In this document: positions 1-64,000 of the stretch, in pieces | How the letters are laid out: each line of letters starts with the position of its first letter | Position numbering within the stretch: position 1 is the stretch's first letter | NCBI RefSeq assembly: GCF_000971195.1 | Contig: NZ_BBLZ01000008.1 | Coordinates: forward strand, 37,747-101,746 | DNA from: Demequina soli | GTDB lineage: Bacteria; Actinomycetota; Actinomycetes; Actinomycetales; Demequinaceae | Length of the DNA stretch: 64,000 bases | Reading direction: 5' to 3' | Made by a program: the position numbers and the translations under genes | The notes under the pieces: generated by a model | What the model saw: only the letters and a program-made list of their open reading frames with translations | Databases searched by the model: none | What the model was told of the DNA's origin: nothing

Positions 1-26
1 GGGGACGATGCGCGCGCATCGTCCCC
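1..26. terminator. Perfect 26-bp palindrome made of two GACGATGCG motifs
   Basis: Positions 1-13 and 14-26 are exact reverse complements. Each half carries the GACGATGCG 9-mer that recurs across the window (sites 4-12 and 15-23). It lies 17 bp past the stop codon of the peptide-importer ATPase gene, so a terminator for that minus-strand operon is the simplest reading. With no loop bases it could equally be a protein-binding palindrome. Confidence 0.5.
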
Positions 27-43
27 CGCCCCTCCACCGGCGA

Positions 44-1723
44 TCAGGCGCCCAGGCCCTCCCACTCGGCCCGGCGCTGCGCCTGCAGCACTGGATCCGG
101 CACGGGAAGGGACGCCAGCAGGCGCTGCGTGTAGGGGTCGGACGGCGCGCCGAGCACCTCGGCGCCCGTGCCCTCCTCGACCATGCGGCCGCGGTGCAGC
201 ACCGCGATGCGGTCCGCGAGCATGTCCACCACCGCGAGGTCGTGGCTGATGAACAGGGCCGCGAAGCCGAGCTCGCGGTGGAGCTCGTCGAACAGGTCGA
301 GCACGCGCGCCTGGACCGAGACGTCGAGGGCGGAGGTCGGCTCGTCGGCGATGAGCAGCTCCGGGTCGAGCGCGAGCGCACGCGCGAGCGAGGCGCGCTG
401 GCGCTGGCCGCCGGAGAGCTCGTGCGGGTACCGGTCGCCGTAGGAGGCCGGCAGCTGGACCGCCTCGAGCAGCTCGTCGACGCGGGCGCGCGCGTCGGCG
501 GCGGACTCCGCGCGGCCGTGGACCACGAGCGGCTCGGCCACGCACTGCGCGATGGTGAGCAGCGGGTTGAAGCTGGTCGCCGGGTCCTGGAACACGAAGC
601 CGATGCGGTGGCGGATGGGGCGGATGTCCCGCTCCTTCGCGCCGTTCATCTCGACGCCGAGCACGCGGAAGGATCCGCCCGACACCTTGGTCAGGCCCGC
701 CATCGCGCGTCCGATCGTGGTCTTGCCGGAGCCCGACTCGCCCACGAGGCCCAGGACCTCCCCGGGTCGGATGTCGAACGAGACGCCGTCGACCGCGACG
801 AAGTCGGGCTGGCGGAAGCGGCCCGGGTAGACGATGCGCAGCCCCTCCGCGGAGACGACCGGCGCCTCGCTCTCCCACCCCTCGGGACGACGGGCGGCAC
901 GCTCGGCGGCGCGGGCGAGGCCCTCGCCGATGCGCGGCACGGCCGCGAGCAGCTGCTGCGTGTACGGCTCGCGCGGCGACTCGAAGAGCTCGCGCACCGG
1001 CGCCTCCTCGACGAGCTTGCCCTGGTACATGACCGCGACGCGGTCCGCGAGGTCCGCCACCACGCCCATGTTGTGGGTGATGAGGACGATCGCGGCGCCG
1101 AACTCGTCGCGGCAGCGACGCAGCAGGTCGAGGATCTCGGCCTGCACGGTGACGTCGAGCGCGGTGGTGGGCTCGTCCGCGACGATCACGCCGGGGTCGA
1201 GGACAAGCGCCTGCGCGATGACGATGCGCTGCTTCTGCCCGCCCGAGAACTGGTGCGGGTAGTGGTCGATGCGCGTCTCGGGGTCGGGGATGCCCACGCG
1301 CCGCATGACGTCGAGGACCTTGGCGCGCGCCTCGGCCTTGGTCATGCGGCCGTGCGCGAGCAGGCCCTCCGCGATCTGCCAGCCCACGGGGTAGACCGGG
1401 TTGAGCGCGGTGGACGGCTCCTGGAACACCATGGCGGCGTCGCGGCCTCGCGCCCGGCGCAGCCCCTTGGCGGACACGGTCGCGATGTCCGTCTCGCCGC
1501 CGTCGCGGCCACGCAGGACCACGGCGCCGCGGATCGAGGCCGTCTCGGGCAGGAGCCCGAGGATCGACTTGGCGGTGACGGTCTTGCCCGAGCCCGACTC
1601 GCCCACCACGGCGAGCACCTCGCCGGGCTTGACGGCGAGCGAGACGCCGTCGACGGCGCGGACGGGGCCGGCGTCGGTGGCGAAGGTGACCGAGAGGTCG
1701 GTGATCTCGACGAGGTCGCTCAT
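44..1723 (-). CDS. Dipeptide/oligopeptide ABC transporter, fused double ATP-binding protein (DppD-DppF type)
   Basis: Predicted cytoplasmic ATPase that powers peptide import. It is 559 residues with two complete ABC cassettes, a natural fusion of the two ATPases usually encoded separately (DppD and DppF). Cassette 1 has Walker A GESGSGKTVT at residues 41-50, signature SGGQKQR and Walker B VIVADEPTTALD. Cassette 2 has Walker A GESGSGKTTIGR near residue 330, signature SGGQRQR and Walker B LLIADEPTSALD. Both nucleotide sites look catalytically intact. The ATG at 1723 overlaps the stop of the upstream permease gene (ATGA, 1720-1723), which implies translational coupling; longer upstream readings run antisense-like through the permease gene. 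It is the last gene of a four-gene operon. Peptide specificity is inferred from the family and not visible here. Confidence 0.93.
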   Translation of the reverse strand: MSDLVEITDLSVTFATDAGPVRAVDGVSLAVKPGEVLAVVGESGSGKTVTAKSILGLLPETASIRGAVVLRGRDGGETDIATVSAKGLRRARGRDAAMVFQEPSTALNPVYPVGWQIAEGLLAHGRMTKAEARAKVLDVMRRVGIPDPETRIDHYPHQFSGGQKQRIVIAQALVLDPGVIVADEPTTALDVTVQAEILDLLRRCRDEFGAAIVLITHNMGVVADLADRVAVMYQGKLVEEAPVRELFESPREPYTQQLLAAVPRIGEGLARAAERAARRPEGWESEAPVVSAEGLRIVYPGRFRQPDFVAVDGVSFDIRPGEVLGLVGESGSGKTTIGRAMAGLTKVSGGSFRVLGVEMNGAKERDIRPIRHRIGFVFQDPATSFNPLLTIAQCVAEPLVVHGRAESAADARARVDELLEAVQLPASYGDRYPHELSGGQRQRASLARALALDPELLIADEPTSALDVSVQARVLDLFDELHRELGFAALFISHDLAVVDMLADRIAVLHRGRMVEEGTGAEVLGAPSDPYTQRLLASLPVPDPVLQAQRRAEWEGLGA

Positions 1724-2715
1724 GCGGAGGCCTCCTGGGTGGTCGATGCGGGGGCGAGCAGGTCCTCGACCGGCTCGGCGCCCGCGGCACGGCGGCGCAG
1801 GCGCGGGTCGGACAGGTCGTTGAGGGACTCGCCCACGAGGGTGAGGCCCAGCACGACGAGCACGATCGCGAGGCCCGGGAACAGCGCGGTCCACCAGATA
1901 CCGGAGGTGACGTCGCCGACGGCCTTGTTGAGGTCGTAGCCCCACTCGGCGGCCGCGGACGGCTCGATGCCGAAGCCGAGGAAGCCCAGGCCCGCGAGCG
2001 TGAGGATGGCCTCGGAGGCGTTGAGCGTGAGGATGAGCGGCAGCGTGCGCAGCGAGTTGCGGAGCACGTGACGCGTCATGATGCGGACGTGTCCGGCGCC
2101 GATCACCCGCGCCGACTCGACGAACGCCTCCGACTTGATCCGCACCACCTCGGCGCGCGTGACGCGCAGGTACTGCGGGATGTAGATGACCGTGATCGAC
2201 AGCGCCGCGGCGAGGATGCCGGGCCACATGCCCGACTGGCCGTGGTTGATCGCGATGGCGAGCACGATCGCGAGCAGCAGGGACGGGAACGCGTAGATCG
2301 CGTCGGCGATCACCACGAGCACGCGGTCGAGCCAGCCGCCGAAGTAGCCCGCGATGAGGCCGAGCGCGACGCCCACGACGATCGACGCGGCGACCGCCAC
2401 GAGGATGACGAGCAGCGCGGTGCGCGAGCCCCAGATGAGGCGCGACAGCACGTCGTAGCCGCCCTGCGTGGTGCCGAGCAGGTGCGCGGACGACGGCGCC
2501 TGGGTGGCGCCGAACAGGCCGTTCTCGTCGCGCAGCTCCGCGTAGCCGTACGGCGCGAGGACCGGCGCGAGCAGCGCGGTGACCAGGAAGATCACGGTGA
2601 GCACCAGGCCCGCGACGAGCATGCCGCGCTGGAGGCCGATGCTCTGGCGCAGCTGGGAGACGATCGGCAGGCGCGCCCAGCGGGAGGCGCGGGGGGACGA
2701 TGCGGTGGAGGGCAT
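1720..2715 (-). CDS. Peptide ABC transporter inner-membrane permease (DppC family)
   Basis: One of the two permease subunits of the importer, 331 residues. An N-terminal membrane helix near residues 35-55 precedes a BPD_transp_1 domain with about five further helices. The DppC-type substitution of the EAA loop, ESARVIGAGHVRIMTRHVLRN, touches the ATPase; its core is GAGHVRIMTRHVL. The extracytoplasmic loop after helix 1 carries the typical AQAPSSAHLLGTTQGGYD segment, as in DppC/OppC. Its start lies one base after the stop of dppB and its stop overlaps the ATPase start by 4 bp. A GACGATGCG motif (2696-2704) falls within its first codons. Confidence 0.93.
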   Translation of the reverse strand: MPSTASSPRASRWARLPIVSQLRQSIGLQRGMLVAGLVLTVIFLVTALLAPVLAPYGYAELRDENGLFGATQAPSSAHLLGTTQGGYDVLSRLIWGSRTALLVILVAVAASIVVGVALGLIAGYFGGWLDRVLVVIADAIYAFPSLLLAIVLAIAINHGQSGMWPGILAAALSITVIYIPQYLRVTRAEVVRIKSEAFVESARVIGAGHVRIMTRHVLRNSLRTLPLILTLNASEAILTLAGLGFLGFGIEPSAAAEWGYDLNKAVGDVTSGIWWTALFPGLAIVLVVLGLTLVGESLNDLSDPRLRRRAAGAEPVEDLLAPASTTQEASA

Positions 2716-2716
2716 G

Positions 2717-3805
2717 TCAGTACCTCACCCTCGGGTCGATGAGCGCCGCGATGATGTCGACGATGAAGTTGGTGAGGGCGACCACGACCGCGAGGAGCGC
2801 GACGATGCCCTGGACGGCCACGAAGTCGCGCGCCTGGAGGTACTGGCCGAGCTGGAAGCCCAGGCCCTTCCACTCGAACGTGGTCTCCGTGAGGACCGCG
2901 CCGGATAGGAGCAGCGCGATCTGGAGGCCGACGACCGTGATGATGGGGATGAGCGCCGGGCGGTACGCGTGCTTGCGCAGCAGCCGCCGCTCCGGGACGC
3001 CGCGCGAGCGGGCCGCGTCGACGTAGCCCGCGCCGAACGTCGAGATGACGTTGGTGCGCACCACGCGCAGGAACACGCCGGCGGTGAGCAGGCCGAGCGC
3101 GAGCGCCGGGAGGATCGCGTGCTGGAGCACGTCGCCGATGACGGCGGGGTCGCCGGTCTTGAAGGCGTCGATGAGGTAGATCCCGGTGGGGTTGTCGACG
3201 CGCGCGAGCTGGAGCTCGGCGCGCGTCGAGGCGCGGCCGTTGACGGGCAGCACGTCGAGCCACACGGAGAACACGAGCTTGAGCATGAGGCCCGCGAAGA
3301 AGACGGGGGTCGCGTAGGCGAGGATCGCGAAGATGCGCAGCCCGGCGTCGGCCCCGCGGTCGCGCCGGAAGGCCGCGATGCGGCCGAGCGGGATGCCCAC
3401 GGCGAACGCGATGATGAGCGCGTACGCGGACAGCTCGAGGGTCGCGGCGCCGAAGGTGGTGACGACCTCGGTGATGGGGCGGTGGTCCGACAGCGTGGTG
3501 CCGAAGTCGCCGTGAAGGATGTTGCCCAGGTACTCGAGGTACTGGACGAGCAGGGGGCGGTCGTAGCCGGCGGCGTGGATGCGCTCGGCCAGCTGGTCCG
3601 CGGGGAGGCGGCCGCCCTGGGCGGCGGTGATCGGGTCTCCGGTGGAGCGCATCAGCAGGAACACCGCGGTCACGAGGATGAACACGGTGGGGATGATGAG
3701 CAGCGCGCGCACCGCGATGTAGCGCCCGAGGGAGCCCCCGGACTTCTTCGCCTTGGGCTGCGGTGCGGCGGCCTGGGCGGTCGGGGCTTCCGACGTGGTG
3801 GTCAT
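2717..3805 (-). CDS. Peptide ABC transporter inner-membrane permease (DppB family)
   Basis: Second permease subunit, 362 residues from the ATG at 3805. A short basic cytoplasmic N-terminus rich in Ala/Pro/Lys precedes the first helix (YIAVRALLIIPTVFILVTAV). The sequence around GDPITAAQGGRLPADQL and the loop LHGDFGTTLSDHRPI are typical of DppB-like proteins, and the C-terminus has the conserved IDPRVRY ending. The EAA-like loop DAARSRGVPERRLLRKHAYR is visible. Upstream in-frame starts lie in low-complexity sequence and were rejected. An intrinsic-terminator hairpin (3856-3883) separates it from the upstream binding-protein gene, so it is probably expressed at a lower level by read-through. Confidence 0.92.
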   Translation of the reverse strand: MTTTSEAPTAQAAAPQPKAKKSGGSLGRYIAVRALLIIPTVFILVTAVFLLMRSTGDPITAAQGGRLPADQLAERIHAAGYDRPLLVQYLEYLGNILHGDFGTTLSDHRPITEVVTTFGAATLELSAYALIIAFAVGIPLGRIAAFRRDRGADAGLRIFAILAYATPVFFAGLMLKLVFSVWLDVLPVNGRASTRAELQLARVDNPTGIYLIDAFKTGDPAVIGDVLQHAILPALALGLLTAGVFLRVVRTNVISTFGAGYVDAARSRGVPERRLLRKHAYRPALIPIITVVGLQIALLLSGAVLTETTFEWKGLGFQLGQYLQARDFVAVQGIVALLAVVVALTNFIVDIIAALIDPRVRY

Positions 3806-3855
3806 GCTGGGTCCTGACTGGCCGCGGGCGGCCGTTGGTGCAGCGGGGACGAGAA

Positions 3856-3883
3856 CGCGGGGGGCCGTCACCGGCCCCCCGCG
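3856..3883 (-). terminator. Intergenic hairpin between binding-protein gene and dppB
   Basis: A perfect 11-bp G/C stem (3856-3866 with 3873-3883) and a 6-nt loop follow the stop of the binding-protein gene directly. There is no T-run. The position suggests partial termination so that binding protein exceeds permease. Confidence 0.6.
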
Positions 3884-3893
3884 TCCGCCGTCA

Positions 3894-5564
3894 TCAGCCC
3901 TTCGAGAGGGCGCCGTAACGGAACTTGAACGAGGCGTCGAGGGTGTCCGCGGCACCCGAGACGTCCTTGCCGGTGACCGCGACCTGCGCACCCTGCAGCA
4001 GCGGCAGGGTCGAGAGGTCACCGGCGACGGTGTCCTGGATCTTCTCGATCAGGGCGGTGCGGGCGTCGGGGTCGACGGTCGTCGCCTGCTCGAGGATCAT
4101 GTCGTTCACGTCCTGGTTGGAGTAGTGGTTGCCCAGGAAGTTCTCCGTGAGGAAGAACGGCGTGAGGTAGTTGTCCGCGTCCGAGTAGTCCGGGAACCAG
4201 CCGAGCTGGTACATCGGGTAGACGTCCGAGGTGCGGTCCTTCGAGTACTGGACGTACTCGGTCGACTGCAGGTTGACCGTGAACAGGCCGCTCGCCTCGA
4301 GCTGGTCCTTGACGAGCGCGTACTCGTCGGACGAGCCGTTGCCGTAGTGGTCCGTGTTGTACTGCAGGTCGATCGCGAGCGGGGTCGCGACGCCGGCAGC
4401 CTCGAGGGTCGCCTTCGCCTTGTCGACGTCGGGGCCGCCCGCGCCGTCGCCGTACATGTCCTTGAGCGACTGGGTCGCGCCGGTGAGGCCGTCCGGGACG
4501 TAGGAGAACAGCGGCGTGTAGGTGCCCTTGTAGACCTGGTCCGAGATCTCCTGGCGGTCGATCACGTCGGCCATCGCCTGACGCACGGCGAGCGCCTTGG
4601 AGGCGTCCGCATCGGCCGTGGTGGCGCCGAACGGCATCGTGTCGAAGTTGAAGACGATGTAGCGGATCTCGCCGCCGGGGCCGTCGACGACCTGGACGTT
4701 GTCGTCCGTGCGAAGGTCCGCGATGTCCGTGGCGGACAGCGAGCGGAACGCGACGTCGATGTTGCCCTGCTGGACGTCGAGCTTGAGGTTCGACTCCTCG
4801 GCGTAGTACTTCACGTCGACGTGGTCGTTCTTCGGCGCGCCCAGGATGCCCTGGTACTCCGGGTTCGGGTCGTAGCTGACGAGGTTGTTCTGGTCGTAGC
4901 CGGAGATGACGTACGGACCGGCGAACGCGTTGCCCGCGACGATGTCGGCGTCCGGGGTCAGCGCGTCGGCCGCGAAGACCTCCTCGTCGACGATCGGGCC
5001 GGCGGGCGAGGACAGGATCTGCGGGAATACCTGGTCGTTCTCCGACTTGAGGTGGAAGACCACCGTCGTGGCGTCGGGGGCGTCCACGCTGTCGAGGTTG
5101 TACAGCAGCGAGCCGGGGCCGTTGCCGTCGTCCGCGCCCGACTCGAAGATCGCGAGCATGCGGTCGAAGGAGAACTTGACGTCCGACGAGGTGAGGTCGT
5201 GGCCGTTGGCGAACTTGAGGCCCGCCTTGAGGGTGACGGTGTACTCGGTCGGCGCGGTGAACTCCGCGGTCTCCGCGATGTCGGGCTCGACGTCGGGGCT
5301 GCCCAGCGGGGTGTTGAGCAGGAACGGGTAGACCTGGTTCATCACCGCGAACGAGCCGTTGTCGTACGAGCCGGCCGGGTCGATCGTCGTGATCTTGTCG
5401 GTGGTGCCGATGACGAGCGACGCGCCGCCGCCCGTGGCGCCGTCGCCGGCTCCGGCGCTCGAGTCGTCGCTCGACGAGCCGCCCGAGCAGGCGGCCAGCG
5501 TGAGAGCCGAGACCGCGATGCCGACCGCAAGACCCGCGCGACGCGGGTGGGACGGGTTCCGCAT
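3894..5564 (-). CDS. Peptide-binding lipoprotein of the ABC importer (SBP family 5)
   Basis: Extracellular solute-binding lipoprotein that delivers peptides to the permease. It is 556 residues. A basic N-terminus and hydrophobic stretch end in the lipobox LAAC with the lipidated cysteine at residue 26, then a Ser/Asp/Gly-rich linker, then the family-5 binding domain (TIDPAGSYDNGSFAVMNQVY, VTLKAGLKFANGHDLTSSDV and SFDRM are typical). The start is fixed by the signal peptide and a strong Shine-Dalgarno AAGGAGGG upstream of the ATG at 5564. It is the first gene of the importer operon. A peptide role is inferred from the family; nickel or other oligo-substrates are possible in SBP_bac_5. Confidence 0.93.
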   Translation of the reverse strand: MRNPSHPRRAGLAVGIAVSALTLAACSGGSSSDDSSAGAGDGATGGGASLVIGTTDKITTIDPAGSYDNGSFAVMNQVYPFLLNTPLGSPDVEPDIAETAEFTAPTEYTVTLKAGLKFANGHDLTSSDVKFSFDRMLAIFESGADDGNGPGSLLYNLDSVDAPDATTVVFHLKSENDQVFPQILSSPAGPIVDEEVFAADALTPDADIVAGNAFAGPYVISGYDQNNLVSYDPNPEYQGILGAPKNDHVDVKYYAEESNLKLDVQQGNIDVAFRSLSATDIADLRTDDNVQVVDGPGGEIRYIVFNFDTMPFGATTADADASKALAVRQAMADVIDRQEISDQVYKGTYTPLFSYVPDGLTGATQSLKDMYGDGAGGPDVDKAKATLEAAGVATPLAIDLQYNTDHYGNGSSDEYALVKDQLEASGLFTVNLQSTEYVQYSKDRTSDVYPMYQLGWFPDYSDADNYLTPFFLTENFLGNHYSNQDVNDMILEQATTVDPDARTALIEKIQDTVAGDLSTLPLLQGAQVAVTGKDVSGAADTLDASFKFRYGALSKG

Positions 5565-6016
5565 AGGTGTTCCCTCCTTGGGTACGAAGCGAGGGCTGTC
5601 ACCCCCGCCTTGGCACGAATTCCTACCACCCGCGATGCGCCCCGACGCCGCGGATCGGCGTTTATTTACAGCCCTGCAACATTTGCGGCTTCGCCTCCCG
5701 TGTGGCGTGACCGAATCGTTACGGACGACCCATGGTCCACATCGTGAGACGCGCAAGATTCCTGCGTCCCCGTGTGGCGGCGCCAAGCGGCCGCCACGGC
5801 CGTCCGAGCGGTGAGACGCCGCGGCGCCGCCGGGGGACGATGCGTCACCCGGGTCCGCGCGGGCGCCCCCGTCCGCGCCGGGCGGGCGGGCCACCGGGCC
5901 CGACCGCGGGGCCACCGCCCGGGACCGCTCCCGATCACTGTCATGCCAGTAAATGAAGGCGTCGCTCCCAATTCAGCGAAAAGTCGCAGACACGCCGAAA
6001 AACCGCCCCGATCTGC

Positions 6017-6046
6017 TTGGCCCGGTACCCCCAGGGGCTCTACACT
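6017..6046 (+). promoter_or_regulatory. Sigma-70-like promoter with no obvious downstream gene
   Basis: TTGGCC (6017-6022) and TACACT (6041-6046) are separated by 18 bp on the plus strand. A 7-bp hairpin (6062-6068 with 6072-6078) and the larger stem at 6098-6147 follow, but the next gene is on the opposite strand. It could drive a short non-coding or antisense RNA. Confidence 0.3.
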
Positions 6047-6097
6047 GAACACCGGCGTGAGGACGGTCTCGGACCGTCGCGACATCGCCGAAGACGT

Positions 6098-6147
6098 CCC
6101 CGGGAGGGGCGGCCGCGGTGCCCCCCAGCGCAGCCGACCTCCCGGGG
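6098..6147. terminator. Terminator-like stem downstream of the PAP2 gene
   Basis: A perfect 10-bp stem (6098-6107 with 6138-6147) encloses a GC-rich loop that can itself pair. It lies 20 bp past the PAP2 stop codon and could also terminate a plus-strand transcript from the promoter-like site at 6017-6046. Confidence 0.45.
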
Positions 6148-6166
6148 CACCTTCGTCTTCGGGCCC

Positions 6167-6973
6167 CTACGGCCCCTCCGCGTCGCCCGCGTCGGGGCCC
6201 GGGTCGGCGGCCGCATCGTCCGCCTGCGCGCGCGCCCACGCGAGGTCGGCGGCGTCCGCGCCTCCCGGCGCCTCGGGGCGCGCGGGCGGGTCGCGCCGCT
6301 CGAGCCACAGGTCGTGCCAGCGCTCGAGGCCGACCACGACGCCGAGCACCGCGAGCGCCACGCACGCGCCCGCGAGCACGTCGGTGAGGAAGTGGTAGCC
6401 CAGGTACAGGCGGCTCGCGCCGACCGCGCCGACGATCACGACGGAGGCCGCCACCCACGCGGCGAGCTTCCACGACGACTCGGGGTCCGAGTGCCACAGC
6501 AGGTAGCCGACCACCAGCACGAGCGTGGCCGCGCCGATCGTGTGGCCCGACGGGAACGAGCCGGAGGTCTCGCCGCCGGGCACCGCCATGTAGAGGTCGG
6601 CCGGCCGGTCGCGGCCCACGGTCGCCTTGAGGATCACCGTGAGCCCGGTCGACAGCGCCATCGCCCCGGCGATGAGCAGCGGATGCCACCAGTGGCGCGT
6701 CACCAGCCACCACACGCCCGCGATCACCGCCACCACGATGGGCAGCACGACCGGCCCGAAGAGCGTCGAGACGCCGGTCATCACGGCCGTGAGCGTGTCG
6801 GTGCGATGGCCCGCGAGCAGCTCGAGGAGGGGCTGGTCGAGGCGCGAGAGGTCCTCGTTCTCCGTCACCCAGTCGAGCAGCCCGACGAAGCCCGCGACGC
6901 CGAGCGCGATGAGCACCGCGGCGGGCCACAAGGCGAGCGCGAGGTCCGCGCCGCGCGTCCGGGAGGAAGTCAT
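6167..6973 (-). CDS. PAP2-family membrane phosphatase (undecaprenyl-pyrophosphate or lipid phosphatase type)
   Basis: Integral membrane acid phosphatase of the PAP2 superfamily, 268 residues with about six membrane helices. All three signature motifs are present: K-x6-RP (KATVGRDRP), PSGH (GSFPSGHTIG) and SR-x5-H-x3-D (SRLYLGYHFLTD), so it should be active. Likely substrates are undecaprenyl pyrophosphate or phosphatidylglycerol phosphate; the sequence does not decide. The C-terminal tail is Asp/Ala/Pro-rich and cytoplasmic. The ATG at 6973 lies 7 nt after TAGGGT (6981-6986), which suggests a leaderless transcript; a GTG 18 bp upstream is an alternative start. It stands alone. Confidence 0.88.
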   Translation of the reverse strand: MTSSRTRGADLALALWPAAVLIALGVAGFVGLLDWVTENEDLSRLDQPLLELLAGHRTDTLTAVMTGVSTLFGPVVLPIVVAVIAGVWWLVTRHWWHPLLIAGAMALSTGLTVILKATVGRDRPADLYMAVPGGETSGSFPSGHTIGAATLVLVVGYLLWHSDPESSWKLAAWVAASVVIVGAVGASRLYLGYHFLTDVLAGACVALAVLGVVVGLERWHDLWLERRDPPARPEAPGGADAADLAWARAQADDAAADPGPDAGDAEGP

Positions 6974-7024
6974 GCGCCCCACCCTAGGCACCCGCGCACG
7001 GGCCGCCGTGGGCGACGCTCCGGG

Positions 7025-7882
7025 CTACGCGGAGGCGCGCTCGCGCGCGACCATCGCCTCCTCGAGCGTCGCCGGCACGGCCTCGAGATCGGCCTCGAGG
7101 CCCCCGAGCGCCGCGCGCACCCGGGCCTCGTCGGCGTCGACCGCGCGGACGTGGGTGCCCGCGAGCATGACGAGCACGCCCGCGGCGTCGAGCGCCGCGA
7201 ACGCGTCCTGCCAGCGCCCGGTGCGCACCGCGAGCGCGGTGGTGCCGCCGACGATGTCCGCGAGCTGCCCCTCCGCGACCGCGACGCCCTGGGACATCAG
7301 CACGAGGCGGTCGCACTGCTCCGCCTCCTGCATGTAGTGGGTGGTGACGAGCACGCCGACGCCCGCGTCCGCGCTGTCGTGGATGGTGTCCCACAGGCGG
7401 GCGCGCGACAGCGGGTCGACCCCGGAGGTCGGCTCGTCGAGGACCAGCAGCTCGGGCGCGTGGCCGAAGGCCGCGACGAACGCGAGCTGGCGCTGACGGC
7501 CGAGCCCGATGCCGCCGACCAGGCTGTCGCGCGAGCCGCGCAGCGCCTCGGGCACCTCGGTGACCCGCGACCCGAACGCCTCGTCGACGAACGCGAGGTT
7601 CTCGGCGACCGTGAGGTCGTCCCACAGCCCCAGGCCCTGCGGCACGTAGCCGAGCCGGGCACGGCTCTCGCGCGACGGCTCGCCGCCGAACAGCGCGAGG
7701 TCGCCCTCGGACGGCGCGAGCAGGCCCAGGATCATGCGGATGAGCGTGGTCTTGCCCGCGCCGTTGGCGCCGAGCAGGCCGACGATCTCCCCCGACTCGA
7801 CCGTGAGCGAGACGCCGTCGACCGCCGTGAAGCTGCCGAAGCGGCGGGTGACGGACGCGGCCCGGATGAGCGGCTCGGCCAT
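7025..7882 (-). CDS. ABC exporter ATP-binding protein
   Basis: Cytoplasmic ATPase, 285 residues, of the ABC-2 drug/lipid export type. Walker A is GANGAGKTTLI, a Q-loop follows, and Walker B is LLVLDEPTSGVDP. The signature region reads LVGGIGLGRQRQLAF instead of LSGGQ, a clear degeneracy, so this cassette may be the less active half of the pair. It has a C-terminal ~75-residue regulatory segment. It starts one base after the neighbouring ATPase gene ends and is the last gene of permease-ATPase-ATPase. The arrangement resembles exporters such as YbhFSR, in which two ATPase domains serve an ABC-2 permease. The exported substrate is unknown. Confidence 0.88.
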   Translation of the reverse strand: MAEPLIRAASVTRRFGSFTAVDGVSLTVESGEIVGLLGANGAGKTTLIRMILGLLAPSEGDLALFGGEPSRESRARLGYVPQGLGLWDDLTVAENLAFVDEAFGSRVTEVPEALRGSRDSLVGGIGLGRQRQLAFVAAFGHAPELLVLDEPTSGVDPLSRARLWDTIHDSADAGVGVLVTTHYMQEAEQCDRLVLMSQGVAVAEGQLADIVGGTTALAVRTGRWQDAFAALDAAGVLVMLAGTHVRAVDADEARVRAALGGLEADLEAVPATLEEAMVARERASA

Positions 7883-7883
7883 G

Positions 7884-8690
7884 TCAGGCCCCCTTCGCGA
7901 TGGCCGCGGCGACCACGGCGTCCTCGATGTCCGCGGCGCGCGGGTGCCCCGCCGGCGGATCCTCGGGCGACCACACCCGGTACCCCCGGCCCCGGCGCCA
8001 CGTGCGCGCGGGGTCGCCCGGCGCATCGTCCGCCACCACGTGCCCCGGCACCCCGGCGAGGACCTCCGCGGGGGTGCCCTCGAGCAGGATCTCGCCCGCG
8101 TCGAGGACCACCACGCGGTGCGCGCGCTCGGCCTCGTCGAGGTAGGTGGTGGCCATCACCACGGCCGCGCCCTGCGACGCGGCGAGGGAGACCATGCGCC
8201 ACAGGTCGACGCGGCTGACGGGGTCGACGCCGGTGGACGGCTCGTCGAGGATGAGCAGCTCGGGCCGGTGCAGCATCGCGAGGGAGAACGCGAGCTTCTG
8301 GCGCATGCCGCCGGACAGGTCGCGTGCCAGGCGCGACGCGGCCTGCTCGAGGCCCGCGCCCGTGAGCAGGGCCGCCCGCCGCTCCGCGAGGGCCGTGCCG
8401 GCGATGCCGTGGGCGGCGGCGACGAAGGCGATGTTCTCGTCGACCGAGAGGTCGCGCCACACCCCCGCCGCGGTGGGCATGAAGCCGATGCGCGCGAGGG
8501 CGGGCGCGGTGACCTCGCCGGCGGTCGGCGCGATCGCCCCGGCGAGGGTGCGCAGCAGCGTGGTCTTGCCCGCGCCGTCGCCGCCGACGACCGCGACGAT
8601 CTCGCCCGGGTCGACCGTGATCGAGACGCCCGCGAGCGCGGCGCGCCCGCTCCGCTCGACCGTGACGCCGGTCGCGCCCCACGCGGTCAT
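7884..8690 (-). CDS. ABC exporter ATP-binding protein, second cassette
   Basis: Cytoplasmic ATPase, 268 residues. Walker A is GGDGAGKTTLLR, the signature is LSGGMRQKLAFS and Walker B is LLILDEPSTGVDP, all intact, so this is probably the catalytically competent partner of the degenerate cassette encoded next. The ATG at 8690 overlaps the stop of the permease gene by 4 bp; longer readings run through the permease gene in another frame. The last ~40 residues are Trp/Arg/Pro-rich and have no obvious family match. Confidence 0.9.
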   Translation of the reverse strand: MTAWGATGVTVERSGRAALAGVSITVDPGEIVAVVGGDGAGKTTLLRTLAGAIAPTAGEVTAPALARIGFMPTAAGVWRDLSVDENIAFVAAAHGIAGTALAERRAALLTGAGLEQAASRLARDLSGGMRQKLAFSLAMLHRPELLILDEPSTGVDPVSRVDLWRMVSLAASQGAAVVMATTYLDEAERAHRVVVLDAGEILLEGTPAEVLAGVPGHVVADDAPGDPARTWRRGRGYRVWSPEDPPAGHPRAADIEDAVVAAAIAKGA

Positions 8691-9736
8691 CGCGTCGCCT
8701 CCGCCTTCCGGCCGGCCGCGCGACGGTGTGCGCTCGGCGCGAGGTCGCGGCGGAAGCGCAGCACCGCGGCGGTGAAGACCAGCAGCGCCATGCCCGCGAG
8801 CACCACGAACGGCACCCACAGCGCGTCGAGCCCGGCGCCGCGCAGGAAGATGCCCTGCGCGAGCTGCACGAAGTACGTCAGCGGCAGGCAGCGCCCGATC
8901 GCGGCGATCGCGGCGGGCATCGCCGACAGCGGGAAGATGAAGCCCGACAGCAGGATCTGGGGAAGCAGCAGCATGATCGCGAGCTGGATCGCCTGCGCCT
9001 GGGTCTGCGACGCGGTCGAGATGAGCACGCCGAGGCCGAGCACCACGAAGAGGAAGATCCCCGCCCCGAGCGCGAACAGCCACGGGCTGCCGTTGAACGG
9101 CACACCGAAGATCCACACGCCCAGCAGGGTCACCACGAGCATGTCGAACGCCGCGAGGATGAAATAGGGCGCGATCTTGCCGATGATGACGTCGGCCGGC
9201 CTGAGCGGCATCACCGCGAGCTGCTCGAGGGTGCCGCTCTGGCGCTCCTTGACGAGCCCGATCGACGTGATGATGGTGCCGATGAACGTGAGGATGAGGC
9301 CGATCAGCGCGGGCACCATCACCCACGACGTGTCGAGGTCGGGGTTGTAGAGGATCTCGATCCGGACCTGGTCACCCAGGCGACCGAGCGCGGCGTCTGC
9401 GGCCTGCGCCGTGAACAGGCTCGCGCCGTCGACGTACGCGGTGGGCGGCTGCGTGGTGGTGTCGATCACCACCTCGGTGTCGTTGTCCCGCATCCAGGTC
9501 ATCGCGTCCTCGGTGGTGGCGTCGGGCGAGACCTGGCCGATGTCGAACAGCGCGGGCGCGTGGGCCGCCACCTGCTCCGCGTCGGGGCCGATCACGCGCG
9601 TGGGGATCGAGTCGACCGTGAAGTTGGCGGCGTAGCCGAAGATCGTGAGCAGCACGATGGGCAGGAGGATCAACATCGCCATCGTGCGTCGGTCGCGGCG
9701 CAGCTCGCGGAACTCCTTGAGGATCATCGCCTTCAT
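8687..9736 (-). CDS. ABC-2 type exporter permease
   Basis: Membrane subunit of the exporter, 349 residues from the ATG at 9736 (a GTG 9 bp upstream is possible). The layout is typical ABC-2: one N-terminal helix after the cytoplasmic KEFRELRRDRRTMAML motif, a large external domain of ~150 residues, then five helices. The loop ERQSGTLEQLAVMPLRPADVIIGK is the conserved cytoplasmic coupling segment and the sixth helix region contains LLPQILLSGFIFPL. It is first in the operon with two ATPase genes. The substrate cannot be predicted. Confidence 0.9.
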   Translation of the reverse strand: MKAMILKEFRELRRDRRTMAMLILLPIVLLTIFGYAANFTVDSIPTRVIGPDAEQVAAHAPALFDIGQVSPDATTEDAMTWMRDNDTEVVIDTTTQPPTAYVDGASLFTAQAADAALGRLGDQVRIEILYNPDLDTSWVMVPALIGLILTFIGTIITSIGLVKERQSGTLEQLAVMPLRPADVIIGKIAPYFILAAFDMLVVTLLGVWIFGVPFNGSPWLFALGAGIFLFVVLGLGVLISTASQTQAQAIQLAIMLLLPQILLSGFIFPLSAMPAAIAAIGRCLPLTYFVQLAQGIFLRGAGLDALWVPFVVLAGMALLVFTAAVLRFRRDLAPSAHRRAAGRKAEATR

Positions 9737-9801
9737 GAGGGCCACCCTTCCGAGGGACGTCGTCGTCTATTCTCCACCCGAGGAAACACTATCAACCTCG
9801 G

Positions 9802-9835
9802 GCGATTGCCAATGACAGATGTGACAGGTGGGACG
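9802..9835. repeat. Left 34-bp inverted repeat flanking the acetyltransferase gene
   Basis: This segment, core CCAATGACAGATGTGAC, is the reverse complement of 10342-10375 with two mismatches. It sits in a divergent promoter region, where no gene ends, so it is not an ordinary terminator. The ggacg end runs into a GACGATGCG motif at 9832-9840. Confidence 0.75.
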
Positions 9836-9843
9836 ATGCGTGG

Positions 9844-10323
9844 GTGCGCATCTCCGTGACCGATCCCGCCGCCCCCGACATCGTCGCCCTGCTGACCGAG
9901 CACCTGGCCGACATGCACGCCACCTCGCCCGCCGAGTCGGTCCACGCGCTCGATGTCGAGCGCCTGCGCGCGCCGCACGTGACCTTCCTCGCGGCGCGCA
10001 CCGACGACGGCGCGCTCATGGGCGTCGGGGCCCTGACGGAGCCCGGCGACGGCCCCGCGGAGATCAAGTCGATGCGCACGGCGGCCGCGCATCGGGGCCT
10101 GGGCGTCGCGGCGGCCGTGCTCGCGGCCCTCGTCGAGGTCGCCCGCGAGCGCGGACACGTGCACGTCAGCCTCGAGACGGGCACCGAGGGCTACTTCGCC
10201 GCCGCGCATCGTCTCTACGAGCGGGCGGGCTTCATCGAGTGCGGCCCGTTCGGGCCCTACACGCTCGACCCGCACTCGCGGTACTACACCCTCGAGCTCG
10301 GCGACTCCCGACGACAGGCGTGA
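9844..10323 (+). CDS. GNAT-family N-acetyltransferase
   Basis: Predicted cytoplasmic acetyl-CoA-dependent acetyltransferase, 159 residues. The acetyl-CoA binding motif A is HRGLGVAAAVLAALVEVA (R-G-x-G form), followed by LETGTEGYFAAAHRLYERAGF and a C-terminal GPFGPYTLDPHSRYY typical of the YjgM/PhnO-like branch. The GTG start at 9844 follows GGACGATGCG by three bases with no Shine-Dalgarno, so initiation may be leaderless. The gene stands alone between 34-bp inverted repeats (9802-9835 and 10342-10375), unlike the multi-gene operons on both sides. The substrate is unknown. Confidence 0.87.
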   Translation: MRISVTDPAAPDIVALLTEHLADMHATSPAESVHALDVERLRAPHVTFLAARTDDGALMGVGALTEPGDGPAEIKSMRTAAAHRGLGVAAAVLAALVEVARERGHVHVSLETGTEGYFAAAHRLYERAGFIECGPFGPYTLDPHSRYYTLELGDSRRQA

Positions 10324-10341
10324 CGGGGCGACGGGCCTGCC

Positions 10342-10375
10342 CGTCCCACCCGTCACATCTGTCATTGGGAATCGC
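10342..10375. repeat. Right 34-bp inverted repeat flanking the acetyltransferase gene
   Basis: Inverted copy of 9802-9835 (32 of 34 matching). It overlaps the last codons and the stop (10362-10364) of the convergent ABC permease gene, so the repeat supplies that protein's C-terminal residues. Core ACATCTGTCATTGGGA. Confidence 0.75.
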
Positions 10376-12023
10376 GGAGGTCGCGCCTCACGTAGGCCGC
10401 GACACCCGCCGCGCACATCACGGCCGCCGCCCCGAACAGCACCACGGGCTGGTACCAGTACAGGCCGTTGTCCAGGGGGAACTCCCACGTGTAGTAGTAG
10501 AAGGGCGACAGGTGCGCGAGGGGCACGAGCGCATGGTTCACCGCCGCGAAGGCCGTGAGGGCCCAGCCGATCACCGCGACCCCCGTGCCCAGCCCGACGG
10601 CGACCCGCGGCCGGCCGGTCGCGGCGCCTCCCAGGAAGGCGGCCGCGCCGAGCACCGCGCCGAGCCCCCACACGAGGACGCCGGTGGCCGCGATGTGGGC
10701 GTACGACATGCCGAGCGCGCCGATCCAGTTGCCCAGCGAGATCCCGGCGACCACCGCGATCGCGACCACGAGCGCGACGGTCATGGTCGCGGCGGCCCGC
10801 CGCCAGGCCACGGCCGCGCGCGACAGGGGCGAGCCCAGCAGCACCGCGATGGTGCGGCGCCGCTCCTCGCCCGCAAGCGCGCCGCCCGCGGAGATCGCCG
10901 CGACGGCGACCGCGATCGGGACCGTGATCGACAGCATCTCGCCGTGGTACCAGCCCTCGGGCCGCGAGTAGTCGGCGAAGCCGACCATCGCCATCACCTT
11001 GTCGGGGAACGAGCTCGCGAACTGGCCCACGAAGTCGGACACCGCGTTGAACAGCGGCCCCATCACCACGAGCATCGCGAGGATGCCGCCGCCCGCGATC
11101 GTGAGGATCGCGCGGCTCTCGCTGAGCGCCTTGCCGATGATCCCGCGCGTGCTCGAGGTGCCGCGCAGGAGGTCGAGCACGCGGGCGAGCCGCTCGTCCT
11201 CCTGGAGCCGCGCGATCAGCGGGATGGACGCCTCCCCGGAGACCAGGTCGCGCCGCACGTACGCCGCCCAGCCGACCAGCACGAGCGCGGCCGCGATCGC
11301 GAGCAGCACCCCCACCTGCGTCCAGTCGGTGCCGTTCGCGAGCGGCGCCGCGCCCTTGATGTAGTACCAGGGGAAGATCTTGGCCCAGTCCTCCCACCCG
11401 GAGATGAGCGGCAGCAGGCCGGCCCCGAAGAACGAGACGACCAGGAAGCCGGTCGCGGCGCCCGACGCGACCCGCTGGCTGCCGGTCGCGGCGCCGAGCG
11501 CGAACGCGACCGCGCCGTAGACGAGGGCCACCGCGGTGACGTGCATCGTCGCGGCACCGATGTTCACGCTCGCCGTCGACTCGCCGAACGCGACGATCGA
11601 CAGCGCGTAGCCGGCCCACGCGAGCAGGTTGACCGCGATCGCGATGGTGAGCCCCGCGAGACCCTTCGAGGCGAGCAGCCGCGTGCGCGAGCGCGGCGCG
11701 GTGGTGAGCACGTTCATCGTGCCGTCCGCCTCCTCGCCCGCGAGCGCGGCGGCGCCGATCGAGATCGCGATGCCGGCGACCACGAACGGCCCGACGAAGT
11801 TGAACATCATGCTGAGCATGAGCCCCGTGGTGCCGGCGTCGCCGCTGATCCCGACGAGGTCCGTGTAGAAGGCCGGCATCTGGTCGAAGAACGTCGCCGC
11901 GTCGCCGATGCCCGAGTACGCCCACATGCCGAACACGGCGACCAGCCACAGGGACGAGACGCCGATGAGCGCGCCCAGCCACCGGTCGCGCAGCGACTTG
12001 AGGTAGAGGGTCTGGAGCATCAT
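10362..12023 (-). CDS. ABC exporter permease with internal duplication (polyketide/drug exporter type)
   Basis: Polytopic membrane protein of 553 residues with about twelve helices in two homologous halves. The repeat is visible: GEEADGTMNVLTTAPRSRTR and GEERRRTIAVLLGSPLSRAA occupy equivalent loops, and each half ends in AAYVRRDL. This architecture is seen in actinobacterial exporters related to antibiotic-resistance ABC pumps (COG3559-like); that assignment is from memory of the family. Start MMLQTLYLKSLRDRW overlaps the ATPase stop by 4 bp. The stop codon lies inside a 34-bp repeat. It is the third gene of the regulator-ATPase-permease operon, so a drug efflux or envelope-stress role is likely. 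Confidence 0.88.
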   Translation of the reverse strand: MMLQTLYLKSLRDRWLGALIGVSSLWLVAVFGMWAYSGIGDAATFFDQMPAFYTDLVGISGDAGTTGLMLSMMFNFVGPFVVAGIAISIGAAALAGEEADGTMNVLTTAPRSRTRLLASKGLAGLTIAIAVNLLAWAGYALSIVAFGESTASVNIGAATMHVTAVALVYGAVAFALGAATGSQRVASGAATGFLVVSFFGAGLLPLISGWEDWAKIFPWYYIKGAAPLANGTDWTQVGVLLAIAAALVLVGWAAYVRRDLVSGEASIPLIARLQEDERLARVLDLLRGTSSTRGIIGKALSESRAILTIAGGGILAMLVVMGPLFNAVSDFVGQFASSFPDKVMAMVGFADYSRPEGWYHGEMLSITVPIAVAVAAISAGGALAGEERRRTIAVLLGSPLSRAAVAWRRAAATMTVALVVAIAVVAGISLGNWIGALGMSYAHIAATGVLVWGLGAVLGAAAFLGGAATGRPRVAVGLGTGVAVIGWALTAFAAVNHALVPLAHLSPFYYYTWEFPLDNGLYWYQPVVLFGAAAVMCAAGVAAYVRRDLRDSQ

Positions 12024-12979
12024 CGCGCCTTCGCGGGGGACGATGCGCGGGCCGGGTCGGGCGCGTCGCCCGCCTCGGCGTCGCTCACCTCGTCGCGGTA
12101 GAACTCGAGGAAGATCTCGTCGAGATCCACGCTCGCGGAGGACAGCGACAGGACGTCGTGCGCGGTCGCGACCTTGAGCAGCGGCGCCATGGACCCCTCG
12201 TACTGCGCGGTGATGGTGTCGCCCTCGGCGCTGACGGTGTGGACGCCCTCGACTCCCTCGAACGCGGCGGCGGGGACCGGGGAGGCGAACTCGAGGGTGA
12301 CGCGGCGCAGGGCCTTGTCCTTGAGCTCGTCCATGCGCTCGACGGCGATGAGGTGGCCGCGGCGGATGAAGCCCACGCGGTCGGCGACGCGCTCGACCTC
12401 GGACAGCGTGTGGCTGGAGAGGAACACCGTGTGGCCCTCGGCGACGTGCTCGCGCATGAGGGAGTGGAACTCGAGCTGCACGAGCGGGTCGAGGCCCGTG
12501 ATCGGCTCGTCGAGGATCACCACCTCGGGACGGTTCATGAACGCCTGGATGAGGCCCACCTTCTGGCGGTTGCCGGAGGACAGCTCGCCGACCTTGCGGC
12601 CGAGGTCCGCGTCGAAGCGGCGCGCGAGCGTGTCGACCCACGCCCAGTCGACGCCGCCGCGCAGGTTCGCGAGGAACTCGAGCGTCTCGCGGCCGGTGAG
12701 GCTCGGGTAGAGCGCGAGGTCGGCGGGCAGGAAGCCCAGGTGGCGGCGGATCTCGACGGCGTCGCGGCGCGAGTCGAGGCCCGCGATGCGGCACTCGCCG
12801 GCCGTGGGCCGGATGAGGTCGAGCAGGCAGCGGATCGTGGTCGACTTGCCGGCGCCGTTGGGGCCCAGGAAGCCGAAGATCTCGCCGCGCTCGATGGTGA
12901 GGGAGACGTCCTGGACCGCGGCGACGTCGCCGAAGTGCTTGGTGAGGCCGACGGTCTCGATGGCGGGGCTGATGGTCAT
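12020..12979 (-). CDS. ABC exporter ATP-binding protein (drug-resistance type)
   Basis: Cytoplasmic ATPase, 319 residues. Walker A is GPNGAGKSTTIR, the signature LSSGNRQKVGLIQA is an SSGN variant common in the CcmA/drug-export branch, and Walker B is VVILDEPITGLDP. A C-terminal ~90-residue domain after the H-loop (FLSSHTLSEVERVADR) is typical of DrrA-like ATPases. It overlaps the regulator gene upstream and the permease gene downstream by 4 bp each, so the three are one translationally coupled operon. A GACGATGCG motif lies in its last codons (12039-12047). Confidence 0.92.
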   Translation of the reverse strand: MTISPAIETVGLTKHFGDVAAVQDVSLTIERGEIFGFLGPNGAGKSTTIRCLLDLIRPTAGECRIAGLDSRRDAVEIRRHLGFLPADLALYPSLTGRETLEFLANLRGGVDWAWVDTLARRFDADLGRKVGELSSGNRQKVGLIQAFMNRPEVVILDEPITGLDPLVQLEFHSLMREHVAEGHTVFLSSHTLSEVERVADRVGFIRRGHLIAVERMDELKDKALRRVTLEFASPVPAAAFEGVEGVHTVSAEGDTITAQYEGSMAPLLKVATAHDVLSLSSASVDLDEIFLEFYRDEVSDAEAGDAPDPARASSPAKAR

Positions 12980-13440
12980 GGTGTTCCCTTCTCACGTTCT
13001 GCCGTCATGCGCTCGAGGAGCGGGGGCCACTCCCGCGCGAAGAAGTCGGCGAGGTCGCCCAGCTCGGTGACGCGCTCGGGGCGGTCGCGGGGCAGCACCC
13101 CGTCGCCGGCGCGCGCGAGGTCGCCGAGGGCGCGGATGCGCTCGAGCTCGGACGACATCACGGCGAACCACGCGCCCGGCCGCAGCCGGTACCGCTGCGT
13201 GCGGTCGCCGCGCACCCGCACCTGCTCGACCATGCCGAGCTGCACGTGCGCGCGCAGCTGCGTCGAGACGGTGCCGGCGCTCAGGCCGAGGTCCTCGGCG
13301 ATCTCGGCCTGCGTGCGCTCGGCGGGCTCGCAGATCATGAGCCAGCCGAGGATCTCCGCCCAGGCGCGCGCCGAGCCGAACATCGTGAAGAAGGTCGCGA
13401 CCCTGTCCACGTACGCGTGCTGCGCGTCCGTCATCGGCAT
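12976..13440 (-). CDS. GbsR/MarR-like winged-helix transcriptional regulator
   Basis: DNA-binding regulator, 154 residues. The N-terminus ([30 protein letters not shown]) followed by the helix-turn-helix [32 protein letters not shown] matches the GbsR-like branch of MarR proteins. The C-terminal half is helical and probably dimerises or binds ligand. It is the first gene of the exporter operon and overlaps the ATPase gene by 4 bp, the usual layout of a local repressor of its own efflux pump. The ATG at 13440 is the chosen start, with another at 13434; TTTCA/TGAAA repeats just upstream are candidate operators. Confidence 0.85.
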
Positions 13441-13441
13441 G

Positions 13442-13470
13442 TTTTCAACGATGCCTGAAACAAGTGAAAC
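13442..13470. promoter_or_regulatory. Candidate operator of the GbsR-like regulator
   Basis: Immediately upstream of the regulator start lie TTTCA (13443-13447) and TGAAA (13456-13460) as an inverted repeat, then a second TGAAAC (13465-13470). The local drop in GC and the position over the likely promoter fit autoregulation; this is inference. Confidence 0.4.
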
Positions 13471-13532
13471 ACGCAAGGGCCCTGGGCCCACGGGGGGTGG
13501 CGGGCGTCGGACGGGCGTGGAAGCATGGCCCC

Positions 13533-15761
13533 ATGCCCGACAGCCTCGACCTCGACGACTCCTCAGCCGCGCCGTCCGTCCCCGACTCGGAGGAGACGTA
13601 CCCCGTCCCCACCGTCGAGTTCGACGAGGAGGAGGCGCCGTCCCCGCTGCCCGAGGACCGCTACCTCGACCGCGAGCTGTCGTGGCTCGCGTTCAACGAG
13701 CGCGTGCTCGAGATGGCCGAGGACCCCCAGACGCCGCTGCTCGAGCGCGCCCGCTTCCTCGCGATCTTCGCGTCGAACCTCGACGAGTTCTTCATGGTCC
13801 GCGTCGCCGGCCTCAAGCGCCGCATCGCGGCCGGCTTCGCGGTGCCGTCCGCGACGGGCATGAGCGCGACCCGCCAGATCGAGGCGATCATCGAGCGCGC
13901 CCACGAGCTCATGGACCGGCACGCGGAGACGTTCGAGGAGCAGGTGCGCCCCGCGCTCGCGCTCGAGGGCATCCAGCTGGTCCGCTACGACGACCTCGAG
14001 TCCGGGGAGCAGGAGCGGCTGCGCAAGCTGTTCCGCTCGGACATCTTCCCGGTCCTCACGCCGCTCGCGGTCGACCCCGCGCACCCGTTCCCATACATCT
14101 CGGGCCTGTCGCTCAACCTCGCCGTCGAGATCCGCGACCCCGACACCGGCAAGGACTACTTCGCGCGCGTCAAGGTGCCGGAGACGCTGCCGCGCTTCCT
14201 CTCCGTCGACGCCGCCGGCCACGTCGGCCAGGTGACCGACGCATCGTCCCTCTCCGACGAGCCGCGCAGCTTCGTGCCGCTCGAGGACGTGATCGGCGCC
14301 CACCTCGACTACCTCTTCCCCGGCATGACCGTGGTGGACCACTACACGTTCCGCGTCACGCGCAACGAGGACGTGGAGGTCGAGGAGGACGATGCGGAGA
14401 ACCTCCTCAAGGCGATGGAGAAGGAGCTGCTGCGCCGCCGCTTCGGCCCCGCCGTGCGCCTCGAGGTCGCCGACGACCTGCCGCCCAAGATCCGCGAGCT
14501 GCTCGTGCGCGAGCTGGGCATCACGGACAACGACGTGTTCCACCTGCCCGCGCCGCTGGACCTCACGGGCCTCAACGTGATCGCGGACCTCGACCGGCCC
14601 GCGATCCAGTTCGCGCCGTTCCGCCCCACCACGCACCACAAGCTCGCGCCGGTCGAGACGGCCGACGAGCAGAACATGTTCGAGGCCATCTCGCGCGGCG
14701 ACGTGCTGCTGCACCACCCCTACGACTCGTTCTCCACCTCGGTCCAGGCGTTCCTCGCGCAGGCCGCCGCGGACCCCAAGGTGCTCGCGATCAAGCAGAC
14801 GCTCTACCGCACCTCGGGCGACTCGCCCATCGTCGACGCCCTCATCGAGGCCGCGCACGCGGGCAAGCAGGTCCTCGCGCTCGTCGAGATCAAGGCGCGC
14901 TTCGACGAGAAGCGCAACATCTCGTGGGCCCGCAAGCTCGAGCAGGCGGGCGTGCACGTCGTGTACGGCCTCGTGGGCCTCAAGACGCACTGCAAGCTCT
15001 CGCTCGTGGTGCGCCAGGAGGACGACGGGCTGCAGCGCTACAGCCACATCGGCACCGGCAACTACCACCCGAAGACGGCGCGCCTGTACGAGGACTACGG
15101 CCTGCTCACCAAGAGCCCCGACGTGGGCGCGGACCTCACCAAGCTGTTCAACCAGCTGTCAGGCTACGCGCCCAAGTCGAAGTTCCGCCGCCTGCTCGTG
15201 GCGCCGGTGGGCGTGCGCAACGGGCTCATCGAGCGCATCGACAGCGAGGCGCGCAACGCCGCCGCGGGCAAGGACGCGTGGGTCAAGATCAAGGTCAACT
15301 CGATCGTCGACGAGAAGACCATCGACGCCCTCTACCGCGCGTCCAACGCGGGCGTGCGGATCGACGTCAACGTGCGCGGCATCTGCGCGCTGCGGCCGGG
15401 CGTGCCGGGCTTCTCCGAGCACATCCGGGTGCGGTCGATCCTGGGCCGCTTCCTCGAGCACTCGCGCATCTACGCGTTCGCGAACGACGGCACCCCCGAG
15501 GTGTACATCGGGTCGGCGGACCTCATGCACCGCAACCTGGACCGCCGCATCGAGGCGCTCATCACGGTCACGGACGAGTCGCAGGCCGCGACCCTCGTCG
15601 AGAACATCGACATGGCGATGAGCGAGCGCGTGGCGGGCTGGGAGCTGCACGAGGACGGCACGTGGGCGCACGCGGTCACCGACGGCGAGGGCAACCGCCT
15701 CAAGGACCTCCAGGAGACCTACATCCGCCGGCAGCCGAAGCGGAGGGCCAAGGGCCAGTGA
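13533..15761 (+). CDS. ppk1: Polyphosphate kinase 1
   Basis: Reversibly transfers the gamma-phosphate of ATP to inorganic polyphosphate. It is 742 residues, slightly long because of an acidic N-terminal tail of about 45 residues before the family start ([19 protein letters not shown]). The four PPK1 domains are complete: N domain with [16 protein letters not shown], a head domain, and two phospholipase-D-like C domains. The catalytic histidine is His486 in the HxK motif [12 protein letters not shown], and [17 protein letters not shown] follows. A second conserved His lies in [12 protein letters not shown]. The downstream Nudix gene overlaps by 4 bp (GTGA), and the ppk1-mutT1 pairing is also known from mycobacteria. 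Two GACGATGCG motifs lie inside (14240, 14388). Confidence 0.97.
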
Positions 15762-16729
15762 GCCACCATCCGGAGGGCACCGTCGTGGCCGCGGGCGCCC
15801 TCGTGTGGCGTGTCCGCGACGACGAGCTGCAGGTGCTGGCCGTGCATCGTCCCCGGTACAACGACTGGTCGTGGCCCAAGGGCAAGCTCGACCCGGGCGA
15901 GTCGCTGGCGGAGTGCGCGGTGCGCGAGGTGGCCGAGGAGACCGGCAAGCAGGTGGTCCTCGGGCAGCCGCTGCCGACCATCCGCTACCCCATCGGGGAG
16001 AAGCAGAAGGTCGTGAAGTACTGGGCGGCGCAGGTGATGCCGCACACGGCGCCTGCCGTGCGGGGCCGCCCCGCGTTCAAGAGCGCGTCGAAGAACGAGA
16101 TCGACCGGCTGCGCTGGCTGACGATCGAGGACGCCCACAAGATGATCACGTTCCCCGACGACCTGCGCCCGCTGGACGCGCTCGTCGACGCGTGGGTCGC
16201 GGACCGGCTCGAGACCCGGCCGTTCATGCTCGTGCGGCACGCGCGCGCGAAGCGCCGCAAGGCGTGGAGGCTCGCCGACGAGCGCCGCCCGTTGAGCGCG
16301 GGCGGCGTCGCGCGCGCCAAGGAGCTCGTGCCGCTCATCGCGGCGTTCGGCATCACCAAGGTCGAGAGCTCGCCCGCCAAGCGCTGCATGGACACCGTGA
16401 CGCCGTACGCGCAGGCGATCGGGGTGACCGCGCGCGGCCACGAGAGCCTGACGGAGCCCAGCCACGCCGAGCGGCCGCTGCGCACCGCCAAGACCTTCGC
16501 CGAGCTGTTCGCGCGCCGGTCCCCGCGCGTGGTCTGCGTGCACCGCCCCACGCTGCCGACCATCGTCGAGATGCTGAGGGCCGCCGTGCGGCCCTACACG
16601 CGCGGCGCGCTGCCGCGCTCGAACCCCTACCTACCCGCGGGGGGCGTGCTGGTCGCGCACGTGGCGGACTGGGAGGCCGGGCCCGTGGTGGTCGCGGTCG
16701 AGACGCACCTGCTGCGCGTCCACGTCTGA
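15758..16729 (+). CDS. mutT1: Nudix hydrolase fused to histidine phosphatase (MutT1 type)
   Basis: Predicted two-domain enzyme of 323 residues that hydrolyses oxidised or dinucleotide polyphosphate substrates, as described for mycobacterial MutT1. The N-terminal Nudix domain carries the box [20 protein letters not shown] with the REVAEETG core intact. The C-terminal domain is a histidine phosphatase with [11 protein letters not shown] (RHA variant of RHG) and a second catalytic His in [10 protein letters not shown]. It starts at a GTG overlapping the ppk1 stop, so it is translationally coupled to polyphosphate kinase. The coupling suggests a link between polyphosphate and nucleotide-pool control, which is inference. 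Confidence 0.92.
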
Positions 16730-16935
16730 CCTGCGACACGAGACGAGCGACACGAGGCGAGAGGCGACGCCGGACCGGGAGCGCCAGTCGGCGCGAAGGC
16801 CGCTCGAAGCGGCTGGATTTGGAGCCCGGGGCTACCGCGGTCCGACGTCACCCCCACCATACGCCGACCGCCGGAGCGCGCGAGCCGCCTGTGGAGGGTT
16901 CTCGCGGATCGCGAACACGGCCCGGACGTCCCGGT

Positions 16936-16944
16936 TGCTACCCT
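16936..16944 (+). promoter_or_regulatory. Extended -10 promoter upstream of the leader ORF
   Basis: TG-C-TACCCT is an extended -10 element on the plus strand. Transcription would begin near 16951, giving a leader that includes the 16-codon ORF at 16982-17032 before the hydrolase gene. Confidence 0.45.
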
Positions 16945-16981
16945 GGTCCGAGCCGTGCAGTCGACAGAGGAGGTGGTACCC

Positions 16982-17032
16982 GTGAACGCAACGACCAGGG
17001 TGCTCCCCTCCGGGATCACGGCCGGGCGATAG
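16982..17032 (+). CDS. Candidate 16-residue leader peptide
   Basis: A GTG-initiated small ORF preceded by a strong Shine-Dalgarno (GAGGAGGT, 16967-16974) encodes VNATTRVLPSGITAGR and stops at TAG 17030-17032. The stop codon falls in the loop of the hairpin at 17022-17041. This geometry resembles a leader-peptide attenuator for the hydrolase gene that starts 45 bp later. No residue stands out as a sensed amino acid (two Thr pairs, two Arg). It is not a family I can name with certainty; it could be a chance ORF, but the ribosome site is among the best in the window. Confidence 0.4.
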   Translation: MNATTRVLPSGITAGR

Positions 17033-17064
17033 GTCGCCCGGGAGCGCCCCACCGCAGCACTCCC
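17022..17064 (+). promoter_or_regulatory. Two mutually exclusive hairpins in the hydrolase leader
   Basis: Hairpin 1 pairs CCGGGCGA (17022-17029) with TCGCCCGG (17034-17041), loop TAGG, enclosing the leader-ORF stop codon. Hairpin 2 can pair GGGAG (17040-17044) with CTCCC (17060-17064), ending just before the GAAAGG ribosome site (17065-17070). They share bases 17040-17041, so they compete. A ribosome on the leader stop codon would open hairpin 1. Confidence 0.35.
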
Positions 17065-17077
17065 GAAAGGCACCCCC

Positions 17078-17806
17078 ATGGACCTCTCCCCCGAGACGCG
17101 GCTCGACACCCTGATCGAGCGCGACCTCACCCTCGGCGACGCCCCCGGCATCCTCTGGACGCCCGCGCTCGCCGATTCCCCCACGCCGCTGATCCTGCTG
17201 GGCCACCCCGGCGACATCGGCCGCATGCGCCCCCGGCTCGAGGCCCGCGCCCGCGCGGCGGCGGCCCAGGGCTTCGCGAGCGTCACGCTCGAGCTGCCCG
17301 GCACGGGCGCACGCGCGCGCATCGTCGCGCTCGACGAGGCCCGGGCCGAGCTGCGCGCCGCCGTCCTCGCGGGCGAACGCCCCACCGAGGACGTGGTCGA
17401 CCGGCTCATCCTGCCCCTGGTCGACCAGGCGGCCGCCGAGTGGCGCGCGCTCGTCGACGCGCTGCTCGAGCTGCCCGGGATCGGCGGTCCCGTCGCCGTC
17501 TCCGGCGGCATCGTGTCGCTGGGCGTGCGGCTCGCGGCCACCGACCCGCGCATCGTCGCCGCGAGCCTGTTCGCCGGCAGCTGGGTGCCTGCCGCCATCC
17601 TCGAGGAGGCGCGCACGGTCACCGTCCCGGCGCACGTGCTCCTCCAGTGGGACGACGAGGGCAACGACCGCCAGCAGGCCCTCGACCTCTTCGACGCGCT
17701 CGGCTCCACCGAGAAGACGCTCCAGGCCAACCTGGGCGGCCACACCGGCGTCCCCTCCTTCGCGGGGGACGATGCGGCGCGCTTCCTCGCGCGACACCTC
17801 ACCTAG
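17078..17806 (+). CDS. Alpha/beta-hydrolase family protein
   Basis: Predicted soluble hydrolase of 242 residues, esterase/dienelactone-hydrolase-like. Visible features are an early LILLGHPGDIG (oxyanion region), VTLELPGTGAR, a candidate nucleophile elbow PVAVSGGIVSLGV, an acid in LLQWDDEGND and a C-terminal histidine in NLGGHTGVPS. The elbow lacks the first glycine of GxSxG, so the serine assignment is tentative. The final segment AGDDAARFLARHLT contains a GACGATGCG motif (17768-17776). It stands alone on the plus strand after a possible leader-peptide control region. The substrate is unknown. Confidence 0.75.
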   Translation: MDLSPETRLDTLIERDLTLGDAPGILWTPALADSPTPLILLGHPGDIGRMRPRLEARARAAAAQGFASVTLELPGTGARARIVALDEARAELRAAVLAGERPTEDVVDRLILPLVDQAAAEWRALVDALLELPGIGGPVAVSGGIVSLGVRLAATDPRIVAASLFAGSWVPAAILEEARTVTVPAHVLLQWDDEGNDRQQALDLFDALGSTEKTLQANLGGHTGVPSFAGDDAARFLARHLT

Positions 17807-17822
17807 GCGTCGGGTGCTGTTA

Positions 17823-17923
17823 CCCCTCTCCACACGGCCGTGCGCCTGGGAGCGCTCCCGCGATGCAGGTCGCGCGGCAAACCCCGACGTGGGCGCCGCG
17901 AGGTGCAGAACCTGTGTGGAGGG
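17823..17923. promoter_or_regulatory. Convergent intergenic region with a LacI-type (CebR-like) palindrome
   Basis: TGGGAGCGCTCCCG (17847-17860) is a near-perfect copy of the TGGGAGCGCTCCCA operator used by actinobacterial LacI regulators such as CebR. It lies between two convergent gene ends, where repression of a promoter makes little sense. Around it, CCTCTCCACAC near 17825 and GTGTGGAGGGG near 17912 form a long-range inverted repeat, so the whole block may be a bidirectional terminator. Confidence 0.4.
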
Positions 17924-17938
17924 GGGCCGGGGCGGCCG

Positions 17939-18568
17939 TCAGTCCAGCCGGCCCTCGCGCCACATGGCGGCGCAGCGCTCGAGATCCTCGCCGGTGCGCA
18001 GGAGCTGCGCGGCGCGAAGCGTGGTGCGGTGGGCTCGGGCGTCGGCGTGGCCCTCGTCGGACTCGGCCTCGAAGGCGGCGCCGGTCGCCACGACGCGGCA
18101 GAACGCGCCCGCGCGATCCAGCGCCACGGCGAGGTCGCCGGCGAAGACGCCGGACAGCACCGCATCGGCGAGCGTGCGGACCTCGTCGGGGCCGGGCGGG
18201 TCCTCGACGCCGGCGATCGCGTGGCGCACGTGGGCCGCGTGGACCCCCTGGTGGTACGAGCGGGCCACGGCCGCCGCATCGTGCTTCACCCATTCGCGGA
18301 TCATGTAGATGCGCCACAGGGCACCGGGCAGCGTGTGCGCGCCGGCCTTGGCCCACATCATCGCGACGGTGTCGATGCCCTCCTCGTCGACGAGGCGCAC
18401 GAGCCGCGCGACCAGCTCCGGGTCCTTGGACTCGCGCGCCTGCGACACGATCGCGAGCGCCGTCTCGTGGGCGATGAGCCCACGCTCGGCGGGATCGATG
18501 TCCCCCTCGATCTCGTCGGCCATCTCGATGTCGAGCATGGCCGGACGGCGGAAGCGCGGCTCGACCAT
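17939..18568 (-). CDS. Conserved hypothetical protein, actinobacterial
   Basis: A 209-residue soluble, Ala-rich, mostly helical protein with no signal peptide or membrane segment. Two features stand out: an acidic segment IEMADEIEGDIDPAERGL near residue 14, and KHDAAAVARSYHQGVHAAHVRHAIAG near residue 90 with several histidines. Its ATG shares one base with the msrB stop codon (TGATG), so it is coupled to methionine sulfoxide reductase. I do not recognise a function. Similar proteins in related bacteria are sometimes annotated misleadingly as an RNA-polymerase subunit, which this sequence does not support. Confidence 0.75.
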   Translation of the reverse strand: MVEPRFRRPAMLDIEMADEIEGDIDPAERGLIAHETALAIVSQARESKDPELVARLVRLVDEEGIDTVAMMWAKAGAHTLPGALWRIYMIREWVKHDAAAVARSYHQGVHAAHVRHAIAGVEDPPGPDEVRTLADAVLSGVFAGDLAVALDRAGAFCRVVATGAAFEAESDEGHADARAHRTTLRAAQLLRTGEDLERCAAMWREGRLD

Positions 18569-18993
18569 CAGGACCGCGCGCCCTCGCCGCCCTCGCTGCC
18601 CTCATCGAACTCCAGGGACACGGAGTTGATGCAGTAGCGGTCGCCGGTGGGCGTCTGCGGGGCGTCGGCGAACACATGGCCGAGGTGCGAGTCGCACGCG
18701 GCGCAGCGGACCTCGGTGCGCACCATGCCGTGCGAGAGGTCCTCGATGAGGGTGACGGCGCCGGGGTCGGCGTCGTAGAAGCTGGGCCAGCCGCAGTGCG
18801 AGTCGAACTTGGTGCCCGAGGCGAACAGCTGCGCGCCGCACGCGCGGCAACGGAAGACGCCGTCGCGCTTCTCGTCGAGGAGCTCGCCGGTCCACGGGCG
18901 CTCGGTGGCGGCCTCACGGAGGACCTGGAACTCGACGTCGGTGAGCTGGGCGCGCCACTCGGCGTCGGTCTTGATGATCTTGTTGGGGCTCAT
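18568..18993 (-). CDS. msrB: Peptide-methionine (R)-S-oxide reductase
   Basis: Reduces methionine-R-sulfoxide in proteins using thioredoxin. It is 141 residues and a complete MsrB. Zinc is bound by Cys49/Cys52 (CRAC) and Cys97/Cys100 (CAAC). The catalytic cysteine is Cys121 in GDRYCINSVSLEF, and Cys67 in SHCGWPSFYD is the probable resolving cysteine. The ATG at 18993 has a clear Shine-Dalgarno (GGAAGGGAG). It is followed with one-base overlap by a hypothetical gene. Confidence 0.96.
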   Translation of the reverse strand: MSPNKIIKTDAEWRAQLTDVEFQVLREAATERPWTGELLDEKRDGVFRCRACGAQLFASGTKFDSHCGWPSFYDADPGAVTLIEDLSHGMVRTEVRCAACDSHLGHVFADAPQTPTGDRYCINSVSLEFDEGSEGGEGARS

Positions 18994-19096
18994 GGGGACT
19001 CCCTTCCGAAGGAAGAGCGTACGCGCGCGGCGCACACCCGAATCGCGCACCGTGCTCGTCGCCTGCGACCCGCACTCAGAGTAAGACGCGAGGCGC

Positions 19097-19124
19097 CCGA
19101 CCTCCGAGGGGGGGAGGAGGTCGG
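19097..19124. terminator. Orphan hairpin in the msrB-DUF1540 divergent region
   Basis: A perfect 9-bp stem (19097-19105 with 19116-19124) and 10-nt loop. No gene on either strand ends nearby, so a terminator role has no obvious client; an unannotated small RNA or regulatory structure is possible. The whole 18994-19453 interval has no convincing gene, and also contains a GACGATGCG motif at 19245-19253. Confidence 0.35.
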
Positions 19125-19372
19125 ACGCCACGCGTTCTCACCTGGGCTTCCCATGCGGCTCGCGCCGTGGTGGGTACATGGAGATAGACGCCTGGACAGC
19201 AGCATTTGTTCCCACGCCCCGTGATCCCGCGACATTCTCCGGGGGACGATGCGCGCGATCGCCACGAGCGCGCGTCCCGTTCGCGCCCCGCACGGCGGCG
19301 CCTGCCGAATTTCCGCACGCGGATAATCCGAGGCGAATTCGCTCACCCTTCCCGCACATAATTCCGCACCTC

Positions 19373-19400
19373 TTGAATTCGGAACTCTCGCGCGTATATT
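19373..19400 (+). promoter_or_regulatory. Promoter of the DUF1540 gene
   Basis: TTGAAT (19373-19378) and TATATT (19395-19400) with a 16-bp spacer lie in the most AT-rich stretch of the area. The ribosome site GGAGGC (19444-19449) and the ATG at 19454 follow. Confidence 0.6.
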
Positions 19401-19453
19401 GACGAGGGTCGAGCCCATCCCCCGCCCCGGCGGGACAGCATCCGGAGGCAGCC

Positions 19454-19744
19454 ATGCCCGTCTCGATCGGCCTTCCCATCGTCTCGTCCTGCTCGGTCGG
19501 GACGTGCGGCTACAACCACGACGGCTGCCACGCGGGCGCCATCTCCGTGGGCGGCGCGCACGCGCACTGCAACACGTTCGTCGAGACCGCGCACAAGGGC
19601 GGCGCCGGCGACACCGCGGCGGTCGGCGCGTGCGCGCGCGAGGACTGCCAGCACAACGAGGACCTCATGTGCACCGCGGACTCGATCGCGGTGGGCGGCA
19701 GCACGGACGTCGCGGACTGCCTCACCTTCCTCGCCCGCGTCTGA
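19454..19744 (+). CDS. Cysteine-rich DUF1540 protein, tandem domains
   Basis: A 96-residue protein with two DUF1540 modules. Module 1 has Cys13, Cys18, His22, Cys25 and Cys39; module 2 has Cys60, Cys65, His67, Cys73 and Cys89. The regular C-x4-C spacing suggests that each module binds a metal such as zinc, though the family has no established function. No signal peptide or membrane segment is visible. A well-formed promoter of its own (19373-19400) and a strong ribosome site suggest high or regulated expression. It stands alone between msrB (divergent) and azlC. Confidence 0.85.
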   Translation: MPVSIGLPIVSSCSVGTCGYNHDGCHAGAISVGGAHAHCNTFVETAHKGGAGDTAAVGACAREDCQHNEDLMCTADSIAVGGSTDVADCLTFLARV

Positions 19745-19826
19745 CCGCGCCGGGCCCGCGCGCGGTGCGCGGCCCGCGCATCGTCCCGTCACACGCGGGA
19801 CACACGCGCGTGCCACACTCACGCAC

Positions 19827-20594
19827 GTGACCTCAGCCCGCCGCGCCCCGCTCGGCATCGCGCCGCGCCAGTGGGCCGATGCGTGGGCCGGGCTCAAGGC
19901 CATCGCGCCGCTCATGCCCGGGTCGGCACTGTTCGGGCTGGCGTTCGGGGCGCTCGTCAACGTCGCGGGCATCGGCCCGTTGGTGGGCAACTTCGCGTCC
20001 GTCTCGGTGGTCGCCGGGGCGAGCCAGATCGCGATCATCGAGTCGCTGCGCACGGGCGCGCCCGCGGCCATCGCGGTGCTCACCGCCCTGGTGATCAACG
20101 CGCGCTTCGCGCTGTACTCCGCGGCGCTCGCGCCGGTGTTCGCGGCCTTCCCGATGCGCTGGAAGCTGGGCCTCGCGCACCTCACCACCGACCAGGCCGC
20201 GGTGGTCGCGCTCCAGCATCAGGACGCGTGGCCGGACCCGGTGCGGCGCCGATGGTTCGTGGTCGGGGGCGCGCTGCCGTTCGTGGTGGTGTGGTGCATC
20301 GGCGGCGCCGCCGGCATCGCGCTCGGCCCGGTCATCCCCGAGGCCTGGCAGATCGGCTTCATCGTGCCGCTGATGTTCCTCGCGGTGATGGTGCCGGGGC
20401 TGCGCGGGGCGCCGGCGCTCACCGCGGTGGGCGTGTCGACCATCGTGGTGCTCGCGTCGCACGGGCTGCCCTACGGCCTCAACGTGCTCGCGGGCGCGAT
20501 CGCAGGGATCGTGGTGGGGTCGCTCGTGCCCGACCGGTCCGCGCATCCCGGCGCCGACGACGGGATCGCGCACGATGCGGGGGCGGGCGAGTGA
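19827..20594 (+). CDS. azlC: AzlC-family branched-chain amino acid exporter, large subunit
   Basis: Membrane protein of 255 residues with about seven helices that exports branched-chain amino acids or related compounds together with AzlD, as described for AzlCD/BrnFE. Family motifs are visible: GLKAIAPLMPGSALFGLAFG, ASQIAIIESLRTGAPAAIAVLTALVINARFALYSAAL and LTTDQAAVVALQ. The GTG at 19827 lies 7 nt after CACACT, so initiation may be leaderless. It overlaps azlD by 4 bp. A GACGATGCG-type motif (19777-19785) lies 42 bp upstream. Confidence 0.93.
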   Translation: MTSARRAPLGIAPRQWADAWAGLKAIAPLMPGSALFGLAFGALVNVAGIGPLVGNFASVSVVAGASQIAIIESLRTGAPAAIAVLTALVINARFALYSAALAPVFAAFPMRWKLGLAHLTTDQAAVVALQHQDAWPDPVRRRWFVVGGALPFVVVWCIGGAAGIALGPVIPEAWQIGFIVPLMFLAVMVPGLRGAPALTAVGVSTIVVLASHGLPYGLNVLAGAIAGIVVGSLVPDRSAHPGADDGIAHDAGAGE

Positions 20595-20905
20595 GGACCT
20601 TCCTCATCTTCCTGGCCGCGGCGATCGGCACGTACGCGATCCGCGTGTCCGGGATCGTGCTGTTCGGCGGCCCGCGCCGCCTGCCCGAGCGCGTCGAGCG
20701 CTCGCTGCGGCTCGTGGGACCGGCCGCGCTCGCGGCGATCGTCGCGAACTCGCTGCTGCTCGACGGCGGCACGTGGCGGGCGTTCGGCGCGTGGCACCTC
20801 GCGGCGCTGGTCACGATCGGCGTGGCGCTGTGGAAGCGCTCGTCGGGCTGGACCATGGCCGCCGGCGCCGTGGCGTTCGCGGCGCTGCTGCTCGCCGGCG
20901 CCTGA
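20591..20905 (+). CDS. azlD: AzlD-family branched-chain amino acid exporter, small subunit
   Basis: Small membrane partner of AzlC, 104 residues with three to four helices. The conserved opening TYAIRVSGIVLFG and VERSLRLVGPAALAAIVANSLL match the family. It starts at a GTG overlapping the azlC stop (GTGA). The stop codon is 11 bp before the large palindrome at 20917-20966, which probably terminates the transcript. Confidence 0.92.
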   Translation: MRTFLIFLAAAIGTYAIRVSGIVLFGGPRRLPERVERSLRLVGPAALAAIVANSLLLDGGTWRAFGAWHLAALVTIGVALWKRSSGWTMAAGAVAFAALLLAGA

Positions 20906-20916
20906 CGACTGGCAAA

Positions 20917-20966
20917 GACAGATGTGACGGGTGGGACGCGCGAGCGTCCCACCCGTCACATCTGTC
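20917..20966. repeat. Head-to-head copy of the 34-bp repeat, 23-bp perfect stem
   Basis: Arms 20917-20939 and 20944-20966 are perfect reverse complements with loop GCGA. Each arm is the same sequence family as the repeats at 9802 and 10342 (core GACAGATGTGACGGGTGGGA). Lying 11 bp after azlD, it should act as a strong hairpin terminator. It can also be read as the repeat pair without cargo. Confidence 0.85.
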
Positions 20967-21003
20967 ATTGGGAACCGTCACTCCCGCATACCTTGCAGTT
21001 CTA

Positions 21004-21026
21004 TGTATGCTGCCTCTAGGCATACA
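21004..21026. promoter_or_regulatory. PadR operator and promoter
   Basis: TGTATGC (21004-21010) and GCATACA (21020-21026) form a perfect inverted repeat with a 9-bp spacer, containing the ATGT/ACAT-like halves favoured by PadR proteins. A -35 TTGCAG lies at 20993-20998 and a weak -10 (TAGGCA, 21017-21022) falls inside the operator. Autoregulation of padR is likely. Confidence 0.65.
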
Positions 21027-21037
21027 AGGAGGCCGCG

Positions 21038-21412
21038 ATGAAGGTGGGCAAGGACCTCATGGCCGCGAGCGCGGCACCGCTGGTGCTCGCGATCCTGACC
21101 GAGGGCGAGAGCTACGGCTACGCGATCGTGCGACGCGTGCGCGAGCTGTCGGACGGCGAGATCGAGTGGACCGACGGGCTGCTGTACCCGCTGCTGCACC
21201 GCCTCGAGGACGGCGGGCACGTGCGCTCGCGCTGGGGCGCCTCCGACACCGGCCGCAAGCGCCGCTACTACGAGATCACCGACGCGGGCCGGGGAGAGCT
21301 GGCCGAGCATCGTCGCCAGTGGGCGGCCGTGGTCGCCGCGCTCCGCACCGCGTGGGGCGACGCGGCCGAGGCCGCGAGCGTGGCGACGATGCGCCCCGGG
21401 GTCGCGCTGTGA
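21038..21412 (+). CDS. PadR-family transcriptional regulator
   Basis: Winged-helix repressor of 124 residues. The family core is visible: LVLAILTEGESYGYAIVRRVRELSDGEIEWTDGLLYPLLHRLEDGGHVRSRW, then RKRRYYEITDAGRGELAEHR. The Shine-Dalgarno AAGGAGG overlaps the right end of the operator. It overlaps the following membrane-protein gene by 4 bp, the standard arrangement of PadR with the membrane system it controls. The ligand is unknown. Confidence 0.93.
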   Translation: MKVGKDLMAASAAPLVLAILTEGESYGYAIVRRVRELSDGEIEWTDGLLYPLLHRLEDGGHVRSRWGASDTGRKRRYYEITDAGRGELAEHRRQWAAVVAALRTAWGDAAEAASVATMRPGVAL

Positions 21413-22779
21413 GCGCGCCGGGCGGCGCGTCGGGTCCGACGGTCAGGCCCGACGTCGAGGCGGAGATCACCCGCTGGCGCGCCTACCTCGACGCGCGCGG
21501 CGCGGTCGCGCCCGCCGACGCCGACGAGCTCGAGGACCACCTGCGCGGTCAGGTCGAGGACCTCATGGCGTCCGGTCTGAGCGACGAGGAGGCCTTCCTC
21601 GTCGCCGTCAAGCGCCTGGGCAGCCAGGACGAGGTCGCGCGGGAGTTCGCGCGTCAGCACTCGAAGCGCCTGTGGCGCCAGCTCGTGCTCGACGGCGGGC
21701 CGCGCACGCCCGGACGGTGGGGCGCGGTGCCGGGCATGCTCGGCTTCGCGGTGGCCGCGGCGCTCGCGACCCGCGCGCCGTCGCTCGTCCTGGACGCCGG
21801 GGACGATGCGGCGCGCTACGTCCTCCTGTCCGTCACCCTGGTGCTGGGCGTGGTCGCGGGCTTCCTCGCGTGGCGTCGCGCGAGCCGCGCGGCGGGCATC
21901 GCGGCGGCCGTCGCGACGGTCGCCGGCGCGGCCCTCACGCTGGCGTACCCGTTCGACGCGACCGACGACACCGTGGTGCTCGCGCTGCTGCACCTGCCGA
22001 TCGCGCTGTGGCTCGTCGTCGGGTTCGCCTACGCGGGCGGGCGCTGGCGGTCGCGCGCCGCGCGGCTCGACTTCATCCGCTTCACCGGCGAGTGGGTGAT
22101 CTACGTGGCGCTCATCGCCGCGGGCGGCGGCGTGCTCGTGGGCGTCACGCTCGCCGTGTTCCGGGGGCTCGGCATCGACGCGGAGCCGATCGTGAGCGCG
22201 TGGGTGGTCCCGTTCGGCGCGGGCGGCGCGACCGTGGTCGCGGCCTGGCTCGTCGAGGCGAAGCAGGAGGTCCTCGAGTCCATCGCGCCCGTGCTCACCC
22301 GCGTGTTCGCGCCGCTCGCGACGCTCGCGCTGGCGGCGATGCTCGTGGCCGCCGTCGCGACGGGGGGCTTCCAGGAAAGCCGCGAGGTCCTCATCGCGGT
22401 CGACGTGCTGCTCGTGGTGGTGCTCGGCCTGGTGCTCTACTCGATCTCCGCGCTCGAGCCGACCTCGCCCGCCGGCTGGACCGACCGGCTCCAGCTCGCG
22501 CTCGTGGTCGCGGCCCTCGCGCTCGACGCGTTCGCGCTGGCCGCCATCGCGGGACGCATCGGGGACGCCGGGTCGACGCCGAACCGCATCGCGGCGCTCG
22601 GCCTGAACCTCGTGCTGCTCGTCAACCTCGCCGCGACCGCGTGGCTGTACGGGGTGCGCCTCGCGCGGCGCGGCACGCTCGAGCCGCTGCTGCGCTGGCA
22701 GACCGCGTACGTGCCGGTCTACGGCGCGTGGGCGCTCGTGGTCGCGGTGGCGCTGCCGCCGCTGTTCGCGTTCGCCTGA
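21409..22779 (+). CDS. Multi-spanning membrane protein with N-terminal permease-prefix domain
   Basis: A 456-residue protein. The cytoplasmic N-terminus (VEAEITRWRAYLDARG..DELEDHLRGQVEDLM..GLSDEEAFLVAVKRLGSQDEVAREFAR) is the permease-prefix/HAAS-type helical domain usually paired with PadR. Roughly ten to twelve hydrophobic helices follow, resembling DUF4153-like proteins. The GTG start overlaps the padR stop. The prefix domain is thought to sit on the cytoplasmic side and couple to a regulated partner; transport or signalling activity is not established. It is the second and last gene of the PadR operon. Confidence 0.75.
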   Translation: MSAPGGASGPTVRPDVEAEITRWRAYLDARGAVAPADADELEDHLRGQVEDLMASGLSDEEAFLVAVKRLGSQDEVAREFARQHSKRLWRQLVLDGGPRTPGRWGAVPGMLGFAVAAALATRAPSLVLDAGDDAARYVLLSVTLVLGVVAGFLAWRRASRAAGIAAAVATVAGAALTLAYPFDATDDTVVLALLHLPIALWLVVGFAYAGGRWRSRAARLDFIRFTGEWVIYVALIAAGGGVLVGVTLAVFRGLGIDAEPIVSAWVVPFGAGGATVVAAWLVEAKQEVLESIAPVLTRVFAPLATLALAAMLVAAVATGGFQESREVLIAVDVLLVVVLGLVLYSISALEPTSPAGWTDRLQLALVVAALALDAFALAAIAGRIGDAGSTPNRIAALGLNLVLLVNLAATAWLYGVRLARRGTLEPLLRWQTAYVPVYGAWALVVAVALPPLFAFA

Positions 22780-22799
22780 CCGGCGCCGCGCCGGGGCCG

Positions 22800-23018
22800 C
22801 TACGCGGCGGCGCCCGACCCGTTCCGGCCGGCGGCCTCCGCGGCCCCGCACGCCTCGGCGTGGGCGATGGGGTCGACCAGGTCGGCGATCCCGCGGCGGA
22901 TCAGATGCGCCACCACGTCCTGCGCCACGGCCTCGGCCGCCGGGGCATCGTCCACCACGCGAAGCGCCGCACGGTAGGCCGCGGCGCGCATCCCTTCGAG
23001 CAGCTCTACGTCAATCAC
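22800..23018 (-). CDS. Small hypothetical protein
   Basis: A 72-residue acidic, helical protein beginning VIDVELLEGMRAAAYRAALR and ending in an Ala/Gly tail. No domain is recognised. GTG start at 23018 is supported by a TAAGGT box (23027-23032) 8 nt upstream on the minus strand, which suggests leaderless expression. It contains a cysteine near the end (HAEACGAAE). Function unknown; it is convergent with the preceding membrane-protein gene. Confidence 0.55.
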   Translation of the reverse strand: MIDVELLEGMRAAAYRAALRVVDDAPAAEAVAQDVVAHLIRRGIADLVDPIAHAEACGAAEAAGRNGSGAAA

Positions 23019-23100
23019 GAGGACAGACCTTAGCGCCGCCCTCTGACAACGGGCTCCCGCGCTCCTAGGCTGGTGCGCAGCCGTCGGGGAGGAGGGCCGG

Positions 23101-23478
23101 ATGCCCACGTATCTGATCGCCGCGCACCACCGCCCCGACAACCCCTTCAACCTCCTCGAGGACAAGGAGCCCGTGTGGGCGGACCTGCGGGCGCTCGACG
23201 CGGACCTGCGTGCCGCGGACGCGCTGATCTGGTCGCGCGGGCTGAGCGACCCCGACGCCGCGGTGACGATGCGCATCGGCCCGGATCTCGCACTCGCCGA
23301 GGCGCCCGGACCCCTCCAGCGCGAGGCCGAGTGGCTGTCGGGGATGTGGGTGATCCGGTGCGCCGACACCGCCGAGGCGCACGCATGGGCGCGCCGCGCG
23401 GCGCGTGCGCACCGCTGCGACGTCGAGCTGCGCCCCTTCCTGCCGCCCATCCCCGGTTTGGACGAGGCCGGGCCGTGA
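23101..23478 (+). CDS. YCII-related domain protein
   Basis: A 125-residue soluble protein of the YciI/YCII-like fold, an alpha-beta ferredoxin-like family of mostly unknown function. Support comes from the opening MPTYLIAAHHRPDNP, the central strand/loop AVTMRIGPDLALAEAPG, EAEWLSGMWVIRCADTAEAHAWARRAA and the closing VELRPFLPP, which follow the family layout (the histidines of YciI are partly retained). A good ribosome site (GGAGGAGG) precedes the ATG. It is followed 25 bp later by a kinase-like gene. Confidence 0.7.
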   Translation: MPTYLIAAHHRPDNPFNLLEDKEPVWADLRALDADLRAADALIWSRGLSDPDAAVTMRIGPDLALAEAPGPLQREAEWLSGMWVIRCADTAEAHAWARRAARAHRCDVELRPFLPPIPGLDEAGP

Positions 23479-23503
23479 CCGGCGCCGCTGATACGGTCGC
23501 CGG

Positions 23504-24412
23504 ATGATCCGCGACTCCGGCCCGCCTCCCGCGCACCCCGCCATCTCCCCGGCGCTCGCGCGGGCCCTGGTGGACCGCCAGCTGCCGGGCCTCGCGCACC
23601 TCGAGGTGGGCGAGCGGTTCGACGGCTGGGACATGGTCGTCTACCGGCTCGGACCCGAGCTGGGGCTGCGCCTGCCGCGCGTCGAGGAGGCCGTCGGCCC
23701 GCTGTCGCGGGAGTCGCGGCTGCTGGGCGACATCGGCGCGCACTGGACCTTCCCGCACCCGCGCGTGGTCGCGAGCGGCGTCGCGCAGGACGGCTACCCG
23801 TGGCCGTGGACGGTGGTGTCCTGGCTGCCGGGAGCGACGGCCGATGCGGCGCCCCTGTCCGCGGCGGCCGGACCCGCGCTCGGGCGCGCGTTCGCGCAGG
23901 TCCACTCCCCCGCGGGCGAGGACGCGTGGTTCAACCCCGAGCAGTCGATCGCGCTGATCGAGCGCGAGGACAACCTCGACTGGGCGCTCGGGCTGCTGGT
24001 CGACGCCGAGGGGCCCGAGGGGCAGCGGCTCGACCGCGGCGCGGTGCGCGAGCTCTGGGTCGAGGCCCTCGAGGCGCCCGCCCCGGCCGACGTCGTGTGG
24101 TCCCACGCCGACCCGCACGGCTCCAACCTGCTCGGCGTGCACGGCGCCTTCGCGGGGATCATCGACTGGGGCAAGATGGCCGCGTGCGAGCGGGCCGTCG
24201 ACCTGTCGTTCCTCTACACCGCGATGCCCGCCGCCGGGGTGGACGATGCGGTGGCCGCCTACCGCGAGGCGACGGGCTGCGACGACCCCGGGCTCGAGGC
24301 GCGGATGCGCGGCATCGCCGTCGCGAAGTGCGCCTCATGGGCGGTGCTCGACCGGCCGCTCAACGTCGCGATGGCGTGGCGGGGCTTCGGCGAGCTCGGC
24401 GTCCTGGCGTGA
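23504..24412 (+). CDS. Aminoglycoside phosphotransferase-family kinase
   Basis: A 302-residue small-molecule kinase-like protein (APH/choline-kinase fold). The catalytic loop is VVWSHADPHGSNLLG (HxD-x4-N) and the metal-binding motif is IIDWGK (DWG for DFG). The N-lobe contains the YRLGPELGLRLPR strand with no classic APH lysine context I can confirm. WPWTVVSWLPGATAD is typical of actinobacterial APH-like proteins near the hinge. The ATG lies 6 nt after TACGGT, so it is probably leaderless. The substrate may be a metabolite rather than an antibiotic; resistance should not be assumed. Confidence 0.85.
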   Translation: MIRDSGPPPAHPAISPALARALVDRQLPGLAHLEVGERFDGWDMVVYRLGPELGLRLPRVEEAVGPLSRESRLLGDIGAHWTFPHPRVVASGVAQDGYPWPWTVVSWLPGATADAAPLSAAAGPALGRAFAQVHSPAGEDAWFNPEQSIALIEREDNLDWALGLLVDAEGPEGQRLDRGAVRELWVEALEAPAPADVVWSHADPHGSNLLGVHGAFAGIIDWGKMAACERAVDLSFLYTAMPAAGVDDAVAAYREATGCDDPGLEARMRGIAVAKCASWAVLDRPLNVAMAWRGFGELGVLA

Positions 24413-24491
24413 CCGCGCATCGTCCCGCGCGCCCCGGCCGGGCACGCCGACGTACGCTCGGGCGTTGACCCGGCGACACCCAGGAGGATCG

Positions 24492-25040
24492 ATGCTCACG
24501 CTCAGGCTCGGCGCGGCGGAGAGCGTGCTGCCCATCGCGCTCGTCGGCGGCGTGCTCGTGCTGGTCGCGTGGGGCCTAGGGGCGATCTTCGGTCACGGGC
24601 GGCGCACCGCGCTGTGGGCGGCGATGCTCACATGCCTCGCGGTGATCCTGTGGGTGACCATCGGGCTCACGGTGGTGACGCACACGGGAGGCTCGGGCGG
24701 GGTCAACCTCACGCCGGGTCAGGAGATCCGGCGGGCGCTCGACACGGGCGCGGGCGGGCCGCGGCTCAACCTGGTGGGCAACATCCTGCTGTTCGTGCCG
24801 CTCGGCACGGTGGCGGCGCTGATGACGCGGCGGGGATTCGTGCTGCGGGTGCTCACGGGCACCGCGCTCGGATTCGCGCTGTCCGCCGCGATCGAGTCGA
24901 CGCAGCACCTGCTCGGTCGCGTCGCCGATGTCGACGACGTCATCCTCAACACGCTCGGCGCGTTCGTCGGGGCGTTCGCGGCGGCGTTGCTGCTCGCGCT
25001 CGGCGTGGGGTCGGGGCGCTCCGAGCGCTCGCGCGCCTGA
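24492..25040 (+). CDS. VanZ-like family membrane protein
   Basis: A 182-residue membrane protein with four to five helices. The VanZ core is clear: NLVGNILLFVPLGTVAALM, then IESTQHLLGRVADVDDVILNTLGAFVGAF. VanZ proteins are linked to low-level teicoplanin resistance in enterococci, but most homologues have no tested role. The start has a strong Shine-Dalgarno (AGGAGG). It stands alone before tRNA-Lys. Confidence 0.88.
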   Translation: MLTLRLGAAESVLPIALVGGVLVLVAWGLGAIFGHGRRTALWAAMLTCLAVILWVTIGLTVVTHTGGSGGVNLTPGQEIRRALDTGAGGPRLNLVGNILLFVPLGTVAALMTRRGFVLRVLTGTALGFALSAAIESTQHLLGRVADVDDVILNTLGAFVGAFAAALLLALGVGSGRSERSRA

Positions 25041-25163
25041 CGCGGGCGGCGGTCCGTTGCCGGGGCTGTTGCCGGTCCGCTGCCGCCGACTGCCAGCGCG
25101 GATGCCGGCCCGTTGCCGGTCGGCGCGTTCGCGGGCGGCAACCGCGCGGCTACCATGGGCGGC

Positions 25164-25239
25164 GGGCCTCTAGCTCAGTCGGTAGAGCAGCGGACTTTTA
25201 ATCCGTAGGTCGTGGGTTCGAGCCCCACGGGGCCCACCA
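25164..25239 (+). tRNA. tRNA-Lys (anticodon TTT)
   Basis: Complete cloverleaf of 76 nt with encoded CCA. Acceptor GGGCCTC pairs with GGGGCCC, the anticodon loop is CTTTTAA, and the T arm is GTGGG-TTCGAGC-CCCAC. A terminator-like stem follows 4 bp later. Confidence 0.98.
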
Positions 25240-25242
25240 CGA

Positions 25243-25304
25243 CGAGCAGAGCCCCCGAGCGGGGCGAGGGCGCGTGGCCCCGCCCCGGTCGAGGGCTCTG
25301 CTCG
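25243..25304. terminator. Bidirectional terminator between tRNA-Lys and doxX-like gene
   Basis: A 12-bp perfect stem (25243-25254 with 25293-25304) encloses a GC-rich, itself foldable loop. It sits 3 bp past the tRNA and 8 bp past the convergent DoxX stop codon. Confidence 0.65.
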
Positions 25305-25312
25305 AGCGCGGA

Positions 25313-25732
25313 TCAGCCGAGGGAGATCAGCGGCTCCGTGACCGTCAGGCCGAGGTCCGCGGCGCCGGTCGCGAAGAGCAGGAACAGCGCAAGCGCGCCG
25401 CCGATGAGTGCGACGTTCTTGTTGAAGGAGATCTGCTCGGTCTGCTTGGCCTGGGCGTCGCTCTCCTTCCAGTACGCGTGCATGTAGAAGGTGACAGGGA
25501 CGAGGGTCGCCGCGATCAGCAGCGCGCCGATATCGCCGTAGATGCCGAACGCGACCATGAGGGCGCCGAGGCCCATCGTGACGCCCGACGCGATGACGCC
25601 GAAGCGGCCGCCAGGCGCGCCCTTGTACGAGGCGTACTGGGCCATGCCCTGCGAGTTGGCGAGGTGGCCCACGGCCGAGAGCAGGAAGAGGATCGCGACG
25701 AGGATGCGCGCGATGAGGAAGACGGCGGTCAT
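25313..25732 (-). CDS. DoxX family membrane protein
   Basis: A 139-residue protein with four membrane helices. The family opening ARILVAILFLLSAVGHLAN and ASYKGAPGGRFGVIASGVTMGLGALMVAFGIYGDIGALLIAATLVPVTFYMHAYW fit DoxX-like proteins, some of which form thiosulfate or redox complexes in the membrane. The ATG at 25732 is chosen because upstream sequence contains the promoter and operator-like elements. The protein is well conserved in length. Its function here is unknown. Confidence 0.85.
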   Translation of the reverse strand: MTAVFLIARILVAILFLLSAVGHLANSQGMAQYASYKGAPGGRFGVIASGVTMGLGALMVAFGIYGDIGALLIAATLVPVTFYMHAYWKESDAQAKQTEQISFNKNVALIGGALALFLLFATGAADLGLTVTEPLISLG

Positions 25733-25749
25733 GACAAGTCCTTCAGCTA

Positions 25750-25795
25750 GTTGTTGATACAACCAACCGTAGCGGGAAAATAGATGACGCGTCAA
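25750..25795 (-). promoter_or_regulatory. Promoter and operator-like repeats of the DoxX gene
   Basis: On the minus strand TTGACG (25790-25795) and TACGGT (25766-25771) have an 18-bp spacer. The -35 overlaps the palindrome TGACGCGTCA (25785-25794), and GTTGTTGATACAACCAAC (25750-25767) is an imperfect palindrome just downstream of the -10. Two operator-like sites around one promoter suggest tight repression. Confidence 0.5.
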
Positions 25796-25898
25796 CTATG
25801 GGGGGCGGCCCCTAGCGGAGGGGCCCGTCGCGCCCTAGGCTCCGAGGGACGACGGCGGCGACATGCCTGGTCAGACCGCCCGCACGGAGGGGCAGCGC

Positions 25899-26237
25899 AT
25901 GCACGAGACCCGATCGCTCGCCGGCTCGGCCGACGCCCTGGCCGTGCATCTGGACGACGCCATCGCGCGCGGCAGCGTCTCGGCGACGGTCGAGCATAGC
26001 GGCGCCCTGGCGATCGGGGACGCGCGCATGGTGCTGCGCACCTACGAGCGCTACAGCATGACCGGGTCCAACCGCGTCACGCTCTCCGTCAGCATCCTCG
26101 CCGTCGGCGACCGCATGGAGGTCTCGCTCACGACGTCGGGCGGGAGCGAGGCCGTGTTCTTCAAGATCAACAGGTTCGGCGAGAGCGCCTTCATGGAGAA
26201 GGGGCTCCAGGCGCTCGACTCCTTCGCACGACGCTGA
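25899..26237 (+). CDS. DUF6054-like small protein
   Basis: A 112-residue soluble alpha-beta protein. MHETRSLAGSADALAVHLDDAIARGSVSATVEHS, a Tyr-rich centre (TYERYSMTGSNRVTLSVSI) and a helical end containing ESAFMEKGLQALDSFARR resemble the DUF6054 family, whose function is unknown. The ATG at 25899 is preferred over one at 25863 because GGAGGGG lies 6 bp upstream. There is no operon partner. Confidence 0.65.
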   Translation: MHETRSLAGSADALAVHLDDAIARGSVSATVEHSGALAIGDARMVLRTYERYSMTGSNRVTLSVSILAVGDRMEVSLTTSGGSEAVFFKINRFGESAFMEKGLQALDSFARR

Positions 26238-26267
26238 CGCGCGCCAGCCGGCGCCAGGCCCCGGACG

Positions 26268-26624
26268 TCAGTCCTCCGCCTCCCGCGGCGTCATGTACCA
26301 CTCGACGAACCGCGAGGCGCGGCCGTCGGGAGCGAACCACACCTCCCAGAGGTTCGTGTAGCTCGCGTGGCCGGGGTAGTCGACGGTGCCCCGGATGATC
26401 GCCAGGTCGTCGCGCTCGATGAGGACCGCGAGCGCGTGCACCGCCTCGGTCGGCTCGGGCTCGGCCCACATCGCGACGATCGCGTCGATGCCGCGGGTCG
26501 GCTCCGCGTCGTTGGGACGGAACCAGTACTCGGCGTCGTCGGTGAAGATCGCCCTGACATCGGCCTCGTCCTTCGACGCCCACGCCTTGACGTAGCCGTC
26601 CAGCCAGTCGCTTCCTCGGGTCAT
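26268..26624 (-). CDS. SnoaL-like / NTF2-fold protein
   Basis: A 118-residue single-domain protein of the NTF2-like superfamily, used both as enzymes (cyclases, isomerases) and binding proteins. Typical features: WLDGYVKAWASKDEADVRAIFTDDAEYWFRP at the start, DAIVAMW, and VDYPGHASYTNLWEVWFAPDGRASRFVEWYMTP. A pocket of Trp, Tyr and Asp residues is evident, but the active site cannot be assigned. It lies downstream of the sigma factor gene pair on the same strand, separated by 49 bp. Confidence 0.75.
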   Translation of the reverse strand: MTRGSDWLDGYVKAWASKDEADVRAIFTDDAEYWFRPNDAEPTRGIDAIVAMWAEPEPTEAVHALAVLIERDDLAIIRGTVDYPGHASYTNLWEVWFAPDGRASRFVEWYMTPREAED

Positions 26625-26673
26625 CCCTCGTGTCTACCCGAGCGCCTGGTGGCCCGCAACGCGGGCGCCCCTC

Positions 26674-27792
26674 CTAGCCGGCCGCCACGTCGCACCGGTC
26701 GAGGGACGCTCCCGCCTCCGTGCGGAGCGCCTCGACCACCGCGCGCGTCAGGTCGAACACCGCGGCGTCGGCCGGCGAGGCGCGCACGGTGAGGTACGCG
26801 TCGTCCCCCACCGGGCACTGGATCGCGTCACCGCTGCCGTCCGCGAGGCGGAAGTACAGCGAGCCGTCCCGCAGGGCCGCGAGGTCCGGCTCGACGGCCT
26901 GCCCCTCCGGGGACGTCACCGTTCGCGTGAGCGCCGGATCAGCGACGGCGCTGAGCGTCACGGTCATCATCGCGCCGGGGTCGCGAGAGGGGTCCTCGAG
27001 GTACGCCGCGTACGCGTCCGCGTCGCGGTACAGCAGCACGGGCCCGAGCGCGCCCGGGGCCGTCGAACTGTCGCCGTACGCGAAGCCTCCAACCGCGAGC
27101 AGCCTCAGGGCCGGGTGGTGCAGGCCCGCGGCGACGGCCTGCGTGCCCGGCGAGAACGTCGAGAGGTCGACCGGCGCGGCGTCGTCGACCTGATCCGGGA
27201 TCCGGTCCACCTCGAGCAGCTCTCGCGTGGCCGCATCGACGACGATCCAGCGGTCCGCCGGCCAGGCCGCGTCAGGGTCGGGCACGAGGAAGTCGGGTCC
27301 CAGGTCGCGCCAGGCATCCATGTCCGGCCCGTCGACCCGGTAGTACGCCTCCACCATCGTGTCGTCGCGCGTGTTGATGAGGACCGTGTTGGGGTGCGCG
27401 AGCAGCTCCGCGGGCCACTCGTCGCACGGCGCCACGGGCGTGCTGTTCCACGAGCTCTCCATGCCGCCCCACATCCCGACCGCCTTGCCCGGGATCACGG
27501 TCGCGGGCGCGCACGCGGCCGGGTCGGAGGCGGCGGAGGCCGACGGCGACGGAGACGCCGACGCGCCCGGCGTCGGGGACGCGACCGCGGGCGCGACACC
27601 GTCCGGGCGGGACTGCGTCAGGCCCACGACGGCGAGCACGCCGACCACCGCGGCGACGGCACCCACCACGGATGCCCGGCCGCGCCGGTAGCGGGCGACC
27701 CGCGCCTCGGCGAGGGTGCGCGCGGTCGCGAGCGCCGCATCGTCCGCCGCGGCTCTCGCCATGGCCTCGAGGTCGTGAAGCGTGCGGCTCAT
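26674..27792 (-). CDS. Membrane-anchored partner of the sigma factor (putative anti-sigma/sensor protein)
   Basis: A 372-residue single-pass membrane protein. Residues 1-40 are cytoplasmic and helical (AAADDAALATARTLAEARVARYRRGR), residues 41-58 form the membrane helix, then a Pro/Ala/Ser linker and a ~300-residue extracytoplasmic domain with four cysteines that could form disulfides (CAPATV, PCDEWP, QCPVGD, RCDVAAG). It overlaps the upstream sigma factor gene by 4 bp, the classic arrangement of a sigma factor with its regulator. There is no recognised zinc anti-sigma motif (HxxxCxxC), so an anti-sigma role is inferred from context. Confidence 0.7.
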   Translation of the reverse strand: MSRTLHDLEAMARAAADDAALATARTLAEARVARYRRGRASVVGAVAAVVGVLAVVGLTQSRPDGVAPAVASPTPGASASPSPSASAASDPAACAPATVIPGKAVGMWGGMESSWNSTPVAPCDEWPAELLAHPNTVLINTRDDTMVEAYYRVDGPDMDAWRDLGPDFLVPDPDAAWPADRWIVVDAATRELLEVDRIPDQVDDAAPVDLSTFSPGTQAVAAGLHHPALRLLAVGGFAYGDSSTAPGALGPVLLYRDADAYAAYLEDPSRDPGAMMTVTLSAVADPALTRTVTSPEGQAVEPDLAALRDGSLYFRLADGSGDAIQCPVGDDAYLTVRASPADAAVFDLTRAVVEALRTEAGASLDRCDVAAG

Positions 27793-28349
27793 CGGGCACC
27801 TCCCGGCCGGGCGTCGACCTGCACGGTCTCCTCGCCCTCCAGATCGACGTCGGGGAGGACGGCGCGCAGCTTCACGACGCCGTCGGACAGGTAGCGCTTG
27901 ACGGTGCCGGTCGCGAGCCCGAGGGTCGCGGCGACGTCGGCGACCGGCAGGCCCTCGAGGTGGCGCAGCACGACGCACGCGCGCTCGCGCGGCGACAGGG
28001 TGAGGAGCGCGGCGTGCAGGTCGAGGGCCTCGTCGACGCGCGGGCCGTGGTCGCCGACGACGGCCGCCCCTCGCGCCCGCAGCTCGTCCGCGTCCGCGGC
28101 GACCACGCGGGGGCGGGCCGCCGCGCGCCTCCCCCGGTCGATGAACCCCGTCGCGATCGCCCGCCTGACGTACGCCTGCGCGGCCTCGACGCTGCGCAGC
28201 GCCCGCGCCGTGCGGAACGTGCGGACCAGCGCGTCCTGGAGCAGGTCCTCGGCCTCCTCGCGGCTTCCCGTCAGGACGTACGCATACCCGTACAGCGCGC
28301 GCCCGCGCTCGCGCACCAGCGCGTCGAGCGTGCCTCTCCAGTCGCTCAC
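27789..28349 (-). CDS. ECF-type RNA polymerase sigma factor (SigE family)
   Basis: Sigma factor of 186 residues. Region 2 is ALVRERGRALYGYAYVLTGSREEAEDLLQDALVRTFRTARALRSVEAAQAYVRRAIATGFID; region 4 is ALLTLSPRERACVVLRHLEGLPVADVAATLGLATGTVKRYLSDGVVKLRAVL. The pattern fits the actinobacterial SigE70-like ECF group. The GTG at 28349 is the likely start; an in-frame ATG at 28388 is possible. It overlaps the membrane-partner gene by 4 bp. The inducing signal is unknown. Confidence 0.9.
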   Translation of the reverse strand: MSDWRGTLDALVRERGRALYGYAYVLTGSREEAEDLLQDALVRTFRTARALRSVEAAQAYVRRAIATGFIDRGRRAAARPRVVAADADELRARGAAVVGDHGPRVDEALDLHAALLTLSPRERACVVLRHLEGLPVADVAATLGLATGTVKRYLSDGVVKLRAVLPDVDLEGEETVQVDARPGGAR

Positions 28350-28496
28350 GCGGCCGTCCCCCCTGTGCTCATGCCAGCCAAGACGCATCGAGACCGGCCC
28401 CGGTTGGGGGCGGGCGGACGATGCGGCGGCGGGCCTGTCGCCCATCCTCGCGGCGGCGTGCACGGGAGCCGGCGACGGCGCGCGGACCGCGCCCGT
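28350..28496. other. Intergenic region with GACGATGCG motif
   Basis: About 150 bp between the sigma factor gene and the next minus-strand gene. It contains the motif at 28417-28425 and a GC-rich stretch without a clear promoter. Confidence 0.5.
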
Positions 28497-29069
28497 TCAA
28501 CCCTCGCCGTCGCGCCGCACCAGGTAGCGCAGCAGCACCGCGCCGCGCGGGAACGCGCGGTGCTCGACCAGCTCGAGGTCGAGCCGCAGCCCCGCGGGCA
28601 GGGCGCGCGTGCCGCCGCCGACGATCACCGGCACCACGGCCAGCACGATCTCGTCGACCAGCCCGGCCTCGAGCGCTCGCGCCGCGAGCGTCGCGCCGCC
28701 GATCGACAGGTCGCGCTCCGACGTGTCCTTGAGCGCCGCGACCTCGGCGGCGTCGAAGCGGTCGAGGACGCGCGCGCGAGGCATGCCCGGCTCGGCGATC
28801 GTGCGGGAGTAGACGATGGTGTCCGTGTCGATCCACGCCTCCGCGAACCGCCTCATGAGGGGCGGGATGGCGGGGTCGGCGTAGAAGTCGTGCCAGACGG
28901 CCATGGTCTCGTGGAGGCGCCTGCCGTACAGGTGGGTGCCGGTCGAGCGCTCGAGCCCGGCGAAGAAGTCGTGCAGCTCGGGGTCCGGCTCCGACCAGTC
29001 GAAGTCGCCGTTCGCGTCGTTGATGTAGCCGTCGAGCGAGCAGTTGATGGCGTAGATCAGCCGGGCCAT
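28497..29069 (-). CDS. Dihydrofolate reductase-family protein (RibD C-terminal type)
   Basis: A 190-residue NADPH-binding reductase-like protein of the RibD_C/YwjB group. MARLIYAINCSLDGYINDANGDFDWSEPDPELHDF is the standard opening of this family, followed by a glycine-rich cofactor loop in ERDLSIGGATLAARALEAGLVDEIVLAVVPVIVGGGTRALP. It is not a folate-pathway DHFR. The substrate is unknown. TACCGT lies 5 nt before the ATG, suggesting leaderless transcription. Confidence 0.87.
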   Translation of the reverse strand: MARLIYAINCSLDGYINDANGDFDWSEPDPELHDFFAGLERSTGTHLYGRRLHETMAVWHDFYADPAIPPLMRRFAEAWIDTDTIVYSRTIAEPGMPRARVLDRFDAAEVAALKDTSERDLSIGGATLAARALEAGLVDEIVLAVVPVIVGGGTRALPAGLRLDLELVEHRAFPRGAVLLRYLVRRDGEG

Positions 29070-29140
29070 GGTTCACGGTACGCCCGCAGAAGGCGACGCG
29101 CCCGGCCACCCGCACCGGCGCATCGTCCTAGGGTGGGCTC

Positions 29141-29989
29141 ATGACCCTCCCTCACCTCACGCTCAACGACGGCCACACCCTGCCCACGGTCGGCTTCGGC
29201 ACGTACCCCCTGGTAGGCGACGAGGGCGGCCGCGCCATCCTGTCGGCGCTGGAGAACGGCTACCGGCTGCTCGACTCCGCCGTGAACTACGAGAACGAGG
29301 GCGTGGTCGGGCGCGCGCTGCGCGACTTCCTGCGCGAGTCCGGCGTGCCGCGCCACGAGGTCACGGTCCAGACCAAGCTGCCCGGCCGCCACCACGCGTA
29401 CGACCGCGCGATCGCGTCGGGAGAGGAGTCGCGCGCGCGGCTCGGCGTGGACCGCATCGACGTGATGCTCATCCACTGGCCCAACCCGATCACCGGCCTC
29501 TACAAGGAGGCGTGGCGCGCGCTCGTCGAGCTGCGTGAGCGCGGGGTGGTGCGCTCCATCGGCGTCTCGAACTTCAACGAGCGCCTGCTCGACGAGATCA
29601 TCGCCGACACCGGCGTCACCCCGGCGATCAACCAGGTCGAGCTGCACCCCTACTTCCCGCAGGCCGCCCTGCTGGAGAAGCACGCGGAGCTGGGGATCGT
29701 GACCCAGGCGTGGAGCCCGCTGGGCAAGCGTCAGGCGCCGTACGGCGAGCCGGTCGTGGTCGCCGCGGCCGAGCGCCTGGGGGTCACGCCCGCCCAGGTG
29801 ATCCTGCGCTGGCACCTCGAGCGGGGCTCGCTGCCGCTGCCGAAGTCGGCGACACCGTCCCGCCAGGTGGAGAACCTGTCCGTGGCGGACTTCTCGCTGC
29901 TGCACGGGGAGGTCGAGGCGATCACCGCGCTCGGGCGCCCTGACGGCCGTCTCTTCGACGGCGACCCGGAGCGGCACGAGGAGATGTAG
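29141..29989 (+). CDS. Aldo/keto reductase
   Basis: NADPH-dependent carbonyl reductase of 282 residues, AKR5-like. The catalytic tetrad is complete: Asp45 and Tyr50 (LLDSAVNYENEG), Lys79 (VQTKLPG) and His112 (LIHWPNP). The conserved IGVSNFNERLLDEII, NQVELHPYFPQ and the C-terminal KSATPSRQVENL cofactor motif are all present. The ATG is 6 nt after TAGGGT, so it is probably leaderless; a GACGATGCG-type motif (29119-29127) abuts the box. The physiological substrate (2,5-diketogluconate or another aldehyde) cannot be assigned. Confidence 0.95.
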   Translation: MTLPHLTLNDGHTLPTVGFGTYPLVGDEGGRAILSALENGYRLLDSAVNYENEGVVGRALRDFLRESGVPRHEVTVQTKLPGRHHAYDRAIASGEESRARLGVDRIDVMLIHWPNPITGLYKEAWRALVELRERGVVRSIGVSNFNERLLDEIIADTGVTPAINQVELHPYFPQAALLEKHAELGIVTQAWSPLGKRQAPYGEPVVVAAAERLGVTPAQVILRWHLERGSLPLPKSATPSRQVENLSVADFSLLHGEVEAITALGRPDGRLFDGDPERHEEM

Positions 29990-30016
29990 AAGGGACGATG
30001 CGCGCCGGGCTCTCGG

Positions 30017-30793
30017 TCAGGCGCGCACGTCCTGCTCCGCCTCCATCCGCGCGTTGAACTCGCGCTTGGAGGACTGCCAGCCGTCCTCGTTCATGCCGGT
30101 GCGCCAGTAGCCCGAGATCGAGACGTTCTCGCGCGGGATGTTCAACATGTTGAACAAGTGGCGACGCAGGGGCTTGACCATGTCCGCGTTGCCGTGGACG
30201 AAGGCCTCGACCGTGCCGTCCGGAAGCTCCGCGTCGACGACGGCGCGCGTGAGCGCCTCGCCGTAGCCGTCACCCGGGCCGCGGTGGATCCAGCGCACGG
30301 TCGTCGCGGAGGTGAGCGGCAGCGCCTGCTGCTCCGCCGCGGAGGCGACCTCGAGGTAGACCTCGACGCGCGCATCGTCCCTGGTGCTCGCGAGCGCCTC
30401 GAGCGCGGCCGCGATCGCGGGCAGCGCGGACTCGTCGCCGACGAGCAGGTGGACGTCCGCCGTGGGGCTCGGCGCCCACGCGCCGCCGGGGCCCACGAAG
30501 CCGAGCGTGTCGCCCGGCTGCGCGGCGGCAGCCCAGGGGCCCGCGAGGCCCTCGTCGCCGTGGATGACGAAGTCGATCGCGAGCTCCCGTGCACTCATGT
30601 CGAGGCTGCGGATCGTATAGGTGCGCGCCACCTCGCCGAACCTGAGCTTCACGTAGCGGTCCGTGAACGTGAGCGCGGGAAGCTCATCGAGGTCGGAACC
30701 CGTGAGGACCACGCGGACCATGCTCGGCGCGATGCGCTCGGTGCGAGTCACCGTGAGGGTGCGGGTCGGGCGCACAGGTCGGGGATCAGCCAT
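30017..30793 (-). CDS. Siderophore-interacting FAD-binding protein (ferric-siderophore reductase type)
   Basis: Cytoplasmic flavoprotein of the SIP family, 258 residues. An N-terminal FAD domain carries the RTYTIRSLD motif (R-x-Y-[ST]) and FVIHGDEGLAGPWAAAAQPGD; the C-terminal NAD(P)-binding domain begins HLLVGDESALPAIAAALE and ends VSISGYWRTGMNEDGW, all typical. Members release iron from imported siderophores by reduction. The ATG at 30793 follows TACGAT by 6 nt. No iron uptake genes are adjacent in this window, so its siderophore is unknown. Confidence 0.93.
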   Translation of the reverse strand: MADPRPVRPTRTLTVTRTERIAPSMVRVVLTGSDLDELPALTFTDRYVKLRFGEVARTYTIRSLDMSARELAIDFVIHGDEGLAGPWAAAAQPGDTLGFVGPGGAWAPSPTADVHLLVGDESALPAIAAALEALASTRDDARVEVYLEVASAAEQQALPLTSATTVRWIHRGPGDGYGEALTRAVVDAELPDGTVEAFVHGNADMVKPLRRHLFNMLNIPRENVSISGYWRTGMNEDGWQSSKREFNARMEAEQDVRA

Positions 30794-30908
30794 CCCTGCA
30801 TCGTAGGGGGAGTCACACAGGATGGCGTCATGCCTGATAAAGCCGCCCTCCCGAGTTCTCCACACCCCTTTTGTCGGGAATGTCGGACCCCTCTGGTGTG
30901 ATGGTCGC

Positions 30909-32471
30909 ATGGATGCACCGCACCTGTTCGACGACCTACCCGGCGGCTCTGGCGCCGGGTTCGCGTCGGCGTGCGTGGATGCCCGGGTGGCGGTGGGGAC
31001 GATGCGCTCGTTGGCTTCGGTGGGCGGCTCGCCGGATGCGGTGGAGCGGTTGGATGCGGCGGCGCAGGTCGCGCACGAGATGGACCTGGTCCTCGCGCGG
31101 ACGGCCCGGGATATCGAGGTCCAGTCGGATGTGCCCGGTGGTGGGCTGGCGAAGCATCACGGGTTCCGTTCCGCGGCGGACCTGGTCGCCTCCCGCATGG
31201 GCACTCACAAGGCTGAGGCTGTCCGGCTGCTCGAGGTCGGACGGGCGCTGGAGGAGAGGGAGAACGGCAGCAGGCCCAAGCCCGACCCGGGTCCCGATGA
31301 GCCGGATCCTGACGATCTCGATGATCCCGACGACGACCCCACTCCCGACGACCCCACTCCTGACGACCCGGAGGACGAGGACCAGGACCGCGGCAAGGAC
31401 GGCCCTCAGCCCGCTCCGCAAGCGGGGTACCGCGCCATCGTGACCGAGGCTCTCGACGCTGGGCTGATCTCCGCGGATTGTGGGTCGCAGATCCTCATCA
31501 TGCTCGACAGCCTGTCCGAGGACGTGACGGCTGCGGCGAAGGAGGAGGCCGCGGCCGACCTGGTCAGGCGTGCCCAGGGTTTGGATTCGGGCAAGTTCGC
31601 CACCATCGTGCGTCGTTTCAAGGCCGCCCTCGACGTGGAGCAGCACGAGCGCACCCTGGCCCAGAAGCGTCAGGAGCGGTATCTGAAGATCTGGAACAAC
31701 GGTGACGGCATGGTCGAGCTCCACGGCGTGCTCGATTCCGAGACCGCCGCACCCTTGCAGGCGGCGTTGAGCAAGCGCGTCGGTGACGCGATCCACGCCT
31801 GCCGCAGCATCCCCGGCGAGGACGTCCGCACCACCGACCAGATGCGTGCCGACGCCCTCGCGGACCTGGCCCGCCACGCGTTGGGTTGTGAGACCACGAC
31901 CGCGCTGTTCGGCACCACCACCGTCGTCGTCCGCGCCACCGCGGCGGACCTCGAGGCTGGGACGGGGCTCGGCGAGGTCGACGGCTGTGCCACACCCATC
32001 GGGATGAGCATCGCGCTGCGCATGGCCGCCACCGCGATCATCCGGCCGGCACTGTTGGGCAACAAGGGCGAGCTGCTCAAGCTCGGACACCGCATCTACC
32101 CGTTCTCACGCGCCCAACGCATCGCGCTCGGTGAGCGTGACGGCGGCTGTGCGAAGTGCGGAGCCCCTCCGGCATCGGCGGAGGCCCACCACATCATCTT
32201 CTGGTCCCGAGGCGGCCCCACGAATCTCAGCAACGGAGCACTTCTTTGCTCCCACTGTCACCACGTCATCCATGATCAAGGCTGGCAGATCCGCGCCACC
32301 GACACCGAGATCTGGTTCATCCCACCCGCATCAGTCGACCCCCAGCGCACCCCCTGGCAAGGCGGCCGAGCACGCTTCGGCACCCCCCGACCCTGGAACA
32401 AGAAGGTCACCACGGACGGCGGCAACGGCCACGCGTCCGGGACCCCCGGCACCCCGCCCACACCCGAATAG
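30909..32471 (+). CDS. DUF222 / HNH endonuclease-domain protein
   Basis: A 520-residue actinobacterial DUF222 (13E12-repeat) protein. The N-terminal DUF222 region spans roughly residues 1-110 and continues after an acidic low-complexity insert (DPDDLDDPDDDPTPDDPTPD and similar, residues ~125-155). The C-terminal HNH domain has two CxxC pairs (CAKC, CSHC) and the HHI...N...H core (EAHHIIFWSRGGPTNLSNGALLC..CHHVIHD). It could be a nuclease, but the cellular role of the family is unknown and copies are mobile and multi-copy in many genomes. Codon use is more relaxed and the GC visibly lower than in the neighbours, suggesting transfer. Confidence 0.9.
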   Translation: MDAPHLFDDLPGGSGAGFASACVDARVAVGTMRSLASVGGSPDAVERLDAAAQVAHEMDLVLARTARDIEVQSDVPGGGLAKHHGFRSAADLVASRMGTHKAEAVRLLEVGRALEERENGSRPKPDPGPDEPDPDDLDDPDDDPTPDDPTPDDPEDEDQDRGKDGPQPAPQAGYRAIVTEALDAGLISADCGSQILIMLDSLSEDVTAAAKEEAAADLVRRAQGLDSGKFATIVRRFKAALDVEQHERTLAQKRQERYLKIWNNGDGMVELHGVLDSETAAPLQAALSKRVGDAIHACRSIPGEDVRTTDQMRADALADLARHALGCETTTALFGTTTVVVRATAADLEAGTGLGEVDGCATPIGMSIALRMAATAIIRPALLGNKGELLKLGHRIYPFSRAQRIALGERDGGCAKCGAPPASAEAHHIIFWSRGGPTNLSNGALLCSHCHHVIHDQGWQIRATDTEIWFIPPASVDPQRTPWQGGRARFGTPRPWNKKVTTDGGNGHASGTPGTPPTPE

Positions 32472-32482
32472 CTCACCCGCCC

Positions 32483-32512
32483 CGCGGCGCCACCCACCCA
32501 GGCGGCGCCGCG
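32483..32512. terminator. Terminator of the DUF222/HNH gene
   Basis: A 9-bp perfect stem (32483-32491 with 32504-32512) with a 12-nt loop lies 12 bp past the stop codon. The rest of the ~280-bp gap up to the beta-glucosidase gene shows only a TAGGAT box (32701-32706), the probable -10 of that gene. Confidence 0.55.
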
Positions 32513-32753
32513 TATGCGCGTCCGGACACCTCCGATCCACACCCCGACGAGCGCGCGGGCACCGTCTCGCGGCGCGCGGCCACCACCACCGCCGGCCTCC
32601 ACGCCTGGAGTGCCGACCCGCGTGACCCGACCCCGGCATCGTTCCGCGAACCACCAGGTACACGCGCGCAAGGTCCCGCGTCCGGCCTCACCCGCGCCGA
32701 TAGGATGGGACCACCGACGAAGCCGTCCCCCACTCTCCTGACCGAGGACCCTC

Positions 32754-35129
32754 ATGCGCGACACGTACGCCAAGGCCGAGCAGATCGTCTCGACCCTCAC
32801 CACCGACGAGAAGATCCGCCTGGTCTCCGGGAAGGACGCCTGGACCACGGAGCCGCTGCCCGACCACGGCGTCCCGTCGATCATGCTGACGGACGGACCT
32901 CACGGCGTGCGCAAGCAGACGGGCAGCACCGACCACCTCGGCATCAACGCGTCCGTGCCCGCGACGTGCTTCCCGCCCGCCGTCACGCTCGGCTCGACGT
33001 GGGACCCGGCGCTGGTCGAGGAGGTGGGCGCCGCGCTCGGACGCGAGTCGCGCGCCAACGACGTCGCCGTGCTGCTGGGCCCGGGCCTCAACATCAAGCG
33101 CCACCCCGCCGGCGGCCGCAACTTCGAGTACTTCTCCGAGGACCCGTTCGTCGCGGGCAAGATGGCCGCCGCGATGGTGCGGGGCATCCAGTCGCAGGGC
33201 GTCGGCGCGTGCCTCAAGCACTATGCGGCGAACAACCAGGAGTTCTACCGGATGTCGGTGGACACGATCGTCGACGACCGCACCCTGCGCGAGATCTACC
33301 TCGCGGGCTTCGAGATCGCGGTCAAGGAGTCCGACCCCTGGACCGTCATGTGCTCGTACAACAAGGTCAACGGCGCCCACGCGGACGTCAGCCGGGACCT
33401 CCTCACGGAGACCCTGCGCGACCAGTGGGGCTTCGACGGCCTCGTGATGTCGGACTGGTTCGCGGTGTCGGACCGCCCGCTCGGCATCTGCGCCGGCCTC
33501 GACCTCGAGATGCCCGGCACCTCGGGGGCGTGGGACGCCGAGATCAAGGAGGCCCACGCGAAGGGGCTCCTCACCACCGCGGAGCTCGACCTCGCCGCGA
33601 CCCGCGTCATCGACCTCGCGCTGCGCACCCAGAACGACGCCGGCTCCTCCCAGGTGGACCCCGCCGCGCACCACGACCTCGCCCGCCGGGCGGCCGCCGC
33701 CGGCACCGTGCTCCTCACCAACGACGGCATCCTCCCGCTCGAGCGCACCGGCAGCATCGCCGTGATCGGCGCCTTCGCGAAGAAGCCCCGCTACCAGGGC
33801 GCCGGCTCCTCGCTCGTCAACCCCACCCAGCTCGACACGTTCCTCGAGGCGCTTCGCGCCGCCGTCGGCGACGCCGCCTCCGTCCACTACGCGCCCGGCT
33901 ACGACCCCCGCACGGGCGACACCGACGAGGACCTCCTCGCGGAGGTCCGCGAGACGGCCCGCAAGTCGGACGTCGTGATTGTGCTCGCGGGCCTGCCGAA
34001 CTCCTTCGAGTCCGAGGGCTTCGACCGCCGCCACCTGCGCCTGCCCGACGGGCACACCGCCACCGTGACCGCCGCCATCGAGGCCAACGACCGCACCGTG
34101 GTCGCCCTGCTCAACGGCTCCCCCATCGAGATGCCGTGGGCCGACCGCCCCGCCGCGATCGTCGAGGCGTACCTCGGCGGCCAGGCCGGCGGCTCCGCGC
34201 TCGCCGACGTGGTCCTGGGCGACGTCGCCCCCGGCGGACGCCTCGCCGAGTCCTTCCCCGTCTCCGCCGGGGACCTGCCCTCCGACCGCGACTTCGCCGG
34301 CGACCCCAAGCAGGTCGAGTACCGCGAGGGCCTCTACGTGGGCTACCGCTTCCACGACAGCGCCGGCGTCCCCGCCCGTTTCCCGTTCGGCCACGGCCTC
34401 ACCTACACGGCCTTCGACCACTCGGGCCTCACCGTGCGCAAGGCGGGCGACGGCTACACCGTCACCGTGACCGTCACCAACGTGGGCCCGCGCGAGGGCT
34501 CCGAGGTGGTGCAGGTGTACGTGCGCGACCCCGAGTCCGCCGTCTACCGCCCCGAGAAGGAGCTCAAGGGCTTCGCGAAGGTGACCCTCGCGCCCGGCAC
34601 CTCCGAGAAGGTGGTGGTCAAGCTCGACCGGCGCGCCTTCGCCGTGTGGGACGTGCGCTCCCAGGAGTGGCGCGTCGAGCCGGGCGCCTTCGAGATCCTG
34701 GTCGGCGCCTCGTCCACCGACATCCGCGCCCGCCGCACCGTCAAGGTCGCCGAGGGGGAGGCGGTGTCCCCCGCCCACGGCCCCGCCGCGTACGTCGCCA
34801 ACGACAACGAGTTCCGCCTCATGCTCGGCCGCGACATCCCGACGCCCGCCGGGGTGCTGCCGTTCCACCGCGACTCCACCACCGCCGACCTGCGCGAGAC
34901 CACCGCCGGCCGCGCCGTCGCGAGCATGCTCACGCAGCAGGCGTCCAAGCAGTTCGACACCAGCGACGCCGACGAGACCACCATCGCCATGTTCGAGGCG
35001 ATGCTCGGCGAGGCGCCCCTGCGGATGGTGGCGATGGCCAGCGCCGGCAAGCTGACCTTCGCGAGCCTCGACCGCCTCATCAAGCTCCTCAACGTGGGCT
35101 CCGCGAAGGCGTGGCGGGCGCGCGGATAG
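32754..35129 (+). CDS. Glycoside hydrolase family 3 beta-glucosidase
   Basis: Cytoplasmic GH3 enzyme of 791 residues that releases beta-linked glucose (or xylose) from oligosaccharides. There is no signal peptide. The N-terminal TIM barrel carries LLGPGLNIKRHPAGGRNFEYFSEDP and the nucleophile Asp234 in LVMSDWFAV. The middle alpha-beta sandwich is IAVIGAFAKKPRYQGAGSSLVNP, and a C-terminal fibronectin-III-like domain starts VEYREGLYVGYRFHD. About 100 extra residues follow it. The product specificity is inferred from the family. It stands alone, with its own promoter-like box and a terminator stem at 35179-35199. Confidence 0.95.
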   Translation: MRDTYAKAEQIVSTLTTDEKIRLVSGKDAWTTEPLPDHGVPSIMLTDGPHGVRKQTGSTDHLGINASVPATCFPPAVTLGSTWDPALVEEVGAALGRESRANDVAVLLGPGLNIKRHPAGGRNFEYFSEDPFVAGKMAAAMVRGIQSQGVGACLKHYAANNQEFYRMSVDTIVDDRTLREIYLAGFEIAVKESDPWTVMCSYNKVNGAHADVSRDLLTETLRDQWGFDGLVMSDWFAVSDRPLGICAGLDLEMPGTSGAWDAEIKEAHAKGLLTTAELDLAATRVIDLALRTQNDAGSSQVDPAAHHDLARRAAAAGTVLLTNDGILPLERTGSIAVIGAFAKKPRYQGAGSSLVNPTQLDTFLEALRAAVGDAASVHYAPGYDPRTGDTDEDLLAEVRETARKSDVVIVLAGLPNSFESEGFDRRHLRLPDGHTATVTAAIEANDRTVVALLNGSPIEMPWADRPAAIVEAYLGGQAGGSALADVVLGDVAPGGRLAESFPVSAGDLPSDRDFAGDPKQVEYREGLYVGYRFHDSAGVPARFPFGHGLTYTAFDHSGLTVRKAGDGYTVTVTVTNVGPREGSEVVQVYVRDPESAVYRPEKELKGFAKVTLAPGTSEKVVVKLDRRAFAVWDVRSQEWRVEPGAFEILVGASSTDIRARRTVKVAEGEAVSPAHGPAAYVANDNEFRLMLGRDIPTPAGVLPFHRDSTTADLRETTAGRAVASMLTQQASKQFDTSDADETTIAMFEAMLGEAPLRMVAMASAGKLTFASLDRLIKLLNVGSAKAWRARG

Positions 35130-35178
35130 CGTTCACCCTGCTCCGGCGGGGGCCGGGGTGCAAGATGGACCCGAGGCC

Positions 35179-35199
35179 CCCGCCGGCGCCGCCGGCGGG
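35179..35199. terminator. Hairpin between GH3 and BCCT genes
   Basis: A 9-bp perfect stem (35179-35187 with 35191-35199) with loop GCC, 50 bp after the beta-glucosidase stop and ending about 20 bp before the BCCT start. Confidence 0.5.
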
Positions 35200-35220
35200 A
35201 CCCGACGAGGGAGGTCACCC

Positions 35221-36993
35221 ATGGCGACGAGCACCCCGACGCACGAGTCGAAGCGCAGCACCCCGATGACCCGCGGCGACCTCGCGAAGTGGGTGTTCTG
35301 GCCCTCGGCGGTGCTCATCCTGGGCTTCGCGCTGTTCGCGATCATCGCCCCCGACCTCGCGCAGTCGCTGTTCGACACGATCCAGGCCGAGATCATCGCC
35401 GCGTTCGGCTGGTACTACGTCCTCATCGCCGCGTTCTTCGTCGCGGTGACCCTGTACCTCGGCTTCAGCCGCTACGGCGACATCGTGCTGGGCAAGGACG
35501 GCGACGAGCCCGCCTTCTCCAAGTTCTCCTGGTACGCCCTGCTGTTCGCCGCCGGTATGGGCATCGGCCTCGTGTTCTACGGCGTGGCCGAGCCGCTGTC
35601 CCACTTCGCGGACCCGCGCCCCGGCGTGACCGGCACCCCCGAGCAGCTCGCCCAGTCCGCGATGTCGCAGACCTTCCTCCACTGGGGCCTGCACGCCTGG
35701 TCCATCTACATCATCGTGGGCCTCGCGATCGCGTACGCCGTGCATCGTCGCGGCCGCCCCGTCTCGATCCGGTGGGCCCTCGAACCGCTGCTGGGCAAGA
35801 ACGTCGAGGGCGCGTGGGGCAACGTCATCGACGTGACGGCGGTGCTCGGCACCCTGTTCGGCATCGCGACCTCGCTGGGCCTCGGGGTCCTGCAGATCTC
35901 CGCAGGCCTGTCCTCCGCCGGGATCGCCGAGCCGACCACCACCACCCAGGTGGTGCTCATCATCGTCATCACGATCGTCACGCTGTTCTCCCTGCTCACG
36001 GGGCTCGCGCGTGGCATGAAGTGGCTGTCGAACATCAACCTCGCCCTCGCGGGCGTCCTGCTGGCGTACGTCCTCTTCTCCGGTCCCACGCTCTTCCTGC
36101 TGCGGGAGTTCGTGCAGTCCATCGGCAACTACATCCAGAACTTCGTGGGCCTGAGCTTCAACGTGTCCGCGTACGCCGGCGCCGAGGGCGCCGCCTGGCA
36201 GGCCGCATGGACCACCTTCTACTGGGGCTGGTGGATCGCGTGGGCGCCCTTCGTCGGCGTCTTCATCGCGCGCGTGTCCAAGGGCCGCACCGTGCGCGAG
36301 TTCGTGTGGGGCGTCCTGCTGGTCCCCGCGATGATCACCTTCCTGTGGTTCGGCGTCATGGGCGGCACCGCCCTGTACCAGGAGCTCTTCAACGGCGGCG
36401 GGCTGGTCGGCGCCGACGGCAGCGTGAACACCGAGGGCGTCCTGTTCGACATGCTCGACAAGCTGCCGGGCGGCTCGATCGCGACCATCGGCGCGATCCT
36501 GCTGGTGGGCATCTTCTTCGTCACCTCGTCCGACTCCGGCAGCTTCGTCCTGTCGATGCTCACCTCGGGCGGCCAGGAGACGCCCGCCAAGTGGCTGCGC
36601 GTGTTCTGGGCATGCACCACGGCCGCGGTCGCGATCGCGCTGCTGATCTCGGGCGGGCTGCTCGCCCTCCAGACCGCCGCGATCATCACGGCGCTGCCGT
36701 TCTCGGTCGTGATGATCGGCATGGTGGTCTCGCTGTTCCGGGCCTTCGAGCGCGAGCATCGGGCCTACGTGCGCGCCACCCGCCAGCGGCTCGTCGAGCA
36801 CATCGGCGACACGTACGGCCTCGAGCCGTCGACCGCCGAGCTGCGCCAGGTCCGGCTGCGGCCCCCGTGGCGGCGCAGGAAGGCGGACGATGCGGGGGGC
36901 GCCGCCGCGAGCACGTCGCCGCCGGCCCCCGTCGCGACCGCGACGCCGCCCGAGCCGAGCGGCGAGGCCCCGCCGGGGGATCCCGCCCCCTAG
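35221..36993 (+). CDS. BCCT-family transporter (glycine betaine/choline/carnitine)
   Basis: Sodium- or proton-coupled importer of compatible solutes with 12 membrane helices, 590 residues. The substrate-pocket signature TFYWGWWIAWAPFVGVFIARVSKGRTVREF is the TM8 tryptophan box of BetP-type transporters, and AAGMGIGLVFYGVAEPLSHF is the TM3 glycine stretch. The hydrophilic C-terminus (RPPWRRRKADDAGG...) is Arg- and then Pro-rich, and may sense osmotic or potassium change, as in BetP; that is inference. The stop codon TAG at 36991-36993 is also the start of the -10 box of the next gene. Confidence 0.94.
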   Translation: MATSTPTHESKRSTPMTRGDLAKWVFWPSAVLILGFALFAIIAPDLAQSLFDTIQAEIIAAFGWYYVLIAAFFVAVTLYLGFSRYGDIVLGKDGDEPAFSKFSWYALLFAAGMGIGLVFYGVAEPLSHFADPRPGVTGTPEQLAQSAMSQTFLHWGLHAWSIYIIVGLAIAYAVHRRGRPVSIRWALEPLLGKNVEGAWGNVIDVTAVLGTLFGIATSLGLGVLQISAGLSSAGIAEPTTTTQVVLIIVITIVTLFSLLTGLARGMKWLSNINLALAGVLLAYVLFSGPTLFLLREFVQSIGNYIQNFVGLSFNVSAYAGAEGAAWQAAWTTFYWGWWIAWAPFVGVFIARVSKGRTVREFVWGVLLVPAMITFLWFGVMGGTALYQELFNGGGLVGADGSVNTEGVLFDMLDKLPGGSIATIGAILLVGIFFVTSSDSGSFVLSMLTSGGQETPAKWLRVFWACTTAAVAIALLISGGLLALQTAAIITALPFSVVMIGMVVSLFRAFEREHRAYVRATRQRLVEHIGDTYGLEPSTAELRQVRLRPPWRRRKADDAGGAAASTSPPAPVATATPPEPSGEAPPGDPAP

Positions 36994-37003
36994 CCTGGGG
37001 CCC

Positions 37004-37477
37004 GTGACCTTCTCCTACGCGCTCGGGCTGCCGCGCCAATTGGTGCTCGCCGTGACCGCGGTGTCGCTCGTCGAGATCCCGGTCGCCCACCTGCTGCTCG
37101 CGCGCTGGAACGGCACCGTCGCGGTCGCCGTCACCGTGGCGTCGGCCGCGTTCATCGCATACATCCTCACCGACTGGGTCGCGGCCGTGCGCCGCCCGAT
37201 CCGCCTCGAGCCCGATCGCCTGGTGGTCCGCCGCGGGCTGCGCCGCCCCACCGAGGTGCCGCTCGACGCGATCGCGGGCGTGCGCATCGTCCCCTCGAGC
37301 GACCGGCTGCCGGACGGCGCCCTGCGCACGCTGTACGCGGGCGAGGCGACGGTGCTCGTCACGCTCACCCCGACCGGCGCCGCGGCGCTGGGTCGCGCGG
37401 CGGTCGCGTTCGCGCCCGACGACCCCTCCGCGCTGGTCACGGCCCTCGTCGCGGCGGGCGTAGAGTCGCGAGGGTGA
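37004..37477 (+). CDS. Membrane protein with bacterial PH-like domain
   Basis: A 157-residue protein with two N-terminal helices (residues ~10-60), then a PH-like domain of about 90 residues: RRPIRLEPDRLVVRRGLRRPTEVPLDAIAGVRI. Such DUF-type PH proteins are common in actinobacteria with no fixed role. GTG at 37004 lies 7 nt after TAGCCT (36991-36996), inside the previous stop codon, so it is probably leaderless. It overlaps the next gene by 4 bp. Confidence 0.7.
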   Translation: MTFSYALGLPRQLVLAVTAVSLVEIPVAHLLLARWNGTVAVAVTVASAAFIAYILTDWVAAVRRPIRLEPDRLVVRRGLRRPTEVPLDAIAGVRIVPSSDRLPDGALRTLYAGEATVLVTLTPTGAAALGRAAVAFAPDDPSALVTALVAAGVESRG

Positions 37478-37770
37478 ACACGCACGCACCCACGCTCGTC
37501 CATGGCACCCGACCGCTGCTCCGCACGGTCATGGCGGTCCGCGGCGGCTGGGCGCTGATGTCCGACGGCGACTCGATGATCGCGTGGCGCGTGGGCGCCG
37601 ACGCGGCCGCCCTGCTCGAGGTCGGCGCGCAGGTCGCCGACCACGGTCACGGACGATGCACGGCACCCGGCGGCGCGGTCGCCTACAGGGAGGCCGACGA
37701 GGAGGGCGACATGCGACGCCTGATGCGCTCCGCGGGCGCCGCCCGCGCCGCCTTCGCCCTCGCGGCCTGA
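37474..37770 (+). CDS. Small hypothetical protein
   Basis: A 98-residue protein starting VNTHAPTLVHGTRPLLRTVMAVRGGWALMSDGDSMIAWRVG. No known domain. The GTG overlaps the upstream PH-like gene (GTGA), and a TAGAGT box 7 nt upstream (37461-37466) would also allow a leaderless transcript from within the upstream gene. The C-terminal half is charged and Ala-rich. Function unknown. Confidence 0.6.
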   Translation: MNTHAPTLVHGTRPLLRTVMAVRGGWALMSDGDSMIAWRVGADAAALLEVGAQVADHGHGRCTAPGGAVAYREADEEGDMRRLMRSAGAARAAFALAA

Positions 37771-37771
37771 G

Positions 37772-38257
37772 CTAGGCCGGCTCGACCAGCACGCACACCT
37801 CGACGGACCCCTCGGGACCCTCGGGACCCTGCGTCGGCATGTCGACGTAGAGCTCGTACCAGGACGCGTAGTCGTCGCCCGTGGTGGTGCGCGCGCTCAC
37901 GGGCGCCACCCCCGCCTCGTCCCAGGACGCCATGAGGCGCCTCGTCACCTCCGCCAGGCGCGAGTAGGGGCCCGTGTGCCGCGCGATCGAATACTCGCCC
38001 TCCGGCAGCACGTCGGGCTCGATCGGCGATCCCCCGAGGTCCGCGGGGTCCACGAGGTGGCCCACCTCGATGTCGAAGGTCGCGTCCGGGCGGGCCGCGA
38101 TGTAGCGGATCACCGCTCCCCGCGGCGCGACGCCATGCGCCGCGAGCAGCTCCGCCACCCGGTCGAAGCCCTCCCCGACCACGTGGGGCAGCCGCTCCAG
38201 CGACACCTCCATCTCGACGCCCACGTACGCCCGCTCCGGCAGGCGCTCGACGCTCAC
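37772..38257 (-). CDS. GyrI-like effector-binding domain protein
   Basis: A 161-residue single-domain protein similar to the effector-binding half of AraC-type regulators (GyrI-like/Rob C-terminal fold). Visible elements: VERLPERAYVGVEMEVSLERLPHVVGEGFDRVAELLAAHGV, ATFDIEVGHLVD and VLPEGEYSIARHTGPYSRLAEVTRRLMASW. It lacks a DNA-binding part, so it may bind small molecules. The GTG at 38257 overlaps the flavodoxin-like gene (GTGA), so they are coupled. Confidence 0.8.
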   Translation of the reverse strand: MSVERLPERAYVGVEMEVSLERLPHVVGEGFDRVAELLAAHGVAPRGAVIRYIAARPDATFDIEVGHLVDPADLGGSPIEPDVLPEGEYSIARHTGPYSRLAEVTRRLMASWDEAGVAPVSARTTTGDDYASWYELYVDMPTQGPEGPEGSVEVCVLVEPA

Positions 38258-38979
38258 GCGCGGTACTCCGGGTTCGGGTGGTCGAAGCGGGCGCCGGCGT
38301 CCCAGTCCTTGCGGGAGTTGCCGCCCGCGGGGAAGCCGCCGCCGTCCTTGAGCCACCGGGCCACGTGCAGCAGGTTCCACACCATGAAGGTGGTGTTGCG
38401 GCGCGTGAAGTCGTTCTCGGGGCCGCCGCTCCCGGGATCCAGGTAGGACGGGCCGGGCCCCACCTCCCCGATCCAGCCCGCGTCCGCGTTCGGGGGGATC
38501 GTGTAGCCCAGATGCTGCAGCGAGTACAGGACGTTCATGGCGACGTGCTTGACGCCGTCCTCGTTGCCGGTGACCACGACGCCCGCGGTGCGGCCGTAGT
38601 AGAGGTACTGGCCGCGCTCGTTGAGGCCCCCGGAGAGTCCGTAGAGGCGCTCGATCACGCGGGTCGCGACCGAGGACTTGTCGCCCAGCCACAGCGGCGT
38701 GCCCAGGATGAGGATGTCCGCGTCGAGGATCCGCGGAGCCAGCGCGGGCCAGTCGTCGCGATCCTGGTTCCCGCCCGGCACGTCCTCGCGCATGTCCGGA
38801 TAGACGCCGGGCGCGATCGCGTGGTCGACGGCGCGGATCACGTCGACCTCGACGCCCTGGGCGCGCAGGATCGCGATCGCGTTGTCGAGCAGCCCCTGCG
38901 TGTGCGACGGCGTCGGCGAGGGCTTGAGCGTGCAGTTCACCACGGCGGCGGTGAGGTCCGAGAAGTCGGGGGAGCTCAT
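38254..38979 (-). CDS. Flavodoxin-like NAD(P)H-dependent FMN oxidoreductase
   Basis: A 241-residue flavoprotein of the NADPH-dependent FMN reductase/flavodoxin fold. The opening AAVVNCTLKPSPTPSHTQGLLDNAI is the phosphate-binding loop region, followed by LILGTPLWLGDKSSVATRVIERLYGLSGG and TAGVVVTGNEDGVKHVAMNVLYSLQHLGYTIPP. The ATG lies 7 nt after TAGCGT (38987-38992 on minus), indicating a leaderless transcript. It heads a two-gene unit with the effector-binding protein. The electron acceptor is unknown. Confidence 0.87.
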   Translation of the reverse strand: MSSPDFSDLTAAVVNCTLKPSPTPSHTQGLLDNAIAILRAQGVEVDVIRAVDHAIAPGVYPDMREDVPGGNQDRDDWPALAPRILDADILILGTPLWLGDKSSVATRVIERLYGLSGGLNERGQYLYYGRTAGVVVTGNEDGVKHVAMNVLYSLQHLGYTIPPNADAGWIGEVGPGPSYLDPGSGGPENDFTRRNTTFMVWNLLHVARWLKDGGGFPAGGNSRKDWDAGARFDHPNPEYRA

Positions 38980-39038
38980 GTCCCCGACGCTACGTCAGGG
39001 CGCGCCGTCTGTCAGCGCGTGCGGACCGGCCGCGCCCG

Positions 39039-39320
39039 TCAGGATCGGCGGACGGTGCCCTCGACGTCGATCGGCGCCTGGCCGCGCCCGTGGCCCGCGC
39101 GGTAGGCCGCCTCGAAGCGCTGCTTCTCCCGCGTCACCAGGACGAGCAGGATGCCCCACAGCCCCGCATCGTCCACGAGGCCCAGCGGGCCGAGCACCAT
39201 CTCGGGGATGAGGTCGAGCGGCCACAGCGTGTAGAGCACGGCGCCGGCCGCGGCCACCCACGTCATGGGCGCGAGCCGATGCTCGCCCGACCGGACCGCC
39301 TTGAGGAAGCGCCACCACAT
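39039..39320 (-). CDS. DUF1232 (YkvA-like) small membrane protein
   Basis: A 93-residue membrane protein. The core VLYTLWPLDLIPEMVLGPLGLVDDAGLWGILLVLV is the DUF1232 signature (P-x-D-x-I-P..G..DD). Function is unknown. CATACT 6 nt upstream of the ATG suggests leaderless expression. A GACGATGCG-type motif in the gene (39165-39173) encodes VDDAG of the conserved core. Confidence 0.85.
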   Translation of the reverse strand: MWWRFLKAVRSGEHRLAPMTWVAAAGAVLYTLWPLDLIPEMVLGPLGLVDDAGLWGILLVLVTREKQRFEAAYRAGHGRGQAPIDVEGTVRRS

Positions 39321-39353
39321 GGGCCCAGTATGCGCCTCCCCCGCGCGGACGGG

Positions 39354-39842
39354 TCAGAGCACCTCGCGCAGCTGCCCCGTGTGGACGTCGAACACGAAGC
39401 CGCGCACCTGTGTCGCGTCGACGAGGAACGGGCTGCGGCGCAGGCGCTCCATCGACTGGCGCAGGTCCGCGTCGAGGTCCTTGAAGGACTCGGGGCTCCA
39501 GGCCGGCTTGAGGCCGGTCTCGTCGAGGAGCTGGTTGCGCAGCTCGTCGTCGGTGAAGGTGAGCGCGCCGCAGTCGGTGTGGTGGATGAGGATGATCTCG
39601 CGGGTGCCGAGCTTGCGCTGAGAGATGACGAGCGAGCGGATCATGTCGTCGGTGATGACGCCGCCGGCGTTCCGCATGATGTGCGCGTCGCCGACCTCGA
39701 GGCCGAGCAGCGCGAACACGTCGAGGCGCGAGTCCATGCACGCGACCACGGCCAGGTGGCGGCGGGGTGGCAGCGGGCGGTCCGGCGTGTACGTGCTCGC
39801 ATACTCGCGGTTGTTGGCGACGAGCTCGTCGGCGATGCCCAT
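39354..39842 (-). CDS. Beta-class carbonic anhydrase
   Basis: Zinc enzyme for CO2/bicarbonate interconversion, 162 residues. Zinc ligands are Cys35 (with the Asp37/Arg39 dyad in ACMDSR), His88 and Cys91 in HHTDCG, exactly as in the beta class. It is short for the family and resembles the actinobacterial Rv1284 type. The Shine-Dalgarno GGGAGGGA supports the ATG at 39842. It stands alone, divergent from the SDR gene. Confidence 0.95.
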   Translation of the reverse strand: MGIADELVANNREYASTYTPDRPLPPRRHLAVVACMDSRLDVFALLGLEVGDAHIMRNAGGVITDDMIRSLVISQRKLGTREIILIHHTDCGALTFTDDELRNQLLDETGLKPAWSPESFKDLDADLRQSMERLRRSPFLVDATQVRGFVFDVHTGQLREVL

Positions 39843-39920
39843 GGTTCCCTCCCGAGGATTGGCCGGTTGTCGCGCTCCAGCCTATTGCGGCACCGCGGGC
39901 GGGGTTGCCACCATGAACCC

Positions 39921-40685
39921 ATGCCGCGCGTCCTGGTCACCGGAGCCGCCCAGGGTCTGGGCGCCGAGATCTCCCGCGAGCTCGTCGCGCTCGGATACGA
40001 GGTCGTGGTCCATGGCCGCGACGCCGCCCGCGCCGAGGTGGCGCTCGCGGCCGCGCCCGGCGCCCTCGCCGCCGTCACCGGGCGCCTCGACTCGCTCGCG
40101 TCGACCCGGCTGCTCGCGGAGGACGCGAAGGGGCGAGGGCCGTACGACGTCGTCGTCCACAACGCCGCCCTCGGCCCCGAGCAGGACCGCCCGATCGCGA
40201 CCGAGGACGGCCTCGAGCGCATGCTCCAGGTCAACGTGGTCGCGCCCTACCTGCTCAGCGCGCTGCTCCCCGTGCCCCGGCGCATCGTGGTGATCGGCTC
40301 CGACGCCGCGGCGGGCGGGCGTCCCACGGTCGACCTCGAGCCGCCGCGCCCGTGGGACGGCAACCGCGTCTACGCCGACTCCAAGCTGCTCGTCACGATG
40401 CTCGCCTTCGAGCTCGCCGCGCGGCACACCGACCGTCAGATCAACGTGGTCCACCCGGGCTGGGTGCGCACCCGTATGGGCGGCCCGCTCGCGGCCCTGC
40501 CGGTCCAGGACGGCGCCGACACCCCCGTGTGGATGGTCACCTCGGACGAGGCGATCGCGCGGCGCGGCGGGCAGTACGTCCATCGCCGTCGCGCGGAGCC
40601 CGCCCCGCCGGCGGCGCACGATGCGGCGCTGAGGGCGGCGCTCGTCGAGCGGCTCGCGGCCGTGACGGGCGAGCATCTGCACTGA
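39921..40685 (+). CDS. Short-chain dehydrogenase/reductase
   Basis: NAD(P)-dependent oxidoreductase of 254 residues. The cofactor motif is TGAAQGLG (residues 7-14), the structural NAG motif is changed to HNAALGP, the active-site Ser lies in VVIGSDAAAGG, and the catalytic YxxxK is RVYADSK. NVVHPGWVRTRMGG follows as in the family. The last ~30 residues (RRAEPAPPAAHDAALRAALVERL) are helical. CACCAT 6 nt upstream of the ATG suggests leaderless transcription. The substrate is unknown. Confidence 0.93.
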   Translation: MPRVLVTGAAQGLGAEISRELVALGYEVVVHGRDAARAEVALAAAPGALAAVTGRLDSLASTRLLAEDAKGRGPYDVVVHNAALGPEQDRPIATEDGLERMLQVNVVAPYLLSALLPVPRRIVVIGSDAAAGGRPTVDLEPPRPWDGNRVYADSKLLVTMLAFELAARHTDRQINVVHPGWVRTRMGGPLAALPVQDGADTPVWMVTSDEAIARRGGQYVHRRRAEPAPPAAHDAALRAALVERLAAVTGEHLH

Positions 40686-40703
40686 CGCCCCTAGGATGCA
40701 GGC

Positions 40704-41723
40704 ATGACACTGCCGCGCGCCTCGATGCGGGACGTCGCGCGCATGGCCGGAGTGTCGGGCCAGACGGTGTCCCGCGTCGCCAACGGCTCGCTCAACGTCA
40801 GCGCGGAGACGCGCCAGCGGGTGCTCGACGCGATGGAGACCGTGGGCTACACGCCCAACACCGCCGCGCGCGCCCTGCGCAGCGGCACCTTCGAGACGAT
40901 CGGCGTCATCGCCCACCGGATCGCGCGCACGGGCCAGGCGAGCATCGTCGAGGCCGTGGTGCAGGCGGCCCGCGACTCCGGCCACACCGTCACCCTGCTG
41001 GACATCGACTCCACGGGCCACGAGGACGTCGCCGAGGCCGCCTCGCGCCTGTCCCACCAGGCCATCGACGGGCTCATCATCATCCGCGCCGAGATCGAGC
41101 ACGCGGGCCGGCTCACGCTGCCCGCGGGGTTGCCCGTCGTGGTGTCGGACGCGACCTTCGGCGGCCGCCTGCCCATGATCGGCGCCGACCACGCCGGCGG
41201 CGCGCGCGCGGCCGTCGACCACCTGCTCGACCTGGGCCACCGCACCGTCCACCACGTCGCCGGCCCCGCCGACTCGATCCCCGCGCGGGCCCGCCTCGCC
41301 GCGTGGCGCGAGGCGCTCGAGGCCCGCGGCGCCGAGGTCCCCGAGCCGCTCGCGGGCGACTGGAGCGCAGCGTCGGGCTACGCGGCCGGCGTCGCGCTCG
41401 CGGCGCGCGGCGACGCGACCGCGGTCTTCTGCGGGAACGACGAGATGGCGACCGGCCTCGTGCTCGCGTACAGCGAACGGGGTGCCGGCGTCCCCGAGGA
41501 CCTGTCCGTCGTCGGCTTCGACGACATCCCGCTGGCCGGGTTCCTGCGGCCCCCGCTCACCACCGTGCGGCAGCCGTTCGCGGAGCTGGGCCGGCGCCTC
41601 GTCGAGGAGGTGCTCGCGCGCATCGCGGGCGACGTGCGGCCGGCGTCCGACGGGATCGAGCCGGCCGAGCTCATCGCGTGCGAGCTCGTGGTGCGGGGCT
41701 CGACGGCCCCTCCCCGTCGCTGA
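40704..41723 (+). CDS. LacI-family transcriptional regulator
   Basis: Sugar-responsive repressor of 339 residues. The N-terminal HTH is ASMRDVARMAGVSGQTVSRVANGSLNVSAETRQRV with the hinge helix NTAARALRSG; a periplasmic-binding-like ligand domain follows with FETIGVIAH, FCGNDEMATGLVLAY and SVVGFDDIPLAGFLRPPLTTVRQPF. The ATG is 6 nt after TAGGAT (40692-40697), so it is probably leaderless. The target genes are not obvious; the convergent neighbour is another LacI gene, whose stop is 5 bp away. Confidence 0.92.
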   Translation: MTLPRASMRDVARMAGVSGQTVSRVANGSLNVSAETRQRVLDAMETVGYTPNTAARALRSGTFETIGVIAHRIARTGQASIVEAVVQAARDSGHTVTLLDIDSTGHEDVAEAASRLSHQAIDGLIIIRAEIEHAGRLTLPAGLPVVVSDATFGGRLPMIGADHAGGARAAVDHLLDLGHRTVHHVAGPADSIPARARLAAWREALEARGAEVPEPLAGDWSAASGYAAGVALAARGDATAVFCGNDEMATGLVLAYSERGAGVPEDLSVVGFDDIPLAGFLRPPLTTVRQPFAELGRRLVEEVLARIAGDVRPASDGIEPAELIACELVVRGSTAPPRR

Positions 41724-41728
41724 CCCGC

Positions 41729-42742
41729 TCAGACGGTGCCGCGCTCCACGATCTCCGTGGGCAGCGTCACGCGCGCGGCCGCGCGCCCGCTGATCTCGTC
41801 GACCAGCAGGCGCACCATCTCCTCGCTCACGCGGTCGAAGGGCTGGCGCACCGTGGTGAGCGGCGGGTCCGTCTCGAGCGAGATGGGGGCGTCGTCGAAG
41901 CCCGCGACCGCGACGTCCTCGGGCACCGCGATGCCGGCCGCGGAGAGCACGTCCATCGCTCCCGCCGCCATGAGGTCGTTCGCGCAGAACACGCCGTCGA
42001 ACGCGACCTCGCGCGCGAGCAGCTCGCGCATCGCGCGGCGGCCGGACTCGCGGCTGTAGTCGCCGTACGCGACCCGCTCGTCCCCGCCGTCCTCGCCCAT
42101 CACCTCGCGGAACGCGCGCAGGCGCGACGTGCCGCCCGAGGTGTCCTGCGGTCCGGCGATGTGCACGAGCCGCGTGCGGCCCTTCGCGCGCAGGTGCTCG
42201 ACCATGGCGCGCGCGCCGCCCTCGTCGTCCGCGGTGGCGTGGCCCACCTGGTCCTCGAAGCCGAGCGGGACGCCCGCGGAGATGACCGGCAGGCGCGCGT
42301 CGAGCAGCGTGCGCATGAACTCCTGGCTGTCGCGGTGCGACGAGACCACGAGCGCCCCGTCGACGTGGCCGCCCGTCAGGTAGTCGGTGGCGCGGCGCCT
42401 CTCCTCGAGCGTGTCGGCCATGATGAGCACGAGCGTCATGCCGTGCTCCGCGAGCGCGTCCGCGCACGCGCGCAGGATCTGCAGGAAGTTGGGGTCCGCG
42501 AAGAACCGCTCGTACGACTCGGTGAGCAGGAAGCCGACCGACCCGGTGCGGCTGGTCGCGAGCGACCGCGCGTGGGGGTTGATGCGGTAGCCGGTGGACT
42601 TGATCGCCCTCTCCACCTGGACCCGCGATCCGTCCGAGACCCAATGACCGCCGTTGAGCACCCGGGACACTGTCCCGCGCGAGACTCCCGCCTCACGGGC
42701 CACATCGTCGATGGTGGGCCGGCGTCCCCTCAGCTTCGTCAC
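41729..42742 (-). CDS. LacI-family regulator, probable repressor of the adjacent sugar importer
   Basis: A 337-residue LacI protein. HTH: PTIDDVAREAGVSRGTVSRVLNGGHWVSDGSRVQVERAI; ligand domain with FLLTESYERFFADPNFLQIL, GVFCANDLMAAGAMDVL and VAGFDDAPISLETDPPLTTVRQPF. The GTG start at 42742 has a good ribosome site (GGAGAGG). The operator-like site at 42776-42793 lies over its own promoter, and a related site (47079-47096) precedes the monosaccharide-importer operon, so it likely controls both. The inducer would be a sugar carried by that importer. Confidence 0.9.
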   Translation of the reverse strand: MTKLRGRRPTIDDVAREAGVSRGTVSRVLNGGHWVSDGSRVQVERAIKSTGYRINPHARSLATSRTGSVGFLLTESYERFFADPNFLQILRACADALAEHGMTLVLIMADTLEERRRATDYLTGGHVDGALVVSSHRDSQEFMRTLLDARLPVISAGVPLGFEDQVGHATADDEGGARAMVEHLRAKGRTRLVHIAGPQDTSGGTSRLRAFREVMGEDGGDERVAYGDYSRESGRRAMRELLAREVAFDGVFCANDLMAAGAMDVLSAAGIAVPEDVAVAGFDDAPISLETDPPLTTVRQPFDRVSEEMVRLLVDEISGRAAARVTLPTEIVERGTV

Positions 42743-42775
42743 TGATACCTCTCCTCGGTTCGACTACGAGTATGG

Positions 42776-42793
42776 ACTAGAACCGCTCTCAGC
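42776..42793. promoter_or_regulatory. Putative LacI operator at the regulator promoter
   Basis: ACTAGAACCGCTCTCAGC matches the reverse complement of the site at 47079-47096 in 14 of 18 positions. It is centred on a CG step as LacI operators are, and overlaps the minus-strand promoter (-10 near CATACT). Confidence 0.55.
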
Positions 42794-42827
42794 GGGGACC
42801 ATCCCCGCGCGGCGCGTCCCGGCGAGG

Positions 42828-42856
42828 GACGATGCGGTGGCGCGGGGCGCATCGTC
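42828..42856. repeat. GACGATGCG motif pair forming a hairpin
   Basis: GACGATGCG (42828-42836) and its complement (42848-42856) form an 11-bp stem when the flanking G/C pairs are counted, with an 11-nt loop. It lies between the LacI promoter and the terminator of the importer operon. Confidence 0.6.
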
Positions 42857-42887
42857 CCGCGGCCGGGGCGCCGCGGCCGGACGAACG

Positions 42888-42919
42888 ACGAGGGGCCCCG
42901 GCGAGCCGGGACCCCTCGT
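42888..42919 (-). terminator. Terminator of the monosaccharide-importer operon
   Basis: A 14-bp stem with one mismatch (42888-42901 with 42906-42919), loop CGAG, lies 16 bp past the permease stop codon on the minus strand. Confidence 0.65.
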
Positions 42920-42934
42920 GCGATGCGGTGCGGG

Positions 42935-44113
42935 TCAGCGAGCGCCCGCGCGGCGCTTGTTGTAGACGTCGAATGCGACGGCCAGCAGCAGCACGAGGCC
43001 CTTGACGATCTGCTGGATCGACTGGTCGACACCCATGAGCGACATGCCGTTGGACATGGTCGCCATGACGAGACCACCGACCATGGCGCCGGTGACGCGG
43101 CCCACGCCACCGGTGACGGCGGCGCCACCGATGAAGCACGCCGCGATGGCGTCGAGCTCGAACATGTTTCCGGCGGCGGGCTGGGCGCCGTTGGAACGCG
43201 ACGAGTAGACGATGCCGGCGACCGAGGCGAGGACGCCCATGTTGAGCATGACGCCGAACGTGACCCACTTGACCTTGACGCCCGAGAGCATCGCTGCGGC
43301 GAGGTTGCCGCCGATCGCGTAGACGTGGCGGCCGAACACGGTGCGGCTGGTGACCATCGAGTACACGACGATGAGGACGGCCAGGATGATGAGGACGTTC
43401 GGGAGGCCGCGCGCGTGGGCGAGCTGCCAGGCGAACCACATCACGACGGCGCCGATGACGACCAGCTTGACGACGAAGAGCGGGAACGCCTCGACGGGCT
43501 GCTCGTACGCCACTCGGGCGGCACGGGTGCGCCACGCCGAGAAGAAGTAGCCGACGAGGGCGAGCGCGAACACGACGAGCGTGAAGACGTCGTAGCCGTT
43601 GCCGCCGAACAGGCCGTTCTGGAAGCCGCCCGCGATCTTCTGGTAGGTGTCCGGGAACGGCGACAGCGAGATGTTGTCGAGCACGAGCCAGGTGAGGCCG
43701 CGGAACAGGAGCATGCCGGCCAGGGTCGTGATGAACGCGGGGATGCCCACGAACGCGACCCAGAAGCCCTGCCACGCGCCGATGAGCGCGCCGACCACGA
43801 GGGCGGCGATCACGCCGACCCACCACGGCATGTCGTGCTTGATCACGAGCACCGCGGACACGGCACCCGTGAAGGCGACGACCGAGCCGACCGACAGGTC
43901 GATGTGGCCGGCGATGATCACCATCACCATGCCGATCGCGAGGATCAGGATGTACGAGTACTGCAGCACCAGGTTCGTGACGTTGCCCGCGCTCAGCAGC
44001 TTGCCGTCCGTGAGGATGGTGAAGAGCGCGATGATGGCGACGAACGCGATGTAGATGCCGCTGGTCCGCATGTTCCGGGTAAGGAGCTCCCGGATGCTGG
44101 CGGTGCCGGTCAT
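42935..44113 (-). CDS. mmsB: Monosaccharide ABC transporter permease (MmsB/GguB type)
   Basis: Membrane subunit of a CUT2-family importer, 392 residues with about ten to eleven helices. The CUT2 core [26 protein letters not shown] and [22 protein letters not shown] are clear, and [24 protein letters not shown] is the loop contacting the ATPase. The C-terminus is basic ([11 protein letters not shown]). Length and an internal hydrophilic region near residues 195-235 are typical of GguB/MmsB as opposed to RbsC. It overlaps the ATPase gene by 4 bp and is last in the operon. Confidence 0.92.
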
Positions 44114-45666
44114 GCCCGGACCTCCTTGTCCTTGTTGGTCTTCTCCTGAGTCATCAGGGTCATGAGCTTCTCCTGCGTGGCCTCCGCGACCGGCACCTCG
44201 CCGGTCACGACGCCGAACGCCAGGGTGTAGATGCGGTCGCACGTGCCGAGGAGCTCGGGGAGCTCCGACGAGATGATGATGACCGCCTTGCCGGCCGCCA
44301 CGAGGCGGTTGACGATGGTGTAGATCTCGTACTTCGCGCCGACGTCGATGCCGCGCGTCGGCTCGTCGAGGATCATCACCTCGGCGTCCGAGTAGATCCA
44401 CTTGGACAGCACGACCTTCTGCTGGTTGCCGCCCGAGAGGTTGCCCACCGTCTGCATGACGGTCGGCGTCTTGATGTTCATGGAGCCGCGGTACTCCTCC
44501 GCGACCTTGATCTCCTTGTTGCCGTCGACCCAGCCGCGCTTCGAGAGCTTGAACAGGGCCGCCGCGGAGATGTTGCGGCGGACGTCCTCGATGAGGTTGA
44601 GGCCGTAGCGCTTGCGGTCCTCCGTGGCGTACGCGAGGCCGTGCTTGATGGCCTCCGACACGTCGCGGATCTGGACCTCCTCGCCGTGGAGGTACGTGCG
44701 GCCGGTGATGTCGCGTCCGTACGAGCGGCCGAAGAGGCTCATCGCGAGCTCGGTGCGGCCTGCACCCATGACGCCGGCGATGCCGACGACCTCGCCCTTG
44801 CGGACGTTGAAGGACGCGTTGTCGACCACGATGCGGCCGGCCTGGGTCGGGTGGTAGACCGTCCAGTCCTCGACGCGGAAGATCTCCTCGCCGACCACGT
44901 GCTCGCGCTTGGGGTAGCGGTTGGTGAGGTCGCGGCCGACCATGCCGCGGATGATGCGGTCCTGCATGCCGGCGTCGTTCGTGACGTCGATGGTCTCGAT
45001 GGTGTGACCGTCACGGATGATCGTGGTGCGGTCGCAGATCTCGGCGATCTCGTTGAGCTTGTGGGAGATCATGATCGACGTGATCCCGCGCTCCTTGAGG
45101 GAGCGCAGGAGACCCAGGAGGTGCTCCGAGTCGTCGTCGTTGAGGGCCGCGGTGGGCTCGTCGAGGATCAGCAGCCGTACGTCCTTGGACAGCGCCTTCG
45201 CGATCTCGATGAGCTGCTGCTTGCCGACGCCCAGCTGGTTGACCGGGGTCGTGGGGTTCTCGTCGAGGCCGACCTGCTCGAGCAGCTTGCCGGCCTCGTG
45301 GTTCGTGAGGTTCCAGTCGATCAGGCCGTTCGACCCGCGACGCTCGTTGCCGAGGAAGATGTTCTCCGCGACCGAGAGGTAGGGGATGAGCGCGAGCTCC
45401 TGGTGGATGATCACGATGCCCTTGGACTCGGAGTCCGGGATCGATCCGAAGGCCTGGACCTCGCCGTCGTAGACGATGTCGCCCTCGTAGGTGCCGTGCG
45501 GGTAGACGCCCGACAGCACCTTCATCAGCGTCGACTTGCCTGCGCCGTTCTCGCCGCAGATGCCGTGGATCTCGCCGTCGATCACGCTGAGCTCGACGTC
45601 CGAGAGCGCCTTGACGCCGGGGAAGGTCTTGGTGATCTTCCTCATCTCAAGGATGTGCTTCGGCAT
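44110..45666 (-). CDS. mmsA: Monosaccharide ABC transporter ATP-binding protein (MmsA/GguA type)
   Basis: Double-cassette ATPase of a CUT2 importer, 518 residues. Cassette 1: Walker [14 protein letters not shown], signature [15 protein letters not shown], Walker [14 protein letters not shown]. Cassette 2 has the usual degenerate Walker A ([14 protein letters not shown]) and signature [14 protein letters not shown] with [15 protein letters not shown]. The start has a strong ribosome site. An intrinsic terminator (45713-45744) lies between this gene and the binding-protein gene, so expression probably depends on read-through. Confidence 0.94.
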
Positions 45667-45699
45667 GTCTCACCTCCATAGGTGTGAGAGGGGTGGTGC

Positions 45700-45744
45700 A
45701 AAAAGAGGGGGTGGCGGTGCCGGCCCCGGAGGGCCGGCACCGCC
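45700..45744 (-). terminator. Strong intrinsic terminator between binding protein and ATPase genes
   Basis: A perfect 14-bp stem (45713-45726 with 45731-45744), loop CGGA, followed on the minus strand eight bases later by TTTTT (45704-45700). It is one of the few classic terminators in the window. Confidence 0.8.
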
Positions 45745-45753
45745 GGGAGCTGC

Positions 45754-46923
45754 TTAGGAGGCCTGGCCGGAGGCGACCTCGTCGGCGGTCCAGTAGCCGG
45801 AGTCGATCAGCAGGGACTGGATGTTGTCCTTGTAGACGATGTCCGACTCGAGCAGGAACGACGGGACGACCTTCACGCCGTTGTCGTACGACGTGGTGTC
45901 GTTCGCCTCGGGGGTGGCGCCGGTCAGGTAGTCCTGGGCGACCGTGACGGCCTCGTCGGCGAGCTTGCGGGTGTCCTTGAAGATCGTCGAGAACTGCACG
46001 CCGTCGTCGATGAGCTTGACGGAGGCGATCTCGGCGTCCTGACCGGTGACGACCGGGAAGCCGTCGGCGACGGTGCCCGAGTAGCCGTTGTTCTGGAGCG
46101 CCGTGATGATGCCGCGCGACAGGCCGTCGTACGGCGAGAGCACGCCGTTGACCTTCTTGTCGGTGCCCACGTACGTGGAGGTCAGGATGTCCTCCATGCG
46201 CTTCTGGGCGGTCTCCTGCTGCCAGCGCAGCGTCGCGGCCTTCTCGATGGTCGTCTGGCCCGACGGGACGACGAGCGTGCCGTTGTCGATGTAGGGCTGG
46301 AGCGTGTCGATCGCGCCCTGCCAGAAGAAGTGCGCGTTGTTGTCGTCGAGCGAGCCCGCGAAGAGCTCGATGTTGAACGGACCCTTGGCGCCGGCCTCGG
46401 TGCCGTCCTCGTTGAGGATGCCGAGACCCACGAGCAGCGAGGTCGCCTGCTGGACGCCGACCTTGTAGTTGTCGAAGGTGACGTAGAAGTCGACGTTCGC
46501 CGAGTCGCGGATGAGGCGGTCGTACGAGATGACCGGGATGCCCGCGTCCGCGGCGGCCTGGAGCTGCTGCGAGAGCGCCGTGCCGTCGATCGCCGCGATG
46601 ATCAGGGCCTTGACGCCCGAGGTGATCATGTTGTCGATCTGCTGCGACTGGGTCGGGATGTCGTCGTTGCCGTACTGGAGGTCGACGGAGTAGCCGAGGT
46701 CCTCGAGACCCTTCTTCACCGCATCGCCGTCGGCGATCCAGCGCTCGGAGGTCTGCGTCGGCATGGCCACACCGATGGTGCCGCCCTCAGCAGCCGCGCC
46801 GCCGCCGGCGGTCGCGCCGGTCGAGCTCGTGTCGGTCGAGCCCGCGCCGCCGCCGGAGCACGCCGCCAGGCTGATCGCGAGGGCCGCACCGGCACCCGCC
46901 GCCAGGAACTTCTTGAACTTCAT
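45754..46923 (-). CDS. Monosaccharide-binding lipoprotein (ChvE/MmsE type)
   Basis: Solute-binding lipoprotein of 389 residues. The signal peptide ends at the lipobox LAAC with lipidated Cys22, followed by a Ser/Thr/Gly linker. The mature part matches ChvE-like sugar-binding proteins: IGVAMPTQTSERWIADGDAVKKGLEDLGYSVDLQYGNDDIPTQSQQIDNMI, IPVISYDRLIRDSANVDFYVTFDNYKVGVQQ and VTGQDAEIASVKLIDDGVQFSTIFKDTR. ChvE binds galactose, arabinose, glucose and related sugars, which agrees with araDA and galKE nearby. It is the first gene of the operon. Confidence 0.94.
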   Translation of the reverse strand: MKFKKFLAAGAGAALAISLAACSGGGAGSTDTSSTGATAGGGAAAEGGTIGVAMPTQTSERWIADGDAVKKGLEDLGYSVDLQYGNDDIPTQSQQIDNMITSGVKALIIAAIDGTALSQQLQAAADAGIPVISYDRLIRDSANVDFYVTFDNYKVGVQQATSLLVGLGILNEDGTEAGAKGPFNIELFAGSLDDNNAHFFWQGAIDTLQPYIDNGTLVVPSGQTTIEKAATLRWQQETAQKRMEDILTSTYVGTDKKVNGVLSPYDGLSRGIITALQNNGYSGTVADGFPVVTGQDAEIASVKLIDDGVQFSTIFKDTRKLADEAVTVAQDYLTGATPEANDTTSYDNGVKVVPSFLLESDIVYKDNIQSLLIDSGYWTADEVASGQAS

Positions 46924-46971
46924 ATCTCCTCCTCGAGATACCGACCCGCGCCATCGCAGGCCGTGCGGTTC

Positions 46972-47002
46972 ATAGTGTGTTTGCGTTCACACCGAGAGTC
47001 AA
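46972..47002 (-). promoter_or_regulatory. Probable promoter of the monosaccharide-importer operon
   Basis: Minus strand: TTGACT (46997-47002) and CACACT (46974-46979) with a 17-bp spacer, about 50 bp upstream of the ATG with a GAGGAGGAG ribosome site in between. The wider interval 46924-47242 has no gene; it holds this promoter, the operator at 47079-47096 and the araA terminator. Confidence 0.5.
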
Positions 47003-47078
47003 ACCCGCTCCGTCACGATGCGGTCACGAGTGCCTCACACCTTGAATTAATTAGGTCTACCAGGTGCGATGCGCGAAA

Positions 47079-47096
47079 CCTGGGAGCGGTTCCAGG
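47079..47096. promoter_or_regulatory. Putative LacI operator upstream of the importer
   Basis: CCTGGGAGCGGTTCCAGG is a near-palindrome with the central CG step of LacI operators. It resembles 42776-42793 at the gene of a LacI regulator that lies just after this operon. It is about 80 bp upstream of the predicted -35. Confidence 0.55.
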
Positions 47097-47190
47097 ATTT
47101 CGGCACGCGATGACGGAGAAGGACGGGTCGGCGATTCGGGACCTTTGTCCCCCTGCCGCCCCGACGGCCCGCGGGCCGTCCGGGGGCATG

Positions 47191-47223
47191 AGGAAGGGCC
47201 CCGGCGATGCCGAGGCCCTTCCT
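47191..47223 (-). terminator. Terminator of the araDA operon
   Basis: A 10-bp perfect stem AGGAAGGGCC/GGCCCTTCCT (47191-47200, 47214-47223) begins 20 bp past the araA stop. An 18-bp perfect palindrome at 47163-47180 lies just beyond. Confidence 0.65.
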
Positions 47224-47242
47224 TGTCGCGCGCGAGCGGGGG

Positions 47243-48757
47243 TCAGCGACCGCCCATCCCGTAGTACGCGTTGTTCCAGCGGATCTGCTGCTCGAAGCCC
47301 TCGGCCGTGGTGCCCTCGTCGATGACGAGCAGCTCGATGCCCACCATCTTCGAGAAGTCCTTGATGACGTCGATGCCGATCTGGCTGGTCATCGCGGTGT
47401 GGTGCGCGCCGCCGGCCTGGAGCCACGACGAGACCGCCGTGGTGAAGTCCGGGCGGGGCTTCCACACCGCGTGGCCGACCGGGAGGTGCGGCATGGGCTC
47501 CGGCAGGTCGACGTTGTCGACCACGTTCGCCACGAGGCGGAAGCGGTCGCGCATGTCGGACAGCGCCACCACGACGGCCTCGCCCGCGTCGGCGGTGAAG
47601 ACCAGGCGGACCGGGTCCTCCTTGCCGCCGATGCCGAGCGGGTGGATCTCGAGGCGCGCCTTCTTGGACGACAGCGCGGGGTTCACCTCGAGCATGTGGG
47701 CGCCGAGCGACAGCTCCTCGCCGGGCACCAGGTGGTACGTGTAGTCCTCCATGAGAGAGGAGCCGCCTTCGAGGCCGGCACCCATGACCGCGCACAGGTG
47801 CACGAGGATCGCGGTCTTCCAGTCGCCCTCGGCGCCGAAGCCGTAGCCGTCGGCCATGAGGCGCTGCACCGCGAGGCCGGGGAGCTGCTTGAGCTCGCCG
47901 AGGTCCTCGAACGAGTCGGTGAACGCACCGAAGCCGCCCTCGACCAGGAACGCGCGCAGCGCGACCTCGATGGCCGCCGCGTCGCGCAGCGACTGGTGGC
48001 GCTCGCCGCCCTCGAGCAGCTCCGGGACCACCTCGTACTCGGAGAGGTAGGCGCCGACCATCGCGTCGACGTCGGCGTCCGCGACGGCCGCGACGCGGTC
48101 GGCGAGCTCGTTGACGCCCCACGTGTTGATCTGGGCGCCGAGCTTGATCTCCGCCTCGGTCTTGTCGCCCTCGGTGACGGCCACGAAGCGCATGTTGTCG
48201 CCGAAGCGCGCGACCTTGAGGTTCTTCGCGGCGTGGGCGCCGGCGGCGGCGCGCGACCACGTGCCGATGCGCTGGGACACGGCCGGGGTCGACGGGTGGC
48301 CGACCACGGTGGTGCGGGCGACGTTCATGCGCGACTCGATGTACGCGTACTCGCGGTCGCCGTGCGCGGCCTGGTTGAGGTTCATGAAGTCGAAGTCGAT
48401 GGTCGCCCAGGGCAGCTCGCGGTTCGCCTGCGTGGCGAGGTGGAGCAGCGGCTTCTGGAGCGCGTTGAGGCCCGTGATCCACATCTTCGCCGGGGAGAAG
48501 GTGTGCATCCAGGTGATGACGCCGATGACCTTGGGGTCCGCGTTGGCGGCCATGATCGTCTCGAGGATCTCGTCGCGCGACTTCACGACGGGCTTCCACA
48601 CCACGGTGACGGGGATGTCGCCCGACGCCTTCAGCGTCTCGACGACCTCGGTCGACTGGTCGGCGACCTGCTTGAGGACCTCGTCCCCGTAGAGGGTCTG
48701 GGATCCGGTGAGGAACCAGACCTCGTACTCGGCGAGGTTCGGAACGATGCTGGTCAC
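47243..48757 (-). CDS. araA: L-arabinose isomerase
   Basis: Converts L-arabinose to L-ribulose in the cytoplasm, using manganese. It is 504 residues, the usual length. Family sequences are clear: [73 protein letters not shown] and [16 protein letters not shown]. It starts at a GTG directly after the araD stop with no gap. No ribulokinase (araB) is present in the window, so the L-ribulose kinase must be encoded elsewhere. Confidence 0.97.
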
Positions 48758-49465
48758 TTACATGCCTCCCTGCGGCTGCTGTCCGTAGACGTTCTGGTAA
48801 CGGTCGAAGAGCGCGTCGATCTTCTCCTGCGGGATCGCGACGAGCTCACCGCCCTGACGGGCGATGTGGGTGGTCTTGGCGACGTCCTCGCACATGACGG
48901 CGGCCTTGACCGCGTCGCGGGCATCCTTGCCGATGGTGAAGACGCCGTGGTTCGCCATGAGGACGGCGCGGGAGCGGTGGCCCTCGAGGGTCGCGACGAT
49001 GCCGCGGCCGATCGAGTCGTCGCCGATGATCGCGAACGGGCCCACGGGGATCTCGCCGCCGAACTCGTCCGCCATGCCGGTGATGTGGCACGGGATCGCC
49101 TCGTTGCGCGCGGCCCATGCGGTCGCGTAGGTCGAGTGCGTGTGCACCACGCCGCCGACGTGCGGCATCGCACGGTAGACGTACGCGTGGGCGGCGGTGT
49201 CGGAGGAGGGGCTGCGGTCGGAGCCCGGCGAGCCCGGGACGACGTTGCCGTCGAGGTCGCACAGGATCATGTTGTCGGGCGTCAGGTCGTCGTAGTCGAC
49301 GCCCGACGGCTTGATCACGAAGTGCTGGGTGCCGGGGACGCGCTCGGACACGTTGCCCGCCGTCCAGACCACCAGGTTGTAGCGGGTCAGCTCGCCGTGG
49401 AGGCGCGCGACGCGCTCGCGGCTGCGACGGATCGCCGAGACCTGCTCGGGGGTGAAGCTCGTCAC
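48758..49465 (-). CDS. araD: L-ribulose-5-phosphate 4-epimerase
   Basis: Class II aldolase-type zinc enzyme of 235 residues that converts L-ribulose 5-phosphate to D-xylulose 5-phosphate. It carries NLVVWTAGNVSERVPG, the zinc motif HTHSTYATAWAA (H-x-H), GGEIPVGPF and a third histidine in VLMANHGVFTIG. The GTG at 49465 has the ribosome site AAGGAG. It is the first gene of araDA. The operator-like sequence at 49588-49603 lies upstream. Confidence 0.96.
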   Translation of the reverse strand: MTSFTPEQVSAIRRSRERVARLHGELTRYNLVVWTAGNVSERVPGTQHFVIKPSGVDYDDLTPDNMILCDLDGNVVPGSPGSDRSPSSDTAAHAYVYRAMPHVGGVVHTHSTYATAWAARNEAIPCHITGMADEFGGEIPVGPFAIIGDDSIGRGIVATLEGHRSRAVLMANHGVFTIGKDARDAVKAAVMCEDVAKTTHIARQGGELVAIPQEKIDALFDRYQNVYGQQPQGGM

Positions 49466-49587
49466 GGGTGGGACTCCTTCCTCAGGGGTGCGTGCCTTCT
49501 CGTGGCGGCAGGCCGTGGTCGGGAGGGACACCGTGCGTCCCGACGATCCACCTGGATGGCCCCTTTGCCGTGCGGAGAGGATGGCTG

Positions 49588-49603
49588 GTTTTAACGTTAA
49601 CAT
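49588..49603. promoter_or_regulatory. Putative LacI operator upstream of araDA
   Basis: GTTTTAACGTTAACAT contains the perfect palindrome TTAACGTTAA (49591-49600) and matches 50908-50923 at most positions. The stretch is strikingly AT-rich for this region and faces the araDA operon. Confidence 0.65.
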
Positions 49604-49731
49604 ACCCGCGATGAGCCGCCGTCCGGGGTCCGTTGGTCCCGGGCGGCGCGCCTCGTGGGCACGGGTTCCACGCTAGCCCGCCGCGGGTGTGGCGTCGCGC
49701 CGCAGCCGCGGCCCGCATCGTCCCCCTGCGC

Positions 49732-50754
49732 TCAGGCGCGCACGGGGCCGGTCGACTGCCGCTCGACCAGCCACGGCTCGACGGGCGAGACCTCGGCCGG
49801 CTCGCGCCCGCTGATCGCATCCATGAGCATCGCGACCGCGCGCAGCCCCACCTCGGTGAAGTCCTGGTGCACGGTGGTGAGCCCGGGGTGCGCGTACGCG
49901 GCCTCGGGGACGTCGTCGAAGCCGACCACGGAGACGTCGGCGGGGACGCGCAGCCCCCGCTCCTCGAGCGCGTGGATCGCGCCCATCGCCATGGGGTCGT
50001 TCGCACAGAAGAGCGCCGTCACCCCCTCGTCGACGGCGAGCCCCGCGCGGTAGCCCGCGTCGGCGCTCCAGTCGCCCTCGAGGATGGGCAGGTGCTCGAG
50101 GCCGTGCTCGTCGAGGAACGCGAGGAACGTGTCGCGGCGCAGCTGCGCCTCGGTGAGCCCCGCGATCCCCGTGATGTGCTGGAAGCGGCGGTGGCCCAGA
50201 GAGTAGAGGTGGTCGAGCGCGAGGCGCGTGCCCGCGATCTGGTCGACCGCGACGGCGCGGGTGCCGCGCGGGCTGCCCGTGAGCACCGACAGCACGGGCA
50301 CGTCCGTGGTCGCCTCGACCGCGGCGAGCACGTCGGGGTGCTGCGCCATCACGACGAGGGCATCCACCGACCGGCCGAGCAGGAAGTCGAGCGCCTGGCC
50401 CATCGACTCGGGGTCCCACGAGGCGGTGGTGATGAGCGGCTTGAAGCCCGCCTTCTTCGCGGCGTGCTCGATCGCGTAGAGCGTGCTCGTGGGGCCGAAG
50501 TGCGGCACCTCGGGCATGATCACGCCGATGACCTCGGAGCGCCCGGTCGCGAGCGCGCGGGCGGCCATGTTGCGCCGGTAGCCCAGCTCGCGGATCGCGG
50601 CGAGCACGCGCTCCCGGGTCTCCGGGCGGATCCCGGCGAAGTCGTTGAGCACGCGCGAGACCGTCTGGTGCGAGACGCCGGCACGCGCCGCGACGTCGTG
50701 CATGCTCGGGCCTCGTCCGCTCTTGCTGAGCGAGGCGGGACGGTCCGTTGTCAT
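49732..50754 (-). CDS. LacI-family regulator, probable arabinose/galactose-gene repressor
   Basis: A 340-residue LacI protein between araDA and galKE. HTH: SMHDVAARAGVSHQTVSRVLNDFAGIRPETRERV with hinge NMAARALATG; ligand domain with VIGVIMPEVPHFGPTSTLYAIEHAA, ALFCANDPMAMGAIHALEERG and SVVGFDDVPEAAYAHPGLTTVHQDF. The ATG at 50754 is 7 nt after TAGCCT (50762-50767 on minus), so the mRNA is probably leaderless. Two similar operator-like sites flank its gene (49588-49603 and 50908-50923), so it probably represses araDA and galKE. The inducer is presumably arabinose or galactose, which is inference. Confidence 0.9.
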   Translation of the reverse strand: MTTDRPASLSKSGRGPSMHDVAARAGVSHQTVSRVLNDFAGIRPETRERVLAAIRELGYRRNMAARALATGRSEVIGVIMPEVPHFGPTSTLYAIEHAAKKAGFKPLITTASWDPESMGQALDFLLGRSVDALVVMAQHPDVLAAVEATTDVPVLSVLTGSPRGTRAVAVDQIAGTRLALDHLYSLGHRRFQHITGIAGLTEAQLRRDTFLAFLDEHGLEHLPILEGDWSADAGYRAGLAVDEGVTALFCANDPMAMGAIHALEERGLRVPADVSVVGFDDVPEAAYAHPGLTTVHQDFTEVGLRAVAMLMDAISGREPAEVSPVEPWLVERQSTGPVRA

Positions 50755-51094
50755 GGCGGTCAGGCTATCCCAACGGGTGCAGGGACGATGCGGGACCCGG
50801 GACCCGCGCGGCGCTCGCGCCATCCCCGGCGGGCGAGGCGCGGGGCCCGCGCGGCCGCCGCATCGTCCCCCGGGAGGAGGGACCGACGTCCCGCTTGGCC
50901 ACCCGTCATGTTGACGGTAACATGGCGGAGGTAACTTCCCGACGCCGGCCCGTCCGGCGACGGCTCGAGCACCGCGCACGGCCGCGCAGTCCCGACGGCC
51001 GACGTGGGAGCATGGGGCCAGCGATCCCGCCTGGGACCTCGCCCCTCGCACCCGCTGCCCGGCGCCCGCGCCGACACCCAGCCCTGGAGGCATC
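50755..51094. other. Divergent regulatory region between lacI and galK
   Basis: It holds the leaderless lacI promoter, two GACGATGCG motifs in opposite orientation (50784-50792 and 50859-50867), the LacI operator at 50908-50923 and the galK leader. The second half (50940-51090) is GC-rich with no further signal seen. Confidence 0.6.
50908..50934 (+). promoter_or_regulatory. Putative LacI operator overlapping the galK promoter
   Basis: ATGTTGACGGTAACAT (50908-50923) is a palindrome related to 49588-49603 (shared core ACG-x-TAACAT). It contains a -35-like TTGACG (50911-50916) followed after 15 bp by TAACTT (50932-50937), so a bound repressor would block the plus-strand promoter of galKE. Confidence 0.6.
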
Positions 51095-52261
<1,167 letters not shown>

Positions 52262-52292
52262 ACCCGTTCCCAGCCCCTTCCCTAGGAGACAC

Positions 52293-53267
52293 ATGTCCTG
52301 GCTTGTCACCGGCGGCGCCGGCTACATCGGCTCGCACGTGGTCCGCGCCCTCCAGGCCGCGGGCATCGACCCGGTCGTGATCGACGACCTCTCGAGCGGC
52401 ATCGAGTCCTTCGTGCCCGCGGGCGTGCCGTTCGTCAAGGCGTCGATCCTCGAGACCGACGTGGTCGAGCACACCCTCACCGAGCACGGCGTCGTGGGCG
52501 TCATCCACTGCGCCGGCTACAAGTACGCCGGCGAGTCCGTGAAGTTCCCGCTCGTCAACTACAAGGCCAACGTCGACGGCACGCGCTCGCTGCTCGAGGC
52601 GATGGAGAACGCCGGCGTGCGCAGCCTCGTGTTCTCGTCCTCGGCCGGCGTCTACGGCAACACCGACTCCCCCGTCGTGACCGAGTCCACCTCCACCACG
52701 CCCGAGTCGCCCTACGGCGAGTCGAAGCTCATCGGCGAGTGGCTCATCCGCGACCAGGTCACCGCGACCACCATGGCGGGCGCCCCGCTCGCGGCCACGA
52801 GCCTGCGCTACTTCAACGTGGTCGGGTCGGGCTACGCGGACATCTACGACGCCTCGCCGCACAACCTCTTCCCGAAGGTGTTCTTCGCGATCGAGGCCGG
52901 CAAGGCGCCGCAGATCAACGGCACCGACTACCCGACGCCGGACGGCACCTGTGTGCGCGACTACGTGCACGTGAGCGACCTCGCGGCAGCCCACGTGGTC
53001 GCCGCCCAGCGGCTCGACGCCGGCGACACCCTCGAGCGCGTCTACAACCTGGGCTCGGGCTCGGGCACCTCGGTGCGCGAGATCGTCGACGCGATGGTCG
53101 CCGCCACCGGCACCGACAAGGCCCCGGTCGAGGCGCCCCGGCGCCCCGGCGACCCGGCCAAGATCGTCGCCGACGGCACCCTCGCCGCCCGTGACCTCGG
53201 CTGGGCCATGCGCCACACCGTCCAGCAGATGGTCGACAGCGCCTGGGCCTCGCACCCCAAGGCCTGA
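52293..53267 (+). CDS. galE: UDP-glucose 4-epimerase
   Basis: Extended SDR enzyme of 324 residues interconverting UDP-glucose and UDP-galactose. NAD motif TGGAGYIGSHVV (residues 6-17), SSSAGVYGN, the catalytic YGESK in SPYGESKLIGEWL, and GTCVRDYVHVSDLAAAH as in GalE. The ATG at 52293 is favoured by TAGGAG upstream. It lies 31 bp after galK. With galK it gives the Leloir pathway except galT, which is not in the window. The terminator at 53281-53312 ends the unit. Confidence 0.96.
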   Translation: MSWLVTGGAGYIGSHVVRALQAAGIDPVVIDDLSSGIESFVPAGVPFVKASILETDVVEHTLTEHGVVGVIHCAGYKYAGESVKFPLVNYKANVDGTRSLLEAMENAGVRSLVFSSSAGVYGNTDSPVVTESTSTTPESPYGESKLIGEWLIRDQVTATTMAGAPLAATSLRYFNVVGSGYADIYDASPHNLFPKVFFAIEAGKAPQINGTDYPTPDGTCVRDYVHVSDLAAAHVVAAQRLDAGDTLERVYNLGSGSGTSVREIVDAMVAATGTDKAPVEAPRRPGDPAKIVADGTLAARDLGWAMRHTVQQMVDSAWASHPKA

Positions 53268-53280
53268 CCGCACCTCCCCC

Positions 53281-53312
53281 GACGCTCCGCACGCCACACC
53301 GTGCGGAGCGTC
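53281..53312 (+). terminator. Terminator of galKE
   Basis: A 12-bp perfect stem (53281-53292 with 53301-53312) and an 8-nt loop, 13 bp past the galE stop. Confidence 0.7.
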
Positions 53313-53397
53313 GTCGCGTCCGCGCACCCGGGACCCTCGCGGGCTACATTCCCCTCAGTTCCCTCGCCTGGCAGGCATCACCCCCACAAGGAGAAGC

Positions 53398-54753
53398 ATG
53401 AGCATGTTCACCTGGTCCCTCCACGGGGACGGCAAGCACCCGGAGCCCGGCCGCTCGGTCGCCCCGGACGAGCGCCTCACCTACCCCCGCACCATCGGCA
53501 TCGGCGCGCAGCACGTGCTCGCCATGATGGGCTCGACGCTGCTCGTGCCCGCCATCACCGGCATGCCCGCGTCGACCACGATGTTCTTCAGCGCGATCGG
53601 CACCGCGCTGTTCCTCACCATCACGCGCAACCGCGTGCCCAGCTACCTCGGCTCGAGCTTCGCGTTCATCGCGCCGCTCGCCGCGGCGGGCGTCAACGCC
53701 GGCAACGGCGAGCTCGACGCCGCGACCATCGGGCGCGGGCTCGGCGGCATCCTCCTCGCGGGCATCCTGCTCGCGATCGTCGGCCTCATCGTCACCCGCT
53801 TCGGCGCCGGCTGGATCGACCGCTCGATGCCTCCCGTCGTCACCGGCGCGATCGTCGCGCTCATCGGTCTCAACCTCGCGGGCGCCGCGAAGAACCAGTG
53901 GAACGCGAGCCCGTGGACCGCGCTCGTCACGCTCGCCGCGACGCTCATCGCGATGGTGGCCTTCAAGGGCTTCATCAGCCGCGTCGCGATCCTGTTCGGC
54001 GCCGTCGTCGGCGGCGTCTTCTCCGCGATCCGCGGCGAGTGGACCACCCCGCTCGACTCGTTCGGCGGCGAGACCGCCGTCGACCACATCGCGAACGCGT
54101 CCTGGTTCGGCCTGCCGACCTTCCACACGCCCACCTTCGACGGCAGCGTGCTCGTCGCCTTCGTGCCCGTCGTGATCATCCTCATCGCGGAGAACATCGG
54201 CCACCTCAAGTCCGTGTCCGCGATGACCGACCGCAACCTCGACCCCGAGACGGGCCGCGCGCTCCTCGCGGACGGCACCGCGACCATCATCGCGGGCCTC
54301 GGCGGCGGCTCCGGCACCACCACCTACGCCGAGAACATCGGCGTCATGGCCGCGACCCGCGTGTACTCGACCCTCGCCTACTGGGCGGCGGCCGCGGTCG
54401 CGCTGCTGCTGAGCCTCGTGCCCAAGTTCGGCGCGATGGTGTCGGTCATCCCGCAGGGCATCCTCGGCGGCCTGTCCACCCTGCTCTTCGGCCTCATCGC
54501 GATCCTCGGCGCGCGCATCTGGGTCGAGAACAAGGTCGACTTCACCAAGCCCGTCAACCTCGTGACCGCCGCCGTCGCGCTCATCGTCGGCACCGCCGAC
54601 TACACGGCGACCGCGGGCTCGATGGTGTTCAACGGCATCGCGCTGGGCGCCATCGCGGCGCTCGTGATCTACCACGGCCTCGGCTGGATCGGCCGTCGCG
54701 CCGGCACCCACGCGGTCGCCTCCCCCGCCTTCATCGAGGGCGACGAGGACTGA
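53398..54753 (+). CDS. NCS2-family nucleobase permease (uracil/xanthine type)
   Basis: Proton-coupled importer of uracil or related bases, 451 residues with 14 predicted helices. Family motifs: TIGIGAQHVLAMMGSTLLVPAITG, ENIGHLKSVSAM in TM8 with the substrate Glu, and GLGGGSGTTTYAENIGVMAATRVYS in TM10. The ribosome site AAGGAG and TACATT box (53345-53350) support the start. It stands alone, so uptake of pyrimidine bases for salvage is likely. A fold-back terminator follows. Confidence 0.93.
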   Translation: MSMFTWSLHGDGKHPEPGRSVAPDERLTYPRTIGIGAQHVLAMMGSTLLVPAITGMPASTTMFFSAIGTALFLTITRNRVPSYLGSSFAFIAPLAAAGVNAGNGELDAATIGRGLGGILLAGILLAIVGLIVTRFGAGWIDRSMPPVVTGAIVALIGLNLAGAAKNQWNASPWTALVTLAATLIAMVAFKGFISRVAILFGAVVGGVFSAIRGEWTTPLDSFGGETAVDHIANASWFGLPTFHTPTFDGSVLVAFVPVVIILIAENIGHLKSVSAMTDRNLDPETGRALLADGTATIIAGLGGGSGTTTYAENIGVMAATRVYSTLAYWAAAAVALLLSLVPKFGAMVSVIPQGILGGLSTLLFGLIAILGARIWVENKVDFTKPVNLVTAAVALIVGTADYTATAGSMVFNGIALGAIAALVIYHGLGWIGRRAGTHAVASPAFIEGDED

Positions 54754-54759
54754 CCTCCG

Positions 54760-54805
54760 GACGATGCCCGGGCCGCCTCCCGCACGAGGCCGCCCGGGCA
54801 TCGTC
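54760..54805. terminator. Terminator based on a GACGATGC/GCATCGTC pair
   Basis: Arms 54760-54773 and 54792-54805 are perfect 14-bp complements, with a further 5-bp pair inside the loop. Each arm begins with GACGATGC or its complement, a variant of the recurrent motif, extended by a CCGGGC core. It lies 6 bp past the permease stop. Confidence 0.7.
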
Positions 54806-54838
54806 GCATCCGCGCACGGCGGGGCCTAGCCTGGACGG

Positions 54839-55054
54839 ATGGAACCCTTCGCCCTCTCCCACGGCACCCAGGTGCGCACGTTCGCCGTCGAGGACGACGG
54901 CTGCACGATCGTCCTCACCACCACCGACACCTCCCAGCCCGAGCGTCCGCCGCACGTCGGCTACGAGGTGTGCGAGTCCGACGCCGAGGCCCAGGCCGTG
55001 CTCAACAAGCTCGTCCACGACCTCGAGCGCCAGGGGTGGCTCCCCGTCGGCTGA
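54839..55054 (+). CDS. Small hypothetical protein
   Basis: A 71-residue soluble protein beginning MEPFALSHGTQVRTFAVEDDGCTIVLTTTDT and ending LERQGWLPVG. No domain is recognised. The ATG lies 6 nt after TAGCCT (54827-54832), a good leaderless promoter, which supports it as a real gene. It is convergent with a metallopeptidase gene. Confidence 0.6.
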   Translation: MEPFALSHGTQVRTFAVEDDGCTIVLTTTDTSQPERPPHVGYEVCESDAEAQAVLNKLVHDLERQGWLPVG

Positions 55055-55065
55055 GCCCGCGCCGC

Positions 55066-55416
55066 TCAGTCCCAGCCGAGATCGTGCAGGCGCTCGTCCG
55101 AGATCCCGAAGTGGTGCGCGATCTCGTGGACCACGGTGATCGCGACCTCGTCGCGGACCTCGTCCTTCGACCGGCACATGCGCAGCGTCGGGTTCATGTA
55201 GATGAGGATCCGGTCCGGCAGCGCGCCGCCCCACAGGTCGCCGCGCTCGGTGAGCGCCACGCCGTCGTAGAGGCCGAGCAGGTCCTTGTCCTCACCCTCG
55301 GGCTCGTCCTCGACCAGGATCACGCAGTTGTCGATGAGGTCGAGCAGCTCGTCCGGCACCTCGTCGATCGCGTCCTCGACGGCGGTCTCGAACTCCTCGC
55401 GGGTCATCCTCACCAT
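55066..55416 (-). CDS. Zincin-like minimal metallopeptidase
   Basis: A 116-residue protein of the small zinc metallopeptidase family (PF06262). The zinc motif HEIAHHFG starts at His97 (HExxH) and a third ligand Asp is likely in FGISDERLHDLGW. The opening MTREEFETAVEDAIDEVPDELLDLIDNCVILVED is the family start. Whether it cleaves peptides has not been established for the family. Start ATG at 55416 or 55407. Confidence 0.88.
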   Translation of the reverse strand: MVRMTREEFETAVEDAIDEVPDELLDLIDNCVILVEDEPEGEDKDLLGLYDGVALTERGDLWGGALPDRILIYMNPTLRMCRSKDEVRDEVAITVVHEIAHHFGISDERLHDLGWD

Positions 55417-55483
55417 GGTGCGATGCTCCCACGGCCACGGGACGCACCACGGCCACCGCACATCGTCCCTGGTAGGCGGCCGA

Positions 55484-55513
55484 TTGGATTTTTCACTCCA
55501 TTACCCCTATAGT
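55484..55513 (+). promoter_or_regulatory. Promoter of tRNA-Glu
   Basis: TTGGAT (55484-55489) and TATAGT (55508-55513) with an 18-bp spacer in an AT-rich patch; tRNA-Glu begins 40 bp downstream. Confidence 0.7.
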
Positions 55514-55553
55514 TTTCTACGCCTCGGCGCAAGGTTTCCAAGCGTGGACGCGA

Positions 55554-55626
55554 GCCCTCATCGTCTAGCGGCCTAGGACGCCGCCCTTTCACGGCGGTAG
55601 CACGGGTTCGAATCCCGTTGGGGGTA
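55554..55626 (+). tRNA. tRNA-Glu (anticodon TTC)
   Basis: Cloverleaf of 73 nt without encoded CCA. Acceptor GCCCTCA pairs with TGGGGGT, including two G-T pairs. Anticodon loop CTTTCAC; T arm ACGGG-TTCGAAT-CCCGT. Confidence 0.96.
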
Positions 55627-55688
55627 CGGAGCCGGGCAGAAGATGGTCTAAACTTCATACGTCTTGCTCGCGGCAACGCGAGAATCAA

Positions 55689-55762
55689 GGCCCTGTAGCG
55701 CAGTTGGTTAGCGCGCCGCCCTGTCACGGCGGAGGTCGCGGGTTCAAGTCCCGTCAGGGTCG
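55689..55762 (+). tRNA. tRNA-Asp (anticodon GTC)
   Basis: Cloverleaf of 74 nt, no encoded CCA. Acceptor GGCCCTG pairs with CAGGGTC; anticodon loop CTGTCAC. A TAAACT box lies 35 bp upstream. Confidence 0.97.
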
Positions 55763-55771
55763 CGGTACGCG

Positions 55772-55793
55772 AGCCCCTTCTCACGGAGGGGCT
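55772..55793 (+). terminator. Hairpin after tRNA-Asp
   Basis: AGCCCC (55772-55777) pairs with GGGGCT (55788-55793), followed by TT, 9 bp past tRNA-Asp. Confidence 0.5.
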
Positions 55794-55826
55794 TTCGTCT
55801 CAAGTAGGGGGACGCCCCTGCGCCAA

Positions 55827-55902
55827 GGCTCTGTAGCTCAGTTGGTAGAGCGCACGACTGAAAATCGTGAGGTCACGGGATCGACGCCCGTCGGAGCCAC
55901 CA
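55827..55902 (+). tRNA. tRNA-Phe (anticodon GAA)
   Basis: Cloverleaf of 76 nt with encoded CCA. Acceptor GGCTCTG pairs with CGGAGCC; anticodon loop CTGAAAA. The T loop reads ATCGACG, so the usual T at position 54 is A. The stems around it (ACGGG/CCCGT) pair perfectly. Confidence 0.96.
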
Positions 55903-55904
55903 CC

Positions 55905-55934
55905 AAGCCCCCGGAGGATCGCCTCCGGGGGCTT
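55905..55934 (+). terminator. Terminator after tRNA-Phe
   Basis: A 13-bp perfect stem (55905-55917 with 55922-55934), loop ATCG, then TCCTGTT. Confidence 0.8.
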
Positions 55935-56020
55935 TCCTGTTCCACGAGAACGTCCTCACCCGTTTGCGCTGGCCTGCCGATACAGGATTGACTAGGGACA
56001 ATCCCGCCTGGAGGTGAGCC

Positions 56021-56404
56021 ATGTCGTCCGACAACTTCGGCCGTTACTTCGTCAATGCGATCGTCGCCGGCGTGCTCGGGCGCATCACGGCGGTCATCAG
56101 GACCGAGATCGAGCGTGCGAAGCAGGAGACGGCCAAGAAGCTCAAGGGCATCGGCGCGGGCGTGGGCCTGTACGTCGGCGCCGGCGTCTTCGGCTTCTTC
56201 GCCTCGGGCGTGCTCATCGCCGCGGCCGTGCTCGGCCTGGCGACGGTGTGGCCCGCGTGGCTCGCCGCGCTCACGATCGGCGTCGCGCTGCTGCTCATCG
56301 TGATCATCCTCGTCCTGATCGGCAACGCGCTGATCAAGAAGAACAAGGACCTCACGCCGCACGAGTCCATCGACAACGTCAAGGCGGTCGTCGGGCTCAA
56401 GTAG
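56021..56404 (+). CDS. Holin superfamily III / Actinobacterial membrane protein (DUF1469-like)
   Basis: A 127-residue protein with two central membrane helices (residues ~48-75 and ~80-108) between charged ends (RTEIERAKQETAKKLKG and NALIKKNKDLTPHES). It matches the PF07332 phage-holin-III-like family, a chromosomal protein in most actinobacteria and not evidence of prophage. The ribosome site GGAGGTGA is excellent. Its 3' end overlaps the convergent exporter gene by 8 bp. Confidence 0.82.
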   Translation: MSSDNFGRYFVNAIVAGVLGRITAVIRTEIERAKQETAKKLKGIGAGVGLYVGAGVFGFFASGVLIAAAVLGLATVWPAWLAALTIGVALLLIVIILVLIGNALIKKNKDLTPHESIDNVKAVVGLK

Positions 56405-57332
56405 CCGGTTCGGCCCCCGGAGCCGTCCGCCCCGCCGCGCGCGGACGCGGCGTCCGCTGGGCGAGCCACACCCCCGCCAGCACCACGGCGGCGCCCACGG
56501 GCTCGTGCCAGCGCACGTGCTCGTGCAGCACGAGCACCCCGAGCAGCGTCGCCACCACCGGGACCACGTACGTGACCGACGCCGCGGTGGTCGCGCCCGC
56601 GAGCCGGATCACCTTCCAGAACAGCACGTAGGTGAAGCTGGTGCCGAGCACGCCGAGCGCGAGCAGCCCCCACAGCGCCTCCGAGCCGAGCGACAGCGCG
56701 CCGGGCGCCGGCGCGGGGGCCGCGAGCGCGAACGGCAGCAGCAGAAGCGCCGAGATGCCGATCTGGACCGCGGACAGGGCGGTCGGGCCCTCGTGGACGC
56801 GCGCGAGCAGCATGCGCGACATGGTCGACCCGATCCCGTAGAACGCCGTCGCCGCGAGCATGAGCGCCGCGCCGAGCAGCGGGACCGCGTCGATGTTCCA
56901 CGCGCCCAGCAGCACCGCGATGCCGGCCGCGCCGAGGAGCAGCCCGCCGACCTGGGCCCGGCTGGCCCGCTCGTGCGGGATGAGCAGCGCGACGAACAGC
57001 GCCGTCCACAGCGGCGTCGTGGCGTTGAGGAGGCTCGCCAGGATCGACGTGATGTGCTGCTGCGCATACGGGATGAGGACGAACGGCACCGTGGACAGGC
57101 CGATCGCGACCACGCCGATGCTCGCGACGTCCCGCCACGTGAGGCGAGGGCGGCGACGCGCGAGGAGCAGGGCCGCGCCCAGCACGACCGTGCCGATCGC
57201 GACGCGCCCGAAGCCCACCTGGGCGGGCGCGAGCCCGCGCAGCGCGAGGGAGATGAAGAGGAAGCTCGCGCCCCACGACACGGCGCAGAGCGCGAAGGCC
57301 GGCACCCACGCGCGGGCAGGTGCCTGCGTCAC
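56397..57332 (-). CDS. DMT superfamily (EamA) transporter
   Basis: A 311-residue protein of ten helices in two EamA repeats. Typical features: ALCAVSWGASFLFISLALRGLAPAQVGFGRVAIG in repeat 1 and ASVTYVVPVVATLLGVLVLHEHVRWHEPVGAAVVLAGVWLAQR at the end of repeat 2. EamA proteins export amino acids and metabolites; the substrate is unknown. The GTG at 57332 overlaps the ogt stop (GTGA), so they are co-translated, an odd pairing of DNA repair with an exporter. Confidence 0.9.
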   Translation of the reverse strand: MTQAPARAWVPAFALCAVSWGASFLFISLALRGLAPAQVGFGRVAIGTVVLGAALLLARRRPRLTWRDVASIGVVAIGLSTVPFVLIPYAQQHITSILASLLNATTPLWTALFVALLIPHERASRAQVGGLLLGAAGIAVLLGAWNIDAVPLLGAALMLAATAFYGIGSTMSRMLLARVHEGPTALSAVQIGISALLLLPFALAAPAPAPGALSLGSEALWGLLALGVLGTSFTYVLFWKVIRLAGATTAASVTYVVPVVATLLGVLVLHEHVRWHEPVGAAVVLAGVWLAQRTPRPRAAGRTAPGAEPAT

Positions 57333-57862
57333 GGGGTCACCCGCGCATCGTCCACCGTGCGCTCCCCCTCCATGACGAGCATCGCGCGCTTCATCGCCTG
57401 CCCGCCGTAGCCGTAGCTGCCGAGCTCGCCGCCGGACTTGACGACGCGGTGGCACGGGACGAAGGGGGCGATGTTGTTCCGCGCGCAGGCGGTGCCGGCG
57501 GCGCGCATGGCGCGGGGACGACCCGCCATCGCCGCGAGCTCCTGATAGCTGACCGATGCGCCCGCGGGCACGGTCCTCAGCGCCTCCCACAGCTCCTGGA
57601 AGAAGGGTCCGCCGTCCTGCGCGACCGGGACGCGCGTGATCGCGTCGTGGTCGCCGCCCAGCCAGCCCTCGACGGCCGCGCGGATCGCGGGCAGCTCGCC
57701 CTCGACCCAGCCGCGGCCCTGCAGGCGCGACGGCAGCGCGGCGACGGTGTCGCGCATCGGCCGGAAGCCCGAGGCGCGCACCACGCCGTCCTCGAGCGTG
57801 ACGAGCACCGTGAGGGTGCCGAAGGGCGTGTCGTAGGACTCCGCGACGAGGGGGGACGTCAT
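57329..57862 (-). CDS. ogt: Methylated-DNA--protein-cysteine methyltransferase
   Basis: Suicide DNA repair enzyme of 177 residues that removes O6-alkyl groups from guanine. The active-site motif is FVPCHRVVKSGG with acceptor Cys137, and VPAGASVSYQELAAMAGRPRAMRAAGTACARNN is the HTH/arginine-finger region. No AdaA domain is attached, so it is Ogt-like. A GACGATGCG-type motif lies in its 3' end (57344-57352). Confidence 0.95.
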   Translation of the reverse strand: MTSPLVAESYDTPFGTLTVLVTLEDGVVRASGFRPMRDTVAALPSRLQGRGWVEGELPAIRAAVEGWLGGDHDAITRVPVAQDGGPFFQELWEALRTVPAGASVSYQELAAMAGRPRAMRAAGTACARNNIAPFVPCHRVVKSGGELGSYGYGGQAMKRAMLVMEGERTVDDARVTP

Positions 57863-57896
57863 GGAGGAAGGCTACGCCGGAGGGCAGACGTCAGCC

Positions 57897-57930
57897 CCGG
57901 CTGACCGGACTGCGATGTCCGGTCAGCCGG
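57897..57930. terminator. Palindrome downstream of bldC
   Basis: A 13-bp perfect stem (57897-57909 with 57918-57930), 8-nt loop. It lies 88 bp past the bldC stop and 35 bp upstream of ogt, so it is either the bldC terminator or an operator for ogt. Confidence 0.55.
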
Positions 57931-58018
57931 CGGACGTGTCCGGCTGTATTCGTGGCGCGCTACGCCTCGACCCGGCGCCCCTCAGGCACCGAGCGCGGCG
58001 GGCACGACCCGCGTGAGG

Positions 58019-58216
58019 CTAGCGCCCCTCCTGCGCGGCGGCGAGGAGCGCCTGTACCTCGGCCTCGCGGAAGCGACGGTGGCCCCCGAGCGTACGGATC
58101 GAGCTCAGCTTGCCGACCTTCGCCCACCGGGTGACCGTCTTCGGGTCGACGCGGAAGATCGCGGCGACCTCCGACGGGGTGAGCAGCTTCTCGGGCTCCT
58201 GGGCAGTCTCAGTCAT
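58019..58216 (-). CDS. bldC: BldC-family MerR-like DNA-binding protein
   Basis: A 65-residue DNA-binding protein with only a MerR-type winged HTH: LLTPSEVAAIFRVDPKTVTRWAKVGKLSSIRTLGGHRRFREAEVQALL. In Streptomyces BldC represses early differentiation genes by binding tandem direct repeats as a head-to-tail oligomer. Here it lies divergent to a DUF3073 gene, as in many actinobacteria, so its role may be a conserved regulator of growth or development. ATG at 58216 with ribosome site TGAGGGA. Confidence 0.94.
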   Translation of the reverse strand: MTETAQEPEKLLTPSEVAAIFRVDPKTVTRWAKVGKLSSIRTLGGHRRFREAEVQALLAAAQEGR

Positions 58217-58528
58217 GTATCTATCCCTCAGTCATCTGTCGACTCGTCGCCTCGGGGGAGGCTGTGTGCGGTATGAGACGGTCGACGAAAGCGATTATGA
58301 CGGCGAAAGGTCAAGTTTTCCTGATTATGCGATTTGTGTCACATTCGGCGTGTCGCGATCGCGCGGTGTGCATCCTGGTGCAGGGACGATGCGTCGGGGC
58401 CCGCGCGGGCGTGCCCGCAGGCGGCCGGGGAGGGAGTCGCATCCTGCTGGACACGCGTTGTAAAGTAGGGCAGGAATGACGAGGCGGCGCCCGAGCACGA
58501 GGCGCGCGAGACCGGGAGGGACGGCGAC
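58217..58528. other. Divergent region between bldC and DUF3073 gene
   Basis: About 310 bp with unusually high AT content between 58280 and 58340, the likely bldC promoter area (CATAAT and TTGACC on the minus strand), a GACGATGCG motif at 58385-58393, and an extended -10 TGTAAAGT (58459-58466) for DUF3073. No gene was seen. Confidence 0.55.
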
Positions 58529-58720
58529 ATGGGTCGAGGCCGTCAGAAGGCTAAGGACGCGAAGATCGCTCGTCAGCTCAAGTACACGAACCACGGATCT
58601 GACATCCGTGAGCTCGAGCGTGAGCTGATCAGCCGCGACGGAAGCGCGTCCGTCCCTGCTGTTTCTTCTTCCGACGACTCCGACGAGTACTACGACCGCT
58701 GGGCGGACGACGAGGACTAG
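58529..58720 (+). CDS. DUF3073 family protein
   Basis: A 63-residue, highly charged protein of the actinobacterial DUF3073 family. The opening MGRGRQKAKDAKIARQLKY and a serine/aspartate-rich C-terminus (SSSDDSDEYYDRWADDED) are diagnostic. Function is unknown. Basic head and acidic tail suggest RNA or ribosome association, which is speculation. The ribosome site GGGAGGGA is good. Confidence 0.93.
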   Translation: MGRGRQKAKDAKIARQLKYTNHGSDIRELERELISRDGSASVPAVSSSDDSDEYYDRWADDED

Positions 58721-58945
58721 CTCCTCGCTCCTGCCCCGCCGGCTGTCACCAACCGCCGTACAGGACGTCTGCCGCGCGCCGTCGTGGCTGATCACGCGTC
58801 GGGCGCGGCCGATCGTGCGCCGATTCGGTACGCGGCACAGGCTCGCGGCCGTGCCGATGTCCCCGTGCCCGCCCGCCCCGGGTCCGCATCCACCGATCCG
58901 GACCCCGTCGTCGCGTCGTCGCCGTGCGTCGCGCAGCGTGGACGC

Positions 58946-59833
58946 ATGGATCCCGTCGCCGCGCTCATGAGCCTCGGCGGTGCCGCCGAGCTCGCCGCGC
59001 TCACGCGGCTCAAGGTCGGCAAGCGCCAGCTGCATGCCGCGGTGGACCGCGGCATGCTCATCCGCGCGCGTCGCGGCTGCTACGCGCTCCCGGATGCCGA
59101 TCCGAACGTCGTAGCCGAGGTCGCGTGGCGAGGCCGGCTCACCTGCGTGAGCGCCATCGGCGCTTGGAGCCTGCCGATCCTCGATCCCGTGCCGGGCCTT
59201 CACCTCGCGATCCCGGCGTCGCGGAATCACGGCAGCGACCACCTCGCGCTCCCCGCCTCGATCACGGCCCATCATGTCGGCGACGTCGAGGCCGCGCGCC
59301 GGCTCGCGGGCGCGCTGGACATCGCCTCGCGCTGCGTCTCACGCGAGTCGCAGCTGGTGATGGTCGACGCTGCGCTCTCGCGGCGCCTCATCGCGAGGGC
59401 GGAGGTCGCGGCGTTCGAGGCGACGTCGAGACGACGGCGCGCATTCCTCCTGCGACACGCGAGCAGGTTGTCGCAGTCGCCGTTGGAGTCGCTCACGCGG
59501 CTGGTTCTCACCCGCGCCCACCTGGCGTTCCACCAGCAGGTGGTCGTCGGCGGGGTCGGACGTGTCGACTTCATCGTCGAGGGCCGTGTGATCGTCGAGG
59601 TGGATGGCCGCACGACGCACGACGATCCGGTCCAGTTCGCGGAGGACCGCAGGCGCGACCGGGCTGCCGTTGCGCTCGGCTATCGGGTCCTCAGGTTCAC
59701 CTATGCCGACGTGACGGGCGCGCCGGACAGGCTCCTCGCGGACATCCGTGCGGCGCTGCGAGCGCCGTGGCTGCCCGTGCCACCCCGCGCCGCCTGGCCC
59801 CAACCGCCGTACGGATCGCCCGCTGGTCAGTGA
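58946..59833 (+). CDS. AbiEi-type HTH plus DUF559 nuclease-like protein
   Basis: A 295-residue two-part protein. The N-terminus (LMSLGGAAELAALTRLKVGKRQLHAAVDRGMLIRARRGCYALPD) resembles the winged-helix of type IV toxin-antitoxin antitoxins (AbiEi). The C-terminus (GVGRVDFIVEGRVIVEVDGRTTHDDPVQFAEDRRRDRAAVALGYRVLRFTYADV) resembles DUF559, a small PD-(D/E)XK nuclease related to Vsr, with Asp and Glu-x-Asp candidate residues. Such proteins are abundant and mobile in actinobacteria. No AbiEii toxin neighbour is present. CAGCGT 6 nt upstream of the ATG may be its -10. Confidence 0.8.
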   Translation: MDPVAALMSLGGAAELAALTRLKVGKRQLHAAVDRGMLIRARRGCYALPDADPNVVAEVAWRGRLTCVSAIGAWSLPILDPVPGLHLAIPASRNHGSDHLALPASITAHHVGDVEAARRLAGALDIASRCVSRESQLVMVDAALSRRLIARAEVAAFEATSRRRRAFLLRHASRLSQSPLESLTRLVLTRAHLAFHQQVVVGGVGRVDFIVEGRVIVEVDGRTTHDDPVQFAEDRRRDRAAVALGYRVLRFTYADVTGAPDRLLADIRAALRAPWLPVPPRAAWPQPPYGSPAGQ

Positions 59834-59915
59834 ATGCCCTGGTCCGGGCACCGCCGGGTCGATGTGTACGCCGGTTCGGAACACGGGCTCCAAGCACCGG
59901 TGGGGACCGGAGCCG
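59834..59915. terminator. Weak hairpin between the DUF559 and purM genes
   Basis: GGCTCC (59886-59891) and GGAGCC (59909-59914) form a stem next to the purM stop codon, with inner pairing; the gap otherwise carries nothing recognisable. Confidence 0.35.
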
Positions 59916-61022
59916 TCAGGCGACCCGGTACGCCCCGCTCAGCATGACCGTGCCGCCGTCGACACCCTTGGCGCCGCGCACCACGTCGGCGGAGGCGGGC
60001 GCCATCGGGTCCGCGATGACCTCGCCGAGGGCCCAGGCGGGCACGCCGGCGGCCGTCGAGGCGGAGATGAGCGCATCGGCGTCCGCGGCCGAGACGATCG
60101 CGACCATGCCCACGCCCATGTTGAGCGTCGACTCGAGGTCGTTCCACGGCACGTTGCCCGCGGCCTGGACCACCGAGAACACGGCGGGCAGATCCCAGCA
60201 GGAGCGGTCGACGGTGGCCGCGAGGCCCTTGGGCAGCACGCGCGCGACGTTGGCCGCGAGGCCGCCGCCGGTGACGTGGGAGAAGGCGTGGAGGCCCGGG
60301 ACGGACGCCGCGAGGTCCACGCACAGCCGCGAGTAGATCCGCGTGGGCTCGAGGAGCTCCTCGCCCACCGTGCGACCCAGCTCGGGGATCGCGGTGGACA
60401 GCTCCCAGCCGGCGTGCGCGACCACGGACCGCACGAGCGAGTAGCCGTTGGAGTGGAGCCCCGAGGACGCCATCGCCACGATGACGTCGCCGGCGGAGAC
60501 CCGCTCGGGGCCCAGCAGCCTGGACGCCTCGACCACGCCGATCGCGGCGCCCGCGACGTCGTAGTCGTCGGGCTCCATGACGCCCGGGTGCTCGGCGGTC
60601 TCGCCGCCGACCAGCGCGACGCCGGCCATCTCGCAGCCCTCGGCGATGCCGCGCACGATGTCGGCGATCCGCTCGGGCACCACCTTGCCGCACGCGATGT
60701 AGTCGGTCATCACCAGGGGCTTCGCGCCGCACACGACGATGTCGTCGACCACCATCGCGACCAGGTCCTGGCCGATGGTGTCGTGGATGTCCATGGCCCG
60801 GGCGATGACGATCTTCGTGCCCACGCCGTCGGTCGACGAGGCGAGCAGCGGCCGGTCGTACGCCTTCAGCGCCGAGGCGTCGAAGAGCCCGGCGAACGCG
60901 CCCACTCCCCCGAGCACCTCCGGCCCGTGCGTGCGCGACACCGCGGACTTCATCAGCTCGACCGCGCGGTCGCCCGCGTGCGTGTCGACGCCGGCGGCGG
61001 CGTAGGTGATGCCGTCGGTCAT
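59916..61022 (-). CDS. purM: Phosphoribosylformylglycinamidine cyclo-ligase (AIR synthetase)
   Basis: ATP-dependent purine biosynthesis enzyme of 368 residues producing aminoimidazole ribotide from FGAM. Typical sequences: YAAAGVDTHAGDRAVELMK, LASSTDGVGTKIVIA, IGQDLVAMVVDDIVVCGA, VALVGGETAEHPGV, MASSGLHSNGYSLVR and SHVTGGGLAANVARVLP. It starts 3 bp after the purF stop, so it is the third gene of the purF operon. Confidence 0.97.
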   Translation of the reverse strand: MTDGITYAAAGVDTHAGDRAVELMKSAVSRTHGPEVLGGVGAFAGLFDASALKAYDRPLLASSTDGVGTKIVIARAMDIHDTIGQDLVAMVVDDIVVCGAKPLVMTDYIACGKVVPERIADIVRGIAEGCEMAGVALVGGETAEHPGVMEPDDYDVAGAAIGVVEASRLLGPERVSAGDVIVAMASSGLHSNGYSLVRSVVAHAGWELSTAIPELGRTVGEELLEPTRIYSRLCVDLAASVPGLHAFSHVTGGGLAANVARVLPKGLAATVDRSCWDLPAVFSVVQAAGNVPWNDLESTLNMGVGMVAIVSAADADALISASTAAGVPAWALGEVIADPMAPASADVVRGAKGVDGGTVMLSGAYRVA

Positions 61023-61025
61023 TGT

Positions 61026-62531
61026 TCAGGCCTCCACGGGCTGGGACACCAGCAGGTGCCGGGCGTTCACGGGCGGCTCGACCGGGTACGTGCCGGTGAA
61101 GCACGCGGTGCACAGGCGGGACTCCGCCTGCTCGGTCGCGGCGAGCATGCCCTCGAGCGAGATGTAGCCGAGCGAGTCCGCGCCGATGTCGTCGCGGATC
61201 TCCTCGATGGCGTGGCCCACGGCGGCGAGCTCGTCGCGCGTGGGGAAGTCGATGCCGTAGAAGCACGGCCACTGGACCGGCGGCGAGGAGATGCGCACGT
61301 GCACCTCGGCCGCGCCGGCCTCGCGCAGCATCGCGACCAGCGCGCGCTGCGTGTTGCCGCGCACGATCGAGTCGTCGACCACCACGAGGCGCTGGCCGGC
61401 GATGACCTCGCGCAACGGGTTGAGCTTGAGCCGGATGCCCAGCTGACGCAGCGTCTGCGACGGCTGGATGAACGTGCGGCCCACGTAGGAGTTCTTCACG
61501 AGGCCCTGCGCGAACGGGATGCCCGAGGCCTGCGCGTAGCCGACGGCGGCGGGCGTGCCGGACTCCGGGACGGGGATGACCATGTCGGCCTCGACGGGGT
61601 GCTCCGCCGCGAGGGTACGGCCCATCGCGAGCCGCGCGGCCTGCACGGAGCGGCCCGCGATCGTGGTGTCGGGGCGCGCGAGGTAGACGTACTCGAAGAT
61701 GCAGCCCTTGGGGTCGGCCGCGGCGAAGCGGCGCGAGCGCACGCCGGTCTCGTCGATGACGAGCAGCTCGCCCGGCTCGACCTCGCGCTCGTGCTTGGCG
61801 CCCACGATGTCGAGCGCGGCGGTCTCCGACGCGAGCACCCAGCCGCCCGAGGGCAGCTTGCCGAGCACGAGCGGGCGGAAGCCCTGCGGGTCGCGCGCGG
61901 CGTACATGCGGTGCTCGTCCATCCACACGAACGAGAAGGCGCCCTCGACCTGCGGCAGGAGATCCATGGCGACCTCCTCGAGCGAGTCGAAGCCCTCGGC
62001 GCCGAGCAGCGCGGTCACGATCGCCGTGTCCGTGCACTTGCCGCCCTTGAGGTCGAGGCGCTTGGCCATGCCCTCGCGCGCGATGAGCAGGTCGAGCAGC
62101 TCCTGCACGTTGGTGAGGTTGCCGTTGTGGCCCAGCGCGATGGTGCCGTGCGCTGTCGGGCCGAGCGTCGGCTGCGCGTTCGCCCAGACGGACGCGCCGG
62201 TGGTGGAGTAGCGCGTGTGGCCCACGGCCATGTGGCCCTGGAGCGCCTCGAGCGCACCCTCGTCGAACACCTGCGACACGAGGCCCATGTCCTTGAACAC
62301 CAGGATGTTCTCGCCGTTGGAGGTGGCGATGCCCGCGGACTCCTGCCCGCGGTGCTGGAGCGCGTAGAGCCCGAAGTAGGCGAGCTTGGCGACCTCCTCG
62401 CCGGGTCCGAAGACGCCGAACACGCCGCACTCGTCCTGCGGGGTCGACTCGCCCTGGAGGAGGTCGTGGTTCAGGCGGCCGTCGCCGCCGCGGCGGGCGG
62501 TCAGCGGGGTGCCGTCGGGGCGTCGGTTCAT
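61026..62531 (-). CDS. purF: Amidophosphoribosyltransferase
   Basis: First committed step of purine synthesis: PRPP + glutamine to phosphoribosylamine; 501 residues. An N-terminal propeptide of 34 residues precedes the catalytic Cys35 (QDECGVFGVFG), as in the Bacillus-type enzyme that is processed and carries an Fe-S cluster. The PRPP loop is VVVDDSIVRGNTQRAL, and LQHRGQESAGIATSNG and the GHNGNLTNVQELL glutaminase motif are present. ATG at 62531 overlaps the preceding small-membrane-protein gene by 4 bp. Confidence 0.97.
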   Translation of the reverse strand: MNRRPDGTPLTARRGGDGRLNHDLLQGESTPQDECGVFGVFGPGEEVAKLAYFGLYALQHRGQESAGIATSNGENILVFKDMGLVSQVFDEGALEALQGHMAVGHTRYSTTGASVWANAQPTLGPTAHGTIALGHNGNLTNVQELLDLLIAREGMAKRLDLKGGKCTDTAIVTALLGAEGFDSLEEVAMDLLPQVEGAFSFVWMDEHRMYAARDPQGFRPLVLGKLPSGGWVLASETAALDIVGAKHEREVEPGELLVIDETGVRSRRFAAADPKGCIFEYVYLARPDTTIAGRSVQAARLAMGRTLAAEHPVEADMVIPVPESGTPAAVGYAQASGIPFAQGLVKNSYVGRTFIQPSQTLRQLGIRLKLNPLREVIAGQRLVVVDDSIVRGNTQRALVAMLREAGAAEVHVRISSPPVQWPCFYGIDFPTRDELAAVGHAIEEIRDDIGADSLGYISLEGMLAATEQAESRLCTACFTGTYPVEPPVNARHLLVSQPVEA

Positions 62532-62845
62532 CGGCCGGTCTCCGTTCGGGGGGACGATGCGCGGTCGAGGCTCGTCGCCACGGCACCTCCGATGATGGCG
62601 CCGAAGAGGCAGAAGCCGAGCGCCATGAGGAGGAACACGAGGAAGCGGCCCACGCCGGTGGAGTTGGGGAGGACGATCGCGAGGATCGCCGCGAGGAGGA
62701 TGCCCAGACCCACGCCGGTGCCGACGAACGGGCCGAAGCGAGGTGCGTTGCGGATCGCGGCGGGTACGGCGACGCTCTCGAGGTTCTCCGGCAGGGGCTG
62801 CTCGGGACCGGCGGATGCGTTGTCGTGCTGGGGGACGTCGCTCAC
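62528..62845 (-). CDS. Small membrane protein upstream of purF
   Basis: A 105-residue protein with two membrane helices (residues ~45-62 and ~70-92) after an acidic, Pro-rich N-terminus. No family is named with confidence. It overlaps purF by 4 bp, so it is co-translated with the purine gene. The C-terminus carries a GACGATGCG-type motif (62553-62561). Co-occurrence with purF suggests a role near purine metabolism, or simply shared transcription. Confidence 0.72.
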   Translation of the reverse strand: MSDVPQHDNASAGPEQPLPENLESVAVPAAIRNAPRFGPFVGTGVGLGILLAAILAIVLPNSTGVGRFLVFLLMALGFCLFGAIIGGAVATSLDRASSPRTETGR

Positions 62846-62914
62846 GCATCGATTCTAGGCGGTGCCCGCACGGGCGAGGAACGGCCGTCGGACCCTGGCC
62901 GTACAGTGAGCGCC

Positions 62915-63703
62915 ATGACCTGGGGGCTCGCGGTGATCGCGGTCGCCGCGACGGCGGTCGCGGCCGTGCTCGGCGTGCGCCTCGCGGTGGAGCGCAGGCG
63001 CTTCGCGGCCCTCGCCCGCGCGCGCGAACGCGACGGAGAGGCCGCCCTCGCGCTGGCCGCCTCCAACGAGCGCGCGCGCATCGCCCGCGAGATGCACGAC
63101 GTGGTCGCGCACACGCTGTCCGTGGTGGTCGCGCAGGCCGACGGCGGTCGCTTTGCCGGCCGCACCGACGCGGCGGCAGCGCTCCAGAGCCTCGACACCA
63201 TCGCCGACGTCAGCCGCTCCGCGCTCGCCGAGATGCGCGCCCTCCTCGGGGTCCTGCGCGACGGCGACGGCGAGGCCGCGCTCGGCCCGCAGCCCGCGCT
63301 CGCCGACATCCCCGCCCTGGTCGCCCAGATGCGCGAGGGCGGCCTCGAGGTCTCGTACGTCACCACCGGCACCCCGCGGCCCCTGCCGGTCGGCGCGGGC
63401 CTCGCCGCGTACCGCATCGTCCAGGAGGCCCTCACGAACGTGCTCAAGCACGCCGGGCCGCACGTGACCGCGTTCGTGCAGCTGCGGTGGGAGGACGATG
63501 CGCTGGCGGTGGCCGTGTCCGACGACGGCCGGGGCGCGGCGGCGCGGGGCGACGGCGCCGGGCTCGGGATCGCCGGCATGGCCGAGCGCGCCACCGTCTT
63601 CGGGGGCACGCTGACGGCGGGGCCCCGCGCGGGCGGCGGCTTCCTCGTGCGCGCCCGCCTACCCCTCACCCCCCGCACCTCACCCCAGATGGAGGACGCA
63701 TGA
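62915..63703 (+). CDS. Sensor histidine kinase, NarL-type partner (HisKA_3)
   Basis: A 262-residue membrane-linked histidine kinase with one or two N-terminal helices (residues ~3-25) and no large sensor domain. The HisKA_3 box is ARIAREMHDVVAHTLSVVV with phosphoacceptor His61, and the ATPase has VQEALTNVLKHAG (N box), DDGRGAA and GLGIAGMAERA. ATG at 62915 is 7 nt after TACAGT, so probably leaderless. It overlaps the response regulator gene by 4 bp. The signal is unknown; it is likely membrane-associated. Confidence 0.92.
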   Translation: MTWGLAVIAVAATAVAAVLGVRLAVERRRFAALARARERDGEAALALAASNERARIAREMHDVVAHTLSVVVAQADGGRFAGRTDAAAALQSLDTIADVSRSALAEMRALLGVLRDGDGEAALGPQPALADIPALVAQMREGGLEVSYVTTGTPRPLPVGAGLAAYRIVQEALTNVLKHAGPHVTAFVQLRWEDDALAVAVSDDGRGAAARGDGAGLGIAGMAERATVFGGTLTAGPRAGGGFLVRARLPLTPRTSPQMEDA

Positions 63704-64000
63704 TCCGGGTCGCCCTGGTCGACGACCAGCAGCTCATCCGCGCCGGCTTCCGCATGGTGGTCGACTCGCAAGAGGACATGACCGTGGTCGCGGAGGCCGG
63801 CGACGGCGACTGCGCGGTCACCGGCCTCGCGACGCTCGAGGCGCCCGCCGACGTGGTCCTCATGGACGTCCGGATGCCCGGCACGGACGGGATCGCGGCG
63901 TGCGCGGCGATCACCGCATCGTCCGATACCAGGGTGATCATCCTCACGACGTTCGACCTCGACGAGTACGTGGTCGCCGCCATCCGGGCGGGCGCATCCG
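63700..64000 (+). CDS. NarL/FixJ-family response regulator (partial, cut by window end)
   Basis: The first 100 residues of a receiver domain: MIRVALVDDQQLIRAGFRMVVDSQEDMTVV, the acidic pocket in VDDQ, phosphoacceptor Asp56 in LMDVRMPGTDG, and the Thr in VIILTTFDLDEYV. The DNA-binding LuxR-type domain lies beyond the window. ATG at 63700 overlaps the kinase stop (ATGA). Two GACGATGCG-type motifs fall within the pair (63494, 63915). Confidence 0.93.
   Translation, partial: MIRVALVDDQQLIRAGFRMVVDSQEDMTVVAEAGDGDCAVTGLATLEAPADVVLMDVRMPGTDGIAACAAITASSDTRVIILTTFDLDEYVVAAIRAGAS

Follow-up and report, generated by a model that had tools for sequence, protein, structure and literature searches.

The window analysed here is a stretch of 64,000 nucleotides from the genome of Demequina soli (denoted G000; 3.0 Mb), in which a GNAT acetyltransferase gene is flanked by two ABC-2 type permease genes, one divergent from it and one convergent with it (Table 1). 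Genes were called by a codon-usage caller without annotation, which gives approximate starts and may overlook small genes. The initial annotation placed the GNAT gene between 34-bp inverted repeats with two mismatches, and 9802-9835 indeed differs at 2 of 34 positions from the reverse-complemented 10342-10375. The left copy lies in the divergent region as described, but as a repeat it extends over an arm of only ~23 bp. The sequence after this arm (GGTGGGACGATGCG) resembles the arm-free sequence found at the same place in relatives, and because the relatives have similar sequence without the arm, part of the left 34-bp match is probably not repeat-derived. The convergent permease gene does end in the right copy, with the arm providing its TGA stop codon (...RDSQ*), but this copy is not a lone arm: it pairs with a partner at 10302-10324, which differs from the 23-nt arm consensus at 5 positions and contains the last codons and the stop of the GNAT gene (C-terminus GDSRRQA in G000). 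Within 2.5 kb of the solitary left arm, the nearest arm-like sites are the two arms of this complete element.

A further copy at 20.9 kb had been interpreted as an empty version of the same structure. Two arms of 23 bp (20917-20939 and 20944-20966), perfectly complementary around a 4-nt loop, are present as claimed, but they form part of a longer palindrome between azlD and a PadR-family regulator gene, and this copy is the ordinary form of the repeat, not an empty cassette.

Table 1. Positions of the repeat copies and their neighbouring genes in the window
Feature	Position	Strand	Remarks
ABC-2 type permease gene, divergent from GNAT	8687..9745	-	PF12698; synteny conserved
Solitary arm (half-element)	9803..9825	+	divergent ABC-2 permease/GNAT region; 1 mismatch to 23-nt arm consensus
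GNAT acetyltransferase gene	9844..10323	+	PF00583, E 3.3e-13
Complete palindromic element, GNAT/permease convergent junction	10302..10374	.	arms 10302-10324 and 10352-10374
ABC-2 type permease gene, convergent with GNAT	10362..12023	-	PF12679, E 3.2e-21
azlD gene	20591..20905	+	PF05437, E 3.2e-19; stop codon abuts element
Complete palindromic element	20906..20977	.	directly after azlD stop codon, before padR-like gene
PadR-family regulator gene	21038..21412	+	PF03551; 60 bp downstream of element

A dispersed palindrome with sharp ends

The 17-mer core CCAATGACAGATGTGAC matches the window four times at up to 3 mismatches, compared to 0.06 matches expected. At up to 2 mismatches, G000 as a whole contains 80 matches (41 forward, 39 reverse) and none to the reversed control pattern, and consequently the core belongs to a dispersed repeat, as one of the earlier suggestions had it. 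The 39 stretches with core matches outside the window were analysed together with the window. Scanning for the 23-nt arm, with arm pairs sought at most 200 bp apart, yielded 53 features, namely 39 head-to-head pairs and 14 solitary arms, four of the latter being halves of two pairs broken by N runs of 366 and 214. These runs lie at the centre of two palindromes (L022:6316-6681 and L044:1647-1860) and may be assembly gaps or withheld sequence.

Most core copies are thus paired head to head, in elements of 59-192 bp that have sharp ends and variable interiors. The conserved inverted ends span ~23 bp, with the arm sequence 5'-CGAYTNNCAATGACANNTGTGAC. Among 78 arms, positions 5, 8, 10, 12, 14 and 19 are invariant (T at position 5 and C at position 8 in 78/78), position 1 is C in 68 and position 2 is G in 77, while each of the ten positions outside the arm carries at most 0.27 bits. 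Both ends of the element read CGAYT, and the ten flanking bases contain no conserved tag. Individual copies include a near-perfect palindrome (L034) and a longer form with a nested hairpin (L099, from the relative G051).

Placement at gene ends

Classified by the orientation of the neighbouring genes, 22 of the 39 pairs are convergent, 12 tandem and 5 divergent, whereas the window's 65 pairs of adjacent genes split into 10 convergent, 44 tandem and 11 divergent (binomial p 4.5e-9 by count; one of the 10 convergent pairs in the window is itself a repeat site). Gene 3' ends adjoining paired elements fall within -13 to +10 nt of the element edge in 47 of 56 cases, 13 of them at exactly -13. Stop codons are found inside elements 21 times; 13 are TGA at arm positions 11-13, giving C-termini such as DSQ, and six are TGA made by the T at arm position 1. 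The family is therefore one of sharp-ended repeats that sit at gene ends and supply stop codons and, being repeated, intergenic and near gene 3' ends, it resembles REPs in this respect.

According to the initial annotation, a mobile cassette would be contradicted if all copies were plain gene-end elements with the copy at 9802 as an outlier. This is nearly what we find, but the five divergent pairs depart from it, one of which, upstream of rpiB, is common to five species. Several solitary arms also lie between divergent genes.

Variation between Demequina species

The repeat is restricted to one clade. A search of the order matched 6 of 396 genomes, all of the window's genus, and exact matches in a collection of 84,980 species were confined to 12 stretches, all Demequina (the window's own genome may be absent there). 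The earlier proposal to search the genome and its relatives for the core thus led to many copies in G000 and, in the collections searched, to Demequina only. A looser arm pattern matches 10 of 44 genomes of the genus, with 93 hits in G000, 84 in G006, 51 in G051 and 40 in G022, followed by 16 in G024, 12 in G039, 10 in G002 and 3 in G044; single hits in G050 and G003 may be due to chance, and the control pattern was also hit once (G008).

Occupied sites differ between species. Seven orthologous junctions besides the GNAT junction, picked from the 39 pairs for good arm match, were compared in G006, G022, G044 and G051. The element is present at the gdh junction in G000 and G051 and absent in G022, G044 and G006; at the imp junction it is present in G000 and G006 and absent in G051, G022 and G044; and at the abcf junction it occurs in G000, G006 and G051. 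At the mip junction it is found in G000, G006, G022 and G051, and G044 has another hairpin instead. The perm junction contains the element in G000, G006 and G051, of which G006 and G051 carry a hairpin followed by the element; G044 has only a different hairpin there, which in G022 is truncated by other DNA. On the 3' side of rpiB the element of G000 corresponds to a one-arm remnant in G006 and to nothing in G022, G044 and G051, and the citrate synthase site is occupied only in G000, whose neighbour gene differs too. The copy between divergent genes upstream of rpiB is common to G000, G006, G022, G051 and G044 and missing in G054, G040, G039 and G019 (20 of 44 loci inspected; the neighbour differs in G002, G011 and G024). 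No conclusion rests on the rpiB tree, a single-gene tree that is weak and whose G011 branch is a likely extraction artefact. Presence and absence between species support the insertion of copies, although the change at most of the polymorphic sites may have been either gain or loss.

Hairpin formation and a possible role in transcription termination

The element at the GNAT/permease junction has a minimum free energy of -49.6 kcal/mol (z -6.8; 0 of 200 shuffles as stable) and the element after azlD one of -53.6 (z -10.3); strong folds were obtained for four elements. The stretch around the solitary left arm (9790-9863) folds no better than its shuffles (z +0.5). Weak covariation within elements is seen at arm positions 16-23 (14 of 2000 shuffles reach the observed value) and 24-32 (87 of 2000). 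Positions 1-15 show none (2000 of 2000 shuffles for positions 1-5 and 1638 of 2000 for positions 6-15), so that covariation was discarded as proof of an RNA stem, and there is no support over these positions for a constraint by the RNA stem alone. The only Rfam matches in the window are tRNAs.

Taken together, these properties make it probable that the repeat is a Demequina-restricted family of non-coding REP/MITE-like palindromes, tolerated or used as bidirectional gene-end hairpins. Copies would insert and survive mainly between convergent genes or just after a stop codon, which the arm itself can supply, as it does at the junctions described above. Transcripts from either side would fold into a long hairpin, which may end or insulate transcription and protect mRNA 3' ends, and the spread of the family would depend on an activity acting in trans that leaves no evident target duplication.

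The main alternative is that the copies are plain intrinsic terminators that share sequence by chance and are kept by selection without any mobility. Stable GC-rich hairpins at gene ends, a property of such terminators, are indeed present, and at mip and perm the position of the element is taken by another hairpin in G044. We nevertheless consider this explanation unlikely. A terminator does not need the conserved 15-nt foot, which is kept independently of pairing; copies occur in divergent regions; and neither the restriction to one clade nor the presence and absence between species is expected of terminators. A terminator scan also gave no match, and hence no U-tract, at either window element. 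Actinobacterial terminators may lack a U-tract. At the perm site in G006 and G051 the element follows another hairpin, and hence it is not needed there as a terminator.

An improbable alternative is that the elements could act as REP-like translational brakes, i.e., hairpins at most 15 nt from the stop codon that would stall ribosomes and lower the expression of the upstream gene. The distances of most gene 3' ends from the elements are in the appropriate range, and PMC12306157 states, citing an earlier source, that in E. coli ribosomes stall at REPs located at most 15 nt from a stop codon; however, equally tight spacing is expected from compact convergent spacers.

Conservation of the GNAT neighbourhood

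A match to the GNAT protein at E<=1e-20 is present in 25 of 41 genomes of the genus, own included. The divergent permease gene adjoins it in G006, G022, G044, G051, G019 and G011, and in these relatives it is followed by a convergent gene, matched across species only by its position and the similarity of its end sequence. The junction contains diverged elements in G006, G022, G051, G039 and G024, no element in G044, G019 and G002, and an unrelated palindrome in G011. The stop codon of the GNAT gene derives from the element in G006 as well (...DSP), and the genes of the element-free G044 and G019 end in other sequence. Because the gene holds its place in the relatives whether the palindrome is there or not, comparison of the loci identifies GNAT as an ancestral conserved neighbour and not cargo. 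The suggestion that the gene had entered a palindrome is not needed either, since it was the palindrome that inserted beside the gene; nor is there a clean empty site without GNAT among these relatives, in which the gene stays at the same place with and without the element.

The solitary arm upstream of GNAT is missing at that place in the five relatives aligned and is thus found only in G000 among six genomes; several tens of bases that the relatives have near this place are also missing from G000. Since the left arm occurs only in G000 and the 3' element also in relatives, the bracket around GNAT most likely arose by two separate events that combined an older 3' element with a solitary 5' half-element. 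As a separate observation, the element tip is present in tandem in G022, in three copies at the GNAT junction and two upstream of rpiB (L053, L182), possibly a trace of slippage at the hairpin foot.

A mobile cassette carrying GNAT or other genes between paired arms is thus very improbable: single genes do lie between arms at GNAT and at L032:1552-2627, and G006 and G051 have comparable brackets, but the 3' arm at GNAT belongs to its own hairpin, the relatives keep GNAT together with its neighbours, and the eight proteins encoded between distant arms in G000, G006 and G051 are ordinary or without match. The cassette reading was rejected on account of the conserved place of GNAT, and bracketing by inverted repeats alone does not make a gene cargo. 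The eight proteins differ from each other and provide no recurrent mobile cargo of the kind looked for at other paired copies; they comprise an alcohol dehydrogenase, a phosphotyrosine phosphatase, a DUF2252 protein, an HTH regulator, two proteins without match and two with REase_MTES_1575 matches just below the curated cut-off (one also matching AbiEi_4, the other DUF559 above its cut-off). None is a transposase, in a search for an autonomous element that covered 16 stretches of G006 and G051 as well as stretches of G000, i.e., part of these genomes.

In G000, the gene bracketed at L032:1552-2627 is the one with the AbiEi_4 and REase_MTES_1575 matches, and in G051 the arms bracket or border an MTES_1575/DUF559 gene (L163), with a similar arrangement in G006 (L166). 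An adjoining aminotransferase gene is seemingly the same in all three stretches, as judged from their translations.

Comparison with known repeat families

The initial annotation also considered a MITE-like element. Conserved terminal inverted repeats around a non-coding interior agree with this proposal, but target duplication does not: at 7 offsets from the element ends, direct repeats of 2-6, 8 and 9 bp showed no consistent excess over shuffled flanks, with the largest excesses amounting to 2 of 39 sites versus 0.25-0.7 expected, and a classical MITE was rejected for this reason. ERIC, RU-1 and other MITE-like families (PMC2759123, PMC1590033) are likewise palindromic and intergenic, measure ~100-170 bp and are able to form long hairpins, and some are fused to gene C-termini, as reported for RU-1 (PMC2759123); according to PMC1590033, stem-loops in general are found in convergent spacers in preference to divergent ones. 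The Demequina repeat differs from ERIC and RU-1 in sequence, host phylum, variable interior and the lack of evident target duplication. Bidirectional intrinsic terminators also place a hairpin between convergent genes, but the Demequina repeat has a conserved foot, lacks a U-tract and forms a taxon-restricted family.

Classical REPs are thought to be moved by a transposase. A RAYT (Y1_Tnp, PF01797) was detected in 0 of 44 genus genomes, with 5 of 14 controls positive, and a RAYT-driven REP was therefore rejected. A REP in the strict sense is not supported either, since the Demequina repeat has no unpaired GTAG/CGTC tag, has both ends alike and is 59-192 bp long rather than 20-40, in addition to having no RAYT. 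The similarities to the GTAG/CGTC REPs described by Di Nocera et al. 2013 (PMC3733652) are nevertheless extensive. Those repeats are dispersed palindromes located mostly between convergent or unidirectional genes, and in the two species that were diagrammed, most of the REPs between convergent genes are separated by less than 20 bp from either 3' end; GTAG termini often supply stop codons, and CGTC REPs constitute a class without its own dedicated transposase. The host in our case belongs to Actinomycetota, and the word 'actinobacteria' has 0 occurrences in the main text of PMC3733652.

The titles and abstract openings of the literature searched, of which coverage is incomplete, gave no sign of an earlier description of the Demequina repeat, and the family appears to be new, with a behaviour already known from REPs. 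It would represent an apparently undescribed gene-end palindrome family in Actinomycetota, without the transposase thought to move classical REPs. With filled and empty polymorphic sites across sequenced species and unrelated palindromes at the same junction, Demequina allows the notion of a parasite tolerated at a safe place to be tested against that of a functional gene-end structure.

Other palindromes and species-specific arms

The palindrome that occupies the GNAT junction of G011, where other species carry the window repeat, has the core GCGGCTCCGCCACAC. Exact matches to this core number 146 in G040, 61 in G011 and 2 in G019, and the remaining 41 of the 44 genomes contain none (single hits of the control pattern occurred in four genomes). 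Among the clusters of this core in G011, 14 of 17 are exactly 118 bp long and the rest are 107, 129 and 144 bp; four clusters in G040 measure 126-183 bp (stretches L207-L226 and L065, from G011 and G040). A search for the cores and for this length retrieved 19 copies of the 118-bp form, and their comparison revealed a 40-nt stretch of constant length but near-random sequence (identity 0.36 versus 0.31 expected) and two variable 6-nt spacers (0.43-0.52), the other blocks being conserved at 0.90-1.00, in the cores partly by selection.

Another family of palindromes, family C, is found at the prfB, hpt, panD, hemH and purB junctions in G019, G054 and G000 (L227-L254); at the hemH junction G000 has the window repeat family instead. 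Family C copies share the inner motif CGACACGCCG/CGGCGTGTCG, and their outer arms are alike within a species, as seen in three species at four or five loci per species. Arms at different loci of the same species are identical at 15.0 of 20 positions (67 comparisons). Between species the value is 10.4 of 20 for the same locus and side (18 comparisons) and 10.6 of 20 for other pairs (158). These values derive from 14 loci and 23 of 28 possible arms; the other five, including both of G051, were missed by the anchor pattern and dropped. As a tentative reading, which we regard as possible but doubtful, gene-end palindromes across Demequina could inherit their position and inner motif, with the arm homogenised genome-wide in each species by a fast-changing sequence-specific protein or by gene conversion that re-labels all copies. 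For the window repeat itself, concerted evolution was rejected: within-species arm identity is 7.37 of 9 in G000, 6.17 in G006, 6.17 in G022 and 6.12 in G051, and only G000 exceeds the between-species same-locus value of 6.59, in a comparison where the right arm of abcf3 in G000 and the left arm of abcf3 in G051 were wrong arms and the first was counted.

As a further observation, the commonest 10-mer in the window is GGACGATGCG, with 36 copies versus ~1 expected from dinucleotide shuffles (for example, 9831-9840, 19777-19786 and 42827-42857). Seventeen of the 36 are intergenic, corresponding to 1.94 per kb compared to 0.34 in genes. Codon use explains part of this abundance, because 12 of the 19 genic copies are in one reading frame; an uptake-like or protein-binding motif is a possible function.
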